Below are positions 1-64,000 of a stretch of DNA of 64,000 nucleotides, piece after piece. The translations under genes and the position numbers were made by a program. Source of the DNA: Nitrososphaeraceae archaeon (GTDB lineage: Archaea; Thermoproteota; Nitrososphaeria; Nitrososphaerales; Nitrososphaeraceae); NCBI GenBank assembly GCA_009377575.1, contig WHTU01000002.1:46491-110490 (forward strand), written 5' to 3'. The notes below the pieces were generated by a model. It was not told the origin of the DNA. It worked only from the letters and a program-made list of their open reading frames with translations, and did not search any database. How positions within the stretch are numbered: the stretch's first letter is position 1; each line of letters opens with the position of its first letter.

Positions 1-140
1 GATTTCAATCTGGGCGGCGGGTTTACATTGAAAGTTTGCCTGGACGCTAATCATTTCTTATTGAGTTGTTAGATGCGCTTCCTGTGAGCGCTGTATAAGT
101 TTGTATAAGGAATAAAACTTCGCTCTCCTTTCTCGAGTTT

Positions 141-265
141 CCGAAACCGAAATCTCCCTCCTGTGGGACCTTATTTTCCGAAACCGAAATCTCCCTCCTG
201 TGGGACCTTATTTTCCGAAACCGAAATATTGTCTCCTATAGGCCTTATTTTCCGAAACCGAAACC
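141..265. repeat. 37-bp tandem direct repeat, four copies
   Basis: The core CCGAAACCGAAAT recurs at 141, 178, 215 and 252, exactly 37 bp apart. The first two full units are nearly identical, the third diverges in its second half and the fourth is partial. The units are contiguous with no spacers, so this is not a CRISPR array. It lies just past the 3' end of the minus-strand Lrp-like gene. No coding function is seen in bases 1-334. A protein-binding iteron or a simple slippage repeat are both possible. Confidence 0.85.
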
Positions 266-334
266 GCGATCCCCCCCCTGCCCTGTTGTTTTTATGACTC
301 AAAACTAAACATGCAGAACGACTTGCCTCATGTA

Positions 335-1348
335 CTAGACTACTGGACTACTAGACCCGTACCCTATATTGACGAGTTCACCAGCAAGCTCTGAGGAGAG
401 CACTTCAGCCAGTTCAAATTCAGCTGAAGAGAAATTTTTGTCACCATACATCTCCAGTACTCCTCTTACCCGATTCTCCTGAATCAATGGGTAACCGGCA
501 TAGGATTTCACTCCCTTGCCGGTTATCCAATTCACAATCGTTATCTTGAAATCCCTGGCTATATTGTTGGAGAGTACAGGCTTCATTGTTTCCAAAAGCA
601 GATTAATATTAATTTTATCTATTGATACGTACTCGTACTCATATTGGTCCCCAGCAATGTCAGAAAAGAAAGCCGGCATCAGTTCATCTGCGTCTCTGTC
701 TATGAGCCACAGACAAACGTATCTAGCACCAAAACATCCCATGAAGTCATTTACGAATTGTTGTAATTTGTCTTTAATCTTTTTGCTTTCATAAATCTCC
801 TCAAGTCCTAACTTAATGGATGACATCCACTTCTTACGTGCTTCTAGGGTACGATCGAATGAGATTATATAAGGAACTTGCTTTACTATCGTCGACTTGT
901 TGACCAGATGATCAGATATTAAATCTCCAAATGCTCTGTATAAAACATTGAGCTCTAAATAGAATTGTCTTTCTGTATCAAACACTAAATGGCAAATGTA
1001 ATCAAATATTCCTCCTCCTCCACTGAGCCTTGCAGCAGTAAGACAAAATGATGAACCAGAAAGATAGGCATTTAATTTGTCGATTTTGGTAGGCTCCGCA
1101 GAGGTTACAAATTTGAGTAGCAGCATGATGCTTGTTTTTTCTGCAACTATGTCAGAATTGAGAATCGTAGTATAACCTTGAATGATCTTTCTATTCTCGA
1201 GTCTATCTATTCTTTGTAGTGCCGCTCGATCTGTCATAGATTTATTCATCACTGTCGTCAAGTCCTTTGAAATCTGGGATCCAGAAGTGCGACCATTTCT
1301 GCCCAGAAGAGTGAGGATCTCCTTATCGATTTCATCTAACTTAATCAT
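335..1348 (-). CDS. Lrp/AsnC-type regulator with C-terminal GAF-like domain
   Basis: The 337-aa protein starts with an Lrp/AsnC-like helix-turn-helix (residues about 4-58, MIKLDEIDKEILTLLGRNGR), including the usual opening LDEIDKEIL. A middle region (60-165) resembles the ligand-sensing part of Lrp proteins but is not clear-cut. The last 140 residues (about 195-325) look like a GAF sensor domain, with GYPLIQENRVRGVLEMYG near its end. This suggests a cytoplasmic transcription factor that couples small-molecule sensing to DNA binding. Lrp proteins are usually about 150 aa, so the C-terminal half is an addition. The ligand is unknown. The gene stands alone, and the ATG start is immediately followed by the conserved HTH. 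Confidence 0.75.
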   Translation of the reverse strand: MIKLDEIDKEILTLLGRNGRTSGSQISKDLTTVMNKSMTDRAALQRIDRLENRKIIQGYTTILNSDIVAEKTSIMLLLKFVTSAEPTKIDKLNAYLSGSSFCLTAARLSGGGGIFDYICHLVFDTERQFYLELNVLYRAFGDLISDHLVNKSTIVKQVPYIISFDRTLEARKKWMSSIKLGLEEIYESKKIKDKLQQFVNDFMGCFGARYVCLWLIDRDADELMPAFFSDIAGDQYEYEYVSIDKININLLLETMKPVLSNNIARDFKITIVNWITGKGVKSYAGYPLIQENRVRGVLEMYGDKNFSSAEFELAEVLSSELAGELVNIGYGSSSPVV

Positions 1349-1657
1349 TAAATTCTATTTAGTATATGTGAAACCTCGTTTTTAAAATAAACTTGCAGAT
1401 ATCCCAGCTCGCGGTGTGCTTTATGGTAGGGCTAGACCAAATGCTTGAGAGTGTCCTTTTGGCTACAAAAGAATGCAATTCAGAATCATGCATCTTCCTT
1501 TTTGCTTCCGCATACAATTTTGCATCTTCACCTACAGGATATCTAAAGAAATTAACTCCTTCACTAGCGGAAACTGCTGACGCCTCCTATTAACAAACCC
1601 TAGAAATTACGGCCGAAACAACCCTGGTGTATTTATGTGACCATACGAACTCATCTT
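1349..1657. other. intergenic stretch, no supported gene
   Basis: A 66-codon open frame lies on the plus strand, but its composition and lack of motifs do not support a gene. The TATA-like AT-rich stretch near 1349-1365 probably belongs to the promoter of the minus-strand regulator. Nothing else is seen. Confidence 0.4.
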
Positions 1658-1861
1658 TTATGATCGTATTGAAATCGACAGTAATGAATTGAATCCTTTT
1701 TGGACTTCTGGTTTCACGGCAGTCTTCTTGTACTCGCACAATAGTTGTCTAACTCTAGATTCACTGACATTCTGTAACCTTGCTATGTCAGCAGCACTAA
1801 GAAGATCTCTTGACTTCTCTTTGATTATCCATCTGATCTTTCTGTCTATGAGTTTAGCCAC
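1658..1861 (-). pseudogene. N-terminal helix-turn-helix remnant of an IS481-like transposase
   Basis: The 67-aa frame opens with KLIDRKIRWIIKEKSRDLLS and continues through a helix-turn-helix (ADIARLQNVSESRVRQLLCEYKKT). This is the pattern of the DNA-binding N-terminus of archaeal IS481/integrase-type transposases. The similarity stops after about residue 55 and no DDE catalytic domain follows in any frame down to 1350. The start is a GTG at 1861. It is best read as a decayed insertion-sequence fragment. A free-standing small HTH protein is the alternative. Confidence 0.5.
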
Positions 1862-2126
1862 AGAACTACTGCTACGCTTTATTAATTTTGGGAAAGGAGA
1901 ATTCGGATAGGTTATTAGATCCTATTAGATTAAAGCCTCCTTCCCCCTAGCCAATTCTGATTTCCAATTGCTTGACTAAAAGATACTATCGATATTAGGC
2001 TCTTTTTTTTGTAAGCAATTTTATTATTCAAAAATTGGCTTTGTGATTCATGAGTGAATTTATGGGAGATAAAGGCAAATTCTTGAAAAAAACATTTTAT
2101 AGTGACAAGCAGCAATATTACGCAGA

Positions 2127-2678
2127 ATGGTCAAGACGGAATCCTCAGATGTCCTTAAAACAGGCCAACCTGCTCCACGATTTAGCTTGAGCGGAATTGA
2201 CGGAAATAAATACTCGTTAGAAAATTTTACACAGAGCAAGACATTGCTAGTCGTCTTCATGTGTAACCATTGCCCCTACGTAAAGGCTAGGATAGGCGAC
2301 CTTGTAGAGCTTCAATCTAAATTTCCAACAGTCGATCTGACTATAATTGGCATCAATAGTAACGATCCCAATTACGGGAACGAGGGATTTGATAACATGA
2401 TTAGGTTTGGAAGAGAGTACAAACTTAATTTCCCATACGTAATTGATGAAACTCAACGCATAGCAAAATTGTATGGTGCCGTTTGTACTCCAGATCCCTT
2501 TCTTTTTGACGATAAGCGCAGACTCGTCTATCATGGACGTATAAATGATGCGATTGATCCTCAGATGAATCCTAAAATTCCCATATTGGAGGATAATGTG
2601 AAAAAGGTCCTGTCAGGAGACGTAATCGAAAAGGATTTCTTTCCTTCAATTGGCTGTTCCATTAAATGGATCAGCTGA
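2127..2678 (+). CDS. thioredoxin-fold (AhpC/TSA-like) protein
   Basis: The 183-aa protein has the redoxin layout: an N-terminal GQPAPRFSLSGIDG strand, then VVFMCNHCPYVKA with a CxxC active site (CNHC, about residues 50-53), then ILVLD-like strands and a late YHGRIND segment typical of peroxiredoxin/TlpA-like cytoplasmic proteins. It probably reduces disulfides or peroxides in the cytoplasm, as no signal peptide is seen. The substrate is unknown. It is convergent with the fixCX gene, with 85 bp between the stop codons. An AT-rich TATA-like ACATTTTATAG lies about 30 bp before the ATG. Confidence 0.85.
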   Translation: MVKTESSDVLKTGQPAPRFSLSGIDGNKYSLENFTQSKTLLVVFMCNHCPYVKARIGDLVELQSKFPTVDLTIIGINSNDPNYGNEGFDNMIRFGREYKLNFPYVIDETQRIAKLYGAVCTPDPFLFDDKRRLVYHGRINDAIDPQMNPKIPILEDNVKKVLSGDVIEKDFFPSIGCSIKWIS

Positions 2679-2725
2679 GGGTGTTCGACCCTGATGAATT
2701 AGTATGTCCTGGTGAATTGGTGTAT

Positions 2726-2743
2726 CTCTTCTTAAGAGAAGAG
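2726..2743. terminator. hairpin between convergent genes
   Basis: CTCTTCT-TAAG-AGAAGAG forms a 7-bp stem with a 4-nt loop between the convergent stop codons of the thioredoxin-like gene and fixCX. Archaeal termination mostly uses T-tracts rather than stems, so the role is a guess. Confidence 0.3.
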
Positions 2744-2763
2744 GGCGGAAAATAAATTTACGC

Positions 2764-4641
2764 CTACCCGTACTTATATGAGACTCCCTTAGTGCCCCGA
2801 GGATGTCTCCATAAGGTTTCATACGCACAGGTGCCACACTCTATGCATCCCTCATGTTGCAGAATTACATCCCCATTCTCGCAGCTATAACAACGCGTGG
2901 GACACAAAGAGACCATCTTTTGCATAAATTCACTTCGAGGCTTTGTCACCTGTATATGCGGGAATGTATCATCATTGTAATCCAGTTTCGCAATCCTTTC
3001 CTGTAGTGATGGAGTAGATGGAACATAGTTACTATCTATCGTCTTGCCCAATCTATCGGCTAGCTCAACTGGAACATTTACGTAAGTATCAACAGATTCA
3101 ACCAAAGGTAATAGACGGTCAAATCCGAGCATATTTGCAAATCCTACTGCAATTCCTCTTAAAGTGCCGCTGGACATTAGCTTAAAAATCATCCCATATC
3201 TAGAACCTACTATGTCCTTTGGAATATTCTTGCTGCAATCAAGGAAAATCTTAAGGTAATCCTTGTCAATTTCTTTCATGTCTCTTGTATATGGGCTCTC
3301 TTCCACAGACTTTGTGTAGAAATTACCAAGATATTGCTCATCAAAGTTGTTCCTATCTAAGGACCGCGCTACAGCGTTTGCTGCCCTTACTGCGTCATCT
3401 ATGCCCACATTAAGCCCTTCAATTCTTGGACCGACAAACACACCTCGACCTGCTGCATCGCCTACAAAAAGTATATTTTTATAATAAGGGGCTTTCATTC
3501 TACATCGCTTGCCATCAGGAATTAATTTAGTGCTATATTCTAATTCTACGTAATTATCGCCAAATTCATAGTTGTATTTTTCTACTAGCTCATTCTCTAG
3601 AAAGGCGATCCTACTCCCTATCTCATCTTTTGTCCCATACTTGCCGCTTTCGATTAGTCGCTTAATTCCATCTCTAGAATAGTATTCAGAGCGGAGATTG
3701 TTCCAGGTCTTTAGTAGCTTGACTGCCATAAAGTGTTGGCGAATCTCTTCGTCCTTTGAGATCAAGGCTTGACTAGATTTCTTTGCAGGCACTCTATCCT
3801 TGACAAATTCTGCTACTAACTTATTTCGTATTAGAGTATCCATTAGTCGTGAGGGTTCAACTGGATTATCCATCAAAGAGTCCATGTGATATACTGCTCC
3901 GAGAGAGATGGTATCTCTATTCGTATACAGAAAGCCTCCGCCTATATGATTCATAGTCACATCTCCCGCGAACAAATGCGCAGCCCCTTCTTCACTTGTA
4001 ACATTAAATCTCTCTTCCAAAATTGTTTCAGGAAGTTTAATTACGACTTTTACTCCTTGGTAAAGCTGTTCAGAGGAGAACTTGTTTCGCGCTTTGGTAA
4101 CTTCTGCTAGTTCAGAGTTTACGCCATCAGCTGCAATGACAGCTTTTACTCTAAATGGTTCTAGCTCATCTGTATCTATCACAATATCACTGCTACCCTG
4201 TTCCCATCTAACAGATCTCATATGGACTCCGGATATTATCCCTCCCCCCATCTTTTCTGACATATCACTTGCCTCTTTGGCAAGCCATGGAATGAGTTTA
4301 CTCAGCAAGACAGAGTAGGCGTAATTGATTTGATATTCGTGGACAGGAGTTAAGTCAATTGAATATAATTTATCTTTAGATGTAGCGTGTAATATATACC
4401 GCGTTATGGGTCGCTCATAGGGGGCATCGTCAATAAATTCCCGTCCAAATACATCCTCAATATTATATACTCTACCGTTCTTAGGTTTTTTTGAATAGAG
4501 AATCCCTCCTGAAATGTTCTTAGTTCCTGCGGTGTTCCCAGCCTCAAGTAACACAGCTTGTTTTCCAAGGTTCGCAAGTTGGCGTAGTGCCGTAAGCCCA
4601 CTTGTTCCTCCTCCAACTATTGCAACATCATATCTTTCCAT
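2764..4641 (-). CDS. fixC: ETF:quinone oxidoreductase FixC fused to FixX-type ferredoxin
   Basis: The 625-aa flavoprotein begins with a Rossmann FAD motif (VAIVGGGTSG, residues 7-16), has a second flavin motif AVIAADGVNSE (about 167-177), and a third, FVGDAAGRGVF, at about 395, as in FixC/ETF-QO. The last 55 residues carry CPTRCYSC and GCIECGTC, the cysteines of a FixX ferredoxin-like [4Fe-4S] domain, so FixC and FixX are one chain here. The enzyme passes electrons from reduced ETF to the membrane quinone pool. It is the third gene of an operon, 3 bp after etfA. FixC and FixX are separate in classical fixABCX operons, and fused in mitochondrial-type ETF-QO. Confidence 0.9.
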   Translation of the reverse strand: MERYDVAIVGGGTSGLTALRQLANLGKQAVLLEAGNTAGTKNISGGILYSKKPKNGRVYNIEDVFGREFIDDAPYERPITRYILHATSKDKLYSIDLTPVHEYQINYAYSVLLSKLIPWLAKEASDMSEKMGGGIISGVHMRSVRWEQGSSDIVIDTDELEPFRVKAVIAADGVNSELAEVTKARNKFSSEQLYQGVKVVIKLPETILEERFNVTSEEGAAHLFAGDVTMNHIGGGFLYTNRDTISLGAVYHMDSLMDNPVEPSRLMDTLIRNKLVAEFVKDRVPAKKSSQALISKDEEIRQHFMAVKLLKTWNNLRSEYYSRDGIKRLIESGKYGTKDEIGSRIAFLENELVEKYNYEFGDNYVELEYSTKLIPDGKRCRMKAPYYKNILFVGDAAGRGVFVGPRIEGLNVGIDDAVRAANAVARSLDRNNFDEQYLGNFYTKSVEESPYTRDMKEIDKDYLKIFLDCSKNIPKDIVGSRYGMIFKLMSSGTLRGIAVGFANMLGFDRLLPLVESVDTYVNVPVELADRLGKTIDSNYVPSTPSLQERIAKLDYNDDTFPHIQVTKPRSEFMQKMVSLCPTRCYSCENGDVILQHEGCIECGTCAYETLWRHPRGTKGVSYKYG

Positions 4642-4644
4642 ATC

Positions 4645-5880
4645 TTAGGCCCTCTTCTCTATCATTAACATATGTTTTTTTATTTGTTCAGTGAGAATGG
4701 GTAAAACTTCCTCCAATCGTCCTTTTATAAAAATATCACATTCATCTCTAAATGCTGCATCAGAGTCAGGATTTATTACAACTACAAACCCTGATTCTTT
4801 CATACCTGCAAGATGTTGAACTGCTCCGCTGATACCTATAGCGATATATACTACAGGCGAAACCTTTCTACCACTGGTGCCAATCACCCTTTCGGGGATC
4901 ATGTAGGACAGCAGATGCTGATCCTTAGTTTGGTAAGGCCTTTTTGAGATTGGAAGAGATATACCTATCTCAGCATTGAGTGCTTTGGCGAATTGTTCAA
5001 TCAGTTTGAAATTATCCTCGGGAGAATCTCTAATTCCTCGACCGTAGCTAACTATGATTTTGCAGCTCTCAAAATCAATCGTAGACTTGATAATGTTTCT
5101 ACTTAATACCTTAATTCTTAAATCTTCGCCGGAGATCTGGGGTTCAAAATCTATAATCGTTCCTGTTCGCTGATCTTCCTTGGTTATAGGTTCGAAGACA
5201 CCTGGAATGATACTACATGATTGAGGATGATATTCTCTAGCAATAGCGGGATTCCTATTATCAAGGCATAGGATAGTAGTCCATAGAAACCCAGAGAAGT
5301 CTGGCCTGTACATTTCTAGAGTTTTCTCAAATTTAACAGGTTGACCTTTAGTCTTGTGTTCGTGCCTAATCTCAAGGTCAGAAATAACCAATTTATTAAT
5401 ATCGGATGCCAATCCTGACTCGAGTTGTGCCAACACCGTTGAAGACAAATGTCGCCCAGTGTTGTCCGCAGAAAAGAACATATACCTAGGTTTTTTGTAA
5501 TTTTCGGAACGATTAGGAGATATCGATCTTGCAACATTCTTGTCTTCAGCTATTTGACATATTATTTTAGTATACAATAGATTCGTATAGTGTTTTAAGG
5601 AATGATTATCTGCGTACACTACTACGTCTGCACCAAACCTGATCAGTTCTTGACACAGATGTCTAACATTATCGCCAAGTACTACAGCAACCACTTTTTC
5701 GTTGCTTGAGTATCTCACGTTGAAATTATCCATGAGCCGTCTTGCTTCGCCAAGCATTTCCAAGCTTACAGGCACTGGAACGCCTTCTTCATGCTCTATC
5801 ACAACATAGAGATGTTGGTAAGATTCGATCCGGGCTAAATTTCCTACGCTTGCTTCTGAATTTTGTGTCGCTCCGCTCAT
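4645..5880 (-). CDS. etfA: electron transfer flavoprotein alpha subunit (EtfA/FixB)
   Basis: The 411-aa protein has the ETF-alpha N-terminal domain (YVVIEHEEGVPVPVSLEMLGEARR) and the C-terminal FAD-binding domain with YIAIGISGAVQHLAG and VVVINPDSDAAF, the signature of ETF-alpha. It is longer than typical EtfA (about 315 aa), mostly through an extended central part. It forms a heterodimer with EtfB and carries the exchangeable FAD. The ATG overlaps the stop of etfB (ATGA at 5877-5880), so the two are translationally coupled. The order etfB-etfA-fixCX matches the FixABCX arrangement. Confidence 0.92.
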   Translation of the reverse strand: MSGATQNSEASVGNLARIESYQHLYVVIEHEEGVPVPVSLEMLGEARRLMDNFNVRYSSNEKVVAVVLGDNVRHLCQELIRFGADVVVYADNHSLKHYTNLLYTKIICQIAEDKNVARSISPNRSENYKKPRYMFFSADNTGRHLSSTVLAQLESGLASDINKLVISDLEIRHEHKTKGQPVKFEKTLEMYRPDFSGFLWTTILCLDNRNPAIAREYHPQSCSIIPGVFEPITKEDQRTGTIIDFEPQISGEDLRIKVLSRNIIKSTIDFESCKIIVSYGRGIRDSPEDNFKLIEQFAKALNAEIGISLPISKRPYQTKDQHLLSYMIPERVIGTSGRKVSPVVYIAIGISGAVQHLAGMKESGFVVVINPDSDAAFRDECDIFIKGRLEEVLPILTEQIKKHMLMIEKRA

Positions 5881-6785
5881 TTAATAGGCGCCTCCGTCAT
5901 AAGCTGAAGGAGTTTTTTTGCGACCATATCGAGCTGAACAGTGTCATTTCCATCAACAAATTCGACTCTCCTCTTGGCCTTTGCTTTAGGAATCTTTTCC
6001 ACTTTATACACAATGGTTGGCGAACCGGGTAGCCCCACATACCGAGGATCTGCGCCTAGACCTTCGGAATTGTATACTTGTAGATATTTTTCAAAGTTGT
6101 CGGCTTTATTTCGTGCTTCGTTGAGATTCCTTGCCACGGAGAGCCTTTCTGAAATTGTGTTAAATGATGGCTTATAGGAAGGATCGGCCGATATGAAAAC
6201 GGGTAGAGGTGCTTGAATCTCTTCTATCACATCATAAAAGCCGTATAACGAGATAAATCTTTTAGCATATATACTCCTACCCTCTTGATCGATATGAAAG
6301 TCGATAACATTTCCTATGAAAGGGTAGCTCAGTTTCCATGCAGTTTGCGGACCTGTTTGGCCAGTCTCGCCGTCGGATGCTCTATGGCCGGATATAACAA
6401 TATCGGCGCCCAAACCTTTGTTCATACGTGATACGCCTAGTCTAAGCACTTCTGCGGTTGCCAAGGTATCCGCACCGGCAAATATCCTATCACTATACAG
6501 ATGCAATTCGTCTGCATTGGAAATAAGTTGAGCTTGTCTCAAAGCTTGATTAGCGATGGGCGGTCCCATCGTGCCAATGGCCACTTTAGCGTCATATTTT
6601 ACCTTACAATAAAAGGCGGCCAGTGTGGCTGCTGCGCTATGCGGGCCGAGTATATTTTTGGTTTCTGCCCTGTTAAGAGTGCCGTCCGGATTGTAGCTTA
6701 CATTTCCTTCGCTAAAGTCTGGCTCTAATTTCACTATTACTCCTACATTCAATGGTCGTACTGGCATGCAGTCATACCTACCCAT
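5877..6785 (-). CDS. etfB: electron transfer flavoprotein beta subunit (EtfB/FixA)
   Basis: The 302-aa protein has the ETF-beta pattern: NVGVIVKLEPD at the start, LGLGADIVISGHRASDGETGQTGPQ at about 140-165 and a C-terminal VEKIPKAKAKRRVEF. It binds the second flavin or AMP of the ETF heterodimer. It heads a three-gene minus-strand operon. Because its partner is FixCX rather than a stand-alone ETF-QO, an electron-bifurcating FixAB type (NADH to ferredoxin plus quinone) is possible, but the residues needed to decide this cannot be judged by eye. Confidence 0.9.
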   Translation of the reverse strand: MGRYDCMPVRPLNVGVIVKLEPDFSEGNVSYNPDGTLNRAETKNILGPHSAAATLAAFYCKVKYDAKVAIGTMGPPIANQALRQAQLISNADELHLYSDRIFAGADTLATAEVLRLGVSRMNKGLGADIVISGHRASDGETGQTGPQTAWKLSYPFIGNVIDFHIDQEGRSIYAKRFISLYGFYDVIEEIQAPLPVFISADPSYKPSFNTISERLSVARNLNEARNKADNFEKYLQVYNSEGLGADPRYVGLPGSPTIVYKVEKIPKAKAKRRVEFVDGNDTVQLDMVAKKLLQLMTEAPIK

Positions 6786-6908
6786 AGATACCCTTTAAAT
6801 GGCTTTTGGAAAGGATCACAACTATTTTCTAACAGTTAAAAGATCAACATCGGTTTTGATGCATTGGTCTCAATAGAAATCAAGAATCTTATGAATATAC
6901 TTACATAT

Positions 6909-7637
6909 CTACTGAGCTTGAGGTAGGCTTAAGGTTTCTTCAAGATAGTACGAACGCAATTGCTCATATAGACCTCTCAATTGCTTGTATAGCTCTGGCA
7001 TTCTTGGCTCTAGTATTGTATAGGCTAAATAAAAGTCCTCAGCCTCCAAAAGATATCTTTTTATCTTCATATAGACTACTGGTTTCTTATTCGTTGAAGC
7101 TGTATACGCTATGAATTTCATATTGTTCACCCGATCGAAAAGCTTGATACACTTGAGGTCGTAATCTGCGTTTGCCAAAAGTGCACAGTAATCATGGAAT
7201 CTTTCTTGTTCCATATCTTTCTTAGAGGTCTTTCTTTCGTAAGAATCCAGCGCAGGAGTTCTTAGAGAATGGAGCACATTAAGCACACGATTTCCAAATT
7301 GATATCGCAGATATGCATCAAATCCATAAGACCTAGTTTCATAGAGGTTGAGGATGCGATCGTTATCCTCTAAGACGTCATGTAGAACCGCACTTGCAAT
7401 TTCCACTGTTGTAATGGCTTTATTATGCTGCCTGTAATGAACTGTCATATTCTTTGCCACTGGCCAGATATGTGTATCTAAGAATGAAGAGACCCCGTCT
7501 TCTCTTTTGACACCTTCATGAACCTCTTCAGCAACAGCCATCGCGCTTTCAAGAAAACCATCTACTCTAATATTTGCATCATTTTCCAAAAAGGAAAGAA
7601 AAGATTCTTTGCTAAGCGACTCGATGGATAATTCCAT
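6909..7637 (-). CDS. HD-domain protein resembling (p)ppGpp hydrolases
   Basis: The 242-aa protein carries the metal-binding pattern of the SpoT/MESH1 HD hydrolase family: H at EEVHEGVKREDGVSSFLDTH (about residues 36-55), the HD pair in SAVLHDVLEDND (about 87-98) and a late KLFDRVNNMKF (about 160), equivalent to KxADRxxNM. No synthetase domain follows. It may hydrolyse an alarmone or NADPH-like substrate in the cytoplasm, and the real substrate is open. The gene is monocistronic, and 123 bp separates it from the start of etfB. Size fits small alarmone hydrolases (about 180 aa) with a C-terminal helical extension. Confidence 0.75.
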   Translation of the reverse strand: MELSIESLSKESFLSFLENDANIRVDGFLESAMAVAEEVHEGVKREDGVSSFLDTHIWPVAKNMTVHYRQHNKAITTVEIASAVLHDVLEDNDRILNLYETRSYGFDAYLRYQFGNRVLNVLHSLRTPALDSYERKTSKKDMEQERFHDYCALLANADYDLKCIKLFDRVNNMKFIAYTASTNKKPVVYMKIKRYLLEAEDFYLAYTILEPRMPELYKQLRGLYEQLRSYYLEETLSLPQAQ

Positions 7638-8644
7638 ACCATGATATAGGCGAAGTTAAAGAAAAGGATTGCTCGATAGTCTATTGTCCAATGAAGTGAG
7701 GTTCAAACATAGTCTCTTATACTTTAAAACCATACTGATATTCTATTCTAAGCTATTCGTCTAATGTGATCTTTTTCTCCAAAATGATTATGATGAGATT
7801 TACTGTTTATCTTGAAACTTTTTTTACAATATATAAATGTCATCGAATATGGGGAACCTCTCTTCACGAACTTATGACACAGCCATTTATCGATCATGAT
7901 TGCGTTAATTGAAGTTACTTGCGTTATCTGCAGTAACTGCAGTTACTGCGCAGGACTGCATGTTAGGCTCATTTACGAAATGCAGAAGCATTATTCGTTT
8001 GGTTCAGCCATTGTCCAATCAACACGACATTTTCGGCGTCAACTTACCAGCTAAATATTATTTGTGGATTGAATATCCAAGCCCGATAATAACTGCAGAT
8101 ACTCAAGATATGCTCGGGCGTATAATCATCTGGGTAGATTGAACTAGAGATCTGCAAAGTAGGCTATGGAAACCTCCTATCGGCCCAAATTAACTCTATT
8201 GCTATTGGCAATAGCCAAGCCAACGGCTTTGGGTGGGTCTTATGGAAAACGGAAAGTCCTTTAAATGGCTCATCGCTACTCTTTGATGCACGATCCAAAT
8301 GATTTTCAAGAGATAGAATATTTAGGCCCCCACTGTGGTGCAGAAATTACAATATAAATTTCTTCTTAATTGCAATTCATATGAGATAATACTAAATAAA
8401 ATTTGACTTTAACGCAATAACCAAGTCTATAAAATGAAATTCTATTATCTTGTGGCAACCAATAATAGTTCTATGGCAGTCAAATTTAATATTTCCCTGA
8501 TAAACCCGAATATGTTAGATTTTTAACTTGTTCGCGTTCTGAAAAAATAACACCGTTAGCCAATCCTTTCCTTCTACACTCCAGGTCAAAGAGGTTACAT
8601 GTAAGTATAGATCTTTTAGTTATTTTATTTGATGTTGGTAAATA
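7638..8644. other. 1-kb intergenic region with a 20-bp palindrome
   Basis: No convincing gene is present. A 77-codon frame at 7909-8142 starts with TTG, runs through the palindrome and has no recognisable motif. The region holds a perfect 20-bp palindrome (7930-7949), a short inverted repeat GCTATTG-G-CAATAGC near 8200, and AT-rich stretches (for example 7824-7841) that could be promoters. It separates the divergent HD-domain gene and the uvr operon, so it should contain both promoters. Confidence 0.5.
7930..7949. promoter_or_regulatory. perfect 20-bp palindrome
   Basis: GCAGTAACTGCAGTTACTGC is identical to its own reverse complement. It lies between the divergent HD-domain gene and the uvr operon. 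A dimeric regulator could bind here, but it is about 700 bp from uvrB and 290 bp from the HD gene, so the target gene is unclear. Confidence 0.5.
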
Positions 8645-8698
8645 GTGTTATATTCGCGTAATGATCTTTGTAAAGATGAATTGTCCCGGAGCAAAACT

Positions 8699-10663
8699 AT
8701 GTCTCGTAAGTTCATGCTATCACCGAATAGTTTTCCTCCCAGTGGGGATCAGCCAATCGCAATATCCAAACTATCTTACGGAGCCTTGGAGAAGAGTGGT
8801 TGCCAAACTCTACTTGGGGTTACTGGTAGTGGAAAAACGTTTACAATCGCAAATGTGATAGCAGCCGTTAATAAGAACACTCTCATAATATCCCATAATA
8901 AGACATTAGCAGCTCAACTTTATACCGAATTAAAGGAATTTTTCCCTCAAAATAATGTAGGTTATTTTGTAAGCTTTTATGATTACTATCAACCAGAGAG
9001 CTACCTACCACAGACTGATACATATATCGAAAAGGATACTGAGATAAACGAAAGAATAGAGAAGATGAGATTAGAGGCAACAGCGATGTTAATGTCTGGA
9101 GAGCCTACTATCATAGTTGCTACCGTTTCATGTATATACTCTTTAGGATCTCCGGTTGAATGGGACCAGAATTCAATTCTACTTGACAAAAATTCTAAGG
9201 CAGACAGAAAGTCTATTATTAGTAGGCTTATAGAGGCTCGCTACGAAAGAAATGATCTTTCGTTGAGGGCCGGAGGATTTAGAGTCAGAGGGGATACGAT
9301 CGACATTATCCCTGCCTACTCAGAGGATCTTTTAAGGATAGCACTTTTTGGGCAAGATATCGAAATGATGACTTTGCGCGATCCTATTACCATGGAAAAG
9401 ATAAGGGAGATTCAGAGAGTGAAAATATTTCCAGCCAAGCATTATATTGTCGGTGACGACAGAAGGCAATCAGCTATTGCATCAATCCGTCAAGAACTTG
9501 AAGAATGGTTACCTAATCTGCCATCTGAACTTGAAAGACAGAGGCTCACTTCCAGAACTAATTATGATACGGAAATGATACAAGAGTTAGGTTATTGTCA
9601 AGGAATAGAAAATTACTCCAGACACTTTGATGGAAGAAATCCTGGTGAGCCTCCCTATTGTCTTCTGGATTTCTTTGGTGAAGATTTTATTCTGGTTATA
9701 GATGAATCTCATGTTACCATACCTCAGTTACATGCTATGTTTAACGGTGATTTTGGTAGAAAGAAAACACTTATCGATTATGGATTTCGACTCCCAAGTG
9801 CAGCAGATAATCGACCTTTGAATTTCAAAGAGTTTGAAGAGTACATGAAAAAAGTAATTTTCATTTCAGCTACCCCGGCCGATTATGAATTGGAACGAAG
9901 TTGGCAGGTTGTCGAACAATTAGTAAGGCCAACAGGTCTAGTCGATCCTGTAGTAGAGGTGCGAGAGGCACGAAATCAAATACAAGACCTAATCCAAGAG
10001 GTTCGGAGACAGAAAAAGCGAAATCAGAGGACCCTTATTACAACTTTGACAAAGAGGATGTCAGAAGACCTTGCCGATTTCTTAACTAAAAAGAACATTA
10101 GAGTTAGGTATATTCATTCGGAAATAAAAGGTTTGGATAGAACTGAGCTTCTTCGTCAACTGAGAATCGGAGAATTCGACGTGTTAGTAGGCGTAAATCT
10201 ACTCAGGGAAGGTCTCGATCTTCCTGAAGTATCATTAGTCGCAATTTTGGACGCTGATAAGGAAGGATTTCTAAGAAATTCTACGAGCCTTGTTCAGACC
10301 TTTGGAAGAGCTGCTAGAAATATTGATGGAAGGGTCATACTCTACGCCGATAAAGTCACTGATTCAATGAAAAGAGCCATTGGTGAGAGCGATCGGCGGC
10401 GCGAAAAGCAGGTAGAATATAACATTAACAATAACATCATCCCCAAGTCCATTGTGAAACCCATATCAAGCTCTGAGAATGATTCCATAGATGTGAATAT
10501 TAAATCAATGAGTAAATCAGATCTTGGTAAACTTGCGCTCAATACAGAAGCTCAAATGATACAGAGTGCAGAGGATCTCAATTTTGAACGTGCAATTGAT
10601 TTGAGAAGTAAATTGTACAAAATAAAAAAAGCATTAGGAGAACCTGTAACTTCATGGACTTAG
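8699..10663 (+). CDS. uvrB: UvrABC system protein B (helicase subunit)
   Basis: UvrB is the damage-verifying helicase of nucleotide excision repair. The sequence shows [11 protein letters not shown] at the start, Walker [11 protein letters not shown], the YYQPESYLP beta-hairpin region, the DESH box ([11 protein letters not shown]), the helicase motif [17 protein letters not shown], and a C-terminal UVR motif ([18 protein letters not shown]) that contacts UvrC. The frame is open from a GTG at 8645, but the ATG at 8699 ([12 protein letters not shown]) fits the family N-terminus better and gives 654 aa, the usual length. It is first in the uvrB-uvrA-uvrC operon. Confidence 0.96.
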
Positions 10664-10672
10664 GGATAGTCG

Positions 10673-13582
10673 ATGCTTGATAACATTATCATAAAGGGAG
10701 CGCGTGAGCATAACCTGAAGAACATAAGTGTTACTATACCAAGGAACAAACTGGTAGTTTTCACTGGCCTGTCAGGCTCAGGCAAGTCTACTCTTGCATT
10801 TGATACGATCTATGCAGAGGGACAACGCAGATACGTAGAGTCTTTGTCTGCTTATGCCAGACAGTTTTTGGAACTAATGGACAAACCAGACATTGATTCA
10901 ATTGATGGACTTTCTCCGGCCATTTCGATTCAGCAGAAAACCACAAATAAGAATCCGCGTTCTACTGTGGGCACTGTTACAGAGATTTATGACTATCTGC
11001 GTTTGCTCTATGCTCGAATTGGAATTCCATTCTGTCCCGGTTGTGAACGAAGAATCAGTAGACAATCCACAGAGGCAATTAGTGATTCGATACTTGCAGC
11101 ATTTGAAGCAAGAAAGGGTCTTTTGCTTGCCCCAGTAGTCCAAGCGAAGAAGGGATCCTTTAGAAAGTTACTGGAAGGCTTAAAAAAAGATGGATTTCCC
11201 AGGGTTAGAATTGATGGCGAATTGACGAATTTAGATAGTTATGCCAGCAGCAATCGCGTAGGTGGTGATGTTGAGAGGGATCCAAATCTGCCTGTTCTGG
11301 ATAAACAAAAGAAGCACTCTATCGAGGTGGTTGTAGACAGGCTCGAGATTTCTAATGAAGAACAGGCTCGATTAATTGAGTCAGTCCAATTGGCATTGCG
11401 GTTAGGCAACGGATTGGCTGCGATACTGGTAGATAACGAAATGCACCTCTATTCTCAACAAAATGCCTGCCCTAATTGCGGATTGAGTATGGGTGAGCTG
11501 GAACCTCGCTCCTTTTCATTTAATTCACCATTCGGAGCTTGCAAAGCTTGTAATGGATTAGGCTTCAAGCTGAAATTCGACTCTGATTTGATAATTCCCG
11601 ACAAGTCGAAAAGCATATTGGAAGGGGCCATCAAGCCATGGTTAGGGCGTTTTGCTTCTTTCAGGTCATCTAAACTCAGAGATGTTGGTAAACATTTCGG
11701 CTTCAATTTGAATGTACCTATCTCCAAATTCACTGAAGATCAACTTAGAGTAATCCTTTATGGAACCGACAGACGTATTCGGTATAGCTACAAGTCGAGA
11801 AATTCAGATAGTAAGTGGGAATATGTTGGAAATTTTGAAGGCGTTATTCCCAATCTGGAAAGGCTCTTTAATCAAACAGAATCCGATTCAAAGCGAGAAG
11901 AGATAGCCAAGTATATGCGTGAACATTTATGTGAGTCTTGCAGGGGGAACAGGCTTAGAAAGGAAGCTCTCTCAGTAAAGATTGATGGGAGATCCGTAAT
12001 GGACGTGTGCAATCTTTCAATAGGAGACTGCTTAGAATTCTTTAAACAAATTACACTATCGACAAATGATCTGATCATTTCAAGAGCCATACTAAAAGAG
12101 GTAAAAGCTCGCCTACAATTTCTATTGGATGTAGGCTTAGACTATCTACAGCTAAATCGTACGGTATCTACATTGTCAGGAGGTGAATCACAGCGAATTA
12201 GATTGGCTACTCAAATTGGTTCGAATCTTTCTGGGGTGCTCTATGTCCTCGATGAGCCAACCATTGGATTACATCAGAGGGACAACGCAAAGCTCATTGC
12301 AACCCTGAAAAAACTTAGGGAGCTAGGGAATTCGCTTATAATAGTCGAACATGATGAGGAAGTGATAAGGAGTTCTGATTGGGTATTGGACCTGGGACCG
12401 GGAGCTGGCAACCATGGAGGCAAGGTAGTAGCAAGCGGGACTGTAGAAGACGTTTCTAGGTCGATTGAATCAGTTACTGGCCAATATCTGACTGGCTCAT
12501 TGCATGTCACAAAACCAAAAGATAAGAGAAAGAGTGCTAATAAATTTATCACTGTCCATCGAGCAGAAGCGAATAACTTGAAGAGTATTGATGTCTCCTT
12601 CCCATTGGGTTGCCTGACTGTGGTTACTGGTGTGTCTGGTTCAGGAAAGTCTACTCTAGTCAATGATATACTATTCAAGGGATTATCTACCCATTTCTAT
12701 CATTCTCGAGAACAGACCGGAAAACATAAAGGAATAACTGGATTAGAAATGGTAGACAAGGTTATAGGAATCGATCAATCTCCAATTGGTCGTACCCCTA
12801 GATCGAATGCTGCAACGTACGTAAATGCATTCACTCCGATAAGAGAACTTTTTTCAAAGACCACGATGGCAAAGGAAAAAGGATTCAAGCCTGGGAGATT
12901 TTCTTTTAATGTTCCCGATGGCAGATGCGAAGAATGTGAAGGTGTAGGAGTAAAACGGATTGAGATGCAGTTCCTAGCAGACGTATATATTACGTGCGAT
13001 ACCTGCAAAGGTAAAAGATACAATTCAGAAACGCTATGCATTACCTTCAAAAAAAAGACAGTCGCAGAGATCTTGGCCATGACTGTGGACGAAGCACTCG
13101 AATTCTTTTCGAATATTCCAAGCATATACAGAAAATTAGCCTTCCTTAATAACGTTGGGCTAGGTTACTTGCGTCTAGGTCAACCGGCGACGACGCTTTC
13201 AGGTGGGGAGTCTCAAAGGATCAAACTTGCAGCTGAACTATCGAAAAAGGACACAGGCAATACCGTGTATATACTGGATGAGCCTACTACGGGGCTTCAT
13301 TTCGCAGACGTTAGCAAGCTGCTTTACGTCCTGCAAAAATTAGTTGACCTTGGTAACACTGTGATCATTATAGAGCATAATTTAGATGTAATTGTTTCAG
13401 CTGATTGGATAATAGATCTTGGACCGGAAGGAGGGCAATTGGGAGGAAGGATAGTTGCGTGCGGGACACCAGAAGAAATCTCACGAAGCGATAGTAGTCA
13501 CACAGGCAGGTACCTCAAATCAAAATTGTTTCCAAACCAGGTACTCAATACGATAATAAGAGAACAGGATCCAAGGAAATGA
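10673..13582 (+). CDS. uvrA: UvrABC system protein A (ATPase, damage recognition)
   Basis: The 969-aa protein has two ABC ATPase modules: Walker [13 protein letters not shown] near residue 34 and [11 protein letters not shown] near 655, with signature motifs [12 protein letters not shown] and [12 protein letters not shown] and Walker [11 protein letters not shown] and [10 protein letters not shown]. Zinc-binding cysteine sets are visible (CPNCG with CKACNG, and CEECEG with CDTCKG). UvrA scans DNA for bulky lesions and loads UvrB. Its ATG lies 10 nt after the uvrB stop, and its last codon overlaps the uvrC start. The length is typical for bacterial UvrA. Confidence 0.97.
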
Positions 13583-15228
13583 GTTTAGAACAAAAAATCG
13601 TTCGCGTTCCCGACGGCCCAGGCGTCTATTTCATGAAAGATCAAACTGGTCGAGTGATATATATTGGCAAAGCAAAAAATCTAAAAAAAAGACTAAAAAG
13701 TTACGTTGTGAACAAGATTGATGAGGGTTATCACGCAATTAAGACTGCACGGTTACTCTCAAGAGTTGCAGACATTGATTTCGTTGTCACACTCAACGAA
13801 ACTGAGGCATTTCTTCTCGAATCAAGTTTGATAAAACAGTACAGACCAATATTTAATATTGAGCTGAAGTATCAGCAAAAATATACCTATCTGAAAATAA
13901 CACAAGAGGAATTCCCTCGCCTTCTTGTTGCACGAAGGAACAGGAACGGGGATTTTTTTGGTCCTAAGGGAAAGGTCTATGGTCCATTTGTTTATGGGAG
14001 CTCGAAGATATTGTCCACAGGATCGTTAAGAAGATTGTTTAAAGTAAGGATTTGTAAAAAGTTGCCTAAAAAACCTTGCCTAGAGTTTTTTATCAAGAAT
14101 TGTGATGCTCCGTGCATTGGTAATGTTACACGGGAACAATACACGGACAAAGTGACGATGTTGCATGAAGTGCTTACAAGAAGGAACAATATGGAAGAAC
14201 TAAAAGGTAGATTGAAAGAAGACATGACTGAAGCATCAAGAAATCACAAATATGAACAAGCAAAGGACCTCCGTGATACTATACAAAGACTCGACAATAT
14301 AACTGTGAAACAAAAAATAGAAATAAATGCAAATCGGGGCGCAGATGAAGAATTCTTTGGTATCATAAAGAACGAAGATATGGGAGTTGCACATGTACTT
14401 ACATTGAAGCGTAGAAAAGGAGTAATCATGGACAGGAATCACGCTAGTTTCGATCTCGTAGGGGATAATTCCTTAGCTACTTTCATATCACAGTACTATA
14501 GTTCTGATAGTATGGTTCCAAGATATATATATACAAATGAAGAGATTCGAGAGGCCAATGCACTTGAAGGGTACTTAGAGTCTATCGCCGGGCATAAAGT
14601 AACAATCCTTCCGGTTCAAAAGGGAACTCATTATGGCGACAGAAATAAAATTATTGATCTAATTGAGACAAATTTATTGCTTTATGTCGAACAGGAGTAT
14701 CATCCTTCGCTTCTAAATCTTAGGAACAAACTACAACTAAATTTTATACCATATGTTATCGACTGTTTTGATGTATCAAATTTAGGAACAAGTATAGCAG
14801 TGGGCGCATGTGTACGGTTTGTAAATGGCGAATGTTCGAAATCCGGATATCGGAGATTCAGAATACAAAATAAGGGAATACAGAATGATTTTGCCATGAT
14901 AGAAGAGATAGTTAGGAGAAGATATCGGCCAGAATCAATGGAGAATGTAGGCAAGGGTTTGCCACTTCCTGATTTAATACTTATAGATGGAGGCAAGGGG
15001 CAACTGAACTGTGCGGTCAGAACTTTGAGATCTCTTGACTTGGATATTCCATGTCTTTCTCTTGCCAAAGGCAACGAAGAAATCTATACAACTGATAGGA
15101 AATACCCTCTCATTCTGCCTGCCAATGATGAAGGGCTAAAGCTACTTCGATATGTAAGGGATGAATCTCACAGGTTCGGCCTTAAATATAACATCAAAAT
15201 TCGCAAAAGCACGATTAGGAATCTATGA
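13579..15228 (+). CDS. uvrC: UvrABC system protein C (excinuclease), lacking the C-terminal HhH domain
   Basis: The 549-aa nuclease has an N-terminal GIY-YIG domain (GPGVYFMKDQTGRVIYIGKA, residues about 10-30), a central UVR motif for UvrB binding (HKYEQAKDLRDTIQRL, about 228) and the RNase H-like C-terminal nuclease with DCFDVSNLG and LILIDGGKGQLN. Bacterial UvrC usually goes on for about 50-60 residues with a tandem helix-hairpin-helix DNA-binding domain. Here the protein stops at IRKSTIRNL and that domain is absent. Its ATG overlaps the uvrA stop (ATGA), and its stop overlaps the next small ORF, so translation is coupled. Confidence 0.95.
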   Translation: MSLEQKIVRVPDGPGVYFMKDQTGRVIYIGKAKNLKKRLKSYVVNKIDEGYHAIKTARLLSRVADIDFVVTLNETEAFLLESSLIKQYRPIFNIELKYQQKYTYLKITQEEFPRLLVARRNRNGDFFGPKGKVYGPFVYGSSKILSTGSLRRLFKVRICKKLPKKPCLEFFIKNCDAPCIGNVTREQYTDKVTMLHEVLTRRNNMEELKGRLKEDMTEASRNHKYEQAKDLRDTIQRLDNITVKQKIEINANRGADEEFFGIIKNEDMGVAHVLTLKRRKGVIMDRNHASFDLVGDNSLATFISQYYSSDSMVPRYIYTNEEIREANALEGYLESIAGHKVTILPVQKGTHYGDRNKIIDLIETNLLLYVEQEYHPSLLNLRNKLQLNFIPYVIDCFDVSNLGTSIAVGACVRFVNGECSKSGYRRFRIQNKGIQNDFAMIEEIVRRRYRPESMENVGKGLPLPDLILIDGGKGQLNCAVRTLRSLDLDIPCLSLAKGNEEIYTTDRKYPLILPANDEGLKLLRYVRDESHRFGLKYNIKIRKSTIRNL

Positions 15229-15305
15229 CAACGAACAATATTTCGGTCGGACGTTTACCTATTCAACTTGAACCGCATTTCTACGAAAACTGGATTATGA
15301 GGTGA
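15225..15305 (+). CDS. 26-aa ORF coupled between uvrC and cbiA
   Basis: This small frame starts with ATG inside the uvrC stop (ATGA, 15225-15228) and ends with TGA inside the cbiA start (GTGA, 15302-15305). It encodes a peptide starting MTTNNISVGRLP and ending FYENWIMR. The double stop/start overlap is the arrangement of co-translated genes and exactly bridges an otherwise 73-bp gap. No family is recognised. It could be a real micropeptide, a relic of a longer gene, or a translational bridge with no peptide function. Confidence 0.4.
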   Translation: MTTNNISVGRLPIQLEPHFYENWIMR

Positions 15306-16696
15306 GCAGGTACTTATTGCAAAAGCCAGCGATTGTCATTGCTGGAACAACTAGTGGAGTAGGAAAGACAACGGTATCAATGGGAATTATGCGTAAGCTT
15401 GTAGAATGTGGATTTATGGTACAACCGTATAAGATTGGTCCAGACTTTATTGATCCTTGTTACCATACGTTCGTAACTGGTCGTCAGTCAAGGAACCTCG
15501 ATCTCTGGCTAATGGGAAAAAAAGGAGTATTGGAGTGTTTTGAAAGAAACTCATGGGATGCGGATGTCTCAGTAATAGAGGGAGTAATGGGCCTATTTGA
15601 CGGAATTTCTGGAAAGAGGAATTTCGGAAGCACTGCTCATATCTCAAAGATGCTCGATGCACCCATCATATTAGTTGTAGATGCAGCCAAAACTTCCCAA
15701 TCTGTAGCTGCTATGATTCTTGGATATACAAACTTTGATCCTTGCCTGAACGTGGCCGGGATTATCATAAACAATGTTGGTAGCCAAAAACATTCAAGCA
15801 TGATACATGATGCATTGAACATTCAAGTAAAGAAAAAACTTCTGGGGATCATCTACCGAAATGAGGAGATCCGATCTGTCGAAAGGTATTTGGGGCTTAT
15901 CCCCCCTGTTGAAATCAAAGGTAAAGGTAAAAATATTATTCTGAATTGTGCGAAATATGTTGCTGATCAGATTAACCTTGAAAGCATACTGTCACTCAAA
16001 GGTAGCAAAAGAAATCAAAAAGGATCTCAACTGCTACCTAAAAATGAAAGTAAACCCATATGTAAAATTGCTGTCGCATTTGATGAGTCATTTAATTTTT
16101 ATTACTACGATAATCTAAATTCACTTAGGAAAAATGGTGTTTCTCTAGTTTTTTTCAGCCCTATCAAAGAAAAGTCAGTACCGAGGGATGTTGACGGACT
16201 CTTGATAGGTGGTGGTTTTCCTGAAATATTGGCACAACGACTAGAAATGAACAACTCAATGAAAAAGTCAATACATAAATCGATTGTCAATGGAATGCCT
16301 ACACTGGCGGAATGTGGAGGTCTAATGTACCTCACTAAAGCAATAAATGACAATAGAAGAAAGAAGCATAGAAGATATTCGATGGTCGGTATATTCGATA
16401 CAGAAACATCTATGACCAACCGAGTTACAATTGGGTACACGGAGGCCAAAGGCAAGGGTGAAATAATGGGTAATATTTCTCATGTTCACGGCCACGAATT
16501 TCACTACTCTGAATTAGTAAACATCTCTTCAGATTCTCAATTCTCATTTAACATGCAAAGAGGTCGAGGGATAAATGGGAAGTTCGATGGTTTAACGTAT
16601 AACACATGTGTTGCATCCTACATGCACTTACATTTTGCGGACACTAGAATACTTGAAAGAATTGTAGACAGGTGCGTACAATATAAAAGAAAGTAA
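15302..16696 (+). CDS. cbiA: cobyrinic acid a,c-diamide synthase
   Basis: CbiA amidates the a and c acetates of (cobalt-)cobyrinic acid using glutamine and ATP, in the anaerobic B12 pathway. The 464-aa protein has an N-terminal P-loop (AGTTSGVGKTTVSMG, about 13-27), YKIGPDFIDPCYH, and EGVMGLFDG, and a C-terminal class I glutaminase-like domain with GGGFPE and the nucleophile region LAECGGLMYL. The GTG start overlaps the preceding small ORF. It is the last gene of the uvr operon, away from the other cobalamin genes at 18.9-22.8 kb. Confidence 0.93.
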   Translation: MSRYLLQKPAIVIAGTTSGVGKTTVSMGIMRKLVECGFMVQPYKIGPDFIDPCYHTFVTGRQSRNLDLWLMGKKGVLECFERNSWDADVSVIEGVMGLFDGISGKRNFGSTAHISKMLDAPIILVVDAAKTSQSVAAMILGYTNFDPCLNVAGIIINNVGSQKHSSMIHDALNIQVKKKLLGIIYRNEEIRSVERYLGLIPPVEIKGKGKNIILNCAKYVADQINLESILSLKGSKRNQKGSQLLPKNESKPICKIAVAFDESFNFYYYDNLNSLRKNGVSLVFFSPIKEKSVPRDVDGLLIGGGFPEILAQRLEMNNSMKKSIHKSIVNGMPTLAECGGLMYLTKAINDNRRKKHRRYSMVGIFDTETSMTNRVTIGYTEAKGKGEIMGNISHVHGHEFHYSELVNISSDSQFSFNMQRGRGINGKFDGLTYNTCVASYMHLHFADTRILERIVDRCVQYKRK

Positions 16697-17711
16697 GCTT
16701 CGTTGATTGTAATTATTTGTAGAGGTTTTGATAATCCGCAGTACTCGTGAACCAGAATCAGTTAAGTACATTTTTGACTTGTTATTCTCTATTAACCACA
16801 GAGGCCCTGTGCCTAGAATAAAAATACAATGAAGGGTAGAATTACTCTCCCGCTTGTAACTTACTGTTAAGCTGACAAACCTATGATATATAGCCTCTGC
16901 TTCAATACCTTTGATCCGAGTACTGATGTAAGGTATACATGTAGCCAGCTCCATCATTATGTGTATGGAGTAGTTTGAAATAGCAAATCCTAATGACACG
17001 TCATCAAAACAAAAGTCCGATCTTCTCCGCCCTACAACCGGTTAATTGCAGTGAAATATAGGCTAGTTATCTGTTAGTTGGTATCATCAGGATGAATATA
17101 GCGAACATGCCTTGAGTAAATTGAGGAAGAATTCCCCGAGCTGTACGCACCCATTGATCTTATAGTTCTTGCCTCCGTATCTTCATTTTCACTTGAATAT
17201 CCAGACAGATCATTTTACTAAATCCCTCATACTGTAGTTGTCTTTTATCGCTGATGCGGTATATGGGTAAATTCAAGCAACGAAGAGATCGCTTTTACGA
17301 GATTTCTAAACTTTCCTAGTTTTGACACGCAGAACGTGATGAACCTGGAAAGCTTGATTGCTTCATGTTGTGACTGCTTGAGCGAATTGTTATGAGCAAG
17401 TTTGTGTCATTTTGTGGGTTACTCTCGGAAGGCAGCATATTTCAATGTAGTTCTCGAACTACATGCAGAATACTGTCAAATAAAAGCATCGAAAATAATC
17501 AATAAGTGGTTGAATCCAGATATTAGTCGTAATCTGATAATGTTCAGAGTTACTAGTACTCAGCTAAATTAAAAACTGGCAATGGTCGTTTGGCCGATGA
17601 CTGAGGGTAGAGATCACTACAAGGATATGTCTTTCGTTAGTAAGGTTGAAAAATATATTATGACCAACAGCAAGTCCATTACCTAGTCATCAACTTCAAA
17701 TGAAAAATCTA
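16697..17711. other. 1-kb intergenic region, no supported gene
   Basis: The region lies between convergent cbiA and the SRPBCC gene. A 123-codon minus-strand frame (16628-16999) overlaps the cbiA end, has no motif and reads as an antisense shadow. No tRNA-like fold or long repeat was found by eye. Confidence 0.4.
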
Positions 17712-18146
17712 TTAATAACCCTCTGCTCTTATTTTTAAACTAGAATTCATCATTTGAAAGCTTTTCCGTATATCATTGAACATTCTGGCATTCCCCAAAT
17801 AAGCTCCTAAACCTTTGAATATCTCTTTTTGAGTAAAGATTGAGTCATGACCCTCGTTTTCTTGGATAGTAAATATATGCTCTCCATTTAATATTAAAGG
17901 GAGAAGAGCCTTTCCATGCCATCTCAATTCTGTTGGGGGATCCACCTTTGTTATTACGGGGCGATAAACACGAGTCTTTTGAGCTGCAGTCCTTAATTCT
18001 ATTTTGATCTTCTCTCCCTTCGTAGGAGACCCAGCAATCTCAATTATGAATGGGTTCCAATATTTATAGAGTTGAAAATCAGTTAATACTTTCCAAACCT
18101 TCTCGGGGTTTGATCTAATTTCTATGCTTGTAATTATCTCTTTCAA
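17712..18146 (-). CDS. SRPBCC (START-like) ligand-binding protein
   Basis: The 144-aa protein has the polyketide-cyclase/SRPBCC pattern: IEIRSNPEKVWKVLTDFQLYKYWNPFI at the N-terminus, GEKIKIEL and LRWHGKALLP in the middle, and a C-terminal long helix (FNDIRKSFQMMNSSLKIRAEGY). These small cytoplasmic proteins bind hydrophobic ligands in a cavity. No ligand can be inferred. It is separated by 109 bp from the CBS gene upstream, and the two could be cotranscribed. Confidence 0.8.
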   Translation of the reverse strand: MKEIITSIEIRSNPEKVWKVLTDFQLYKYWNPFIIEIAGSPTKGEKIKIELRTAAQKTRVYRPVITKVDPPTELRWHGKALLPLILNGEHIFTIQENEGHDSIFTQKEIFKGLGAYLGNARMFNDIRKSFQMMNSSLKIRAEGY

Positions 18147-18255
18147 GAGTAAGATGTCTCCTTTTCAATGGCAAATCATTTCTTAAGAGATGGAGTAACT
18201 TTAATAGCGTATTACAGAAGCTTGGGCACAGACATTTTCCGACCAACTCTTAGGC

Positions 18256-18708
18256 TCATTTTGTCTTTTGCTGTTCCATCAATGATTCAAGGATAGCAGC
18301 ATTAACTTCGTCCAAATCAATGTTTTGCCTTAGATAGGTACTGAGATCGCTTGTGGTTAGTATGCCAACCAGTGTACCTGTATTCTTTATCAACAGATGC
18401 TGTATTTTGTTATCAACCATCTTCCTAGCTGCTTCCTCGAGGGTTGCTTTATTGTCAATGTACACCAAGGGGGAAGACATTATGTCACTTACTAATACCT
18501 CATTACTCCTTTTGTTCTGAAGGCAGACTTTTGAGACAAGGTCTTTTTCGGTTACTATGCCAACGTGCTCATCTGATTCATCAATGACTAACAATGAACC
18601 TATATCTTTATGCTTCATTTTCTTAGCAGCTTCCTGAGCCGTTTCATGTTCGCGGATTACCTCCAACTTGTTGGTCATTACCTTCTTGATTGATTCCAGC
18701 GTTAACAT
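18256..18708 (-). CDS. two-CBS-domain protein
   Basis: The 150-aa protein consists of a tandem CBS pair. CBS1 covers about 10-65 (HETAQEAAKKMKHKDIGSLL, then GIVTEKDLVSKV), and CBS2 about 75-130 (ATLEEAARKMVDNKIQHLLI, then GILTTSDLSTYL). Such pairs bind adenine nucleotides and often regulate a partner. No fused effector is present. A second, similar CBS protein is encoded at 44.1 kb. Confidence 0.9.
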   Translation of the reverse strand: MLTLESIKKVMTNKLEVIREHETAQEAAKKMKHKDIGSLLVIDESDEHVGIVTEKDLVSKVCLQNKRSNEVLVSDIMSSPLVYIDNKATLEEAARKMVDNKIQHLLIKNTGTLVGILTTSDLSTYLRQNIDLDEVNAAILESLMEQQKTK

Positions 18709-18795
18709 CGATTTATGGATGTTGAAACAAGTATATTATGGATACGATCGACTTGACATCTACATCGTTTGAAACCCAAAATACAGACAATAATA

Positions 18796-18837
18796 AAGTG
18801 ATCGTCACTTTCAATCCAGGCAAGAGAACGATCACTT
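18796..18837. other. 10-bp inverted repeat downstream of cbiC
   Basis: AAGTGATCGT (18796-18805) and ACGATCACTT (18828-18837) form 10-bp arms with a 22-nt loop. The structure lies 44 bp past the cbiC stop and upstream of the CBS gene, so it may act at the end of the cbi transcript or as an operator for the CBS gene. Confidence 0.45.
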
Positions 18838-18880
18838 ATCTTAATCAATAAAAAATTCCTCAGATCGTTAGAATGTTCAA

Positions 18881-19579
18881 CTAATTCTGACGTACTCTAC
18901 TCTTATGAATTAACATTAGCGCATTGATTATTGAAGTGGCAGCTGCGCTACCCCCTTTGCGCCCGATATTGGTAATGGACGGAATGGGGGTGCGCAATAA
19001 TTCTCTCTTTGATTCGAGGGCAGAGATGAAACCTACAGGAATTCCTATTACGAGAGCAGGCTTTACTCTGTTTTCCTTTATCATGGATATTAGTTGAAAA
19101 AGTGCTGTAGGAGCATTACCTATAACTACTATGCCGTTTTGAATCTGCGCTGCTGAAAAATCCATTGCCACTTGAGATCGGGTCAGGTTATTGTCACGAG
19201 AGTATTTAATGACGGAAATATCCGAAATCCTACACAAGGTTTTCAGATTTAATTCCTTGGTCAATTGCTTGTTTATACCTGAAAGTACCATTTCTACATC
19301 AGAGATAATGTGGCATTCAGCCTCAATCGCTTTGAAAGCTGATGCGAATACGTCTCCATGAAATGTGATTTTTTCTTTCCCTACAAAATCAAAATCAGCC
19401 GTTGCATGAATTACCCTTCTCACGATTGCCCATTCAAGTTCATCATAGGTATGTACTCCCACTTCGCTATCTATTATGGCGAAACTCTCATTCTCGATCT
19501 CAAATGCTTTCGTCGACATCTTGCGCAGACCATGATCTGCGTTGTAGTAATTAGGTTTGGGGTAAGATTCCTCGCTCAA
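18881..19579 (-). CDS. cbiC: precorrin-8X / cobalt-precorrin-8 methylmutase
   Basis: CbiC moves the C-11 methyl group to C-12 to make (cobalt-)cobyrinic acid. The 232-aa protein shows RRVIHATADFDF with the catalytic His (about residue 56), ISDVEMVLSGI, the GIVVIGNAPTALFQL loop and PALVIGIPVGFISALESK, all family landmarks. The start is TTG at 19579, inside the end of cbiX (29-bp overlap), so it is probably coupled. It is the last gene of the cbiG-cbiX-cbiC cluster. The substrate is likely the cobalt form, because cbiX, cbiG and cbiD mark the anaerobic pathway. Confidence 0.93.
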   Translation of the reverse strand: MSEESYPKPNYYNADHGLRKMSTKAFEIENESFAIIDSEVGVHTYDELEWAIVRRVIHATADFDFVGKEKITFHGDVFASAFKAIEAECHIISDVEMVLSGINKQLTKELNLKTLCRISDISVIKYSRDNNLTRSQVAMDFSAAQIQNGIVVIGNAPTALFQLISMIKENRVKPALVIGIPVGFISALESKRELLRTPIPSITNIGRKGGSAAATSIINALMLIHKSRVRQN

Positions 19580-20321
19580 CTTCCATTGCCCTATCCAAGA
19601 CTATATCAACTAACTGTACGTCAGCTCCTAAATGCTCTGTGAGGTACATGTTAGCTGGATTTAATTCCCTGGTCGACGTACCGATTTCTCGCACTATGTC
19701 ATATTTAATGTGAGCTCCTTTGTGCAAAAAATATGGAACTATCAAAAGACATTTGGGTAGAGCGGCCAAGGAACCTCTTATTCCCTCCATAATATCAGGT
19801 TCGTCGAGCTCTAGGAAACAGAAACGGACGCTTCTAAAATTAGGTCTAAGCAAATCAACCATGTAGTCGAACGCTTCTCTAGCCCTTCTATCACTACTAC
19901 CATGACCAATAAGCAATAAGTCGCACTCAAAGTCAGACAACTGTAGGGAGTTCTCTCGCTTAGTTTCGTGAACTCTTCTTAATATAACTTCGACCATCTT
20001 TGTGTTCTTGCTAAGTGGCTTAGCGATAGCAACACGAACATCCTTACTCCTCGATACCGATGCGGCTTTCTTCACAGAATCTTTCAGTTTCATACCGGGA
20101 TATAGAAAATACGGAATGATAGTGATGAAGTCGGCGCCGTTGGCGATGCAGTTTGAAATTCCGTCCTCTATACAGGGGGGAACCACTTCCAAAAAGCAGT
20201 ATGTTGTATAACTGTACATGCCAGGATAATTCCTCCTAATGGTTGAACAAATAACTTCTAGCTCTTCTTTGACTTCTGGCTCTCTACTACCTCTATCTAC
20301 AATCAACATCGCTTTATTCAA
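19551..20321 (-). CDS. cbiX: sirohydrochlorin cobaltochelatase, two-domain form
   Basis: CbiX inserts cobalt into sirohydrochlorin, the first step of the anaerobic corrin branch. The 256-aa protein holds two similar halves. The C-terminal half keeps both metal-ligand histidines (LLLIGHGSSDRRA and VPYFLHKGAHIKYDI). In the N-terminal half the equivalent positions read MLIVDRGSREPEV and IPYFLYPGMKLKDS, so both histidines are lost and the active site is probably in the C-terminal half. The start is TTG at 20321, directly after cbiG. The ATG at 20309 (MLIVDRGSRE) is an equally plausible start. Confidence 0.9.
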   Translation of the reverse strand: MNKAMLIVDRGSREPEVKEELEVICSTIRRNYPGMYSYTTYCFLEVVPPCIEDGISNCIANGADFITIIPYFLYPGMKLKDSVKKAASVSRSKDVRVAIAKPLSKNTKMVEVILRRVHETKRENSLQLSDFECDLLLIGHGSSDRRAREAFDYMVDLLRPNFRSVRFCFLELDEPDIMEGIRGSLAALPKCLLIVPYFLHKGAHIKYDIVREIGTSTRELNPANMYLTEHLGADVQLVDIVLDRAMEVERGILPQT

Positions 20322-21455
20322 CTATTTAAATTCCATCCTAGCAACAGACAGAGTAAGATCAGGGGGAAATTTAAGCTTGGGGACCACTAGATCACCGCTG
20401 GAGCTCAATAGCGCAGCCGCTTCAGCTACACTCTTCGTGCCTTGAAATCGTCCCACTAGTTCCGAGGGATTAGGAACATGTATTCTAGAAAGCTGGTCGT
20501 CATTGAAGGCTTCTATCGGAATTTGGTATAATCTTGAAAAATCAAGCAATCCTCTCGCCTCGGCTTTATTCTCAATTGTAGCTAGATTTCTTATGCTTTT
20601 GAAACTTAAACAATTTTCTTTGAATGACTGAAGTATTGCCGATTCGATCGTTTCCTTAGAGGTGTCCAAATGCATCCCGATACCTACGACAAGACTCTTA
20701 GGTCTATAGATTACAGATTTAGATGAAATTTCCTTGTCTCTTAGAATCCTATCTGTAATCACTAAGCCAGCACGGAATTCTGTAGATTTCAGATCATCAA
20801 GTCCTAATAAAGGTCTGACGTTTCGAGGAAGGCTTTTCGTTGACAACCAATTTCGTTCTCCCGAGTCTTGGTAAAGTCCTATAGGCATTTCATTGACCAT
20901 GCAAGCGCTTACGGGAGTAACGGTATCGTAGCCATCTATTGTCCATCCTAGATCCCTCCCTAGAATGTCCACAGCTATAGTTTGATTAACGTCGGCAGCG
21001 GTCGTTATAACGGCCTTGCTTCCTTCGAAAAAGGTAGACAGCTCTGTAGCTAACGAATTCGCCCCGCCCAGGTGACCAGATAACGCACTAATGACAAAGT
21101 TTGCCTTATCATCAATAACTACAACTGCGGGGTCATATTTCTTATTACTTATAAATGGAGCTATAAGTCTGATCACTGCTCCAAGAGAAAAAATGCAGAT
21201 TAACGCACCGCTGGTCTTAAAAAGCCTCTCCATAATTTGCGAGGTCGGTTCTTCGAACCATTGAATGTCATCAGATGATTCATAGTGCTTTCTGGGAACA
21301 TAAATCTCAGCATCAGGCCAATTGCTTCTTATACTCTTGGCTATTCTAATTCCATTCTTGGTTATTGCTACTATACTAATGACTGTAGGTCTTTTGTGAT
21401 TCAGATTGGATCCTACTGGGGTTGGGTCCCTAAACCCTCTTTTATTCCTATTCAT
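20322..21455 (-). CDS. cbiG: cobalt-precorrin-5A hydrolase
   Basis: CbiG opens the delta-lactone of cobalt-precorrin-5A, releasing acetaldehyde. The 377-aa protein has the N-terminal domain with FSLGAVIRLIAPFI and the conserved ALSGHLGGANSLATELS (about 128-145), a middle domain and a C-terminal CbiG domain with VVGIGMHLDTSKETIESAI and IEAFNDDQLSRI. The ATG start is clear. It directly abuts cbiX and lies 265 bp downstream of cbiD in the same direction. Confidence 0.93.
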   Translation of the reverse strand: MNRNKRGFRDPTPVGSNLNHKRPTVISIVAITKNGIRIAKSIRSNWPDAEIYVPRKHYESSDDIQWFEEPTSQIMERLFKTSGALICIFSLGAVIRLIAPFISNKKYDPAVVVIDDKANFVISALSGHLGGANSLATELSTFFEGSKAVITTAADVNQTIAVDILGRDLGWTIDGYDTVTPVSACMVNEMPIGLYQDSGERNWLSTKSLPRNVRPLLGLDDLKSTEFRAGLVITDRILRDKEISSKSVIYRPKSLVVGIGMHLDTSKETIESAILQSFKENCLSFKSIRNLATIENKAEARGLLDFSRLYQIPIEAFNDDQLSRIHVPNPSELVGRFQGTKSVAEAAALLSSSGDLVVPKLKFPPDLTLSVARMEFK

Positions 21456-21720
21456 AGTAGGGAGAACCGTTGAAATCTACGCGATTAAGATGTAGGAAAA
21501 ACTGCTATCTCTGACCCCTTTTGCTAGAGCTTACGTTCAGGCAGGGTTCGCTAGGATATCATCTTTAGCATAATTGTGGAATTGGGTTATAATCACCGGT
21601 TCAGTAGATGAAGTTTAAGATATGAATCATCGTTGAATATTAATGATTAACCAATACTTTTCTGAATCTTCGTGCAAACATGACCACTCACCGTTGCCAT
21701 AATGAGTGTGAGAGAATTAT
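21456..21720. other. gap between cbiD and cbiG
   Basis: No gene is seen. This 265-bp gap breaks the cbi cluster and may contain a second promoter for cbiG-cbiX-cbiC, but no clear TATA element was assigned. Confidence 0.3.
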
Positions 21721-22845
21721 CTATTTCCAATATACAATGAAGGGGTTATAATTTTTTGTCGGGTAACAGCCACACACCTTTCCATCGAAATCAAACATTA
21801 CGATTTGGAGATTCAATGAAGGTTCGTTATTTTTAATCAATGTTGTATGAGCGCGGTTGCATATGATGTCAAAGTACCCTGATATTCTATGTTCATTTAT
21901 TATCTCTTGAACGTGACGCGCTGTGTTGGCTTTCAGTATTTTGGATTGAATATCGGAGGAGCAATCACAATCCGACGCAAGATTTGCCATGAACTCCATG
22001 TCAACGTGTGAACCTTTTACGTGAGTCTGTTTTACTCCCATCGCTATCTTAGTAAGCTTCCCAATAAAGCCAGCGATGACGACATTCTTCACCTTCTTGA
22101 TTCGACACTGCATTATGGCGTACCCTACAAAATCCCCCATCTGTATAAGGGAATGTTCTGGGAGTGTGTCATTATACAGTTTTTTAACGAACTCTTCACT
22201 CCTACCTCCAGTTGTCAACGCAACGGTGTCAACACCCATAGCTAGTGCTACATCTAAGCTTTGTCTGATCGATGCGGCGAACGAAGCCGTAGAATAGGGA
22301 ATTACAATGCCTGTTGTTCCCAGTATCGATATTCCACCCAGAATGCCTAACCGCGGATTATCGGTTTTTTGCGCTATAGCCTCCCCCGTGGGTACCGATA
22401 TTATTACACTAATTCCTCTTGTTTCAAGCAGCCTCCCTGCAATCTCCAAAGCAGCTGCCTTGATCATCATGGATGGCACAGGATTTATCGCAGCTGCTCC
22501 TATTGGAAGTCCTAAACCAGGCTTTGTTACACGTCCAACTCCTTGTCCTCCATCTATTTGGATAGCACCGACGTTATTATTTAGTGAAACAGTAGACAGA
22601 ATCTGAGCGCCATGGGTGGCATCTGGATCGTCTCCACCGTCCTTCTTGACAGAGCAGGTCACGTATCCGTTACCAACTTGAGTCCATTCAATATGTATGA
22701 TGATCTTTCCTCCCTTTGGTAATGCAACTTCCACACAATTTACTTCCTTTCCCAATAGAAGTCGAATCAATGCTGCTTTGGTGGCAGCCGCAGCTGAGGT
22801 CCCAGTTGTATATCCTTTTCTAAGGGAGGAACTTTTGACCTTCAA
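21721..22845 (-). CDS. cbiD: cobalt-precorrin-5B C1-methyltransferase
   Basis: CbiD methylates C-1 of cobalt-precorrin-5B with S-adenosylmethionine. The 374-aa protein shows the family opener LRKGYTTGTSAAAATKAAL (about residues 8-26), KDGGDDPDATHGA (about 67-79), INPVPSMM, and GNPR-like NPRLGILGGISILGTTG (about 157-175). The start is a TTG. It lies 118 bp after an SDR gene, with metK two genes upstream. The order places the SAM supply beside a SAM-consuming step. Confidence 0.95.
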   Translation of the reverse strand: MKVKSSSLRKGYTTGTSAAAATKAALIRLLLGKEVNCVEVALPKGGKIIIHIEWTQVGNGYVTCSVKKDGGDDPDATHGAQILSTVSLNNNVGAIQIDGGQGVGRVTKPGLGLPIGAAAINPVPSMMIKAAALEIAGRLLETRGISVIISVPTGEAIAQKTDNPRLGILGGISILGTTGIVIPYSTASFAASIRQSLDVALAMGVDTVALTTGGRSEEFVKKLYNDTLPEHSLIQMGDFVGYAIMQCRIKKVKNVVIAGFIGKLTKIAMGVKQTHVKGSHVDMEFMANLASDCDCSSDIQSKILKANTARHVQEIINEHRISGYFDIICNRAHTTLIKNNEPSLNLQIVMFDFDGKVCGCYPTKNYNPFIVYWK

Positions 22846-22963
22846 CTTGACGTCAAAAGAGGAGTAGTTTGCATCATCCCTAATATAATCGCAACCATCT
22901 AGCTATCTATGGCCATTCGCTGAATATCTCTCTTTCATTATTCCCGAATTGGATATGTGATTC

Positions 22964-23737
22964 TTAAACAATGACTTTACCGCCGTCGATTATTATAGTA
23001 TTTCCTGTAGTATACGAAAAGCTTTCACTCCCTAAGCATGCTGCTACTTTGGCGACCTCCTCCACAGAACCCCATCTTTTCATCGCCGGTTCACTAACTG
23101 CCTTATTCCTGCCTCGCTTCGTCATAGAATAATACGTGGCATCTGTTGCAATATTTCCTAGTGCAAGAGTATATGCTCTAATTTTTTTATTTCCATATTC
23201 TAGTGCGATGTGCTTGGTTACAGCAACAACGGCTGCCTTTGCTATGGTGTAAGGTGCCCCTTCCTTTTGACCTGACAAGGCAGGAGTAGAAGCGATATTA
23301 ATTATTACGCCTGAAACACCACCGGAGCGACTAGTTTTCCTTATCATGCTCGGAAGGAATGCTCTAGTCATATGAATTGTGCCCTTGAGATCAACTTCTA
23401 GAATAGCATCCAAAGCCCGATCGGTCATCTGATGATACTTCTTGTACCAGATCGCCTTATCGAACCTATACCCAGCACTGTTCACAAGTATATCTATACC
23501 CCCATGATCGGATAAGACTCCTTTTACAACTGATCTGATGTCTTTCTCTTTTGTAACATCCAATTGAACAGCATGAGTATTTCCCTTAATCCTTTGTGAC
23601 GCTCGGATAGCATCATTGATATTTCTAGAACATACTAACACAGTGGACCCCTGATTTTCAGCAAATTCTTTAGATATGGCGAACCCAATCCCGCTTGATG
23701 AACCGGTGACGAGAACGACTTTCTTAATCATGGCCAA
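22964..23737 (-). CDS. short-chain dehydrogenase/reductase
   Basis: A classical SDR of about 257 aa: NAD(P)-binding VTGSSSGIGFAIS (residues about 9-21), NSAGY, catalytic Ser in IINIASTPALS, the YxxxK pair in APYTIAKAAV and a C-terminal TTGNTIIIDGGK. It resembles 3-oxoacyl-ACP reductase-like enzymes, but the substrate cannot be named. The frame opens at TTG 23737, while the ATG at 23731 gives the typical start MIKKVVLVTG. It sits between metK and cbiD, and a role in cobalamin synthesis is not established. Confidence 0.9.
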   Translation of the reverse strand: MAMIKKVVLVTGSSSGIGFAISKEFAENQGSTVLVCSRNINDAIRASQRIKGNTHAVQLDVTKEKDIRSVVKGVLSDHGGIDILVNSAGYRFDKAIWYKKYHQMTDRALDAILEVDLKGTIHMTRAFLPSMIRKTSRSGGVSGVIINIASTPALSGQKEGAPYTIAKAAVVAVTKHIALEYGNKKIRAYTLALGNIATDATYYSMTKRGRNKAVSEPAMKRWGSVEEVAKVAACLGSESFSYTTGNTIIIDGGKVIV

Positions 23738-23863
23738 TCAAGTCCTACAAGAATAGTTAGCACATATTGTAAATGTTAACATTTTGGACGGTCTAAACTA
23801 TAGCATCTTCGAATTCCAAATAGTGTCAAGCTTCATCTCTTAGTTGGGGCTATGATGTTCATG

Positions 23864-25024
23864 TCAGCTATTAATAGTTCCACCAGCCAAATCTGTCAAT
23901 TTATCAGTCCTCTCCCATGTAAATTCAGGTTCGTTTCTTCCGAAGTGGCCGTATGCTGCTGTCTTTTTATAAATTGGCCTTTTCAAATCTAGAATCCGAA
24001 TTATATCCGCGGGCTTCATTTCAAACGAATCTCTGACTCGTCTCTCGATTAGCTCGTCGTCGATTCTAGACGTCCCAAAGGTATTCACCATCACAGAAAC
24101 AGGGTCGGGCAAACCGATTGCGTACGCGAGTTGTACTTCACATTTGTCAGCAAGCCCAGCAGCCACTATGTTCTTAGCTATATACCTAGCCATATAGCAT
24201 GCAGACCGATCAACTTTAGAAGGATCCTTGCCTGAAAATGCTCCTCCACCATGTCTGCCTGCACCCCCATATGTGTCTGCGATTACCTTCCTTCCGGTCA
24301 AACCGGTGTCAGCCATAGGTCCGCCTATGACAAATCTCCCAGTCGGGTTGACCAAGAATTTCGAATTTGGAGTTATCCAATCTGAGCAGATCTCCTTTAT
24401 CACCTTACTTACAATCTCCTCCCTCAACTGGCTCAGGCTTATGTCTGGGGCATGTTGTGTTGAAATCACTACAGTATCTATCCTCACCGGCTTTGTACCT
24501 TCGTAAACCACTGAAACCTGGGATTTACCATCAGGTCTAATCCAACCCAGTTTTTTTTGCTTTCTGAGCGCAGACAGCTTCATTGAGAGTTTGTGGGCCA
24601 TAATGATAGGTAGCGGCATGAGTTCCGCGGTTTCATTAGTTGCATATCCAAACATTAGGCCTTGATCGCCTGCTCCCTGCTCTCTTTGCTTACTCGGAGT
24701 TACTCCCAAAGAAATATCGGGACTTTGTTCGTGTATAGATTCGATAACCGAACAAGATTCGGAATCAAACCCGTATTCAGGCCGGTCATATCCGATCTCA
24801 CGTATTACGGTTCTCACTACCTTCTGTATATCGACCCTTTGTCTTGATGTTACCTCTCCTGCGACGAAAACTATTCCAGTAGAGGTTAACGACTCTACAG
24901 CGACTCTAGACTCTGAGTCATTTGCGAGGAACTCATCTAAAATAGAATCTGAAACCTGATCGCATATCTTGTCAGGGTGACCTTCAGTTACACTTTCTGA
25001 AGTGAATATATACCTTCTTACCAT
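23864..25024 (-). CDS. metK: S-adenosylmethionine synthetase, bacterial/eukaryotic type
   Basis: MetK makes SAM from methionine and ATP. The 386-aa protein has the standard motifs: [20 protein letters not shown] at the N-terminus, the flexible-loop region [17 protein letters not shown] (about 113-130) and [25 protein letters not shown] (signature 2, about 255-280, quoted only by its key GGG and KDxxKVDRS). The length equals bacterial MetK. Many archaea instead use a divergent archaeal-type enzyme of about 400 aa. It is 36 bp downstream of the Sm-like gene and upstream of the SDR and cbi genes. Confidence 0.95.
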
Positions 25025-25060
25025 TACTCCCCATATACCTTAATTCTCACAAGATTACCA

Positions 25061-25315
25061 TTAAAGGTCTTTTTCCAGTCTTATGAATAGGACATTATTT
25101 CCTCGAATTACTACCTTTCCATAATTTGCTAACAAATCCTGTCGATTGAATTCCTCAGCATCAACCAATATCAAATTCATATAGGTATCTACATTGCTCA
25201 TCCTCCCTCGATATTCTATTTCACTTTTCAATCGTACTGCCACTCGCCTATTTACTGAACGCTGTAATGTGGTCAATGGTCTTTTTGATTGCTGTGATGC
25301 TGCAGGGGATGACAA
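25061..25315 (-). CDS. Sm-like (LSm) RNA-binding protein
   Basis: The 84-aa protein shows both Sm motifs: Sm1 around RVAVRLKSEIEYRGRMSNVD and MNLILVDAEEF (residues about 24-54), and Sm2 around GKVVIRGNNVLFIRLE (about 66-81), where the archaeal IRG(N/D)NV core is intact. Archaeal LSm proteins form heptameric RNA-binding rings. The start is TTG at 25315, and the basic N-terminal extension before the Sm fold is short. It heads the run into metK. Confidence 0.9.
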   Translation of the reverse strand: MSSPAASQQSKRPLTTLQRSVNRRVAVRLKSEIEYRGRMSNVDTYMNLILVDAEEFNRQDLLANYGKVVIRGNNVLFIRLEKDL

Positions 25316-25471
25316 TTCAATTAATCACTTTGGAAGTGAAAGCACACAGGCTACAATAAAAAGGTTCCTTTGTAGGCCACCCGTAAAATAGTATACTATA
25401 ACTCTAATCTTGCCCATACCTTCCATTGCTTAGAAGTTCTCATATAGGCAGGAGAACAGACTAAGATTGTA

Positions 25472-25813
25472 ATGAATCAGTATGAAGATACGTTAGAGAA
25501 GATTTTTGACGAACAGAAGAAATTAGTGGATTATTTGGGACTAGATAGGTATCCAAAAAAGACCGATGAAAGGGTTTCAGCTCTTATGACAGCAGTCATT
25601 CACGAGGCCATCGAATTACAAGACCTCACTAGTTGGAAGTGGTGGAAAAAACCTACTATCTTTGAAACTGACAAGGCGCAGACTGAATTGATTGACATAC
25701 TGCATTTTGTAATCCAGGCCGCTATAGAGCTGGAAATGACTCCACTGAAAGTATTAGAGGAATACATGAATAAGAATTATGTAAATCGAGAACGAAAGAG
25801 GTTAGGCTACTGA
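25472..25813 (+). CDS. dimeric dUTPase-like / MazG-like all-alpha NTP pyrophosphohydrolase
   Basis: The 113-aa all-helical protein has a metal-binding pair of motifs typical of this superfamily: HEAIELQDLTSWKWWKK (E, E and the WKWWK stretch, about residues 50-66) and ELIDILHFVIQAAIELEM (E..D, about 74-91). Enzymes of this type cleave dUTP or non-canonical NTPs to keep them out of DNA. It is divergent from the LSm gene and stands alone. Which nucleotide it prefers cannot be read from the sequence. Confidence 0.82.
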   Translation: MNQYEDTLEKIFDEQKKLVDYLGLDRYPKKTDERVSALMTAVIHEAIELQDLTSWKWWKKPTIFETDKAQTELIDILHFVIQAAIELEMTPLKVLEEYMNKNYVNRERKRLGY

Positions 25814-26015
25814 CCAGCTGCTTCCATTTTCTCCTTAGATAGACAGAACTATTCAACTAACCTATTGCATTGTTCCTAGTAAAATTGTATTCTTCCTTTA
25901 TCGTATGCCAGATCGATGTAACATAAAAGGCTGGTTAGGGAAATGTGAGTCACAATTTTCTCATATTTGTCTGGGTGCTCCTTTTATTTAGGGTATGATT
26001 TGAGTATCGTAACCG

Positions 26016-26279
26016 ATGTACAACGGTCTAGATTTAGTGGCGGATATACTCTCCTTCTCGGATAGCACAGGAAGATTGAAGATTCAGAAAATAGAGAAAA
26101 TGCTTGATAAATACCGTTCACAGATTTCTGAATGGTTAATCGAATTAGAGTACAACAACCTTATCTCATTCGATCCATACTTTCTTGAAATTATAATGAC
26201 TGTCAAGGGTACAGAATTTCTGACTTTGTATAACGATCTTAAGGAAATGGTATGCTTAGATAATAATTTAGATCTGTGA
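26016..26279 (+). CDS. small winged-helix DNA-binding protein
   Basis: The 87-aa protein matches the small archaeal winged-helix regulators (SSo10a/ArnR-like): a first helix LVADILSFSDSTGRLKIQKI, a recognition region YRSQISEWLIELEYNNLISFDP (about 33-54), a wing FLEIIMTVKGTEFLTLYNDL and a short C-terminal helix. It has no ligand domain. It probably acts as a homodimeric repressor or nucleoid-type factor. Target genes are unknown. It stands alone, convergent with the ABC permease. Confidence 0.75.
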   Translation: MYNGLDLVADILSFSDSTGRLKIQKIEKMLDKYRSQISEWLIELEYNNLISFDPYFLEIIMTVKGTEFLTLYNDLKEMVCLDNNLDL

Positions 26280-26370
26280 AGAAAATTGCGTATTATACCG
26301 CCCACGTTCTTGGACTCTGAAAATCTTCATATGAAAGAGATGTTTAGGCGTGGGGCATTAAAGCGAATCG

Positions 26371-27108
26371 CTACAAATCCCTCCAAACTGCACGCGCCCT
26401 AGCTAAAGCTAAGAAGCCTATCAGATACGCGGATTGAACTGCTAATCCCAAGTATATTGACCAGGCTTCGGGTGTGACGAGTCCCATACTATCCTGTACC
26501 ATCAAAGATGCGTGAGTTGTAGGCACCAAATAAGCCAAGTATTGGAGATTCAACGGAAGTCGTTCGATAGAATAATACACTGGCGGAATTACCGCTAGTA
26601 TCACATTTACAAAAGAGATAATCTGTGTTGCATTTCGCATATGTAGCATGTGAGAAGACAAGAAAAAACCCATTGCAGACATTGCCCCCCAAGTCAAGAG
26701 TATGCTACAAATCAGCAATGGCAAAGTTGATAAATTCTCTCCGAACAATGTGGCTAAGGTTGTAAGTGCGATCAGTGCAGGGAGACCAAACAACAATTCG
26801 GACAATGCGAGTCCAGTCATGTATGTGAGGGGGGATACTGGTGCTGCGACGAAGATATCTTGAATTTTGTATTCGGTTTTGTAAAATGAAATATCTTGTC
26901 CGAGTGCTAGGCCATAGCCAACAGTTGCCATGACAAGACTTCCTGCGATTGCAAGGTCCGTGTACTCACCATTGCTTACTACAAAAAGGACAAATAGAAT
27001 TGAGAATGGACTTATCGCTGAAAACAACATCGAAAGTGGATTTCTCCTCAGCCATAAGATTCCAGTCATATAGGCTATGATGACTATCTGTCTGAATGCT
27101 ATAATCAA
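26371..27108 (-). CDS. ABC-2 type transporter permease
   Basis: The 245-aa integral membrane protein has about six predicted hydrophobic segments and the ABC-2 layout, with a conserved VAAPVSPLTYMTGLALSEL coupling region (about 88-106) and AYLVPTTHASLMVQD near the C-terminus. It would form the channel of an exporter for lipids, polysaccharide or drugs. No ATPase partner is encoded nearby, so it must be supplied in trans. The start is close to a run of AT-rich DNA. Confidence 0.85.
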   Translation of the reverse strand: MIIAFRQIVIIAYMTGILWLRRNPLSMLFSAISPFSILFVLFVVSNGEYTDLAIAGSLVMATVGYGLALGQDISFYKTEYKIQDIFVAAPVSPLTYMTGLALSELLFGLPALIALTTLATLFGENLSTLPLLICSILLTWGAMSAMGFFLSSHMLHMRNATQIISFVNVILAVIPPVYYSIERLPLNLQYLAYLVPTTHASLMVQDSMGLVTPEAWSIYLGLAVQSAYLIGFLALARARAVWRDL

Positions 27109-27241
27109 CTGTGTTCATCTCTATAATGTTCTAGTCTATTTAATCCAAATGTAAATCATAGTCTAGTTTACCTTGACTAGAGAAATAGGAATATTGAAAT
27201 TGGATCAAAAAGCTTCATTCGTAGTAGGGGACTGACTAGAT

Positions 27242-27847
27242 GTGAATTCCTTTATTATATGGGCGGCCCTATTTGGCGGGTTATTGTTTGTGATATTGAA
27301 TTCATTGGAAATATATGATGGATTTGTCGTTATAGGGCAAATTTTCTTTGACTTTGAAGAGAATTCAAGCAATATTAATTATTTGATTTTTGAAGATACG
27401 AGTTCGGGCGTCCGAATCAAATACCCTTCAAATTGGAATGTACTTGAGCAACTTGGAAATATTTCGGGTAACAATATACTCGTGGACTTTTACCATACCG
27501 GGATTAACGGAACACTTGGATATGCAGAGAATACAAACATTGTTGTATCATCTCCTCACAACATAGAACCTGATTCGCTCGATAAATTCACTAACTCTAC
27601 CGTTCTAACTCTCGCGAGAAATTTAAATAACTTTACCCTGCAAGAAGCTGTTTCTACAATAGTTTCAGGACTTCCGGCGTACAAAATAACATACACTATA
27701 GCTGGGAATCAGTCAGAAGTTAAACAGACTCAGGCCTGGACAGTTAAAGATAACAAATGGATTGTGGTTTCGTATTCTGCTGAACCATCAGCCTATTTCA
27801 ATCCCAGAACAGCCCAAAATATTATAGACTCTCTGTTGATCAGATAA
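27242..27847 (+). CDS. secreted or membrane-anchored PsbP-like protein
   Basis: The 201-aa protein has an N-terminal hydrophobic segment (FIIWAALFGGLLFVILNSL, about 4-22) and then an exported domain with FEDTSSGVRIKYPSNWNVLEQ, the PsbP-like opening, and a final SYSAEPSAYFNPRTAQNIIDSL. Several NxS/T sites are present, as is usual for archaeal surface proteins. The function of these archaeal PsbP-like proteins is unknown. The start is GTG. It is followed after 79 bp by another exported protein. Confidence 0.72.
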   Translation: MNSFIIWAALFGGLLFVILNSLEIYDGFVVIGQIFFDFEENSSNINYLIFEDTSSGVRIKYPSNWNVLEQLGNISGNNILVDFYHTGINGTLGYAENTNIVVSSPHNIEPDSLDKFTNSTVLTLARNLNNFTLQEAVSTIVSGLPAYKITYTIAGNQSEVKQTQAWTVKDNKWIVVSYSAEPSAYFNPRTAQNIIDSLLIR

Positions 27848-27926
27848 CCCCCTACTGAGCCAAATGGCAGTCTATAGATTGCCAGTATTTTTATAACAGA
27901 TTGGAGCCTATAGGATATTTAAATTG

Positions 27927-28514
27927 ATGCGCGGCAGTTTAATTACGCTAATCATATACCTGATTTGTCCTGTAGCACTATTCTGTACACATGCCTATTC
28001 TCAAGAGCAGGTACAATCATTGATCCAAAATATTAGCCAGGAAAATCTGACAGTTTCCACTTTTGAAAACACAACCAATACCAGGATCAATGATACTATC
28101 ACCACTACTAATCCTGTTACCATAGGTGCACTCACTTCAGTAGCAATGAATAAGGTCATTCTCAATGTCACCCAAAATGTTCTGAATGAAACTGCACGAA
28201 TATTAGAATTGAAAGAATTTGTTCTCCGTGTTTCAGCTCAAGAATCTGGCAATACAACCCTAAACCTTAATTTTTCTGCGTTAGACTCGGAGACATCAGC
28301 TGAACTTGCTGGAGTTAGCATCGATGGTTGGATAGGAAATGGAAGTGGCGTTTCTACGTATTTCTTTAGTGGACTGACCGATAATAATGGGAGATCCGCA
28401 TTTACATTACACTCCCAAGCAGATGAGCTGTACAATACGACTCTTACAGTCGAAGCATATCTCCGAGGTTATTCTTCTCAGAAACAATCTGCAGCATTTT
28501 CTTTGGATGGTTAA
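27927..28514 (+). CDS. secreted protein with C-terminal Ig-like domain
   Basis: About 195 aa. The signal peptide is clear (MRGSLITLIIYLICPVALFC, cleavage near HAYSQ). The mature part is rich in Asn, Thr and NxS/T sequons and ends in an Ig-like beta domain (SAELAGVSIDGWIGNG, then GLTDNNGRSAFTLHS, then LTVEAYLRGY). The frame opens at TTG 27924, but the adjacent ATG at 27927 is the likelier start. A cell-surface role is inferred. No partner is visible apart from the PsbP-like gene before it. Confidence 0.7.
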   Translation: MRGSLITLIIYLICPVALFCTHAYSQEQVQSLIQNISQENLTVSTFENTTNTRINDTITTTNPVTIGALTSVAMNKVILNVTQNVLNETARILELKEFVLRVSAQESGNTTLNLNFSALDSETSAELAGVSIDGWIGNGSGVSTYFFSGLTDNNGRSAFTLHSQADELYNTTLTVEAYLRGYSSQKQSAAFSLDG

Positions 28515-29263
28515 CCGCACTAAATTTTGCAGATGAATATGATGGAAAACCCAATACCGAGACATCCAGTAAATTGGATGTCAAGAGGATTTTAGCCATA
28601 ATTGGTACCTCACTGCTACCTAACTGCACCAATACGATTGAGGAATAAATGTGGCTTGCAGATTGGAACTATAAGGCAAACTCAAAAAATGTTACTCAAG
28701 AAATATCAAATGACTGCAGGATTGTGGAGTCCTTCTCCTGGTTCTGTTTGAATGTCTATTTTTAATTAAAGTTGCTAATAAAAGGGAACGCCATATCAGC
28801 TAACATTGGAGGGAGCCATGTGAGGATTCGTGTCCTCTTGTGGTGCAAAAAATGAAATGAACAACAGATATCGACCTCGATTATTTCTTTTGTGCTTTTG
28901 GGATAGAAACCCCCCCCACAACTGATTCTAGTATATTTATCATGTTTTGTTACACGAAAGTATCCATATAGAGTTCTCATTGATGTAATACTCCTTCACC
29001 TCTTATCGAAAGTTTCCTAATTTTTTTGAGTGGTATCTAATGATAGAGAACGTTATTGATTCGCTTGATTGTGGGTTTTACATAGCTTTATGATTCAATG
29101 GAACTCACAAGCGCTCATACCTAGTTAGACACACTCCTTTTTCCTAGACGGTAACCAATAGGATCAACGGCTGCCATACATTTGACTATAAATTCAGAGC
29201 AAAAAATGAATTGACAGTGTATAACTTTTGGGAATACCGCAGGCTATCATAAAATTTTGACCA
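28515..29263. other. 750-bp intergenic region, no supported gene
   Basis: Only short frames without motifs are present on both strands, and no RNA-like fold or repeat was noticed. Confidence 0.4.
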
Positions 29264-31180
29264 TCACATCCTATTCAATGGATCAATACCAAGATAGTTT
29301 AGCACTAGTCTCATCACGATGTTGAAGGCCTTTACTAATAGAAGCCTTGCAGATACTAGAGATTCTTTAGTCTCCTTCAGAATGGGTACCTGCTCATAAA
29401 ATAAATTAAACGCTACGGCGAGGTTATGAGCATACCTTGCTACGAGCTTTGGGTTCATTTGTAATGAACATTGTTCGATAATCAAGTCCATTTTTGACAA
29501 TTCTCGAATCAAGTTTACCTCCTTATCGTGTAAAAGTTCAGTATGATTGAAGCTTAGATGTATTAATTCTCCCTTTTCGAGCAATCTTTGAGATCTCGCG
29601 AATGCATATTGCAAATATGGCCCACTGTCACCATCCAAGCTCAATGACTCTTCCAGGTCGAACACTATCGGCCGCTCCAAATCCTGTTTAATCAAATTAT
29701 AACGGACGGCAGACCTACCTAAACTTTCAGAAATATCAGATAGTTCTGAGTCGCTCATATCCTGATGCCTACTCTGGATTTCTTCCTTTGCCTTCTTGTA
29801 AACTGTTTCCATAACCTGATCTGCGCCAACGTAAATTCCTTTCCTGCCTGACATATGAGCAGACGTATTCCCAATGTCGATACCTAACGATTTAGCGGTC
29901 CGAGAGCTAAGTGTAACCGGTTCGTAGCTTAAATGCATATACCGTTCTTGGTGATAATCAGCAATGGCCGAGAGGGTACTAGAGATTATAGTTTGTAGCC
30001 TCGATTGTCTCGAGTCCATCAAGTTAATTACGATCTCTGCACCACCAAACCGTCGTTTTGGCGTAGAACCGACGGATTTGTCAAGGGTATCTGCCCAGAG
30101 GATTGAAGTGTCCCACTGCTCTGAAAATGCGTAATAAAGGAAGGGGTCAGAAAATAAACCCAGTTTCCAAGCAGCGTATGGTATATCCTTGGCAATATAT
30201 GTCAGGGTCCCATCACTTCTGATCAACACCTTGTCGTCGTCTCCGTCGGATCCTCTGATCACCCAACAACCTCTGTTTTTTCCTTCATCTTCGTGGACAG
30301 TTATACCTTTATTTTTCAAGACTTCGAACATTTTTTCCCAGAGCTTGGAAGCTACAATGTCTGATTCGAAATTTAGTAGATCATATCTTACTTTTAGGCT
30401 CCAGCACGTCTTCAGTTGATCCCTCAACACGCGTAGGCTGATATCCTTAGCGAACTTCGATAAATCAGAGCTACCTTTTTCAATGCTTTTCAAAACTGAC
30501 CTTCGCTTTTGTTGGAGATCTAGGTTCTTGGTGTACATTTCATTAATTTTCACATAAACTTCATTCCCACAATATTGGTCGAACTTTGTTTTGGGATCCG
30601 GGGGCTCGATGGGGAATCCAGCATAAAGAAATCCTACAACTATGTCGGCTACTTGAAGGCCTGAGTCGTCTACATAGTAGAGTACACTTGTGTCATAATT
30701 TACAGCTGAAAGAATTCTGTATAGAACATCTCCAATAATCATGTTTCTCAAATGTCCTACATGTAGCGCTTTGTTAGGGTTTACACTCGTATGTTCAATA
30801 ATGACCCGCCTTCCTCCCCCAAAGTCAAATTTTCCATAACTGCTATCTACTATTTCACTGATTACTGCCTTCGGAAATACATCCCAAGCAGCCCTGAAAT
30901 TAATATGGCCTGAGTGATGGGCCTCAATTGTCTTGAGTAGTGACCCCTTTGTCCTTTGTTTTTTTAGTTGTATTGAAAGAGATTCTACCAAATCCTTTGC
31001 AATGAGATAAGGCTTACTACGCAATCGTTGAGCAAGCAGGAACGCAATATTGCTGGTAAGCTCTCCGAATTCACTGTTCGTGGGTTCTGTAAGGGTGTAA
31101 TTTATGTCGTCAATGTCTCTATCTGAGAGTATTTTTTCTACAAGTTGTACCGCTTCCTTTCTAAGATTTTTTAAGCTCAT
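29264..31180 (-). CDS. argS: arginyl-tRNA synthetase
   Basis: The 638-aa class I synthetase charges tRNA-Arg. It has the N-terminal Arg-specific domain, the HIGH motif in NPNKALHVGHLRNMIIGDVL (about 133-152), a KMSKS-like loop MSGRKGIYV (about 438) and the DALR anticodon-binding domain (SGPYLQYAFARSQRLLEKG onward). Its ATG overlaps the stop of the upstream phosphatase (31177-31180), so they are coupled. A tRNA-Arg gene lies 1.5 kb away. Confidence 0.96.
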   Translation of the reverse strand: MSLKNLRKEAVQLVEKILSDRDIDDINYTLTEPTNSEFGELTSNIAFLLAQRLRSKPYLIAKDLVESLSIQLKKQRTKGSLLKTIEAHHSGHINFRAAWDVFPKAVISEIVDSSYGKFDFGGGRRVIIEHTSVNPNKALHVGHLRNMIIGDVLYRILSAVNYDTSVLYYVDDSGLQVADIVVGFLYAGFPIEPPDPKTKFDQYCGNEVYVKINEMYTKNLDLQQKRRSVLKSIEKGSSDLSKFAKDISLRVLRDQLKTCWSLKVRYDLLNFESDIVASKLWEKMFEVLKNKGITVHEDEGKNRGCWVIRGSDGDDDKVLIRSDGTLTYIAKDIPYAAWKLGLFSDPFLYYAFSEQWDTSILWADTLDKSVGSTPKRRFGGAEIVINLMDSRQSRLQTIISSTLSAIADYHQERYMHLSYEPVTLSSRTAKSLGIDIGNTSAHMSGRKGIYVGADQVMETVYKKAKEEIQSRHQDMSDSELSDISESLGRSAVRYNLIKQDLERPIVFDLEESLSLDGDSGPYLQYAFARSQRLLEKGELIHLSFNHTELLHDKEVNLIRELSKMDLIIEQCSLQMNPKLVARYAHNLAVAFNLFYEQVPILKETKESLVSARLLLVKAFNIVMRLVLNYLGIDPLNRM

Positions 31181-31881
31181 GATTCCAGCTCAAAAAATTT
31201 TTGAGACACAAACTGAATGGCTTGTACAAGTCCTTCGCCGTGCTTAGCAGACACAACTTGGGTTGCATTCTGCTTCACCTTTTCTTCAGCATGTCCTAAG
31301 CAAATACTATAACCGCACGATTTAAAAAGGGGAATATCAGTCTCGCTATCTCCAATTGCTACACAATCCCTTGCTTGAAGCCCTAGAATTTGTAACGCTT
31401 TGGTCAACCCTGTAAACTTGTCTACCCCCACTTGGTTAATGTGGTACGCGTATTTACTATCGCTAAGATACAAAGGAAGTTTATGCTCTTTGAGAATCTG
31501 TTGAGCAAGGTCGATATCAAAATTTCTGCATAAGACAACTTCGGACATTCGCCCAAAAACTGGCTTATTTTTGACGCCGTTGATACGATCTTTCAGTACA
31601 TTATACCCTTCCATGCATATTTTCTTATTTCCTAAGACCAAATGTTCTTCTGGACTTTTGGTAATGACTCCACCATTCTCGGAAACGGCTATCTTCGTTG
31701 TTCCCCCAAATACAGCCAACGTATATGCTTCAAACGATGATCTTCCGGTAGCAAAAATTACTCTAAAACCCATTTTCTCGAGAATACGGAGCTCGAGGAC
31801 AGCTGGTAGATGAAGCATCCCTCCACCGTTCTCAGTAATAGTCCCGTCGATGTCAACCGCAAACGAAGTAATATGCCGCAA
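31177..31881 (-). CDS. archaeal-type phosphoglycolate phosphatase (HAD family)
   Basis: The 234-aa HAD hydrolase has the nucleophile motif AVDIDGTITENGG (DxDGT, residues 8-20), motif II VIFATGRSS (about 55-63) and motif IV VAIGDSETDIPLF (about 178-190), with a C2-type cap between. This matches archaeal phosphoglycolate phosphatases, which also resemble SPP-like sugar phosphatases. It removes phosphate from 2-phosphoglycolate or a related sugar phosphate. The start is TTG at 31881, just before the DxD motif. It overlaps argS by 4 bp. Confidence 0.85.
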   Translation of the reverse strand: MRHITSFAVDIDGTITENGGGMLHLPAVLELRILEKMGFRVIFATGRSSFEAYTLAVFGGTTKIAVSENGGVITKSPEEHLVLGNKKICMEGYNVLKDRINGVKNKPVFGRMSEVVLCRNFDIDLAQQILKEHKLPLYLSDSKYAYHINQVGVDKFTGLTKALQILGLQARDCVAIGDSETDIPLFKSCGYSICLGHAEEKVKQNATQVVSAKHGEGLVQAIQFVSQKFFELES

Positions 31882-32109
31882 AATGATTTAGATATGAAAT
31901 AGATCTATTTATTTAAACATTCTTCAAATTAAGAGAAGCAGCGAATATTGGTGAAGACTAGAATCGATCTTCTTCTTCCAAAGTGGTTTGCTGTCTGTCT
32001 ACGCCTTGTTTACAACTAGCCACGGATTAGTCGACATCGCGCTATCGACCTAAAGATAGCCCTCAAAAAGTATCCTAAGATTTAAAATCTACATGATTCT
32101 TTGAAGGCT

Positions 32110-32469
32110 TCAGAGGGGCAAAGGACTCAATTCTGGTACGACTGGTTGATCGGTAACTCTTTCATGCACTCTCTTGTCGCTCAATGATTTCTGTTTTTTA
32201 ACCTTTACCTTGATCTTGAACCCGAAGTGCATACCATTCCTCCACTTCTCTGCAGAAATGATTTCGCCAAATCCCTGAATTCTCTCGCCTTCACGAGTGA
32301 CTACGGTAAACGGTGTATTTCTGTGATACTTCAACATTTCAATCCGCTCGAAAAAATGATCCCAGTCCAGGGGGTTCCTGATCAGTGCCTCAAAAGAGAG
32401 AATATCACCTACCTTCACCTCTTCTAAATGCGTACCCATTATTTCCAATTGATCTAACTTTACATACAC
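32110..32469 (-). CDS. conserved-looking hypothetical protein, 119 aa
   Basis: The protein is not recognised. It starts with a GTG and reads as a small soluble beta-rich protein: VKVGDILSFEALIRNPLDWDHF, then TPFTVVTREGERIQGFGEIIS (an SH3- or OB-like beta run), then a lysine-rich strand GFKIKVKVKKQK. The C-terminus is proline-rich and probably unstructured. Codon use resembles the neighbours. It is divergent from tRNA-Arg. A nucleic-acid-binding role is possible from its charge, but that is only inference. Confidence 0.6.
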   Translation of the reverse strand: MYVKLDQLEIMGTHLEEVKVGDILSFEALIRNPLDWDHFFERIEMLKYHRNTPFTVVTREGERIQGFGEIISAEKWRNGMHFGFKIKVKVKKQKSLSDKRVHERVTDQPVVPELSPLPL

Positions 32470-32612
32470 GGTTTAAAGTAAGCATAATTACAATATAACA
32501 GTTTTGATATCAGAAAATGTAATAATTTCTAAAATATGCTACGATCTTAAGCATAATATGAATATGAAAGCCGAAATTATTAAAAATGGCACATATTAAC
32601 AATGTGTAAAGG

Positions 32613-32620
32613 CTTTAATA
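32613..32620 (+). promoter_or_regulatory. TATA box of tRNA-Arg
   Basis: CTTTAATA is centred about 28 bp before the first base of tRNA-Arg, the expected archaeal TATA spacing. Confidence 0.5.
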
Positions 32621-32644
32621 TGAAATTCTGAGCTAGTATGAGGT

Positions 32645-32734
32645 GGGTCCGTCACCTAGTCAGGAGAGGGTGCTGATACAATAAGCACATGCCTCCGAAG
32701 CCAGTTGTTGTGGGATCGAAGCCCACCGGACCCG
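32645..32734 (+). tRNA. tRNA-Arg(CCG) with a 15-nt noncanonical intron
   Basis: The acceptor stem GGGTCCG/CGGACCC and T-arm GTGGG-ATCGAAG-CCCAC are perfect, with discriminator G. The D-loop contains GGA (A20, an arginine identity base). Removing 32676-32690 joins CTG to GC and gives a perfect anticodon stem CTGGC/GCCAG around the loop CTCCGAA, anticodon CCG at 32695-32697. The intron therefore lies between positions 29 and 30. A bulge-helix-bulge supports the cut: helix GTGC/GCAC, bulges TG^A and AT^G, outer helix GAGG/CCTC. Without splicing the anticodon stem does not form. Confidence 0.88.
32676..32690 (+). other. tRNA-Arg intron at position 29/30
   Basis: The 15-nt ATACAATAAGCACAT is removed by the splicing endonuclease according to the bulge-helix-bulge fold. 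Shifting the cut by one base either way breaks the anticodon stem, so the boundaries are well fixed. Confidence 0.82.
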
Positions 32735-32883
32735 GAAGCCTAATCTAGGTTTCGAAACTTGTAGAAGCTGCTTATAGAAAAAAGGGGGGTGCTCCTATCG
32801 AATTTTCTTCAATTTTGTGCGATCATATTTCATGTTTCAGCACAAAATTTCAGTGACCATCCACTTACCGATTCTAATGGGAA

Positions 32884-32895
32884 AAATATTTATAG
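32884..32895 (+). promoter_or_regulatory. TATA box of rps24e
   Basis: AAATATTTATAG is centred about 29 bp before the TTG start at 32919, so the transcript is probably leaderless or has only a few untranslated bases. Confidence 0.5.
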
Positions 32896-32918
32896 ATAAT
32901 CATTAGGAGAGAAGGCTG

Positions 32919-33299
32919 TTGTCGCAAGAAGTCGTTAGCCTGTCAGATAGGACGAATATACTGTTGAATAGGCGTGAAATCATGGTCCTTTTCAAGGAAC
33001 AGGCCGGCAAATTGAGAAGAACCGAGGCATCAGAAATGGTCGCAAAAAAGTTTGGGTTAAGCAAGAATTGCGTCATCCCTATGAATATGAAAAGTGAAAG
33101 AGGCAAAAAGGATTTGATCGGAACGTTTTACGCATTCAATACGGAGGAGGAAACCAAAAATCAACTGCCTCGGTACAGATTATTGAGAAATCTATCTAAG
33201 GGTGAAAGAAAGAAGTTGATCGATGAGGAAAAGGCTGCGAAATTAAAGGCGAAACAGGCTGCTTCTTCGGAGGCGAAGGGTTCGGGTAGAGGAAGATAG
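32919..33299 (+). CDS. rps24e: small ribosomal subunit protein S24e
   Basis: The 126-aa protein matches eS24: NILLNRREIMVLFKEQAGKLRR near the N-terminus (about 14-35), the conserved NCVIPMNMKSERGKKDLIGTFYAF region (about 50-73) and a charged tail with LRNLSKGERKK. It is found in archaeal and eukaryotic small subunits only. The start is TTG. The basic C-terminal tail (GSGRGR) probably contacts rRNA. It is followed after one base by rps27ae, a common archaeal pairing. Confidence 0.95.
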   Translation: MSQEVVSLSDRTNILLNRREIMVLFKEQAGKLRRTEASEMVAKKFGLSKNCVIPMNMKSERGKKDLIGTFYAFNTEEETKNQLPRYRLLRNLSKGERKKLIDEEKAAKLKAKQAASSEAKGSGRGR

Positions 33300-33300
33300 T

Positions 33301-33489
33301 TTGGCAAAGACAAACACAGGATCTGTTTACAGATTTTACAAAATTGACGGTGATAAAGTAACCAGGTTGAAGAGGGATTGCCCTAGATGTGGAAAGGGGG
33401 TGTTTATGGCTGAACATAAGGATAGACTGAGCTGCGGAAAATGTGGATTCACTGAGTTTAGTAAGAAGGATAGCACGAGAGCTGGTTAG
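33301..33489 (+). CDS. rps27ae: small ribosomal subunit protein S27ae (zinc finger)
   Basis: The 62-aa protein contains VTRLKRDCPRCGKGVFMAEH and SCGKCGFTEF, a CxxC...CxxC zinc ribbon, as in eS31 (S27ae). In eukaryotes this protein is fused to ubiquitin; here it is free-standing, as is usual in archaea. The start is TTG at 33301, one base after the rps24e stop. Confidence 0.95.
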   Translation: MAKTNTGSVYRFYKIDGDKVTRLKRDCPRCGKGVFMAEHKDRLSCGKCGFTEFSKKDSTRAG

Positions 33490-34214
33490 TGAATGAGGAA
33501 CGCTTTCTACAGTACGTTCTATTCATACGTACCCGAAAGCTTAGAGGTTCAAGTTTTCCTAATTTAGCCCTCCTTAATGACTTACAACTTCTTGAAGTTA
33601 GGCTTTTAAGAGATCCCTGAATATCCCCTATTAATCGGGCGGATGCTATTCACTAGATATAAAGAGTTATCAATAAGCGCCTTGTCAAAACTATATTCTT
33701 GTAAAATTTCCTATATGCAACGGCTCCTACATTGGTGTTTTAAACTGATACGGTCTATCAATTGTGTATAAAAAACGCTTTTGAAATTGCGAACATTCGA
33801 TTTTCCAATGGCCAATTTGGTCGTAACATAGATATTGCTTAAAAAAACAAGAGCTATAATTCTATTGTTTGGATCACGATCTAGTTGGTACTAACATAGA
33901 ATGATTTGATCAAGGCATGACCGAGAAGTCACCTTTTGAAGAGCGCATAACCTGCATATCTCAATGTATGGTCGTTTCATAATCCCTCCTGAACATCTAG
34001 CACAGGTTCCTCTGGCAACTATCAACTTCTATTGATAGTATTTAGAATTCCATGCACCTTGGGAAATCTAGCTGCTCCTGTAGCTAGAAACAAGTAAAGA
34101 TAATGCAAATTCTGGATAGGCTGATGGGTGTAAAAAAATTGGTAAACTGTACACTTTGATACCATATTTAGTAATTATTCAAACTTAATAATTTCCCCTC
34201 TTTCCCTCACATTC
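33490..34214. other. 725-bp intergenic region, no supported gene
   Basis: AT-rich DNA between convergent rps27ae and pus10 with no open frame of note. T-rich stretches just after rps27ae could act in termination. No RNA fold was identified. Confidence 0.4.
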
Positions 34215-35339
34215 TTACGAATGAAGATCGCTAAAAACCTCTAGGGCATGTTGGCCTCGTAACCATACATCTATAATATCAAAGTTTAAGCATTCACACT
34301 TCAGCCCAAGTAGACCTGAAATGTTAGGTTCGCAATACTCCTTCCCACCCACGAACTGTTTAATATGTAACCCGCCTTCTGCGATAAGTTCCAATTCAAA
34401 ATTCTTCCCATCGATCTTAACTATTTTTACGCTGTGTACATCCCTACTGATGATCCTTTTCTTGTTCCTAAACCAGATCGTGCGATTGCTAAGTGAAGTT
34501 AAGCATTCAAGTTCTTTACTACTAACTAATCTTTCTGTAATAACTGAAATCCTTGTCATAGAAACATATTTCATGGGATATTGTGGTAAATTCTTGGAGG
34601 CATTTAGTACAAATAGTTCAATCCCTTTTTCATTCAAACTGACATTGTGTTCAACTATAATTCGCCGCTTTGGTTTGATAATCTCGGCAAAAAATGGTCT
34701 ACCCTTACCAAGTACAAGACTTTCTTTGTCCTCGCCACCGATCCATGAAAATTTTACGTTTACGCCTGAAGTGATCTGCTTAAGATACTCAGACACCACT
34801 TCTTCCAAACTAAAGAACCTGCCATATTTAGAGTCATCCTGTAAAAATTGAGCCTTTGTAATTGCTACCCCTCTTTGTTTCTGAGGTATCCCGCGCCTCT
34901 TCTTCAGGTACTTGCAGGCTAGTACAATAGGTGTGGGAACAAGATTAAAAAAGAATTCATTCTCCTCATTAATCACTAGATCTATTCGGAGATCCGGGGA
35001 CGAGTAATCCAATTCCTTATTCAGAGCTTGTTTGAACATATCCCTAAGATTTGTCAAAAACTGATTCTTGATGTTATTTCTTCCCTTAACCCTCAATCTT
35101 GACCTAATATTGTCCTCTCTTTCTATGTAAGAGGAAGGAAGCGAGACTCCTATCTGAAATGTTCGAAATTCGTATCCTTCATTCACTTTGCTGATGAGTG
35201 CTTTATTTATAGTCTCCAACTTGTTCATCAGATTGTTACAAATAAAGCAGGGGTTTGCTTCTTCTAGGTTTTTTCTGCCCCCAAATCCTTGTCTAATCCT
35301 GCACTCTTTGCATAAGGATTCGTAATTTTTCAAATCCAA
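34215..35339 (-). CDS. pus10: tRNA pseudouridine synthase Pus10
   Basis: Pus10 makes pseudouridine 54 and 55 in the T-loop of archaeal tRNAs. The 374-aa protein has an N-terminal zinc region (CKECRIRQG and CFICNNL, CxxC pairs), a THUMP-like middle, and the catalytic domain with WIGGEDKESLVLGKGRPFFAEI (about 198-220), where the Asp of the GxED segment is the likely nucleophile, and a C-terminal GGLHIKQFVGG. The start is TTG at 35339. It follows srp54 after 26 bp on the same strand. Confidence 0.9.
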   Translation of the reverse strand: MDLKNYESLCKECRIRQGFGGRKNLEEANPCFICNNLMNKLETINKALISKVNEGYEFRTFQIGVSLPSSYIEREDNIRSRLRVKGRNNIKNQFLTNLRDMFKQALNKELDYSSPDLRIDLVINEENEFFFNLVPTPIVLACKYLKKRRGIPQKQRGVAITKAQFLQDDSKYGRFFSLEEVVSEYLKQITSGVNVKFSWIGGEDKESLVLGKGRPFFAEIIKPKRRIIVEHNVSLNEKGIELFVLNASKNLPQYPMKYVSMTRISVITERLVSSKELECLTSLSNRTIWFRNKKRIISRDVHSVKIVKIDGKNFELELIAEGGLHIKQFVGGKEYCEPNISGLLGLKCECLNFDIIDVWLRGQHALEVFSDLHS

Positions 35340-35365
35340 GTACGAAGTTAATCCTAAATTACTAG

Positions 35366-36733
35366 CTATCCTATCCCAAATCTTCGGAGCATTCCCTGCA
35401 TCTGTCTTCCTTTTGCCTGCTTCATAACCGCTTTAGAATTACTGTACTGCTTAATAAGGTCCTTGACATCATGTTCAGTCAGTCCCGATCCTCGGGCTAT
35501 TCGTTTCCTCCTCGAATCATTCACGATGTCCGGATCGGAGCGCTCAGCTGATGCCATAGACTGAATAATAACTCTCCATTTTTCCAACTTCCCTTGGATC
35601 GCATCGAGCTGGTCTTCCTTTACCATTCCAGATAATCCAGGAAGGTTATCTATGATATTCCTGAGACCCATTTTTCCGACATTCTCCATCTGCGAATAAA
35701 AGTCTTCTATCGTCATCTTCCCACTTAACACCCTTTTTGCCTGATTTTCATCTGCCTGAAGTTCTAATCCTTTGGCCATTTCAAGCAATGCCTTTATATC
35801 ACCCATCCCAAGCAGGCGCCCAACGAATCGTGTTGGAGAGAACAGTTCCAAATCATCAATTCTTTCACCGGTACCGATGAACATTACCTTGGCTCCTGTA
35901 GCTACTACAGCAGCGAGAACACCTCCGCCTTTTGCCGTACCGTCCAGTTTTGTAATAGCTATACCCCCAATTGGAGCAGCACTATGGAACGCCTTAGCCT
36001 GGCTAAAAGCCTGCTGACCTATAGTACCATCGATCACCAACAATACTAGTTCTGGTTTGGCGATTTCGTACATCCCTGTCATCTCGACCAAGAGACCAGA
36101 TTCTTCCTTATGTCTGCCTGCAGTATCGACGATTACAATGTCGATGTTCTCTTTTCGGAAATAATCGATCCCGTCCCCAACAATCTTTATGGCATCGACT
36201 TCACCTTCTTTACCATACACCTCCACGTTGATCTTGCTACAGTTCATCCTTAATTGGGTCAGGGCCCCGGGCCGAAATGTGTCTGCTCCGACCACGCCGA
36301 CTCTGTGTCCATGCTTGGTTAACCATCTAGCCAACTTTGCGGAAACTGTGGTCTTGCCACTGCCTTGTATTCCTAACATGAGCACAACGTTGAGTTTTCC
36401 CGCTTTGAAGGGAAATAGTTCTCCCTCAGGTTGAACTGATTTATCGATGGTTTTTATTTCTTCACCTTTATAGCCAAGGAGTTTCGCTAATTCGCTGTAC
36501 AGTATTGTGATTATATGATCTTTACGAGAGAGGCCCTTAGGTGGCTGTTCATTAAGGCAGCGCTCTCTTATGTTCTGGGTGATAGTAAGAACAAGCTTTA
36601 CATTAACGTCAGACTGCAATAATGCCCTTTGAATGTCCTTACAAAGAGATTCTATTAGCTCACGATTGATGTCAGATGCGCCAACGATCTTCTTTAGCGC
36701 GCTTCTCAAATTTGTACGAAGACTGTCTAACAT
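35366..36733 (-). CDS. srp54: signal recognition particle GTPase SRP54
   Basis: The 455-aa protein binds 7S RNA and signal peptides and targets ribosomes to the membrane with FtsY. The N domain is helical. The G domain has GIQGSGKTTVSAKLARWL (about 107-124), DTAGRH, and TKLDGTAKGGG (G4 and a SRP-type closing loop). The C-terminal M domain has GLTEHDVKDLI and a Met/Gln-rich tail (KGRQMQGMLRRFG). The length is normal for archaeal SRP54. It lies between dph6 and pus10 on the same strand. Confidence 0.97.
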   Translation of the reverse strand: MLDSLRTNLRSALKKIVGASDINRELIESLCKDIQRALLQSDVNVKLVLTITQNIRERCLNEQPPKGLSRKDHIITILYSELAKLLGYKGEEIKTIDKSVQPEGELFPFKAGKLNVVLMLGIQGSGKTTVSAKLARWLTKHGHRVGVVGADTFRPGALTQLRMNCSKINVEVYGKEGEVDAIKIVGDGIDYFRKENIDIVIVDTAGRHKEESGLLVEMTGMYEIAKPELVLLVIDGTIGQQAFSQAKAFHSAAPIGGIAITKLDGTAKGGGVLAAVVATGAKVMFIGTGERIDDLELFSPTRFVGRLLGMGDIKALLEMAKGLELQADENQAKRVLSGKMTIEDFYSQMENVGKMGLRNIIDNLPGLSGMVKEDQLDAIQGKLEKWRVIIQSMASAERSDPDIVNDSRRKRIARGSGLTEHDVKDLIKQYSNSKAVMKQAKGRQMQGMLRRFGIG

Positions 36734-36746
36734 ATCTTTCCTGTCC

Positions 36747-37433
36747 TTATTTTGATTTCAGACCTACCCTATTTAATTTAAAAATTCCACGTTGGCCATC
36801 CCATTGAATTTGAGATTCCATAATATCAATTATATCGTGGTGGATAGGACTATCCAGGACTAAGGTTTCTGCCTCTCCTCCTTCAAAATTCAAATTAAAG
36901 CGATTACGATCACTTAACTGCATCAATCTGTCTAGTGCCTTCTCGTCGATTATTTTCCCCAACCAGTATTTGTCTAGTCCCATAGCCGATACACTTGTTA
37001 TGAGAGTTTTGAAGCCATTAGAAATTAGTTCTCTCATAAACTTGACTGCAGGTCTACCCCACAACGGATTAACAACACGAAGACCATACTTAGAACAGCA
37101 AATGCTGAAATGGGAATTTTGAAATTTACTCGAAATCCCGCCGTGCACAATTCCATCAATATCATACTCTGCCCTTGCCTGCTTGATTAGACCCTCAAGC
37201 GCTTCTAATTCACAGTGTAAATCGATTCCCTTAACTGAAGATACTAAGTGAGGGAGTCTTATCGCCTTCGCCAATAAAGGAGTGATTTCGACATTCGGAA
37301 AATGAAAAAGTAGGCTTTCGTCGCTTGGCGGAGATAAGGTCAACAGGCATCTGATTTCGTGACCATACCTCATGCTTTCATAGACTGCATAGGTACTATC
37401 CTTCCCGCCAGAAAAAAGACATCCAAGCCTCAT
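36747..37433 (-). CDS. dph6: diphthine-ammonia ligase (Dph6-like ATP-pyrophosphatase)
   Basis: The 228-aa protein has the PP-loop SGGKDSTYAVYESMRYG (about 8-24) and the family features VHGGISSKFQN (about 96-106) and NPLWGRPAVKFM (about 120-131). Dph6 performs the last step of diphthamide formation on elongation factor 2, amidating diphthine with ammonium and ATP. The length matches archaeal MJ0570-like proteins. It heads the dph6-srp54-pus10 run, 13 bp before srp54, and all three act on translation components. Confidence 0.9.
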   Translation of the reverse strand: MRLGCLFSGGKDSTYAVYESMRYGHEIRCLLTLSPPSDESLLFHFPNVEITPLLAKAIRLPHLVSSVKGIDLHCELEALEGLIKQARAEYDIDGIVHGGISSKFQNSHFSICCSKYGLRVVNPLWGRPAVKFMRELISNGFKTLITSVSAMGLDKYWLGKIIDEKALDRLMQLSDRNRFNLNFEGGEAETLVLDSPIHHDIIDIMESQIQWDGQRGIFKLNRVGLKSK

Positions 37434-37780
37434 TCGGGTTACCTTCCTTATGTGGCTATAAATAAGTATTGAAGCAAGTTAAGAAAGTCTCTCTTCCCTC
37501 TTCCTCACTGGTCGACTAGGCGAAAGCAGAGAAAAGAAGAATGGACAGCTCCCATTCGAGCAGATTGCTTTTAAGCATTAGCACTTACAAAGTAACATAG
37601 ATGCGTTAGTGCGTAAAGGATTGATTGAAGATCTTGGAGCAGGAATATCTCAAATAGGTGACCTTATTGAACCAACCGCCAACCCCTCTCTTGAGGAATG
37701 TCATCACATCGATCCTACAGAAGGTATCTGAGATCTGCGTCCTCCTCAATTCTTCTCATTCAGCGATGTAGGCCGCTCAT
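37434..37780. other. intergenic region before the GH3 remnant
   Basis: No supported gene is present. A 40-codon frame from a GTG near 37612 (containing VRKGLIEDLGAGISQIGD) reads like protein but has no homology I recognise. Base composition rises sharply in GC after about 37780, where the glycosidase remnant begins. Confidence 0.35.
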
Positions 37781-38483
37781 CTACCGAAGCGCCTGCCGGC
37801 CAGGGGGTGCCTCGGCCGTCAGTACGAGATCGTCAGCGGCTTTGCCCAACCTGACCCGGTAGTTACCTTCGGCGATGTGCGGCCGGGTCGATAATCGCGT
37901 CCAGCCAGTGGCGGTTAGTCTCGTTGCAGTTGAGTGAGTAGTGCTTAATCGTCGAGATCACGCCCTTGCCCTGGATCCCGTTGATCGACTCGGCGGCGAG
38001 CACGGCACTCAGTACCGGATCCTCCGAAAGATACTCGAAATTACGCCCGTTGCCTGGGTCTCGAGCGAGATTGATGCCGCCCGCCAGCTGGACATTGAAT
38101 CCCCTGCTTCGCGCCTCAAAGCGATCATGCGGCCACCTGCACGAGCGAGGTCGGAGTTGAAACTCGACCCGAGCGCGATGCTCGCGGGCAGCGCGGTGGC
38201 TGTGTCGCCCTCACGGAACCCGGGGTTAATGACACCTAGGCTTGCGTTGCTCATCAGAAGCGCTGGTACACCTAGGCGCGGCACGCCAGGCGTGTAACCC
38301 GAGCTCATGGGTATCCCCTCGGGGATGCGTTCGTCCCGGGCTAGCGGAATGACCCGGTTTTCCCCCCATCACGCTGACAACGAGGAAGAATCGTTCGTCG
38401 TCAGTCATCTGCTCTTCGACCTCACGCGCCAGCACATCGGCCGGCGAATGTTGTGTAGCTACTGTTCTAGTCTCTTGCACCAA
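37781..38483 (-). pseudogene. decayed bacterial GH3 beta-glucosidase
   Basis: This GC-rich segment encodes, on the minus strand, a family 3 glycoside hydrolase in three frames. The N-part is EEQMTDDERFFLVVSVMGG. A frameshift at a G6 run (about 38363-38368) leads to ENRVIPLARDERIPEGIP and SSGYTPGVPRLGVPALLMS. A second frameshift near 38120 leads to FNVQLAGGINLARDPGNGRN, then FEYLSEDPVLSAVLAAESIN and STIKHYSLNCNETNRHW. Then the sequence jumps from IIDPAAH directly to the C-terminal end EGNYRVRLGKAADDLVLTAE with stop at 37781. The bulk of the enzyme is deleted. Composition is unlike the neighbours, indicating transfer from a high-GC bacterium. Confidence 0.85.
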
Positions 38484-38532
38484 GACAGTTTATACAAGAG
38501 ATAATATTCACTCTACCCAAAGAGTTTAACGG

Positions 38533-38706
38533 TCAGCTGCCTGTAGCAGAAGGGATGATAAGGTCTTTTGTATTATTGCACAGTAACGGCAACCAAATCG
38601 TCTGCGTACCATCTTCTGAATAATTCTTGAGTTGATCCTGGAAGCTGTCTCTATCCACTGGTTTTATTCTCAAGTTAGGATTGTCAGTGTCAAAGTTTAC
38701 AGCCAT
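38533..38706 (-). CDS. hypothetical 57-aa protein
   Basis: The frame begins with ATG at 38706 and encodes MAVNFDTDNPNLRIKPVDRD, continuing with FQDQLKNYSEDGTQTIWLPL and a Cys before the C-terminal IIPSATGS. The composition is that of a real acidic soluble protein, and codon use matches the archaeal neighbours rather than the GC-rich remnant beside it. No family is recognised. It may be functional or a fragment. Confidence 0.4.
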   Translation of the reverse strand: MAVNFDTDNPNLRIKPVDRDSFQDQLKNYSEDGTQTIWLPLLCNNTKDLIIPSATGS

Positions 38707-39009
38707 CCTGGAGTAAGCATTGAAAGGTCAGAAGTAGGATGCTCATGGATTAACGGTGGATGCTTCAGGACTCATAATCAACATCACTAAAAGCTAATTT
38801 CAGACGGCTCTTCCTTTTCATCATTAGCATCCCTGCCTCTGAAGGTTGTTAAGTAATAAATGTATAACCTGTGCAACTCGACTTCGAAGGTGAATATCAA
38901 AAGTGAAGAGATAGTATCAAGATGGACCAAGTAGTACTTTAAATACTGACTGGTCTAAATTTATTAATTGTCTGCATTTTGCTTGACTGGGCTACTAACA
39001 TCTTGTTTA

Positions 39010-39159
39010 ATGCTTAAAGCAAGTACTTTGAATATACTGCCTCCAGGGACTGTAAAGAATGAGGCTACTTTTTTTGCCATGTTAGGTATACTGCTAGCGC
39101 TAGTCGCCATCGCGTACATACTTCGAGTACGTAATAGGCGTGAAGCTACTGATACATGA
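39010..39159 (+). CDS. small single-span membrane protein
   Basis: From the ATG at 39010 the frame encodes 49 aa: a short outside part with NILPPGTVKNEA, a transmembrane segment (TFFAMLGILLALVAIAYILR, about 20-39) and a basic cytoplasmic end (VRNRREATDT). An upstream TTG at 38968 would add 14 residues. The positive-inside pattern predicts the N-terminus outside. The function is unknown; it could be a subunit of a larger membrane complex. Confidence 0.5.
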   Translation: MLKASTLNILPPGTVKNEATFFAMLGILLALVAIAYILRVRNRREATDT

Positions 39160-39247
39160 CAAATAACCAGTGGTAAAGGAGTCCGCGTTTCCCTGATGAA
39201 ACATCGGAAAAATTCATATACTGCTTTCGTGGCGCTTAATATCATAA

Positions 39248-39784
39248 ATGGAGATACTCCAAGACAGAAATTTGGGAAAATATTTGTTTGATAAATACTG
39301 TACTAATCCAAAAAATTGGAAGTTTTTGATTAGTCCTTCATACCATGATGATGGTTTCTTTGATGCAACGATTTCAAACTTCGATGAGGTATGGCAAATC
39401 AAAGTGGATTCAATCTACAAGCCTATCCCTATAGTAATTGGAACCAAAATTGATGCGGACGTTACCAGGGTGTATCAACAGATCGAATCGGCTCCATTTG
39501 GCTACAGAAAGATCGACCCAGATTCAATATTGAAGATTTTACTTAGACCAGTCGACGAAACAGATACTCTGAAACCAATTGAACGACCAAATACCAATAT
39601 AGTTAATATATTAAATTCAATCGAACCTGTTATACCATCTCAGGAGGGAAGTTATGCTTATGGTCCATTCGCATTTTCAAATGTGAGTCCTCTTATGAAG
39701 AGTGATCAGCAAAAAAATGTCAGCGAAAAACTGTCGCGAAAATTGAGACAAATATTGAAAGATAGATATTCACTATATGGATAA
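39248..39784 (+). CDS. hypothetical protein, 178 aa
   Basis: Not recognised. The protein is soluble, with a mixed alpha/beta start (MEILQDRNLGKYLFDKYC and FLISPSYHDDGFFDATIS), a middle strand FDEVWQIKVDSIYKPIPIVI and a basic C-terminal helix (SEKLSRKLRQILKDRYSLYG). No cysteine pairs, P-loop or membrane segment are seen. ATG start, 88 bp after the small membrane protein. Confidence 0.6.
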   Translation: MEILQDRNLGKYLFDKYCTNPKNWKFLISPSYHDDGFFDATISNFDEVWQIKVDSIYKPIPIVIGTKIDADVTRVYQQIESAPFGYRKIDPDSILKILLRPVDETDTLKPIERPNTNIVNILNSIEPVIPSQEGSYAYGPFAFSNVSPLMKSDQQKNVSEKLSRKLRQILKDRYSLYG

Positions 39785-40313
39785 GTGAATGTCGTCCCCG
39801 ATTCAACACGCGAATCTAACGGGTTGATTTGATACCAAAAAGCGAGCTAAAAATGAAGCATTGCTTTAAGTCAATTTGCGTAGGAGTCTGAATTCTAGGT
39901 TATTTTGGGATCCGCTTTTTGGAATGTAATGCCTTATGAGGAGGTTTCCTTAACTCAAATGAGGTTTTTCGAAGAATGGTGGGGAGCCTCAAAAGGTCGC
40001 CAAAAGCATTCGGACTTTCATAGTGGATTAACAGTGAACTCGAAAACTCGAAACAACATGTATAATTGGACAAGAGGTTTTATTTTCACTGAAAACATAT
40101 GGTTGCCTTAAACTAAGGGAGCAGAGAGAGGGTTAATACAGGGTTATAGTATTAGATCCTATTATAGTTTAACAGTGGCCTTGGGAAATCGATTTGTTAT
40201 CAAATATTAGTGCATTTCCTAAAGATTGGAAACAGTATTTGACCGAATACTGCTCAATATAATATCATATCTAGGAATTTTGAACTGACCGGTTAGTGAA
40301 GAATGATGAACAG

Positions 40314-40335
40314 CTGATATAGATATCTATATCAG
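40314..40335. promoter_or_regulatory. perfect 22-bp palindrome
   Basis: The arm CTGATATAGAT is followed directly by its reverse complement ATCTATATCAG. It lies about 190 bp before hflX. The shape fits an operator for a dimeric regulator or a cruciform. Confidence 0.5.
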
Positions 40336-40469
40336 ATTAGATTTCAAAGGGACTCATATCAATCGCGGAACTGTTTTCCACTTACATTTATAAATCAATA
40401 GGCTATTCTTTGAATTGAACGTAATATTGTGTAACCCATGCAATTTCAGTAAAGTTGTGATTTTTAACA

Positions 40470-40507
40470 ATTTGTGCTATCCTAAACTATTTGTGCTATC
40501 CTAAACT
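40470..40507. repeat. 19-bp tandem duplication before hflX
   Basis: TTTGTGCTATCCTAAACT occurs at 40471-40488 and again at 40490-40507, a perfect duplication with period 19, ending 18 bp before the hflX ATG. Confidence 0.8.
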
Positions 40508-40525
40508 GATACCAAGGTAATCAAA

Positions 40526-41611
40526 ATGGATAGCGCTCGATCGGCAATTCTTATTACCTATCCAGAACCAGAATCTATTGAAGAGGCGACAGCACTTGCC
40601 GACGCGGCTGGGTACAAGGTTTGGAAAATAGTTACTCAAAAGAATATAACGAGATCAAGATTTGGAATTGGTCATGGAAAGGCTCTTGAAGTACAAGAGA
40701 TAGTTAGAATCTCTAATCCAGATATTATCATATTTGATGAAGTTTTGAAACCGTCACAGCAGTATAATATTGCGAGCCTGTGCAGGATAGAAGTGATGGA
40801 CCGTGAGAGGTTGATTCTCGACATATTTGAGAGAAGGGCTATCACAAAAGAATCAACAATTCAGGTGAAATTAGCCGAGTTAAGGTACGAAACAATCAGA
40901 ATAAGAGACAAAGTCAGACTTGCGAAATTAGGTGAGCAGCCAGGATTTTTTGGCCTAGGCAAGTATGATGCAGACATCTATTCTCTAGATATTAGTAAAA
41001 GAATCTCCTATTTGAAAAAAAAACTGGAAAAAGAGAAAATAAAGAGAGAGATGCACAGATTACACCGTGAAAAATCAGGACTACCAACGGTTTCGATCGC
41101 AGGATACACTTCTGCTGGAAAAACGACGCTATTTAACAGGCTCACCGGAGAGACAAAGCGGACGGGCGAAGGAATGTTCACCACTCTGTCTACATATACG
41201 CGGTCGTTTAAGATCAACAGAAATATGAAATTCCTTCTTAGCGATACAATTGGTTTTATAAACAAACTTCCGCCCTATATGATAGATGCTTTTAGATCTA
41301 CATTAAATGAGATGACATATTCTGACTTGACTCTCCTAGTTATTGATGGAAGTGATTCACTGAATGTAATTGATAAGAAGATACAAAGCTCAACAAAGGT
41401 AATGAATGACCTTATGATTCCACTGACCAAAATCCTTTATTTGTTCAATAAGGCCGATCAAATTGAGGACCATGATTTATTTGTTAAAACACTTACAAAA
41501 TCTCAAGTATTTGATCCTTTATCTTGCCATTTTCTTCTTATATCGTCGAAGACAGGATATAACATTGGACGACTTGAGAATTTCCTTCGGTTACGTTTCA
41601 ATCCCCAATAA
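40526..41611 (+). CDS. hflX: ribosome-associated GTPase HflX
   Basis: HflX binds the 50S subunit and can split or rescue stalled ribosomes. The 361-aa protein has the N-terminal HflX domain with RSRFGIGHGKALEVQEIV (about 44-61), the helical linker QVKLAELRYETIRIR, then the G domain: G1 GYTSAGKTTLFNRLTGE (about 192), G3 DTIGFINKLPP and G4 FNKADQ. Bacterial HflX is usually longer at the C-terminus; this size is typical of archaeal forms. The ATG start is preceded by a 19-bp duplication. Confidence 0.94.
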   Translation: MDSARSAILITYPEPESIEEATALADAAGYKVWKIVTQKNITRSRFGIGHGKALEVQEIVRISNPDIIIFDEVLKPSQQYNIASLCRIEVMDRERLILDIFERRAITKESTIQVKLAELRYETIRIRDKVRLAKLGEQPGFFGLGKYDADIYSLDISKRISYLKKKLEKEKIKREMHRLHREKSGLPTVSIAGYTSAGKTTLFNRLTGETKRTGEGMFTTLSTYTRSFKINRNMKFLLSDTIGFINKLPPYMIDAFRSTLNEMTYSDLTLLVIDGSDSLNVIDKKIQSSTKVMNDLMIPLTKILYLFNKADQIEDHDLFVKTLTKSQVFDPLSCHFLLISSKTGYNIGRLENFLRLRFNPQ

Positions 41612-41788
41612 TCTATTGAACTCTTGCATATTTCTGCTATGCAATGGAGATGAGACAAAAACTACGAGGAAAAGTGAACCTCATACCTGAGCAACTTAAT
41701 TAGCAATTATCGCTCAATGCGTCGTTTGAGCGCGGGACATTGTAGCTCAGATTTCAGAATGCTTGGAATAATGCGATTCCTAATGGCT

Positions 41789-43051
41789 CTAGCTATGCAA
41801 ACGAAGGAGCGTCCGAGTTACACGCTTCTGAATTAAGTCAATTTCTTTTGTTATTGCCGACACTTGTTTTTGGTCTAGGTCAAGTAATGTGAGAATGTGA
41901 TCAGGGCTTTCATGGTTTGACAGAATGTAAATAAAGTAAGGTAAGGTCAGTGACCCACATGCGCTATGTCCTGAATGGGTCTCAACTGAAAGGATTGAAA
42001 GTAGAGGTTTCAAACCTTGGCTTCTTGATATTACTTGCATAATAGTGGGCCAGAAGAAACTATACTGAGAATAGCTTATCCCTCTGCTTCGTGAAGGGAG
42101 GTATATTCTGTTGACAAGCATCTCGTCAAGATACCTCAACAATCTCCAATTACGGGTCTGAAAAATCCTTCCTACCCAGATGTCAATCGAGGATAAAATC
42201 TCAAGGAGATCAGCTCTTGTATTCATTTCTAATGTGCGAGATGAAACAACGCTTGTAAAGAAGGCATACAGAATATCCCTTCGCCGGTCTTCCGGGGATA
42301 TTCCAAATCGTGGGTCTACATAGCGGGAATCTGATCTAGCAAGGATATCCTTCGCATTTTCTATAGAGCCTTCAACAAAGAATGCTTCAATTGCTGGCCC
42401 TATATCCATTTCAGGCATGTGTTCCTTATCTGTCATATACTGTGCATGTGCAGATTGTGCATGGTTAAGTAGAGAACGTATATCTCCATGACTTCTCTTC
42501 AGGATTAAGTCCTTTTCCGACACAGAAAGGCCTAATTCTTCTTTGGACAAAATCTGGTCCAAAAGTTTTTCAGACAGTTCTAAAGGTATTGGATGGAATT
42601 CAATTACTCTGCAATTTTTTGTCAATTCCTTAATTCGTTGGTTCCTGGAATTGGATGCCAATACTATTGGTATCGTGGGTTCCTTCAGTATTTTAGACAG
42701 GAATTCCATTCCTCCTGTGTCTTGCCTCCGGTAAATTCCGTCAACCTCGTCAAGAAACAAAAGCATTCGTTTACCATACAGGCTAGTATTATTGAGTACA
42801 GGAATGACTCTAGATTCTAACATATCTCTAGTTCTAGAATCGCTAGCATTCATTTCAATTAAATCGAAATCATAATCAGTTGATAAGATGTGGACAAATG
42901 AAGTTTTACCAACACCTGGAGGACCTATGATAAGCAACGGCTTTTTTCCATTGACCCAAGTAGTTAGCCATTTTATGATGTGAGAACGAGCTTCAAGATT
43001 TCCTATAAAGTCATCCAACCTATGCGGTCGATATTTTTCAGTCCACATCAT
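41789..43051 (-). CDS. rfcL: replication factor C large subunit (clamp loader)
   Basis: RfcL works with the small subunit to load PCNA onto primer ends. The 420-aa AAA+ protein has WTEKYRPHRLDDFIGN at the N-terminus, Walker A IIGPPGVGKTSFVH (about 41-54), Walker B LLFLDEVDGIYR (about 97-108), sensor 1 LASNSRNQR (about 131) and the RFC-L-specific lid and collar helices. No obvious C-terminal PIP box is present; the protein ends TRTLLRLHS. Two consecutive ATG codons begin the frame. Confidence 0.94.
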   Translation of the reverse strand: MMWTEKYRPHRLDDFIGNLEARSHIIKWLTTWVNGKKPLLIIGPPGVGKTSFVHILSTDYDFDLIEMNASDSRTRDMLESRVIPVLNNTSLYGKRMLLFLDEVDGIYRRQDTGGMEFLSKILKEPTIPIVLASNSRNQRIKELTKNCRVIEFHPIPLELSEKLLDQILSKEELGLSVSEKDLILKRSHGDIRSLLNHAQSAHAQYMTDKEHMPEMDIGPAIEAFFVEGSIENAKDILARSDSRYVDPRFGISPEDRRRDILYAFFTSVVSSRTLEMNTRADLLEILSSIDIWVGRIFQTRNWRLLRYLDEMLVNRIYLPSRSRGISYSQYSFFWPTIMQVISRSQGLKPLLSILSVETHSGHSACGSLTLPYFIYILSNHESPDHILTLLDLDQKQVSAITKEIDLIQKRVTRTLLRLHS

Positions 43052-44117
43052 TCAATACGTAACAGCTCTCATCCCATTATTTACTATTACTTTAGCTATT
43101 TACCGATTATGGAATGCTTACTTGACAAATGAGAGACCCCTAGTCATTTATATTCAATTCATTCGTGGTGTGACGGGTCTGGGTCTGAATTAATTCTTAA
43201 TCATGGAAGAACCAATAGATGGAATCTCCACAAAAAAACTTCTGGCTATTAGACGCTTATGCGGTGGACCTTTAGTATTGAGCATTTGATCCATACAGAA
43301 TAGGAACGTACAGCGGTATTAGTTACGACATACTGATTTAGACAAACCTTGTGGAGGACACACCTATTCCCCAATAATATTGATTCTTTCAGAAAAATAG
43401 AATCTTCGTCTAACCCTTGTCTAATTTTTGTTAGGGGAGCGTTGTATGAGAGTAAAGATACCTAGTGAAATTCAAAGATGTTGATATTAGTGATAGTATT
43501 AGTCTGATGTCAGATTAGTGGTACATCTTTGTGAGTAGTTTTTCTCTATTCTTCGAAGTACAATGTTTCTAATAACAATTGTGGTATCGAATGTACTATC
43601 TGACAAACAAATTGAATTTTTTTATTTTCAGATGTGCAATTTATGCCCCTTGGATTAGTCTGATCCTACAATACCCCGGGGTATCTCTTTGATTGAGATT
43701 TACTCATGTTATTAACGAGGCTGCTTCAGTACCTCTACTAAGACAAACGTCAGATACATCTAGTTCGATAGGGCGGCAAATTGGCTTACTGATTGTTTCA
43801 TCATCGAAACATACGACTAGTGCATAATTCCTAAAGCTAGTACCCAAGAATCGCGAGATGGGAGTTATATGTTATAAAATTGATTGAAGTTAAAAGAATC
43901 TACATTAACGTAAAGAAATTCGACAATACTTAAAGTTTAATTCGCTCAAGGCGAACTCCTAAGCTTAAACTCTAACATGATATTTAGGATATTGGTATTC
44001 AGGCAAAAAATGTTCCGTGTATATAGATATTGTATACCACGCAGTATTATCCCAAAAGTAGTAAGAGTGAATTGGCAAGATACCATAAATATGACCCTTT
44101 TGTTTTGAGAATGGCCA
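43052..44117. other. 1-kb intergenic region, no supported gene
   Basis: Only very short frames are present. A 14-bp palindrome ATACCCCGGGGTAT lies at 43671-43684. No tRNA-like or repeated structure was found. Confidence 0.4.
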
Positions 44118-44540
44118 CTACTGCGAATTCAAAAGTTCGTATAAGACTCCTTCTTGTAGGACAACTTTTCTCAATTCTCTTGCCAAATCAGTTACGGTCA
44201 CGATACCCACTATCTTCCCTTTGTCTAGGACTGGGAGCCTTCTTATCCTGTGATTGATCATTCTCTGGACAGCCACTTCCAGAGGAGTATCAGGTTCAGC
44301 TGTTATGGATATGTTTGACATTATCTCGGACACCAAGACCTCAGAGGATCGGAGGTCTTTGGAACATACTTTTCTAACAAAATCTCTCTCAGAAATAATT
44401 CCAACTGCGTCGTGATTCTTTTCGACAATTAATGAGCTTATCTGATTACTTGTCATCAGTCTCGCCGCGTCCACGATATTTCTGTCGTTGTCAATAGTAA
44501 TAACTTCTCGAGTCATTATATTCTTTACAACTTCTGGCAT
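44118..44540 (-). CDS. two-CBS-domain protein
   Basis: From the ATG at 44540 (MPEVVKNIMTREVITID) the protein is 140 aa: CBS1 (NIVDAARLMTSNQISSLIVE, then GIISERDFVRKV) and CBS2 (PLEVAVQRMINHRIRRLPVL, then GIVTVTDLAREL). The longer frame back to 44636 adds a non-conserved 32-residue leader and is less likely. Proteins like this bind adenylates and control other proteins. It resembles the CBS protein at 18.3 kb in layout, including the C-terminal tail. Confidence 0.88.
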   Translation of the reverse strand: MPEVVKNIMTREVITIDNDRNIVDAARLMTSNQISSLIVEKNHDAVGIISERDFVRKVCSKDLRSSEVLVSEIMSNISITAEPDTPLEVAVQRMINHRIRRLPVLDKGKIVGIVTVTDLARELRKVVLQEGVLYELLNSQ

Positions 44541-45106
44541 AAGAAATGTTAGAGATTTAAAATAATAAATATGATCCGCATCATCATCGAAACTTTGTCT
44601 GTCTACGCGACGGGCTTTAAAAGATTGATAGATCAAGAAGGGTTAGAATTGCTTAAGCCAATGAGCTAGGCTATGGTAACTTTTCAGGAGTATTCACAAA
44701 GAGGGTGAGGACAACCAACATAGTGGCCATCAGTATTGAAATCTACTCTTTGAAATGCGCACTCTTTAAACCTCTTTTTCCCCACTTTCAATGGACGACT
44801 CAATTGGTCGTGTTCTATTATGGTCATTATAACATACTTCATATCTTGTAGACCTGACCCCCCTTGCTGATTAGGGTTCCCTGAGAATGATCACAAGTCT
44901 TTAAAATCATGGGAAATGTTAGAGCAGTTTGACTTGGTGAGAAATCTTCGCCTCATGCGGATTCTTGTGTTAATAGATGCCGGTGACTAGCAAATACTCT
45001 AGAGAAGCACTAGAAAAGGTTCAGTACAACCAGGAGCTTTTTGCTCAATTCTGGCTCAAATTTTGTTGTCAATGGGATTTAAGATACAATACCATTAAAG
45101 TTCGTC
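44541..45106. other. intergenic region, no strongly supported gene
   Basis: A 67-codon plus-strand frame (44977-45180, containing SKYSREALEKVQYNQELF) overlaps the start of the better-supported zinc-finger gene in another frame, so it is not called. Nothing else is seen. Confidence 0.35.
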
Positions 45107-45274
45107 ATGAACCAGATAGAAATAGGACACAAGGGAATATCGAGTGTGATAGTGTGCAGAAGTTGTGGATTCCATCTTGAGATTGATGATGATCGAGACG
45201 CAAGGGAAATGGTAGACATTCACAAGAAGATAGGTTGCAAAGTCTTCAATGAGAGGTTTAGTGAATTTACATAG
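45107..45274 (+). CDS. small C2HC zinc-finger-like protein, 55 aa
   Basis: The frame begins with ATG at 45107: MNQIEIGHKGISSVIVCRSC. It has CRSCGFH (CxxC, residues 17-20) and then DIHKKIGCKVFNERF (H and C at about 39 and 44), which is the spacing of a single zinc finger of the C2HC kind seen in many small archaeal proteins. The stop is at 45272. Similar tiny zinc proteins are often DNA- or protein-binding accessory factors; the role here is unknown. Confidence 0.65.
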   Translation: MNQIEIGHKGISSVIVCRSCGFHLEIDDDRDAREMVDIHKKIGCKVFNERFSEFT

Positions 45275-45541
45275 CTTAATACGCAACCCGAAAGTGGCAA
45301 TTCGCATGTGTTTTAACTTGCGAACTAGAGAGAGTAAGCCAAGCGTGACAAAATTTCGACAATCAACACTGTGTATGCTTTAGATTATCCCTTAATCACA
45401 AAAATCATTAGCAAAATTCCTGAAACCTTCATAGAAATAGAGGTAAGGAGAACATGCGAAAAAGGTATTACCTACGCTGATCGGTTCCCTAGCAATTCAA
45501 TATACCTAGCTCGGCTGTGGAGGTAGAACTCCGGAAGCCTA

Positions 45542-45739
45542 ATGGATAATTTATCTGAACACCGCAAGCTAGCGCGCAAGAGAATCATTCATCATGCAAG
45601 GCTTACCGGCGTCATCAAACAGATCCCTTTAACGACAGATAATGGCAAGAGTATAGTAAGGCAAGTATCAATACCAATGATCAAGGGAATAAGTGCTACA
45701 TTAACAGAGCTATCTACAAATATGCAAGACTGGGGATAG
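45542..45739 (+). CDS. hypothetical basic protein, 65 aa
   Basis: The frame starts with ATG and encodes a basic N-terminus (EHRKLARKRIIHHARLTGV) and a hydrophilic remainder with GKSIVRQVSIPMIKGISATL. A GGAGGT ribosome-binding-like stretch lies about 20 bp before the ATG. No family is recognised. It may be a real small protein or a chance frame. Confidence 0.35.
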   Translation: MDNLSEHRKLARKRIIHHARLTGVIKQIPLTTDNGKSIVRQVSIPMIKGISATLTELSTNMQDWG

Positions 45740-45954
45740 ATGTCCTAAATGGTTTCTGGATATTAACACAGTATAATTGAATAATATATTTTTAAGCCCG
45801 AGGTCCGGCTGTCGTTGCCTGCGTAATTGCAGGTTAATGTTAGCACACGGGGATTGATTGTGCGACAGTGGATGTGGAAGATCCAATTCTGGCAATGCTC
45901 TACGATTAATTTATTGTTCTTTTCCCGAACACAACTGGATGCATCTAGATACAC

Positions 45955-46773
45955 TTAGAGCGCTTGAACCAACTCCCCTAATTTATGCCCAATATCTGAT
46001 GACTGAACAAGACTTGTTCCTACTAAAAATCCATCTGCTCCAACCTTCCTGAGTTCGCGGATAGTTTGTGAATCGGAAATGCCACTTTCACTGATTACCA
46101 CACTTTTACCTTTGCTCTGTTTCTTAAGGATCTCTGTAGTTACTGAGGTATCGACTTCCAAGGTATCCAAGTCACGGTTATTTATTCCAAGAATATTATT
46201 ACTTGAGCCCTCTACTAATTTCAGTGCCTCAGCAAATTCCATCTCAGTATGAACTTCAACGACTGCCTTCAGCCCAATCCGATTTGCATAATCTAGGTAA
46301 TTTTCCAAATCTCCCTCTGCGAGGTTGTTGTCGAAGACTGATTTAATAAATAGTATACTATCTGCACCGATTTTTCTAGCTGTGTTAATCTGTACGTCAC
46401 TGACGACTATGTCTTTCATGAGAATGGGAGCATTTATTTTATGTCTAATGGCAGAAATATGGTAAATAGATCCGTGGAATTCATAGGGCTGAGTCAAGAC
46501 GGATATTGCTATTGCTCCAGATTCTGTCATCGTTTCAGCCAAATATGAAGGGCTGAGTTTTTCATCCAATAAGACTCCGTGTGATGGCGAGCTGTATTTT
46601 ATTTCCCCTATTATTGGTACATAAGGACAAGAAATTATCCGCTTTCTTAGATCTAATATATCATGTGATTTGATATCCGAAGTATTCAAATCATATGCTC
46701 CATCATCCAAAGCCCGATAAGAGTTATCAGCAAGCCGGTAAAGAAAGCTATCATGATGCTGGAATCTTACCAT
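45955..46773 (-). CDS. trpC: indole-3-glycerol phosphate synthase
   Basis: TrpC closes the indole ring in tryptophan synthesis. The 272-aa TIM-barrel protein has PIIGEIKYSSPSHG (catalytic Lys, about 53-66), APILMKDIVVSDVQI (about 113-127), ILGINNRDLDTLEVD (about 192-206), VVISESGISDS and ADGFLVGTSLVQS at the C-terminal phosphate-binding site. It stands alone, with no other trp genes in the window. Confidence 0.93.
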   Translation of the reverse strand: MVRFQHHDSFLYRLADNSYRALDDGAYDLNTSDIKSHDILDLRKRIISCPYVPIIGEIKYSSPSHGVLLDEKLSPSYLAETMTESGAIAISVLTQPYEFHGSIYHISAIRHKINAPILMKDIVVSDVQINTARKIGADSILFIKSVFDNNLAEGDLENYLDYANRIGLKAVVEVHTEMEFAEALKLVEGSSNNILGINNRDLDTLEVDTSVTTEILKKQSKGKSVVISESGISDSQTIRELRKVGADGFLVGTSLVQSSDIGHKLGELVQAL

Positions 46774-47057
46774 GACCTATTGTGTTCTCCTCGTGGGAGT
46801 TGCATGCTAAATAATTTGAGCGTTTCTTTTCGCCTCTTCCTCTTGGACCAATTCCATTGATGGAAGCACCACTATCAAAAAATGACGCTTCTACTAAAAT
46901 GAACCTTGGTATAGGATCCACTTAATTCGACATATCTTTGCGGACTGAGCGTACTCCTGACGGACATAAATGATAGATAGATCTCGTATTATCCAGAACT
47001 ATATCTAATCCGTCGTGGCAATGCTTATTAGATCCGCGACATGAATATGTCATAAAT

Positions 47058-47411
47058 ATGGATTTTGACAGACTCTGTAAGGATGTTCTTGATTTGGAAT
47101 CGGGAGTGAGGTTCGCTGGTGTCTGTGACGATTCAGGTGTGATAAAATTTGGAGGACAAAGAGAAGGAATAACCAATTACCTTTCTCCAGACGAAACAAA
47201 ACGATCAAATTTGCAGGCATTAGCGAGATGGGCATTAAGGAATTCACTTGCCTCAAAAATAGGAGAAGGAAAGTATGCGATGGCAGAATATGAGAAAATT
47301 AAGAGAATAACTGTTCCATTGGAACAAAACCACCTACTCCTGGTAACTACCGAGGTTAATGCAGACCATAACAAAATAATAGAGAGTATCCTGAAAATGG
47401 TTAGGAGATAA
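47058..47411 (+). CDS. conserved archaeal small protein, roadblock-like fold suspected
   Basis: The 117-aa protein reads FDRLCKDVLDLESGVRFAGV, then CDDSGVIKFGGQREGITNYL, then a helix LQALARWALRNSLAS and the strands KIKRITVPLEQNHLLLVTTEV. Many related proteins occur in ammonia-oxidising archaea (a thaumarchaeal family of unknown function), and the strand-helix order is reminiscent of roadblock/LC7 profilin-like proteins. The role is unknown; sensing or dimerising partners of kinases are typical of that fold. A histidine kinase is encoded next door on the opposite strand. Confidence 0.65.
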   Translation: MDFDRLCKDVLDLESGVRFAGVCDDSGVIKFGGQREGITNYLSPDETKRSNLQALARWALRNSLASKIGEGKYAMAEYEKIKRITVPLEQNHLLLVTTEVNADHNKIIESILKMVRR

Positions 47412-47605
47412 ACCACTTAAAGACACGTGTTCAGGTCTTTAGGCGTATTTACAACACGGCAATATCTGCTTTTTTGCTGACTTGATTATGTGAAGATGTT
47501 ATTTCAGTACCTATTACCAAGAAGTCACCAATATTAGACTCACAGTTCTAATATGAACTATCAAGAGGTACAATAGGGAAAATGCTTGCTTGCTTCCATC
47601 CTTCC

Positions 47606-49516
47606 TCATCGATTGACAGACACTCGTCGTGTAGGATCGGTATCACCATAGGCTAGAGTAAAGCTAAATGTTGAACCTTTTCCACCACTGTTATTTTTTG
47701 CCCATATCTTGCCCCCATGGGCTTCTATTATGCTCTTGCATATGAAAAGCCCCAGCCCAGTGCCAGTCTCCGATTTGGTCGAGAACTTTGTAAATAACCT
47801 AGTCATGATATCTGAATCGATTCCCTTCCCACTATCTACTACACTGACGATAATTTCATGAGAATTCCTTTCAACAACAACACGTATGTACCCCTCATGC
47901 GTGAATTTTACAGAGTTAGCTAGTAGGTTATAGATAACCTGGTATATTCTTCCCTTGTCAGCAAAAACTGAAATCGATCCTATTGAATCGTATTGAAGCA
48001 GAACTTGATTTGATCTTTCTTCGTCCGCCCGCAAAGCGTTCCTCGTGTCCTCCAAAACCGAATGTATAACGATGTCAAGATCAAATGATTTCTTATTAAT
48101 CCGCAGGCTTTTGCTTTCTATACGGGTTACATCCAAAATGTCGGAAGCTAATCTTACAAGTCTTCTCGCATTACGCATGATTGATTGAACCTGTTCATTG
48201 TCAACGGCCACCAACTGTTTTGTCGCCATGAGCTGACGTTCAATGTACTGTGCCTCTCCAAGAATAGGCATGATAGGAGTCCTCAATTCGTGTGCTGCCA
48301 CGTTTATGAACTCTTTTTGCATCCTATCATGGATTTTTAGCTGCTTATTGGCGACAGCTAAGCGCCGATTAGTCTCCCCGAGTGAATTGTTGATTTCCTT
48401 AAGTTGACTTGTCCTTGATTTGATTGCGTTGTCTAACCTCCTATTCCAGGATAGGACGATGAACGAGATAAATACAGCTACGCACGCAGTAGTTATAACC
48501 ACTATAGTACTAAATGTGCTCAATTGATCTATTAGGACCCCCACTTCTGTCGCAAGACTATGGGGTACACTCACGTAAAGAGTCCATAGATGTTCGTTGC
48601 TTATGCGGACAGGCTGATAGGCCATGGTTACGATAGAATCGGTATTTGGGAGTTCTATGTCATTTACCCCCCCATTCCTGTCCCTCAGTGAGCTGTTTAT
48701 AATCTCATTATAAGAACTCTTGATGTCTTCAGAGACAAGAGATTGAAATTCTGTGGACAGATAATTCTTTCCGACCAATGTGGGCTCCCTAGCATAAACA
48801 ATGACTCCGTCTCGGTCCATAAATCCTACATTACTTGCTACTTCGGGCGACATATCACTCTGTAGCATTTCGCCTACCGTGTTTAGGTTAATAGCTGCAA
48901 CTATCACTCCTATCGGAGAGTGTCCGTTAGACATAATAGAGGAATTAGGTATCTCAGAATCTTCATTGTCTGTTCCAGAACTTGCTTGAAAGATAGGAAA
49001 AGAAATAAAGAGTCTTGGTTCATTATCGTGAGAATTGAGGACATTGCTGTAGTAAGGTGATGAGGTTTCGAGAGGAATTCGAATAAACTCCTCAGCCGTT
49101 AAGTTTGAAGACCTGAACGAAGTGAGATTTTTAGGATCTAAACCGGTCCACGACAGGATTCGTCCATCCTTATCAAACAGATAGTATCCTTCAGTTAAAT
49201 CCATTGTGGAATCCTGTGCAAATCTGATTAGGATTTGGTTCATGCTTTGGTTGTCAAAACCTGCTGGAAGTGTATTCGATAAGACGTCTAGCTTATTCAC
49301 GACCGGATTGACGGTGTGAAAAAAAAGCCTTGAAAGATCAAATGCTGTTATTCTTGCGTTTGACCTTATATTATCAGAAGCCAGTTCTTCTACCTTATTC
49401 GCTGTCATGGAGGAGTATTGGTAGGAAAGGAAAGAAGACAAAAAGCCTATAATGACTATGATTACTAGGATAGCAATATTCAGTTTTGAAAGCCTTGAGC
49501 CAATCATAAATTGCAA
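47606..49516 (-). CDS. membrane sensor histidine kinase with extracellular Cache-like domain
   Basis: The 636-aa kinase has TM1 (IAILVIIVIIGFLSSFLSY, about 13-31), an extracytoplasmic sensor of about 300 residues with dCache-like features (YYLFDKDGRILSWTG and NVGFMDRDGVIVYARE), TM2 (FSTIVVITTACVAVFISFIV, about 340-360), a coiled linker, the HisKA phospho-acceptor AAHELRTPIMPI (His near 413), N box NLLANSVKFT, and G boxes VVDSGKGID and GTGLGLFICKSI. The stimulus is unknown and no response regulator is adjacent. The frame opens at TTG; an ATG follows three codons later. Confidence 0.92.
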   Translation of the reverse strand: MQFMIGSRLSKLNIAILVIIVIIGFLSSFLSYQYSSMTANKVEELASDNIRSNARITAFDLSRLFFHTVNPVVNKLDVLSNTLPAGFDNQSMNQILIRFAQDSTMDLTEGYYLFDKDGRILSWTGLDPKNLTSFRSSNLTAEEFIRIPLETSSPYYSNVLNSHDNEPRLFISFPIFQASSGTDNEDSEIPNSSIMSNGHSPIGVIVAAINLNTVGEMLQSDMSPEVASNVGFMDRDGVIVYAREPTLVGKNYLSTEFQSLVSEDIKSSYNEIINSSLRDRNGGVNDIELPNTDSIVTMAYQPVRISNEHLWTLYVSVPHSLATEVGVLIDQLSTFSTIVVITTACVAVFISFIVLSWNRRLDNAIKSRTSQLKEINNSLGETNRRLAVANKQLKIHDRMQKEFINVAAHELRTPIMPILGEAQYIERQLMATKQLVAVDNEQVQSIMRNARRLVRLASDILDVTRIESKSLRINKKSFDLDIVIHSVLEDTRNALRADEERSNQVLLQYDSIGSISVFADKGRIYQVIYNLLANSVKFTHEGYIRVVVERNSHEIIVSVVDSGKGIDSDIMTRLFTKFSTKSETGTGLGLFICKSIIEAHGGKIWAKNNSGGKGSTFSFTLAYGDTDPTRRVSVNR

Positions 49517-49793
49517 TGCTCCCCTCCAGAGTTCATTTGGAATAAATCATAATGCGTGAACGACTTTTATACTTGTCAGGCCTGCTGGTGATGTGACAAG
49601 TTTACTATTGAATTGCAAGAACGATTTAGATTGCCTATTAACGATTTGTGAGGAATTGAGAACCATGTGGATTGACATGCATGATCTATTCTGTGTTAAT
49701 ATCTATTCTTCGTAATATTTGCATTAATTCTTTTTCATTAAATGATTTAAGCTATAGATTTATTTTTAACTGGACATATTCGACAGTGAAAAA

Positions 49794-49952
49794 ATGACAG
49801 ATGAAATATTCATGTATGGCATTGCAGCTGGTGCATTTGCCGTCCTCACCGGAATACTATTCGGTTCTAGGAGTAAACGGAAGGCTGAAGAGAGAAAATT
49901 AAGTGCCGGTTCAACTGGATCATCGGAAGGCAGGAAATCGGGAGCTATTTAG
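49794..49952 (+). CDS. small single-span membrane protein, 52 aa
   Basis: The ATG frame encodes an N-terminal membrane segment (IFMYGIAAGAFAVLTGILFG, about 5-24), followed by a basic cytoplasmic tail (SRSKRKAEERKLSAGSTGSS). A TATA-like TTTATTTTTAA lies about 30 bp upstream. The function is unknown. It is divergent from the histidine kinase gene. Confidence 0.55.
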   Translation: MTDEIFMYGIAAGAFAVLTGILFGSRSKRKAEERKLSAGSTGSSEGRKSGAI

Positions 49953-50240
49953 TAGTAGCAGCTAGATTGGTGTGATCTGCGTGGAATCAAAACCTAGCTG
50001 ATGTAGCCGTATTGAAAGCCTACATCGCGTATTCTCTCGAATACTCAAAGTTCACGCCGCAAGCTGGGTAAATGAGCAACGATGCTGATTGAGCGTATTT
50101 TGGTCCGACTTGACGTCGCTAAAAGTAGTCACTTTTTGCTTCAAAACATTACCTTTGGTTCAAGGATACCTGATCCCTTTTTCATAGGACATTCATTTAA
50201 GGTAGCCTTTTAGGTTCACTTCTTTGGGTATACCCGGTTG

Positions 50241-50408
50241 TCAAAAGTTCTTCTTTCTCTTGTTCAACTTAAGTAAGATCAACCCTGCAACCCCCCATAG
50301 CATTACTGCTACAAAAGTCTGTCGGAAAAACCAGGCAATCCCACCAGTAACTGCAAAGACTATTCCCAAAATTCCTATGGCCTGTCTCCTCCTTACCATT
50401 AATAGCAT
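50241..50408 (-). CDS. small two-span membrane protein, 55 aa
   Basis: The protein has two hydrophobic segments (AIGILGIVFAVTGGIAWFF and FVAVMLWGVAGLILLKL) and basic ends (MVRRRQ and NKRKKNF). Alternative starts are the ATG at 50399 (MVRRR) or an upstream ATG-equivalent at 50462. The positive ends suggest a hairpin with both termini inside. The function is unknown. Confidence 0.5.
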   Translation of the reverse strand: MLLMVRRRQAIGILGIVFAVTGGIAWFFRQTFVAVMLWGVAGLILLKLNKRKKNF

Positions 50409-50462
50409 TCTCAAAGGGAAGGATCTCAAATAACCCTTTCGAAATAATTCAGTTCTTGACAA

Positions 50463-50808
50463 CTGTTAATTTGCGAAATACTAGTACAGCTTCGAAAAAA
50501 ATGATGTATCAATAACCCGACGATTGGAATGTCAAATGATACCGGGAAAGGATAATGAATAGTCCAAACCTAGGTGGTCAAATATCCTTGCTGCAGACGG
50601 AGAATTAAGGAAGTCTTTCACTAGAGATAACACTTGATACGACGAGAGGTCTCTCCTTCAAATGCATCGAGATAGAACCTATGATGATGAACGCTATGCC
50701 CAGACTTGATAAGTTGAGTAAATAGATTTGGTGCTGTCGAGCGAAATGGAAGTATTGAAGGAATTATGAAAACACAAAGGCTATATACTTTTCCCGAAAC
50801 GAAGTTGT
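50463..50808. other. intergenic region, nothing supported
   Basis: No gene or repeat was identified. The AT-rich end (about 50770-50800) probably contains the promoter of the next gene. Confidence 0.35.
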
Positions 50809-51135
50809 ATGGCGCTATTTGGAATATTTGGCTCGCACACTGTTGAAATGTGCCCTCTAAACAACAAAACAAGTGCTATGACTATGGTCCAAATGGCAGA
50901 GAAGACTGCAGATGCAGAAAATAACCATAGCAATTATGGAATAAACAAGATCATTGGCAGGTATCACTCAGCACTAGAACACAAATTTATTTGGGTCGTT
51001 GACGCAGAAAGCGCTCATCAATTAGAGAAATTCTTGATTGATATAGGCTCTGCTAAATTTAATTCGTCCAAAATAGTTCCATTGATCAATTTTGAAGAGA
51101 TCGTAAGGAAAGGAGCTGCTGAACTTCAAAAGTAG
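50809..51135 (+). CDS. small DUF3303/YciI-like protein
   Basis: The 108-aa protein begins MALFGIFGSHTVEMCPLNNK; the HxxExCP motif followed by IIGRYHSALEHKFIWVVDAE and LIDIGSAKFNSSKIVPLINF is the layout of small ferredoxin-fold DUF3303-like proteins found widely in archaea. The His-Cys pair suggests a metal or redox role, but no activity is known to me. Monocistronic, ATG start, with an AT-rich TATA-like GCTATATAC about 25-30 bp upstream. Confidence 0.65.
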   Translation: MALFGIFGSHTVEMCPLNNKTSAMTMVQMAEKTADAENNHSNYGINKIIGRYHSALEHKFIWVVDAESAHQLEKFLIDIGSAKFNSSKIVPLINFEEIVRKGAAELQK

Positions 51136-51626
51136 TGTTTTGCAAGCACGTTGAGGATTGATTTATTCTGTATGTAGTTTTTTTCTGTTACGCTTCTACC
51201 GCTTCAGAACTCGAAGTCAACTACTGTACTTATTCAATACTTACTATATCTACTTTAACCCAATTAGATATCGCTATTCACTGTAATATTGGAATGTTCT
51301 TTGCATCTTCCGAATCTGTAGAACGAATACAAGTCTTGTTTATTTATTCAAGAGAATAACCTTATGTTTACGAATACTACTAAATAATTGTTCGATATAG
51401 AGCCTGAATCTCATACTCTAGTACTCTGTCCAAAAAGGTGGTGAGTAGAAAAGATATGTCTTAACAATTCAACCCCTGTTAGAGGCAACTTTTCTTTTTC
51501 AGCATAGGACATTCAGAAGTATAAAGGCGAAAATTTGACGTAACTCATTTCATGTCTGACGGATCTACCACATTCCATGGATACTGTTAAACCATGTATA
51601 TATTTGTCTAAAGGCGTAGATAATAT
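51136..51626. other. intergenic region before aconitase
   Basis: No gene was found. The only clear element is the TATA box just before the aconitase gene. Confidence 0.4.
51597..51604 (+). promoter_or_regulatory. TATA box of aconitase
   Basis: TATATATT is centred about 27 bp before the aconitase ATG, predicting a leaderless transcript. Confidence 0.55.
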
Positions 51627-53951
51627 ATGTCCAAGCAAAATGATTCGGCTGACACACAATCGAAGCCCGGTGTTATTGCAGAGACTTACCGCAGATTGCA
51701 TGATAATATAGAAAGCTTTCGCGTATTAACGAATAGACCCCTTACATTGAGTGAAAAAATACTCCTTGGCCATTTAGATCAACAAGTCGGGCCTAATCTA
51801 GTGAATAATTTAACGAGGGGTAACAGTTACGTATCATTAAGGCCGGATAGGGTAGCTCTCCAGGATGTAACTGGACAAATGACGTTGCTCCAGTTCATGC
51901 AAGCAGGATTACAACGCACTAAAGTTCCCACTACCGTGCACTGCGATCATCTAATCCAGGCGAGGGCTGAAGGAGTACAAGACACAAGGGCAGCACTCTA
52001 CGAAAATAGTGAAGTCTACCAATTTTTAGAATCTGCAAGCAGAAAATATGGAATAGGGTTTTGGAAACCAGGAGCGGGTATTATTCACCAAGTTGTCCTC
52101 GAAAACTACGCGTTCCCTGGAGGACTAATGATAGGTACTGACTCTCATACACCCAATGCGGGTGGTCTTGGGATGCTAGCTATTGGAGTCGGAGGTTTGG
52201 ATGCGGCCGAAGTCATGGCAGGCCTGCCTTGGGAATTGTTGTATCCCAAGCGAATAGGAGTATTTCTCACAGGAGCGCTTAATGGATGGACGTCTCCTAA
52301 AGATATTATCTTACATGTAGCTTCAATCTTGACCGTAGCTGGTGGAACGAACGCGATAATTGAATATTTTGGTCCAGGTTGCTCGACTCTCAGCTGCACC
52401 GGTAAGGCAACTATTACCAATATGGGCGCTGAGATTGGTGCTACGACCTCAATATTTCCTTATGACAAGAAGATGGGCGAATATCTAACAGCTACAGGAA
52501 GGAGTGAAATAGTTGAGCTCGCGAACCGGCACCAGAACGTACTGCAACAAGATGCAGAAATAGAACGGGAGATACTACAAGACCGTGAGAACAGCTCAAA
52601 GTACTACGATCAACTAATAGAGTTGAATCTTTCCGAATTAGAACCATATATAGCAGGTCCTCATACACCTGATCTCGCCCGCCCGGTCTCAAAAATGGCC
52701 TCCGACGTAAGAAGAAACGAATATGTAGACGAAATATCTGTTGCATTGATAGGTAGCTGCACTAATTCGTCGTATGAAGATATGTCGCGTGCCGCCGACG
52801 TTGCAGAACAGGCAAATGCGCGAGGGTTGAAGACAAAGGTACCTTTGCAAGTCACACCTGGTTCCGAAATGATTAGAACCACAATTGAACGAGATGGACA
52901 GATGGATCTGCTCAAGAGGATTGGAGCTAATGTACTTGCTAATGCATGTGGACCATGTATCGGTCAATGGAAGAGATCAGAATTAAAAGCAGGTGTTCCC
53001 AATTCCATCGTCACATCGTATAATCGCAACTTTCCAGGTAGAAACGACGGTAGACGTGAGACCATGAATTTCATCACTAGTCCAGAGATGGTCATTGCTC
53101 TAGCTTTGGACGGAAGGTTATCATTTAATCCTCTAAAGGACGAATTAGTAGCCAGCGATGGAAGTTTGTTCAAACTTAAGCCACCCAAGATTGCGCCAGA
53201 AATTCCTTCTCGAGGATTCGCCTATGTCACTGAGACCTATGTCCCACCAGCCAGCGATCCGGATAACATCAGTGTCATCATCAGAAAAGATAGTGAGAGA
53301 CTCCAAAAGCTTGAACCCTTTTCAGCATGGAATGGAATGGATTTTGAAGACCTTGTAATACTTGCTAAGGTAGCTGGGAAGTGTACGACCGACCATATAT
53401 CTCCTGCAGGAGCATGGCTCAGATATCGAGGGCACCTTGATAAAATCAGTGACAATCTGCTGCTAGGTGCTGCGAATTCCTTTAATGGAAAAATTGGTGT
53501 TGGAAAGAGCGTGCTTAATAATCAGATTACGTCCTTTCCTGAAATTGCAAGAACGTATAAAAACCGAGGAATTAAGTGGCTGATAATAGGGGACTTTAAC
53601 TATGGAGAAGGGAGTAGTAGAGAGCACGCTGCTATGTCTCCAAGGTATTTGGGTTGTGTTACAGTAATTGCTCGAAGCTTTGCAAGAATTCATGAAACTA
53701 ATCTGAAGAAGCAGGGAGTACTTGCCGCTACTTTCGCTAATCAATCAGACTTTGAAAAAATACTTGAAGATGATAGGGTAAGTATACATGGGTTAAGTCG
53801 ATTAGAACCTGGCAAGCCTCTGGAGTGTATACTACATCATGGTAACCAAGAGAGAGAGACAATCTGGCTTAAACATTCGTATAATGCAGCACAAATAGAA
53901 TGGTTCAAAATGGGTTCTGCCCTTAACATGATTAGAAATGGAAAAACATAA
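51627..53951 (+). CDS. acn: aconitate hydratase
   Basis: Aconitase interconverts citrate and isocitrate through a [4Fe-4S] cluster. The 774-aa protein resembles mitochondrial-type enzymes: TTVHCDHLIQA (about 111-121), GTDSHTPNAGG (about 171), the cluster cysteines in GSCTNSSYEDM and ACGPCIGQW (Cys near 379, 441 and 444), and the swivel domain with GDFNYGEGSSREHAA (about 653-667). All cluster ligands are intact. It is single, with a TATA box 27 bp before the ATG. Confidence 0.95.
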   Translation: MSKQNDSADTQSKPGVIAETYRRLHDNIESFRVLTNRPLTLSEKILLGHLDQQVGPNLVNNLTRGNSYVSLRPDRVALQDVTGQMTLLQFMQAGLQRTKVPTTVHCDHLIQARAEGVQDTRAALYENSEVYQFLESASRKYGIGFWKPGAGIIHQVVLENYAFPGGLMIGTDSHTPNAGGLGMLAIGVGGLDAAEVMAGLPWELLYPKRIGVFLTGALNGWTSPKDIILHVASILTVAGGTNAIIEYFGPGCSTLSCTGKATITNMGAEIGATTSIFPYDKKMGEYLTATGRSEIVELANRHQNVLQQDAEIEREILQDRENSSKYYDQLIELNLSELEPYIAGPHTPDLARPVSKMASDVRRNEYVDEISVALIGSCTNSSYEDMSRAADVAEQANARGLKTKVPLQVTPGSEMIRTTIERDGQMDLLKRIGANVLANACGPCIGQWKRSELKAGVPNSIVTSYNRNFPGRNDGRRETMNFITSPEMVIALALDGRLSFNPLKDELVASDGSLFKLKPPKIAPEIPSRGFAYVTETYVPPASDPDNISVIIRKDSERLQKLEPFSAWNGMDFEDLVILAKVAGKCTTDHISPAGAWLRYRGHLDKISDNLLLGAANSFNGKIGVGKSVLNNQITSFPEIARTYKNRGIKWLIIGDFNYGEGSSREHAAMSPRYLGCVTVIARSFARIHETNLKKQGVLAATFANQSDFEKILEDDRVSIHGLSRLEPGKPLECILHHGNQERETIWLKHSYNAAQIEWFKMGSALNMIRNGKT

Positions 53952-54367
53952 TTCTCTCCAAGATGTATTTTAAACTTTGAGACTTATCATGTTTCAATGT
54001 ATGGAGAGTACACGAATGGTACTAATGCCCTCTCATTTAATTTGGCATCTAGATACGTACTACTATGATCCTAGACATGCCCATGAGTCATTTCTTCTTA
54101 TTTTGTTCGTACTCTAAAAGGTGCGAACCAATGCAAAATCATGGACACTTTTGACAATTCCTTTTCAACGTCACGAATGCCACACAAGACAAATTGGTCC
54201 CCAATAATTTTAAGAGTAGGTGTAACTTCGTACTAATTGTCCAATACAAGTTACTTATTCCCTGCGTTCCTCAAAATTAGAAAACATTTGATTATGATTT
54301 TATGTATTGATGTTGAGAAAGCTTAATAAGCATATCTCATGTCATAAGGTGACAAGGCTATAGGAGT
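53952..54367. other. intergenic region, nothing supported
   Basis: AT-rich DNA between aconitase and the zinc-ribbon gene, with no supported gene. A promoter for the zinc-ribbon gene is likely near 54330-54345. Confidence 0.35.
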
Positions 54368-54625
54368 ATGACGTGTAAAGGAATATGTTCTAGGCATAAA
54401 GCTCAGAAGCCAGTAGGTATGGGCAGATACGCTAATGGACAAAAAAGATGTCAAATCTGCGAGATATTTCTGAAATGGGAAGGTTTGTGGTGCCCATGTT
54501 GTGGATATAGACTAAGAACTAAACCTAGAAATTTGAAGTATAAAGCCAAATTACGACAACGCGAAACTGTTCTCACTGTGCATGAAAACATAATTGTCAA
54601 GAAAATACCAGTGACTAGCCCTTAA
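54368..54625 (+). CDS. thaumarchaeal zinc-ribbon protein
   Basis: The 85-aa basic protein has CKGICSRHKAQKPVGMGRYA, QKRCQICEIFLKW and LWCPCCGYRLRTKPRNLKYK, a set of CxxC pairs forming one or two zinc ribbons. Small proteins with almost this exact sequence (CKGIC..., RCQxCEIF, WCPCCG-RLRTKPR) are common in ammonia-oxidising archaea, often in several copies, and their function is unknown; nucleic-acid binding is likely. It lies just outside the left end of the transposon. Confidence 0.85.
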   Translation: MTCKGICSRHKAQKPVGMGRYANGQKRCQICEIFLKWEGLWCPCCGYRLRTKPRNLKYKAKLRQRETVLTVHENIIVKKIPVTSP

Positions 54626-54765
54626 ATTTTCGGTTAGCATGGGAAGTATTGGCGTGTATTGTGTTGGCTTGAGGTAGTACCATATCACCATCCTAGAAAT
54701 CACGGTTTTATACTTCAGAGTGTATTGCTAACTGAGTGGAAGGTGTATGTCATGAATAAATGTGA

Positions 54766-54773
54766 TCATTTCG
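54766..54773. repeat. 8-bp target-site duplication, left copy
   Basis: TCATTTCG directly abuts the outer base of the left terminal repeat, and the same 8 bp follow the right terminal repeat at 58207-58214. An 8-bp duplication is characteristic of IS6-family transposition. Confidence 0.9.
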
Positions 54774-54821
54774 GGTTCTGTTAACCTAACGGCTCATCCA
54801 ATATCTGTTAACTCGGCTCAT
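54774..54821 (+). repeat. left terminal inverted repeat
   Basis: Tip GGTTCTGTTAAC, then an inner CTGTTAAC at 54805-54812 (27 bp from the outer CTGTTAAC at 54778) and TCGGCTCAT at the inner edge (54813-54821). GGCTCAT also occurs at 54791-54797. The stop codon of the toxin gene lies inside this repeat. Confidence 0.9.
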
Positions 54822-55105
54822 TTTTTGCCGTAAACAGACTTGTGAGCTCCAACTCGAATTATTATGATTCTTCTGTTCTTGAAATCAACGTTGAATGACA
54901 GCCGATAATCATCATTCAATCTTTCAGTATAAAATTCACCGTGTGGAGTAATCTTCTTCTTATGTGACGCAATTGGATTTTCTGATTCACTGAGAGCGGT
55001 CATGACCTCTGTTAATTTTGGTCTTAAAGACGGGAGTAACTTTAAGACCTGACTTCTGAAATCTTCGGGTTTAGTGAAATCCCATTTCTTGGGATTACGA
55101 CTCAT
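54818..55105 (-). CDS. RelE/ParE-like toxin
   Basis: The 95-aa basic protein shows the RelE superfamily C-terminal strands: ITPHGEFYTERLNDDYRLSF (about 52-71) and RIIIIRVGAHKSVYGKK (about 79-95), preceded by two helices. Such toxins cleave mRNA on the ribosome or poison gyrase. The gene overlaps the end of the upstream winged-helix gene by 11 bp, the order antitoxin-toxin being typical. Its TGA lies within the left terminal repeat, so it is the outermost gene of the transposon. The catalytic residues of RelE are only partly matched by eye. Confidence 0.75.
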   Translation of the reverse strand: MSRNPKKWDFTKPEDFRSQVLKLLPSLRPKLTEVMTALSESENPIASHKKKITPHGEFYTERLNDDYRLSFNVDFKNRRIIIIRVGAHKSVYGKK

Positions 55106-55469
55106 TCTCTAGCTCTTTTAGCTCTGTTAATGTTTCGTCTGCGCTTTGGGTTATCATATTAGTTCTGCCTGATTTAATATTCTCCAATGCTTGCACCTCT
55201 TCCGGCCACGCATTTTCGTCGTCAGCTGATGATCTCAATTTACTACTGCTCCACCAGATCCACACGCCTTTGCCAGCACCAAGCATCTTTCCAGACACAA
55301 GACCGTCAGCTCTCAAGTTGCTCAGTCTATACATAATCTTAGTTCTTGTGCTGTTTCGCCATTGCTTTCGAACAAGTCTAAGAATCTCTTCGGTCTCTAA
55401 TGGTTCGGTAGAGTTTTGGACAATTTTAAGAATAGAATCGGTTAATCTGTCTTGTAATACAATCGTCAT
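55095..55469 (-). CDS. winged-helix antitoxin partner
   Basis: From the ATG at 55469 the protein is 124 aa. Residues 1-75 form a winged-helix domain (LTDSILKIVQNSTEPLETEE, then RTKIMYRLSNLRADGLVSGK, then GAGKGVWIWW). The C-terminal part is acidic (ENAWPEEVQALENIKSGRTN, ending TLTELKELENES), like the toxin-neutralising tails of RelB-type antitoxins. A longer frame to 55535 exists, but a TATA-like TTAATAAT about 27 bp before 55469 supports the shorter one. Most RelE antitoxins carry ribbon-helix-helix or HTH domains, so this pairing with an archaeal winged helix is unusual. It likely represses its own operon. Confidence 0.7.
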   Translation of the reverse strand: MTIVLQDRLTDSILKIVQNSTEPLETEEILRLVRKQWRNSTRTKIMYRLSNLRADGLVSGKMLGAGKGVWIWWSSSKLRSSADDENAWPEEVQALENIKSGRTNMITQSADETLTELKELENES

Positions 55470-55502
55470 AGTGTGTATAAACCACATACGATTATTAAGC
55501 TT

Positions 55503-55522
55503 TATCGGTATATGTATCGATA
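55503..55522. promoter_or_regulatory. putative operator box 1 (antitoxin side)
   Basis: TATCGGTATATGTATCGATA is an imperfect palindrome with perfect 5-bp arms. Its core ATCGGTATATGTATC recurs with one mismatch 49 bp away in box 2. It sits just upstream of the TATA element of the antitoxin-toxin operon. Confidence 0.5.
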
Positions 55523-55551
55523 ACTTTATTAGCATCTGTATCCATAATATT

Positions 55552-55571
55552 CATCGGTAAATGTATCAATG
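55552..55571. promoter_or_regulatory. putative operator box 2 (transposase side)
   Basis: CATCGGTAAATGTATCAATG matches box 1 in 14 of 15 core bases (ATCGGTA-A/T-ATGTATC) and overlaps the transposase start codon, so a protein bound here could block transposase expression. Confidence 0.5.
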
Positions 55572-56717
55572 ACTACACCGGTGCACAATCGTCAGCAACT
55601 TGGTTTGAAGATATCCAAACAATTCCGAGCCGTAAGACGAATTAACAAACATCTCTATCGAGTCAAATCGCAATCCGGTAACGGAAATTACCATGTCAAC
55701 CTAACCAAAATTGGCTTTTCGTGTAGCTGTCCGGACTACGCATATCGTGGCGTCAAATGCAAACATGTTCATGCTGTCGAGCTATCTTATGCATTACGCC
55801 AAGAAGTTGAGAATGTTGTTATTCCCGAAATCACTCTACAGTGTTGTCCGACTTGCAAATCCGACAACATTGTGAAACATGGTATTCGCCGAAACAAATC
55901 TGGTAACATCCAGCGATACAGTTGTAAGAGTTGCAGTAAATGGTTTACGTTCAATATTGGATTTGAAAGAATGCACGCGACTCCGCAGATGATTACGTCT
56001 GCAATGCAACTTTATTTCAGTGGCGAATCATTCCGAAACAGCAAGAGATTCTTAGAATTACAGGGAGTTAAGATTAGTCATGTTGCTGTTTACAAATGGA
56101 TAAAGAAATATGCTACTCTTATGCAGAACTATCTAGATAAGATAAAACCAAAAGTCGGTGATGCGTGGCGAACAGATGAACTATATTTGAAAATCCGGGG
56201 TAATACTAAATATCTATATGCAATCATGGATGACCAGACTCGTTACCTGATAGCGCAACAAGTCGCCGATTCAAAATTCTCCGCCAACATTACCCCGTTG
56301 TTTAGAAAAGCCAAATCAATAACAGGTAAAAGACCAAATGTCTTAATCAGTGATGGCGCGCGCAACTTCAATGATGCATTTAAGAAAGAATTCTTCACCA
56401 GACGGAGCCCGCGATCTCGTCATATCCAACACATCAGATTACAGGGCGATCATAATAATAACAAAATGGAGAGATTCAACGGTGAAGTCAGAGATAGAGA
56501 AAAAGTTATGCGGGGATTGAAGAATTCATCTGATTCAAAAGTTTTGGATGGATATCAAATCTATTATAATTATATTAGACCACATGAGGGAATTGGGAAT
56601 GTTACTCCGGCTGAGAAATGCGGGATTAAAGTTCAGGGCGAGAATAAATGGAAGACATTGATACAAAATGCGACGCTCAAAAAGAATGTGAATGAAGAAG
56701 AAAATAAAAAAATATGA
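55569..56717 (+). CDS. IS6-like DDE transposase with N-terminal SWIM zinc finger
   Basis: The 382-aa protein has three parts. Residues about 40-75 are a SWIM finger (FSCSCPDYAYRGVKCKHVHA: CxC...CxH). Residues about 93-125 are a zinc ribbon (CPTCKSDNIVKHG and RYSCKSCSKWF). The rest is an IS6/IS240-type catalytic core with DDE residues in WRTDELYLKI, LISDGARNF and MERFNGEVRDRE. IS6 transposases are about 230 aa and lack the SWIM module. The terminal repeats and 8-bp duplication fit this family. The enzyme should move the element by replicative (cointegrate) transposition. ATG start, divergent from the antitoxin. Confidence 0.9.
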   Translation: MTTPVHNRQQLGLKISKQFRAVRRINKHLYRVKSQSGNGNYHVNLTKIGFSCSCPDYAYRGVKCKHVHAVELSYALRQEVENVVIPEITLQCCPTCKSDNIVKHGIRRNKSGNIQRYSCKSCSKWFTFNIGFERMHATPQMITSAMQLYFSGESFRNSKRFLELQGVKISHVAVYKWIKKYATLMQNYLDKIKPKVGDAWRTDELYLKIRGNTKYLYAIMDDQTRYLIAQQVADSKFSANITPLFRKAKSITGKRPNVLISDGARNFNDAFKKEFFTRRSPRSRHIQHIRLQGDHNNNKMERFNGEVRDREKVMRGLKNSSDSKVLDGYQIYYNYIRPHEGIGNVTPAEKCGIKVQGENKWKTLIQNATLKKNVNEEENKKI

Positions 56718-56718
56718 T

Positions 56719-56943
56719 TTAATCTGAGCCGAATAATTCACGCACTTCTTTCATCATGAAAGACGGAATAGGTGGTATATCAGTCCAATTAGATCCATCT
56801 TTACTAATCTGATGTATATATCGACTACAGTTTATCTCAACATGACTAACAAAGTTAATATCTTTCAGCAGACACTGATGGCCTTCTTCGTATATAGTCC
56901 ACAATAAGCACTTGCTGCATAAAGATATATTGCTAGATTGCAT
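56719..56943 (-). CDS. cysteine-rich transposon cargo protein, 74 aa
   Basis: The protein has a zinc-knuckle-like N-terminus (SLCSKCLLWTIYEEGHQCLL: CxxC...HxC, about 7-24) and one more Cys, then a hydrophilic end with MKEVRELFGSD. No family is recognised. Its ATG is 3 bp after the stop of the AbrB-like gene, so the two form an operon. Its stop lies one base past the end of the convergent transposase gene. It could be a partner or toxin controlled by the AbrB protein, which is inference only. Confidence 0.55.
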   Translation of the reverse strand: MQSSNISLCSKCLLWTIYEEGHQCLLKDINFVSHVEINCSRYIHQISKDGSNWTDIPPIPSFMMKEVRELFGSD

Positions 56944-56946
56944 TGG

Positions 56947-57123
56947 TTATCGAGTTCCAAATATACGTCTGTAAACTATTCTATTATTCCCATCTTTCTT
57001 AACAAGAAATTCATCACCCGATTTGATTTCCAACTCATCTCTCAATGGTTTTGGAATCACGAGCACCACAGTTCCATCTTTTCTCGTTTGATATGCATGG
57101 ACTATATCTCTCGACTTAGACAT
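56947..57123 (-). CDS. AbrB/SpoVT-like DNA-binding protein, 58 aa
   Basis: The ATG frame reads AYQTRKDGTVVLVIPKPLRD, then ELEIKSGDEFLVKKDGNNRI, the classic AbrB/MazE swapped-hairpin core (strand, IPKxLRxxLxIKxGDEF, strand), covering nearly the whole protein. Such proteins are dimeric transition-state regulators or antitoxins. It heads a two-gene operon with the cysteine-rich protein inside the transposon. Promoter AT-rich DNA lies at 57125-57170. Confidence 0.82.
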   Translation of the reverse strand: MSKSRDIVHAYQTRKDGTVVLVIPKPLRDELEIKSGDEFLVKKDGNNRIVYRRIFGTR

Positions 57124-57206
57124 TTAGTAGCTATAACTAGATAGACAGTATACTATATAGCTTTTTTAGTAGCGAGATACAAATATGTAGCTAGTTAAGT
57201 TAAATT

Positions 57207-57671
57207 TTGGTAGGCGCCATATCGGTCGAAAACGCTAATGTCAGACTAAAGAATGTGAAGATAACTGGATTCGATACGGCTATCGCAGCCAAGAATAGCA
57301 GTTTGAATATGTCAGATATGACTTTTGATAGTAATAGTGTGGCTCTTGATTTAGAACGCTCGCCGACAACAATTATTAATTCACAATTTATCAATAATCG
57401 TATCGATCTTATAGTTGATAGTACCCCATTATATGTAATCGATTCTATTCTAAAGAACATAATTAGTCGGGTTGATTCGATGCCTTTTGAAGATGTTCGA
57501 ACAAACCCGTATAAGGTTAAGGCGCAGGCAAAAGAGGCATTAAGAACATCTGATGGAGTTTCCAAACGAACTAAGTTTATTGGAGTTATTAAAACTGTAA
57601 AAGAATATGCTGGTTATGCAACTACCTTTTATGCTCTTTTTCAATTGATAATGTATATGCTGGGTGGCTAG
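57207..57671 (+). CDS. parallel beta-helix-like protein with C-terminal hydrophobic segment
   Basis: The 154-aa frame from a TTG consists of about four short repeats of the right-handed beta-helix type (NVRLKNVKITGFDTAIAAKN, LNMSDMTFDSNSVALDLERS, TIINSQFINNRIDLIVDSTP), followed by a basic linker and a hydrophobic end (EYAGYATTFYALFQLIMYML). This looks like the C-terminal part of a pectate-lyase-like repeat protein tied to a membrane anchor. It lacks a signal peptide and may be truncated at the 5' side. It is transposon cargo, function unknown. Confidence 0.55.
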   Translation: MVGAISVENANVRLKNVKITGFDTAIAAKNSSLNMSDMTFDSNSVALDLERSPTTIINSQFINNRIDLIVDSTPLYVIDSILKNIISRVDSMPFEDVRTNPYKVKAQAKEALRTSDGVSKRTKFIGVIKTVKEYAGYATTFYALFQLIMYMLGG

Positions 57672-57686
57672 TTATTGGGTATGCCT

Positions 57687-58082
57687 TCATCGTAGTGCTC
57701 TTCGCGTGTATTCGATTTCACTGGTGTCGTATTTTGCTTGTTTCATATTTTCGACTAAAGCGTCTATTGCTTTTTGGAGTTCTCGCCATTGCTCAAATGT
57801 CATATTATTATGAATTCTCGCAACAGCAGTTATATCAGAAACAATTCTCGATGTTTTTAGCTTGATGTCCGTATTTGTGCTCTTCCAATACTGAACCTCG
57901 TCAGCCATTGCATAGATCAATGCTATTCTCTCATCAGCATGGCTTAAGGTACTATTGGTTAAAAAGCCCAATAGATTATCCATCTTTCCACGACTTTTTC
58001 GCATCTCTAATATCAATGCGGATACTGATGCGCCCACAGCTATACCAATACTCAGAAGCCCAAGAAACAGTTCCCCCACCAT
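57687..58082 (-). CDS. membrane-anchored helical protein, transposon cargo
   Basis: The 131-aa protein starts with a transmembrane segment (LFLGLLSIGIAVGASVSALI, about 5-24), then a positively charged turn (EMRKSRGKMD) and a long helical, partly coiled domain (ADERIALIYAMADEVQYWKS to FEQWRELQKAIDALVENMKQ). It is convergent with the beta-helix gene, 15 bp between stops, and is the outermost gene on the right. No family is recognised. With its neighbour it may form a surface or membrane module. Confidence 0.6.
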   Translation of the reverse strand: MVGELFLGLLSIGIAVGASVSALILEMRKSRGKMDNLLGFLTNSTLSHADERIALIYAMADEVQYWKSTNTDIKLKTSRIVSDITAVARIHNNMTFEQWRELQKAIDALVENMKQAKYDTSEIEYTRRALR

Positions 58083-58156
58083 AAATAATACTGACAGTAT
58101 TGGGAGAAATATAACTAGTATATAGAAAGCGACGTATGTCAGTACATATCACCTAA

Positions 58157-58206
58157 ATGAGCCGACGGTTAACAGCCTAGAAATGTGCTGACAAGTTAAC
58201 AGAACC
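58157..58206 (-). repeat. right terminal inverted repeat
   Basis: Read inward on the minus strand it has the same plan as the left end: tip GGTTCTGTTAAC, inner CTGTTAAC 27 bp further in (58168-58175 on the plus strand as GTTAACAG) and TCGGCTCAT at the inner edge, with two extra bases between the last two blocks. Confidence 0.9.
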
Positions 58207-58214
58207 TCATTTCG
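58207..58214. repeat. 8-bp target-site duplication, right copy
   Basis: TCATTTCG, identical to 54766-54773 at the other end of the transposon. Confidence 0.9.
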
Positions 58215-59053
58215 AATTGTGCTATTACTGCTAATTTAGCGTGGAGTGAATTATTAAACCGTATGAGTATTGGCAGTCACTGCCATTGTCTAAGTCGAGA
58301 CTCAATCCAACCATCAGTACTTGTCGAAACCAATATTTGCCACAACTAACTAACGCATGCCGGCCTTCATGCAATGCTTAAAAGACGACCTAGGCTGATG
58401 CAACATACAAGGCATTTGTAATACATATTGGCCATTGCTTTTGTTTGGATCTTTGCTGGATAGAAGATTGCGAGAAACCGGCCAATTTCTTTCTATTTGA
58501 TTTCAATAACTGAGTCAATATGAAAAGAGATTCACGACTTTCCAGTATTTGTAAAGATACTCAGCTTTGAATTTTTATCAGTAAACAATACCTTTCGCTT
58601 TCCAAAATCCAATACATTGCAAAACAAGGTACAAATGCCAACATCATGCTACAAGTATTGTATTATTATGCAATCTCAGCTTTTGTTGTTAAGTACGATC
58701 TAGTGCAAGCAAAGTCAATCATCTCCGAAATTAGCAACATGTTTATCATCGGAATCAATAAGTATAAAGTAGTCACTCCGAAGGATCGAAGCATTTGCAA
58801 GTATAAGCAAGATACCAAGCCTAAAGGGAAAGTGAGGTCGATATTAGTGAGATTCGAAATTTGGTTAAAGTGCTGGTTATAAAGACATAGGTTTTAAGAG
58901 AACAACGTGTAAGACTGCTTGGAAATTAGGAGCCCATTGTTCAGTGACTTTTGGTTCAAGGAGGCTTACTGTTTTCGGTAAGGTTCTTGCTATTTTTGGT
59001 AAGATAGCCTGTATAGGTTCTGACCCACTATCAAGATTTTAAGCATGAAAATA
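58215..59053. other. 840-bp intergenic region, no supported gene
   Basis: A 78-codon plus-strand frame at 58646-58882 has no motif and is not called. No repeat or RNA fold was found apart from the flanking tRNA-Thr. Confidence 0.4.
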
Positions 59054-59127
59054 AGCCTTGACCGGGATTTGGACCCGGGACCTCTGCCTTACCAAGGCAA
59101 CGCTCTACCAGGCTGAGCTATCAAGGC
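59054..59127 (-). tRNA. tRNA-Thr(GGT)
   Basis: The minus strand folds without an intron: acceptor GCCTTGA/TCAAGGC, D-arm GCTC-AGCCTGGTA-GAGC, anticodon stem TTGCC/GGCAG with loop TTGGTAA (anticodon GGT), variable AGGTC, T-arm CCGGG-TCCAAAT-CCCGG, discriminator T as in archaeal tRNA-Thr. CCA is not encoded. Confidence 0.95.
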
Positions 59128-59447
59128 ACACATAAGACCCTACAAGGTAGGAAGTAACATTCGCTACTGTCACCTACATAAGCTTAACTGCATTTTTTTA
59201 TCCATTTTCGCATTTTTAGCTGAAATTGCAACAATAGAAGTTCCAAATATTATACTATCTTACTGCATTCTAGCGTTGAATTCTCGTATTTCGTGAGAGG
59301 AGTGTGCGAGCAGAATATTCTTGAGAATTTGGAAAATTGCACGATTGTTGGCCGGTTGTCAAATTTACCCGCCCCTGTAAGATTTAAGTAAGGACTAGTC
59401 GATTCGTCCTTTAAAGTAGCAGCGGGGGTTGTAGAGCCTGGCCAAAT

Positions 59448-59466
59448 TGTAATCGTATGCTTGGAG
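59448..59466 (+). other. tRNA-Leu intron 1, in the D-stem (23/24)
   Basis: The 19-nt insert TGTAATCGTATGCTTGGAG interrupts the 3' strand of the D-stem. A short inner helix GTA/TGC supports the bulge-helix-bulge; the outer helix is weak, so this is a relaxed form. Confidence 0.72.
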
Positions 59467-59480
59467 ACGCGGGACTTAAG

Positions 59481-59496
59481 ATCACAGTTATAGGTG
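59481..59496 (+). other. tRNA-Leu intron 2, canonical position 37/38
   Basis: The 16-nt ATCACAGTTATAGGTG sits directly after the purine following the anticodon, the standard archaeal site, with a good bulge-helix-bulge. Confidence 0.85.
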
Positions 59497-59506
59497 ATCC
59501 CGTCTC

Positions 59507-60181
59507 TCAGGGGTTCGTGGGTTCGAATCCCACCCCCCGCATTATATTGGTACGATCTCTGAAATCAGAAGCGGATTTGATAAGATGTACGTGAAATCTA
59601 TTGTCAGAGCCAAGTTCAGGATGGAAAGCGGTGGCAACAATATTGTCTTGCTTAACCGCTACAACTTTGTCTTCTATCTTTGCAATAACTTGAACACCAG
59701 CCTCTGCTTTTGAAACTATCGGAGCTCGAATAAATATACCTTTGAAGGGCCTTTTTCCCATCAGAGGGATTTCCATATCTGCTTCAAAGGAGTCCTTTTG
59801 CCTTCCAAAAGCGTTCCTCTCTACTACAATATTCAACAGCGAGAGTAACTTTTGTTTTGTCTGTCCAATTACTCTGTCATAAGCTCTGGTGGATAGGATA
59901 ATCATACCTGCACAAGTGCCTAGTACGGGCATCCCCCTGGACACCGCATCGGCGATTTTATGAAAAAGATCCCCATTGACGGTAGCTAAATTGCTGACTA
60001 CAGTGCTTTCCCCACCAGGCAAGATTAAGCCACTTAATCCGGAAATGTCCTTAGAGTGTCGAACAACCCTTACCTCACCCTTTTTTCCAAGAGAATGAAA
60101 AGCGGTCTCAGTTTGGGAAACGTTCTCCTCAATATCTCCTTGAATTCCCAGTACCCCTATTATTAGATCCTTATCCCTCAT
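59507..60181 (-). CDS. pdxT: pyridoxal 5'-phosphate synthase glutaminase subunit
   Basis: PdxT releases ammonia from glutamine for PdxS. The 224-aa class I glutaminase shows [12 protein letters not shown] at the start, [14 protein letters not shown] (about 51-64), the nucleophile in [10 protein letters not shown] (Cys near 90) and the His-Glu pair in [10 protein letters not shown] (about 185). Its ATG overlaps the pdxS stop. The last eleven residues ([10 protein letters not shown] and neighbours) are read from the antisense strand of the tRNA-Leu gene, so the 3' ends of the two genes overlap by 35 bp. Confidence 0.94.
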
Positions 60182-61146
60182 ACAGATGGTCCCCTTTCCT
60201 GCATCCTCAAAGCTAAGTTTTGAGTATCAAGCCCCAACATTGACTTCTTTTCGTCAACCATTCTCTGCGACTCAAGCACAGTGGCAGGGTCATCAAAGTA
60301 TGTAGTAGCGAGAACTATCGCCTGAGCTCGTTGTGAAGCATCGTCTGACTTGAAAACTCCAGAGCCTACAAACACGCCGTCACAGCCAAGATTCATCAGA
60401 AGTGCTGCGTCAGCTGGTGTGGAAATTCCACCTGCCGCAAAGTTTACAACGGGTAACTTTCCTAACCTGGCCGTTTCTTCAACTATGCGCAGAGACGATT
60501 GTAGCTGTCTTGACGTCTTTATGAGTTCCTGTGCATCATCTACTATCGATCCAAGTCTTCGTATTTCATTGTTGACCGCTTTAATATGTGCCACTGCTTC
60601 GGCTACATTGCCAGTCCCTGGTTCGCCTTTGGTTCTTATCATAGAACATCCTTCTTCTATTCTGCGAAGTGCCTCACCGAGATTTTTTGCACCATTTACA
60701 ATTGGTACTCTGAAATCCCATTTCCAAAGATGGCTTTCTTCGTCCGCCGGGGTGAGTACCTCACTTTCATCTATCATATCAACACCTATTGCCTCCAAGA
60801 TCTGAGCTTCTCCAAGATGACCTATCCTACATTTGGCCATGATAGGGATTGTAACTGCGTCCATTATCTCTTGGACGACCTTTACGCTAGCTGTCCTTGC
60901 TACACCACCTGCCAATCTGACATCAAACGGGAGTTTATCAAGCACCATTACGGCCACTGCTCCCGCATCTTCCGCAATTTGCGCTTGCTCAACATTGGTG
61001 ACATCCATAATAACGCCGTGTTTCTGCATGTGTGCGAATCCTCTCTTAACCAAGGTTGTGCCAGCAGCAAATGGCGAGCTAGAACCAGAACCACGCTTTT
61101 GAATATTTCTCTGCTCAAATTCGGATGGAACGAGAGATATTGTCAT
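60178..61146 (-). CDS. pdxS: pyridoxal 5'-phosphate synthase PdxS subunit
   Basis: PdxS builds PLP from ribose 5-phosphate, glyceraldehyde 3-phosphate and PdxT-derived ammonia. The 322-aa barrel shows [20 protein letters not shown] (about 44-63), [20 protein letters not shown] with catalytic Lys (about 67-86), [16 protein letters not shown] and the second-site region [21 protein letters not shown]. Length and motifs are normal. It is first in the pdxS-pdxT operon, overlapping pdxT by 4 bp (ATGA). Confidence 0.96.
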
Positions 61147-61278
61147 TTAAAGGAGTGTACTTCCAACAGTTATTTAGAGATTAGTATCAATAGATATTGG
61201 AGAATGATTTCCTTTTTGGATCCTATTCAAATCGAGTTTTTAAAAGTATAATAACTCACCAACTAAATATTTTAAAAC

Positions 61279-61422
61279 ATGGTTGATGACACCAAGGTGG
61301 ATCCTCCGCCGTGCGATATATGCGGTAATGCTATGGAAGCGTGCTTGTGTGTTTGTCCATATTGCGGTGAACGAGATAAATGTGAATGCTGTTTGTATGA
61401 TGCTGCAACCGGTGGCGGATGA
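61279..61422 (+). CDS. cysteine-rich small protein, 47 aa
   Basis: The ATG frame encodes PPPCDICGNAMEACLCVCPY, then CGERDKCECC and a glycine end. Nine cysteines in CxxC, CxCxC and CxCC clusters suggest two zinc or iron-sulfur sites. A TATA-like AAATATTTTAAAA lies directly upstream. No family is recognised. It precedes the 2-oxoacid oxidoreductase operon by 62 bp and could be a metal-site accessory protein, which is inference. Confidence 0.65.
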   Translation: MVDDTKVDPPPCDICGNAMEACLCVCPYCGERDKCECCLYDAATGGG

Positions 61423-61484
61423 AATCTAATACGAAATAAAATTGTAAACTAATAAAAGCTGGCAAATAAGAAGCTATAATATCG

Positions 61485-64000
<2,516 letters not shown>

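Follow-up and report, generated by a model that had tools for sequence, protein, structure and literature searches.

The 64,000-nucleotide window analysed here, part of the genome of a Nitrososphaeraceae archaeon (G000:C222:46491-110490), contains on its minus strand, at positions 37771..38485, the remnant of a bacterial-type GH3 beta-glucosidase gene, which was delimited by tblastn, by GC content and by an orthologue in another species of the genus (G003). From sequence comparison we consider that a bacterial GH3 gene probably entered the ancestor of the genus, existed there as at least two selected copies and decayed independently, the feature in the window being a pseudogene.

Structure and composition of the remnant

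Four pieces of one GH3 protein follow each other along the remnant, alternating between two reading frames (-2, -3, -2, -3). With an intact relative of 717 residues (L025) as an ungapped tblastn query, residues 14-43, 48-120 (in two stretches), 123-204 and 683-708 aligned with the window, giving five stretches at 54-80% identity, none with E above 2.3e-5; the remaining matches, at E 0.8-6, are no better than chance. The N-terminal piece lies at 38352..38483 (minus strand, frame -2) and was recognised by tblastn with intact relatives. Two pieces of the GH3 N-domain come after it on the same strand, at 38123..38338 (frame -3; 69-77% identity to L025 in the two stretches) and at 37872..38117 (frame -2; 80% identity over 82 residues), and the C-terminal end of the gene is preserved at 37784..37886 (frame -3; 54% identity over 26 residues, the last of the five stretches). 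In the L025 search the remnant scored 156 bits, whereas none of 500 dinucleotide shuffles exceeded 23.5. Membership of the family is also seen in a whole-genome search with the Pfam GH3 N-domain profile, which scored 31.8 bits over one piece (cut-off 27); as single ORFs, two pieces scored 14.3 and 14.2 bits, below the cut-off, and the N-terminal ORF had no hit.

The match to L025 ends at residue 204 and restarts at residue 683, so that about 478 codons, or about two thirds of the protein, are gone before the last piece. No open frame spans the N-domain, the catalytic aspartate region (which we take to be marked by the SDW motif) and the C-domain, since nothing in the remnant significantly matches residues 205-682 of 717. 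Of the remnant's three changes of frame, two precede the deletion: one between about 38338 and 38367, and another between 38117 and 38123. The former stretch contains a run of six G (C6 on the plus strand) at 38362..38367, which is the likely place of the change because an indel separates the window from G003 at the run (near 38361). Intact relatives exist and the frame here is broken, as in a pseudogene. A plus-strand ORF of 118 amino acids is present in the window, and no Rfam match was found at the remnant at gathering scores.

GC content is 0.615 across the remnant (37771-38485) and 0.401 outside the segment described below; over 700 bases, GC content in the window is highest at the remnant, and the second separate peak reaches 0.477. 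These results bear out most of what the original prediction had read from the letters, namely a GC-rich island (the GC plot it proposed has now been made), beta-glucosidase pieces with the true C-terminal end, a missing middle, and two shifts of which one was placed at the G6 run. It had assigned the pieces to three frames, and in this respect it needs correction to two.

The site of the remnant and its state in congeners

The remnant lies within a segment (37474..38713) that is not in a congener, G001, where the flanking sequences are contiguous; the window holds about 1.25 kb more than G001 at this site. The outer parts of the segment are host-like in GC content (0.436 at 37475-37770 and 0.408 at 38486-38713), and three ORFs tested in them had no Pfam match. 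An imperfect direct repeat bounds the segment on the plus strand, with copies at 37463..37473 and 38714..38724 that are alike in 10 of 11 bases in the window and 12 of 13 in G003, a similarity equalled by about 1-3 in 100,000 random pairs of window positions. The repeat may be a target-site duplication, although a deletion between repeats in G001 would look alike, and the segment may be an eroded mobile element. Of the marks of capture by a transposon, the direct repeat was the one found; Pfam gave no transposase in the three outer ORFs, and visual inspection of the junctions showed no inverted termini.

G001, G002 and G004 have the same flanks and no GH3 sequence at the site. A different segment of about 577-590 bases, 91% alike between its two carriers and unrelated to that of the window, occupies the site in G004 (L129 about 4021-4598) and in G002 (L130). 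Because the site, at 37475-38756 of the window, differs between G000/G003, G001 and G002/G004, it exists in three states among five species.

The remnant is shared with a second species

In G003, contig C266 (4,633 bases) aligns over its whole length with window positions 34206-38882 (4,681 aligned bases, 94.4% identity), and contains the left-hand genes of the window together with about 170 bases of right flank, where the contig ends. The remnant itself is 91% identical in the two species and the deletion junction, which joins the third piece to the C-terminal end, is the same in both. Seven small indels separate the two sequences, six of them within the remnant and one outside it near 37749; three fall inside the plus-strand ORF. 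The remnant of G003 still has open frames of 116 codons (plus strand) and 157 codons (minus strand).

Placed in the ancestral frames, the differences between the G000 and G003 remnants are distributed 14:22:18 over codon positions 1:2:3 (a count that leaves out the 189 sites to which no frame was assigned, with their 16 differences), whereas three flanking genes are third-position rich at 14:9:25, 6:2:27 and 6:4:14. In two stretches of the remnant (195 and 162 bases) dN is 0.05-0.06 and dS 0.08-0.10, compared with 0.005-0.03 and 0.06-0.10 for two host genes; the resulting dN/dS of about 0.6, not 1, comes from few changes and fits either weak past constraint or none. Given the shared junction and the even spread of differences, the gene was therefore already broken when G000 and G003 separated, and has drifted since under little or no constraint. 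The decay to a non-functional state that had been predicted agrees with the broken frame and with this pattern of change.

The genomic context is that of an archaeon. G000 is a 3.89-Mb draft, and the neighbours of the remnant are ordinary archaeal genes encoding Pus10, SRP54, a diphthamide-synthase-like protein, a GTP-binding protein and an AAA ATPase. AmoA, a marker of archaeal ammonia oxidation, is encoded at C222:111171-111719, 681 bases beyond the end of the window on the same 153-kb contig, and was found in 60 of 70 genomes of the family.

Bacterial origin of the gene

Relatives were gathered by scanning genome contigs with six peptide patterns, and the best 80 of at least 555 confirmed relatives were kept. 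Among these 80, identities were 75-76% for Arthrobacter, 76% for Methanoculleus and another Euryarchaeota MAG, mostly 70-77% for Mycobacterium and 75% for Nocardioides; the nearest intact relatives belong to Arthrobacter, Mycobacterium and Nocardioides/Bradyrhizobium, which supplies the protein search for a donor that had been suggested. A composite read-through of 225 residues gave best-segment identities of mostly 70-77% to Actinomycetota and Alphaproteobacteria within the same 80, and a closer donor may lie outside them. All 429 of 429 relatives in plasmid records were below 60% identity. A virus was considered as the carrier, and one scan of viral contigs found no relative.

A phylogeny was estimated from 76 rows (the 80 loci minus L063 and L076, plus three remnants, making 81, minus five near-duplicates), and a second from 29 of these rows, picked by hand, on which we tested clades named once the result of the first tree was in view. 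The three longest remnants, those of the window (C222), its orthologue (C266) and a further G003 remnant (C237), form one clade with support of 100/99 in the larger tree and 99/97 in the smaller. This clade is placed inside a GH3 group composed mostly of Actinomycetota and Alphaproteobacteria, as expected of a GH3 gene acquired horizontally, and none of the 73 other rows of the larger tree falls within it. Arthrobacter is its sister (93/83 and 84/82, respectively), while Mycobacterium in that position is compatible with the 29-row data (p-AU 0.38). Trees that attach C222/C266 alone, or C237 alone, to Arthrobacter are rejected (p-AU 0.0036 each). Within the clade both trees put C237 beside the window copy (91/55 and 94/66), which conflicts with the clear orthology of the window and C266; the rows are short, that of C266 is decayed, and that of C237 covers 17% of tree columns and overlaps the window row in 50.

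The bacterial clade of Arthrobacter, Mycobacterium, Nocardioides and Bradyrhizobium enzymes represents the same subfamily as the remnant (clade support 99-100), from which the remnant differs in its broken frame, the deletion of some two thirds of its length, the little or no constraint upon it and its archaeal host. The same larger clade also takes in two genes from archaeal assemblies, that of Methanoculleus sp. UBA430 (L024) and the very similar Euryarchaeota MAG gene used as query above; their GC contents are 0.677 and 0.674, and unlike the remnant they are open over their full length. Grouping L024 with the remnants is rejected (p-AU 0.0003), and a gene of the Methanoculleus type was accordingly discarded as the parent. 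In its own right, L024:3677-5998 is a full-length, GC-rich, bacterial-type GH3 gene in a 354-kb Methanoculleus MAG contig, apparently an independent acquisition by the methanogen; the gene upstream is presumably a phosphoglycerate dehydrogenase, judging by its appearance.

Another intact GH3 gene is found closer at hand, in G005, an AmoA-bearing member of the same archaeal family (L015:7950-10406). Because it is only 29-37% identical to an enzyme of the remnant's subfamily, it belongs to another GH3 lineage and was likewise rejected as the parent. This gene, of 818 amino acids, is the only intact GH3 gene among 70 genomes of the family and stands directly downstream of a patatin-like phospholipase gene (L015:5720-10406).

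Other GH3 scraps in the genus

In a DNA search of 61 genomes, matches were obtained in four. The window's own genome has a second scrap at G000:C313 (79% over 87 bases by DNA, with a marginal protein match at E 0.0015); others are at G003:C237 (83% over 149 bases) and G004:C123 (76% over 91 bases, found by DNA alone), and G045 has a match of 37 bases at E 4.9e-4. Protein searches of 70 family genomes disclosed scraps at G001:C523 (63% over 54 residues) and, weakly, at G004:C235 (45% over 42 residues). GH3 scraps away from the window's site are thus present in four of the five genomes of the genus (G000, G003, G001 and G004); the protein search found none in G002, a genome that is just 78% complete.

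The wider distribution is patchy, as would follow from horizontal acquisition. Five of the 70 family genomes have a match, these being four of this genus and the divergent G005, and so do four of 400 genomes of the class at E 1e-10, three of this genus and again G005. The subfamily was not found outside the genus among these family and class genomes, which, with the position of the remnant clade, upholds the proposed transfer from a high-GC bacterium. No intact copy of the subfamily was found in the 70 or the 400 genomes, so the intact gene that was to be sought in relatives did not come to light.

The C237 piece is longer than the remnant in the window and has an unlike internal deletion; it and the C235 scrap are both downstream, on the same strand, of homologous genes that look membrane-protein-like by eye. 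This hints that the two may occupy one ancestral locus, a suggestion and nothing firmer because the neighbouring gene is present in several similar copies across the genus. The C237 remnant adjoins, at both edges (L010:2536-2649, 3438-3690), DNA that recurs elsewhere in the genus, as if the intergenic regions around it had been assembled from moved fragments. The C523 scrap (L134:1502-1822) adjoins a short frame which looks by eye like the beginning of a patatin gene, with no Pfam hit at 0.001, and is reminiscent of the patatin-GH3 pair of G005. The C313 scrap (L009:6695-8330) is found a few hundred bases beyond a multicopper oxidase frame cut by an in-frame stop, beyond which recognisable sequence continues; this is possibly a second dead gene.

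Signature of former selection

Between C222 and C237, whose overlap is 149 bases, differences by codon position are 4:0:21, with dN 0.036 and dS 1.24; between C222 and C313 they are 1:3:14 over 87 bases, with dN 0.086 and dS 1.09 over 84 bases. Genus-level dS in two host genes (0.48-0.99) is below the dS between the GH3 copies. Over these short overlaps, the excess of third-position differences indicates that the copies were under purifying selection for most of their divergence, whether in archaea or in the donor lineage, and so presumably encoded working enzymes. GC3 is 0.71 for C222 and 0.52-0.62 for C237, against 0.76-0.89 in five bacterial-type genes and 0.36-0.45 in five host genes; such intermediate values are as expected if the remnants were foreign genes that had partly adapted. 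Within the overlap of C222 and C237 the two values are 0.82 and 0.61.

Discussion

The history that we think probable would begin with a high-GC bacterium, from Actinomycetota or a close relative, as donor and the ancestor of the genus as recipient. At least two GH3 copies would have existed in that ancestor, remaining under purifying selection during their divergence, and one copy, or an already broken part of one, would have ended up next to the diphthamide-synthase-like gene in a common ancestor of G000 and G003. The loss of some 478 codons, including the region expected to hold the catalytic residue, would have preceded the split of these species, after which substitutions and small indels would have accumulated in each by drift under little or no constraint. 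The remaining copies would have decayed separately, leaving the different scraps of G000, G003, G001 and G004. We infer that selection acted on the copies while they were in the archaeon and that they arose by duplication rather than by a second transfer; the route by which a copy reached this site is conjectured in the same way. Transfer and decay, as originally predicted, are both retained here, but a direct path of one transfer into this site followed by decay is probably too simple, given that other copies diverged under selection.

The main rival supposes at least two separate transfers from one unsampled bacterial lineage, with divergence under selection in bacteria and decay soon after arrival. 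Some observations do count against our preferred history and in favour of this one: the site in C222 is empty of GH3 in three congeners (G001, G002 and G004), which is compatible with a late second transfer; GC3 in the overlap is nearer to bacteria in C222 than in C237, as if arrival times differed; and the dS of 1.24 between these copies exceeds the depth of the genus as estimated from two genes. Separate transfers are nevertheless unlikely, since the three longest remnants make up one clade with no other row inside it and neither type alone can be joined with Arthrobacter, while the scraps of G001, G004 and G003 point to presence in the genus ancestor and the GC3 of C237 is under the range of the five bacterial-type genes measured. 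We therefore favour ancestral entry with parallel loss. A single transfer straight into the site, bringing a gene that was never functional in its archaeal host and of which the other scraps are moved pieces, would suit the high GC content of the remnant and the small size and scattered occurrence of the scraps; it is improbable because the other copies diverged under selection, and dead fragments should differ evenly over codon positions, as the G000 and G003 remnants do, rather than as C222 differs from C237 and C313. Very little probability attaches to it.

A new role for the remnant, as a short peptide, an antisense ORF or an RNA, could be read into the plus-strand ORF of the window and the open frames of G003. 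GC-rich coding sequences often contain long antisense frames. With differences falling on each of the three codon positions of the ancestral frame, three indels within that ORF and the Rfam result at gathering scores, the sequences give us scarcely any reason to believe in such a role. Contamination, or a misassembled bacterial contig in the archaeal genome, was feared at the outset and is the explanation that a jump in GC content within a draft of 380 contigs might first bring to mind. It was ruled out by the orthologous remnant of G003, where junctions and left-hand genes are the same and identity is 91-94%, and by amoA on the remnant's own contig, and its probability is close to negligible.

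For ammonia-oxidising archaea, gene gains and losses are commonly deduced from which branches of a tree have a gene and which do not. In this case a lost gene is still visible, its loss can be dated against speciation, having occurred before G000 and G003 separated, and a sign of its former use survives in the codon positions. According to the main text of Sheridan et al. 2020 (PMC7603488), GH3 was acquired during the diversification of Nitrososphaerales, and transferred families were duplicated in some lineages of that order and lost in others; a count of the word stem 'pseudogen' in that main text gives 0, whereas in the present genomes the dead copies themselves can be seen. The remnant looks like a physical trace of this process of transfer, duplication and lineage-specific loss. 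Among the papers listed for ammonia-oxidising archaea under pseudogenes, genome expansion and beta-glucosidase or GH3, none reports it in its title or the opening of its abstract. We regard it as a well-supported case of a kind already known, not as a new kind of system, that is clearly dated and keeps a trace of its former use.

If our preferred history of ancestral entry and parallel loss is true, a carbohydrate-active enzyme was kept under selection and then dropped in parallel, which would bear on phases of organic carbon use in soil ammonia oxidisers. Belief and doubt are evenly poised over the broader suggestion that the whole genus once ran several working bacterial beta-glucosidases and later dropped them all independently, its intergenic DNA being a readable fossil record; the ability lost would then have been one of using sugars or trimming glycans, in organisms usually seen as autotrophs. 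Enzyme counts from single genomes of the group can mask recent losses of this sort.
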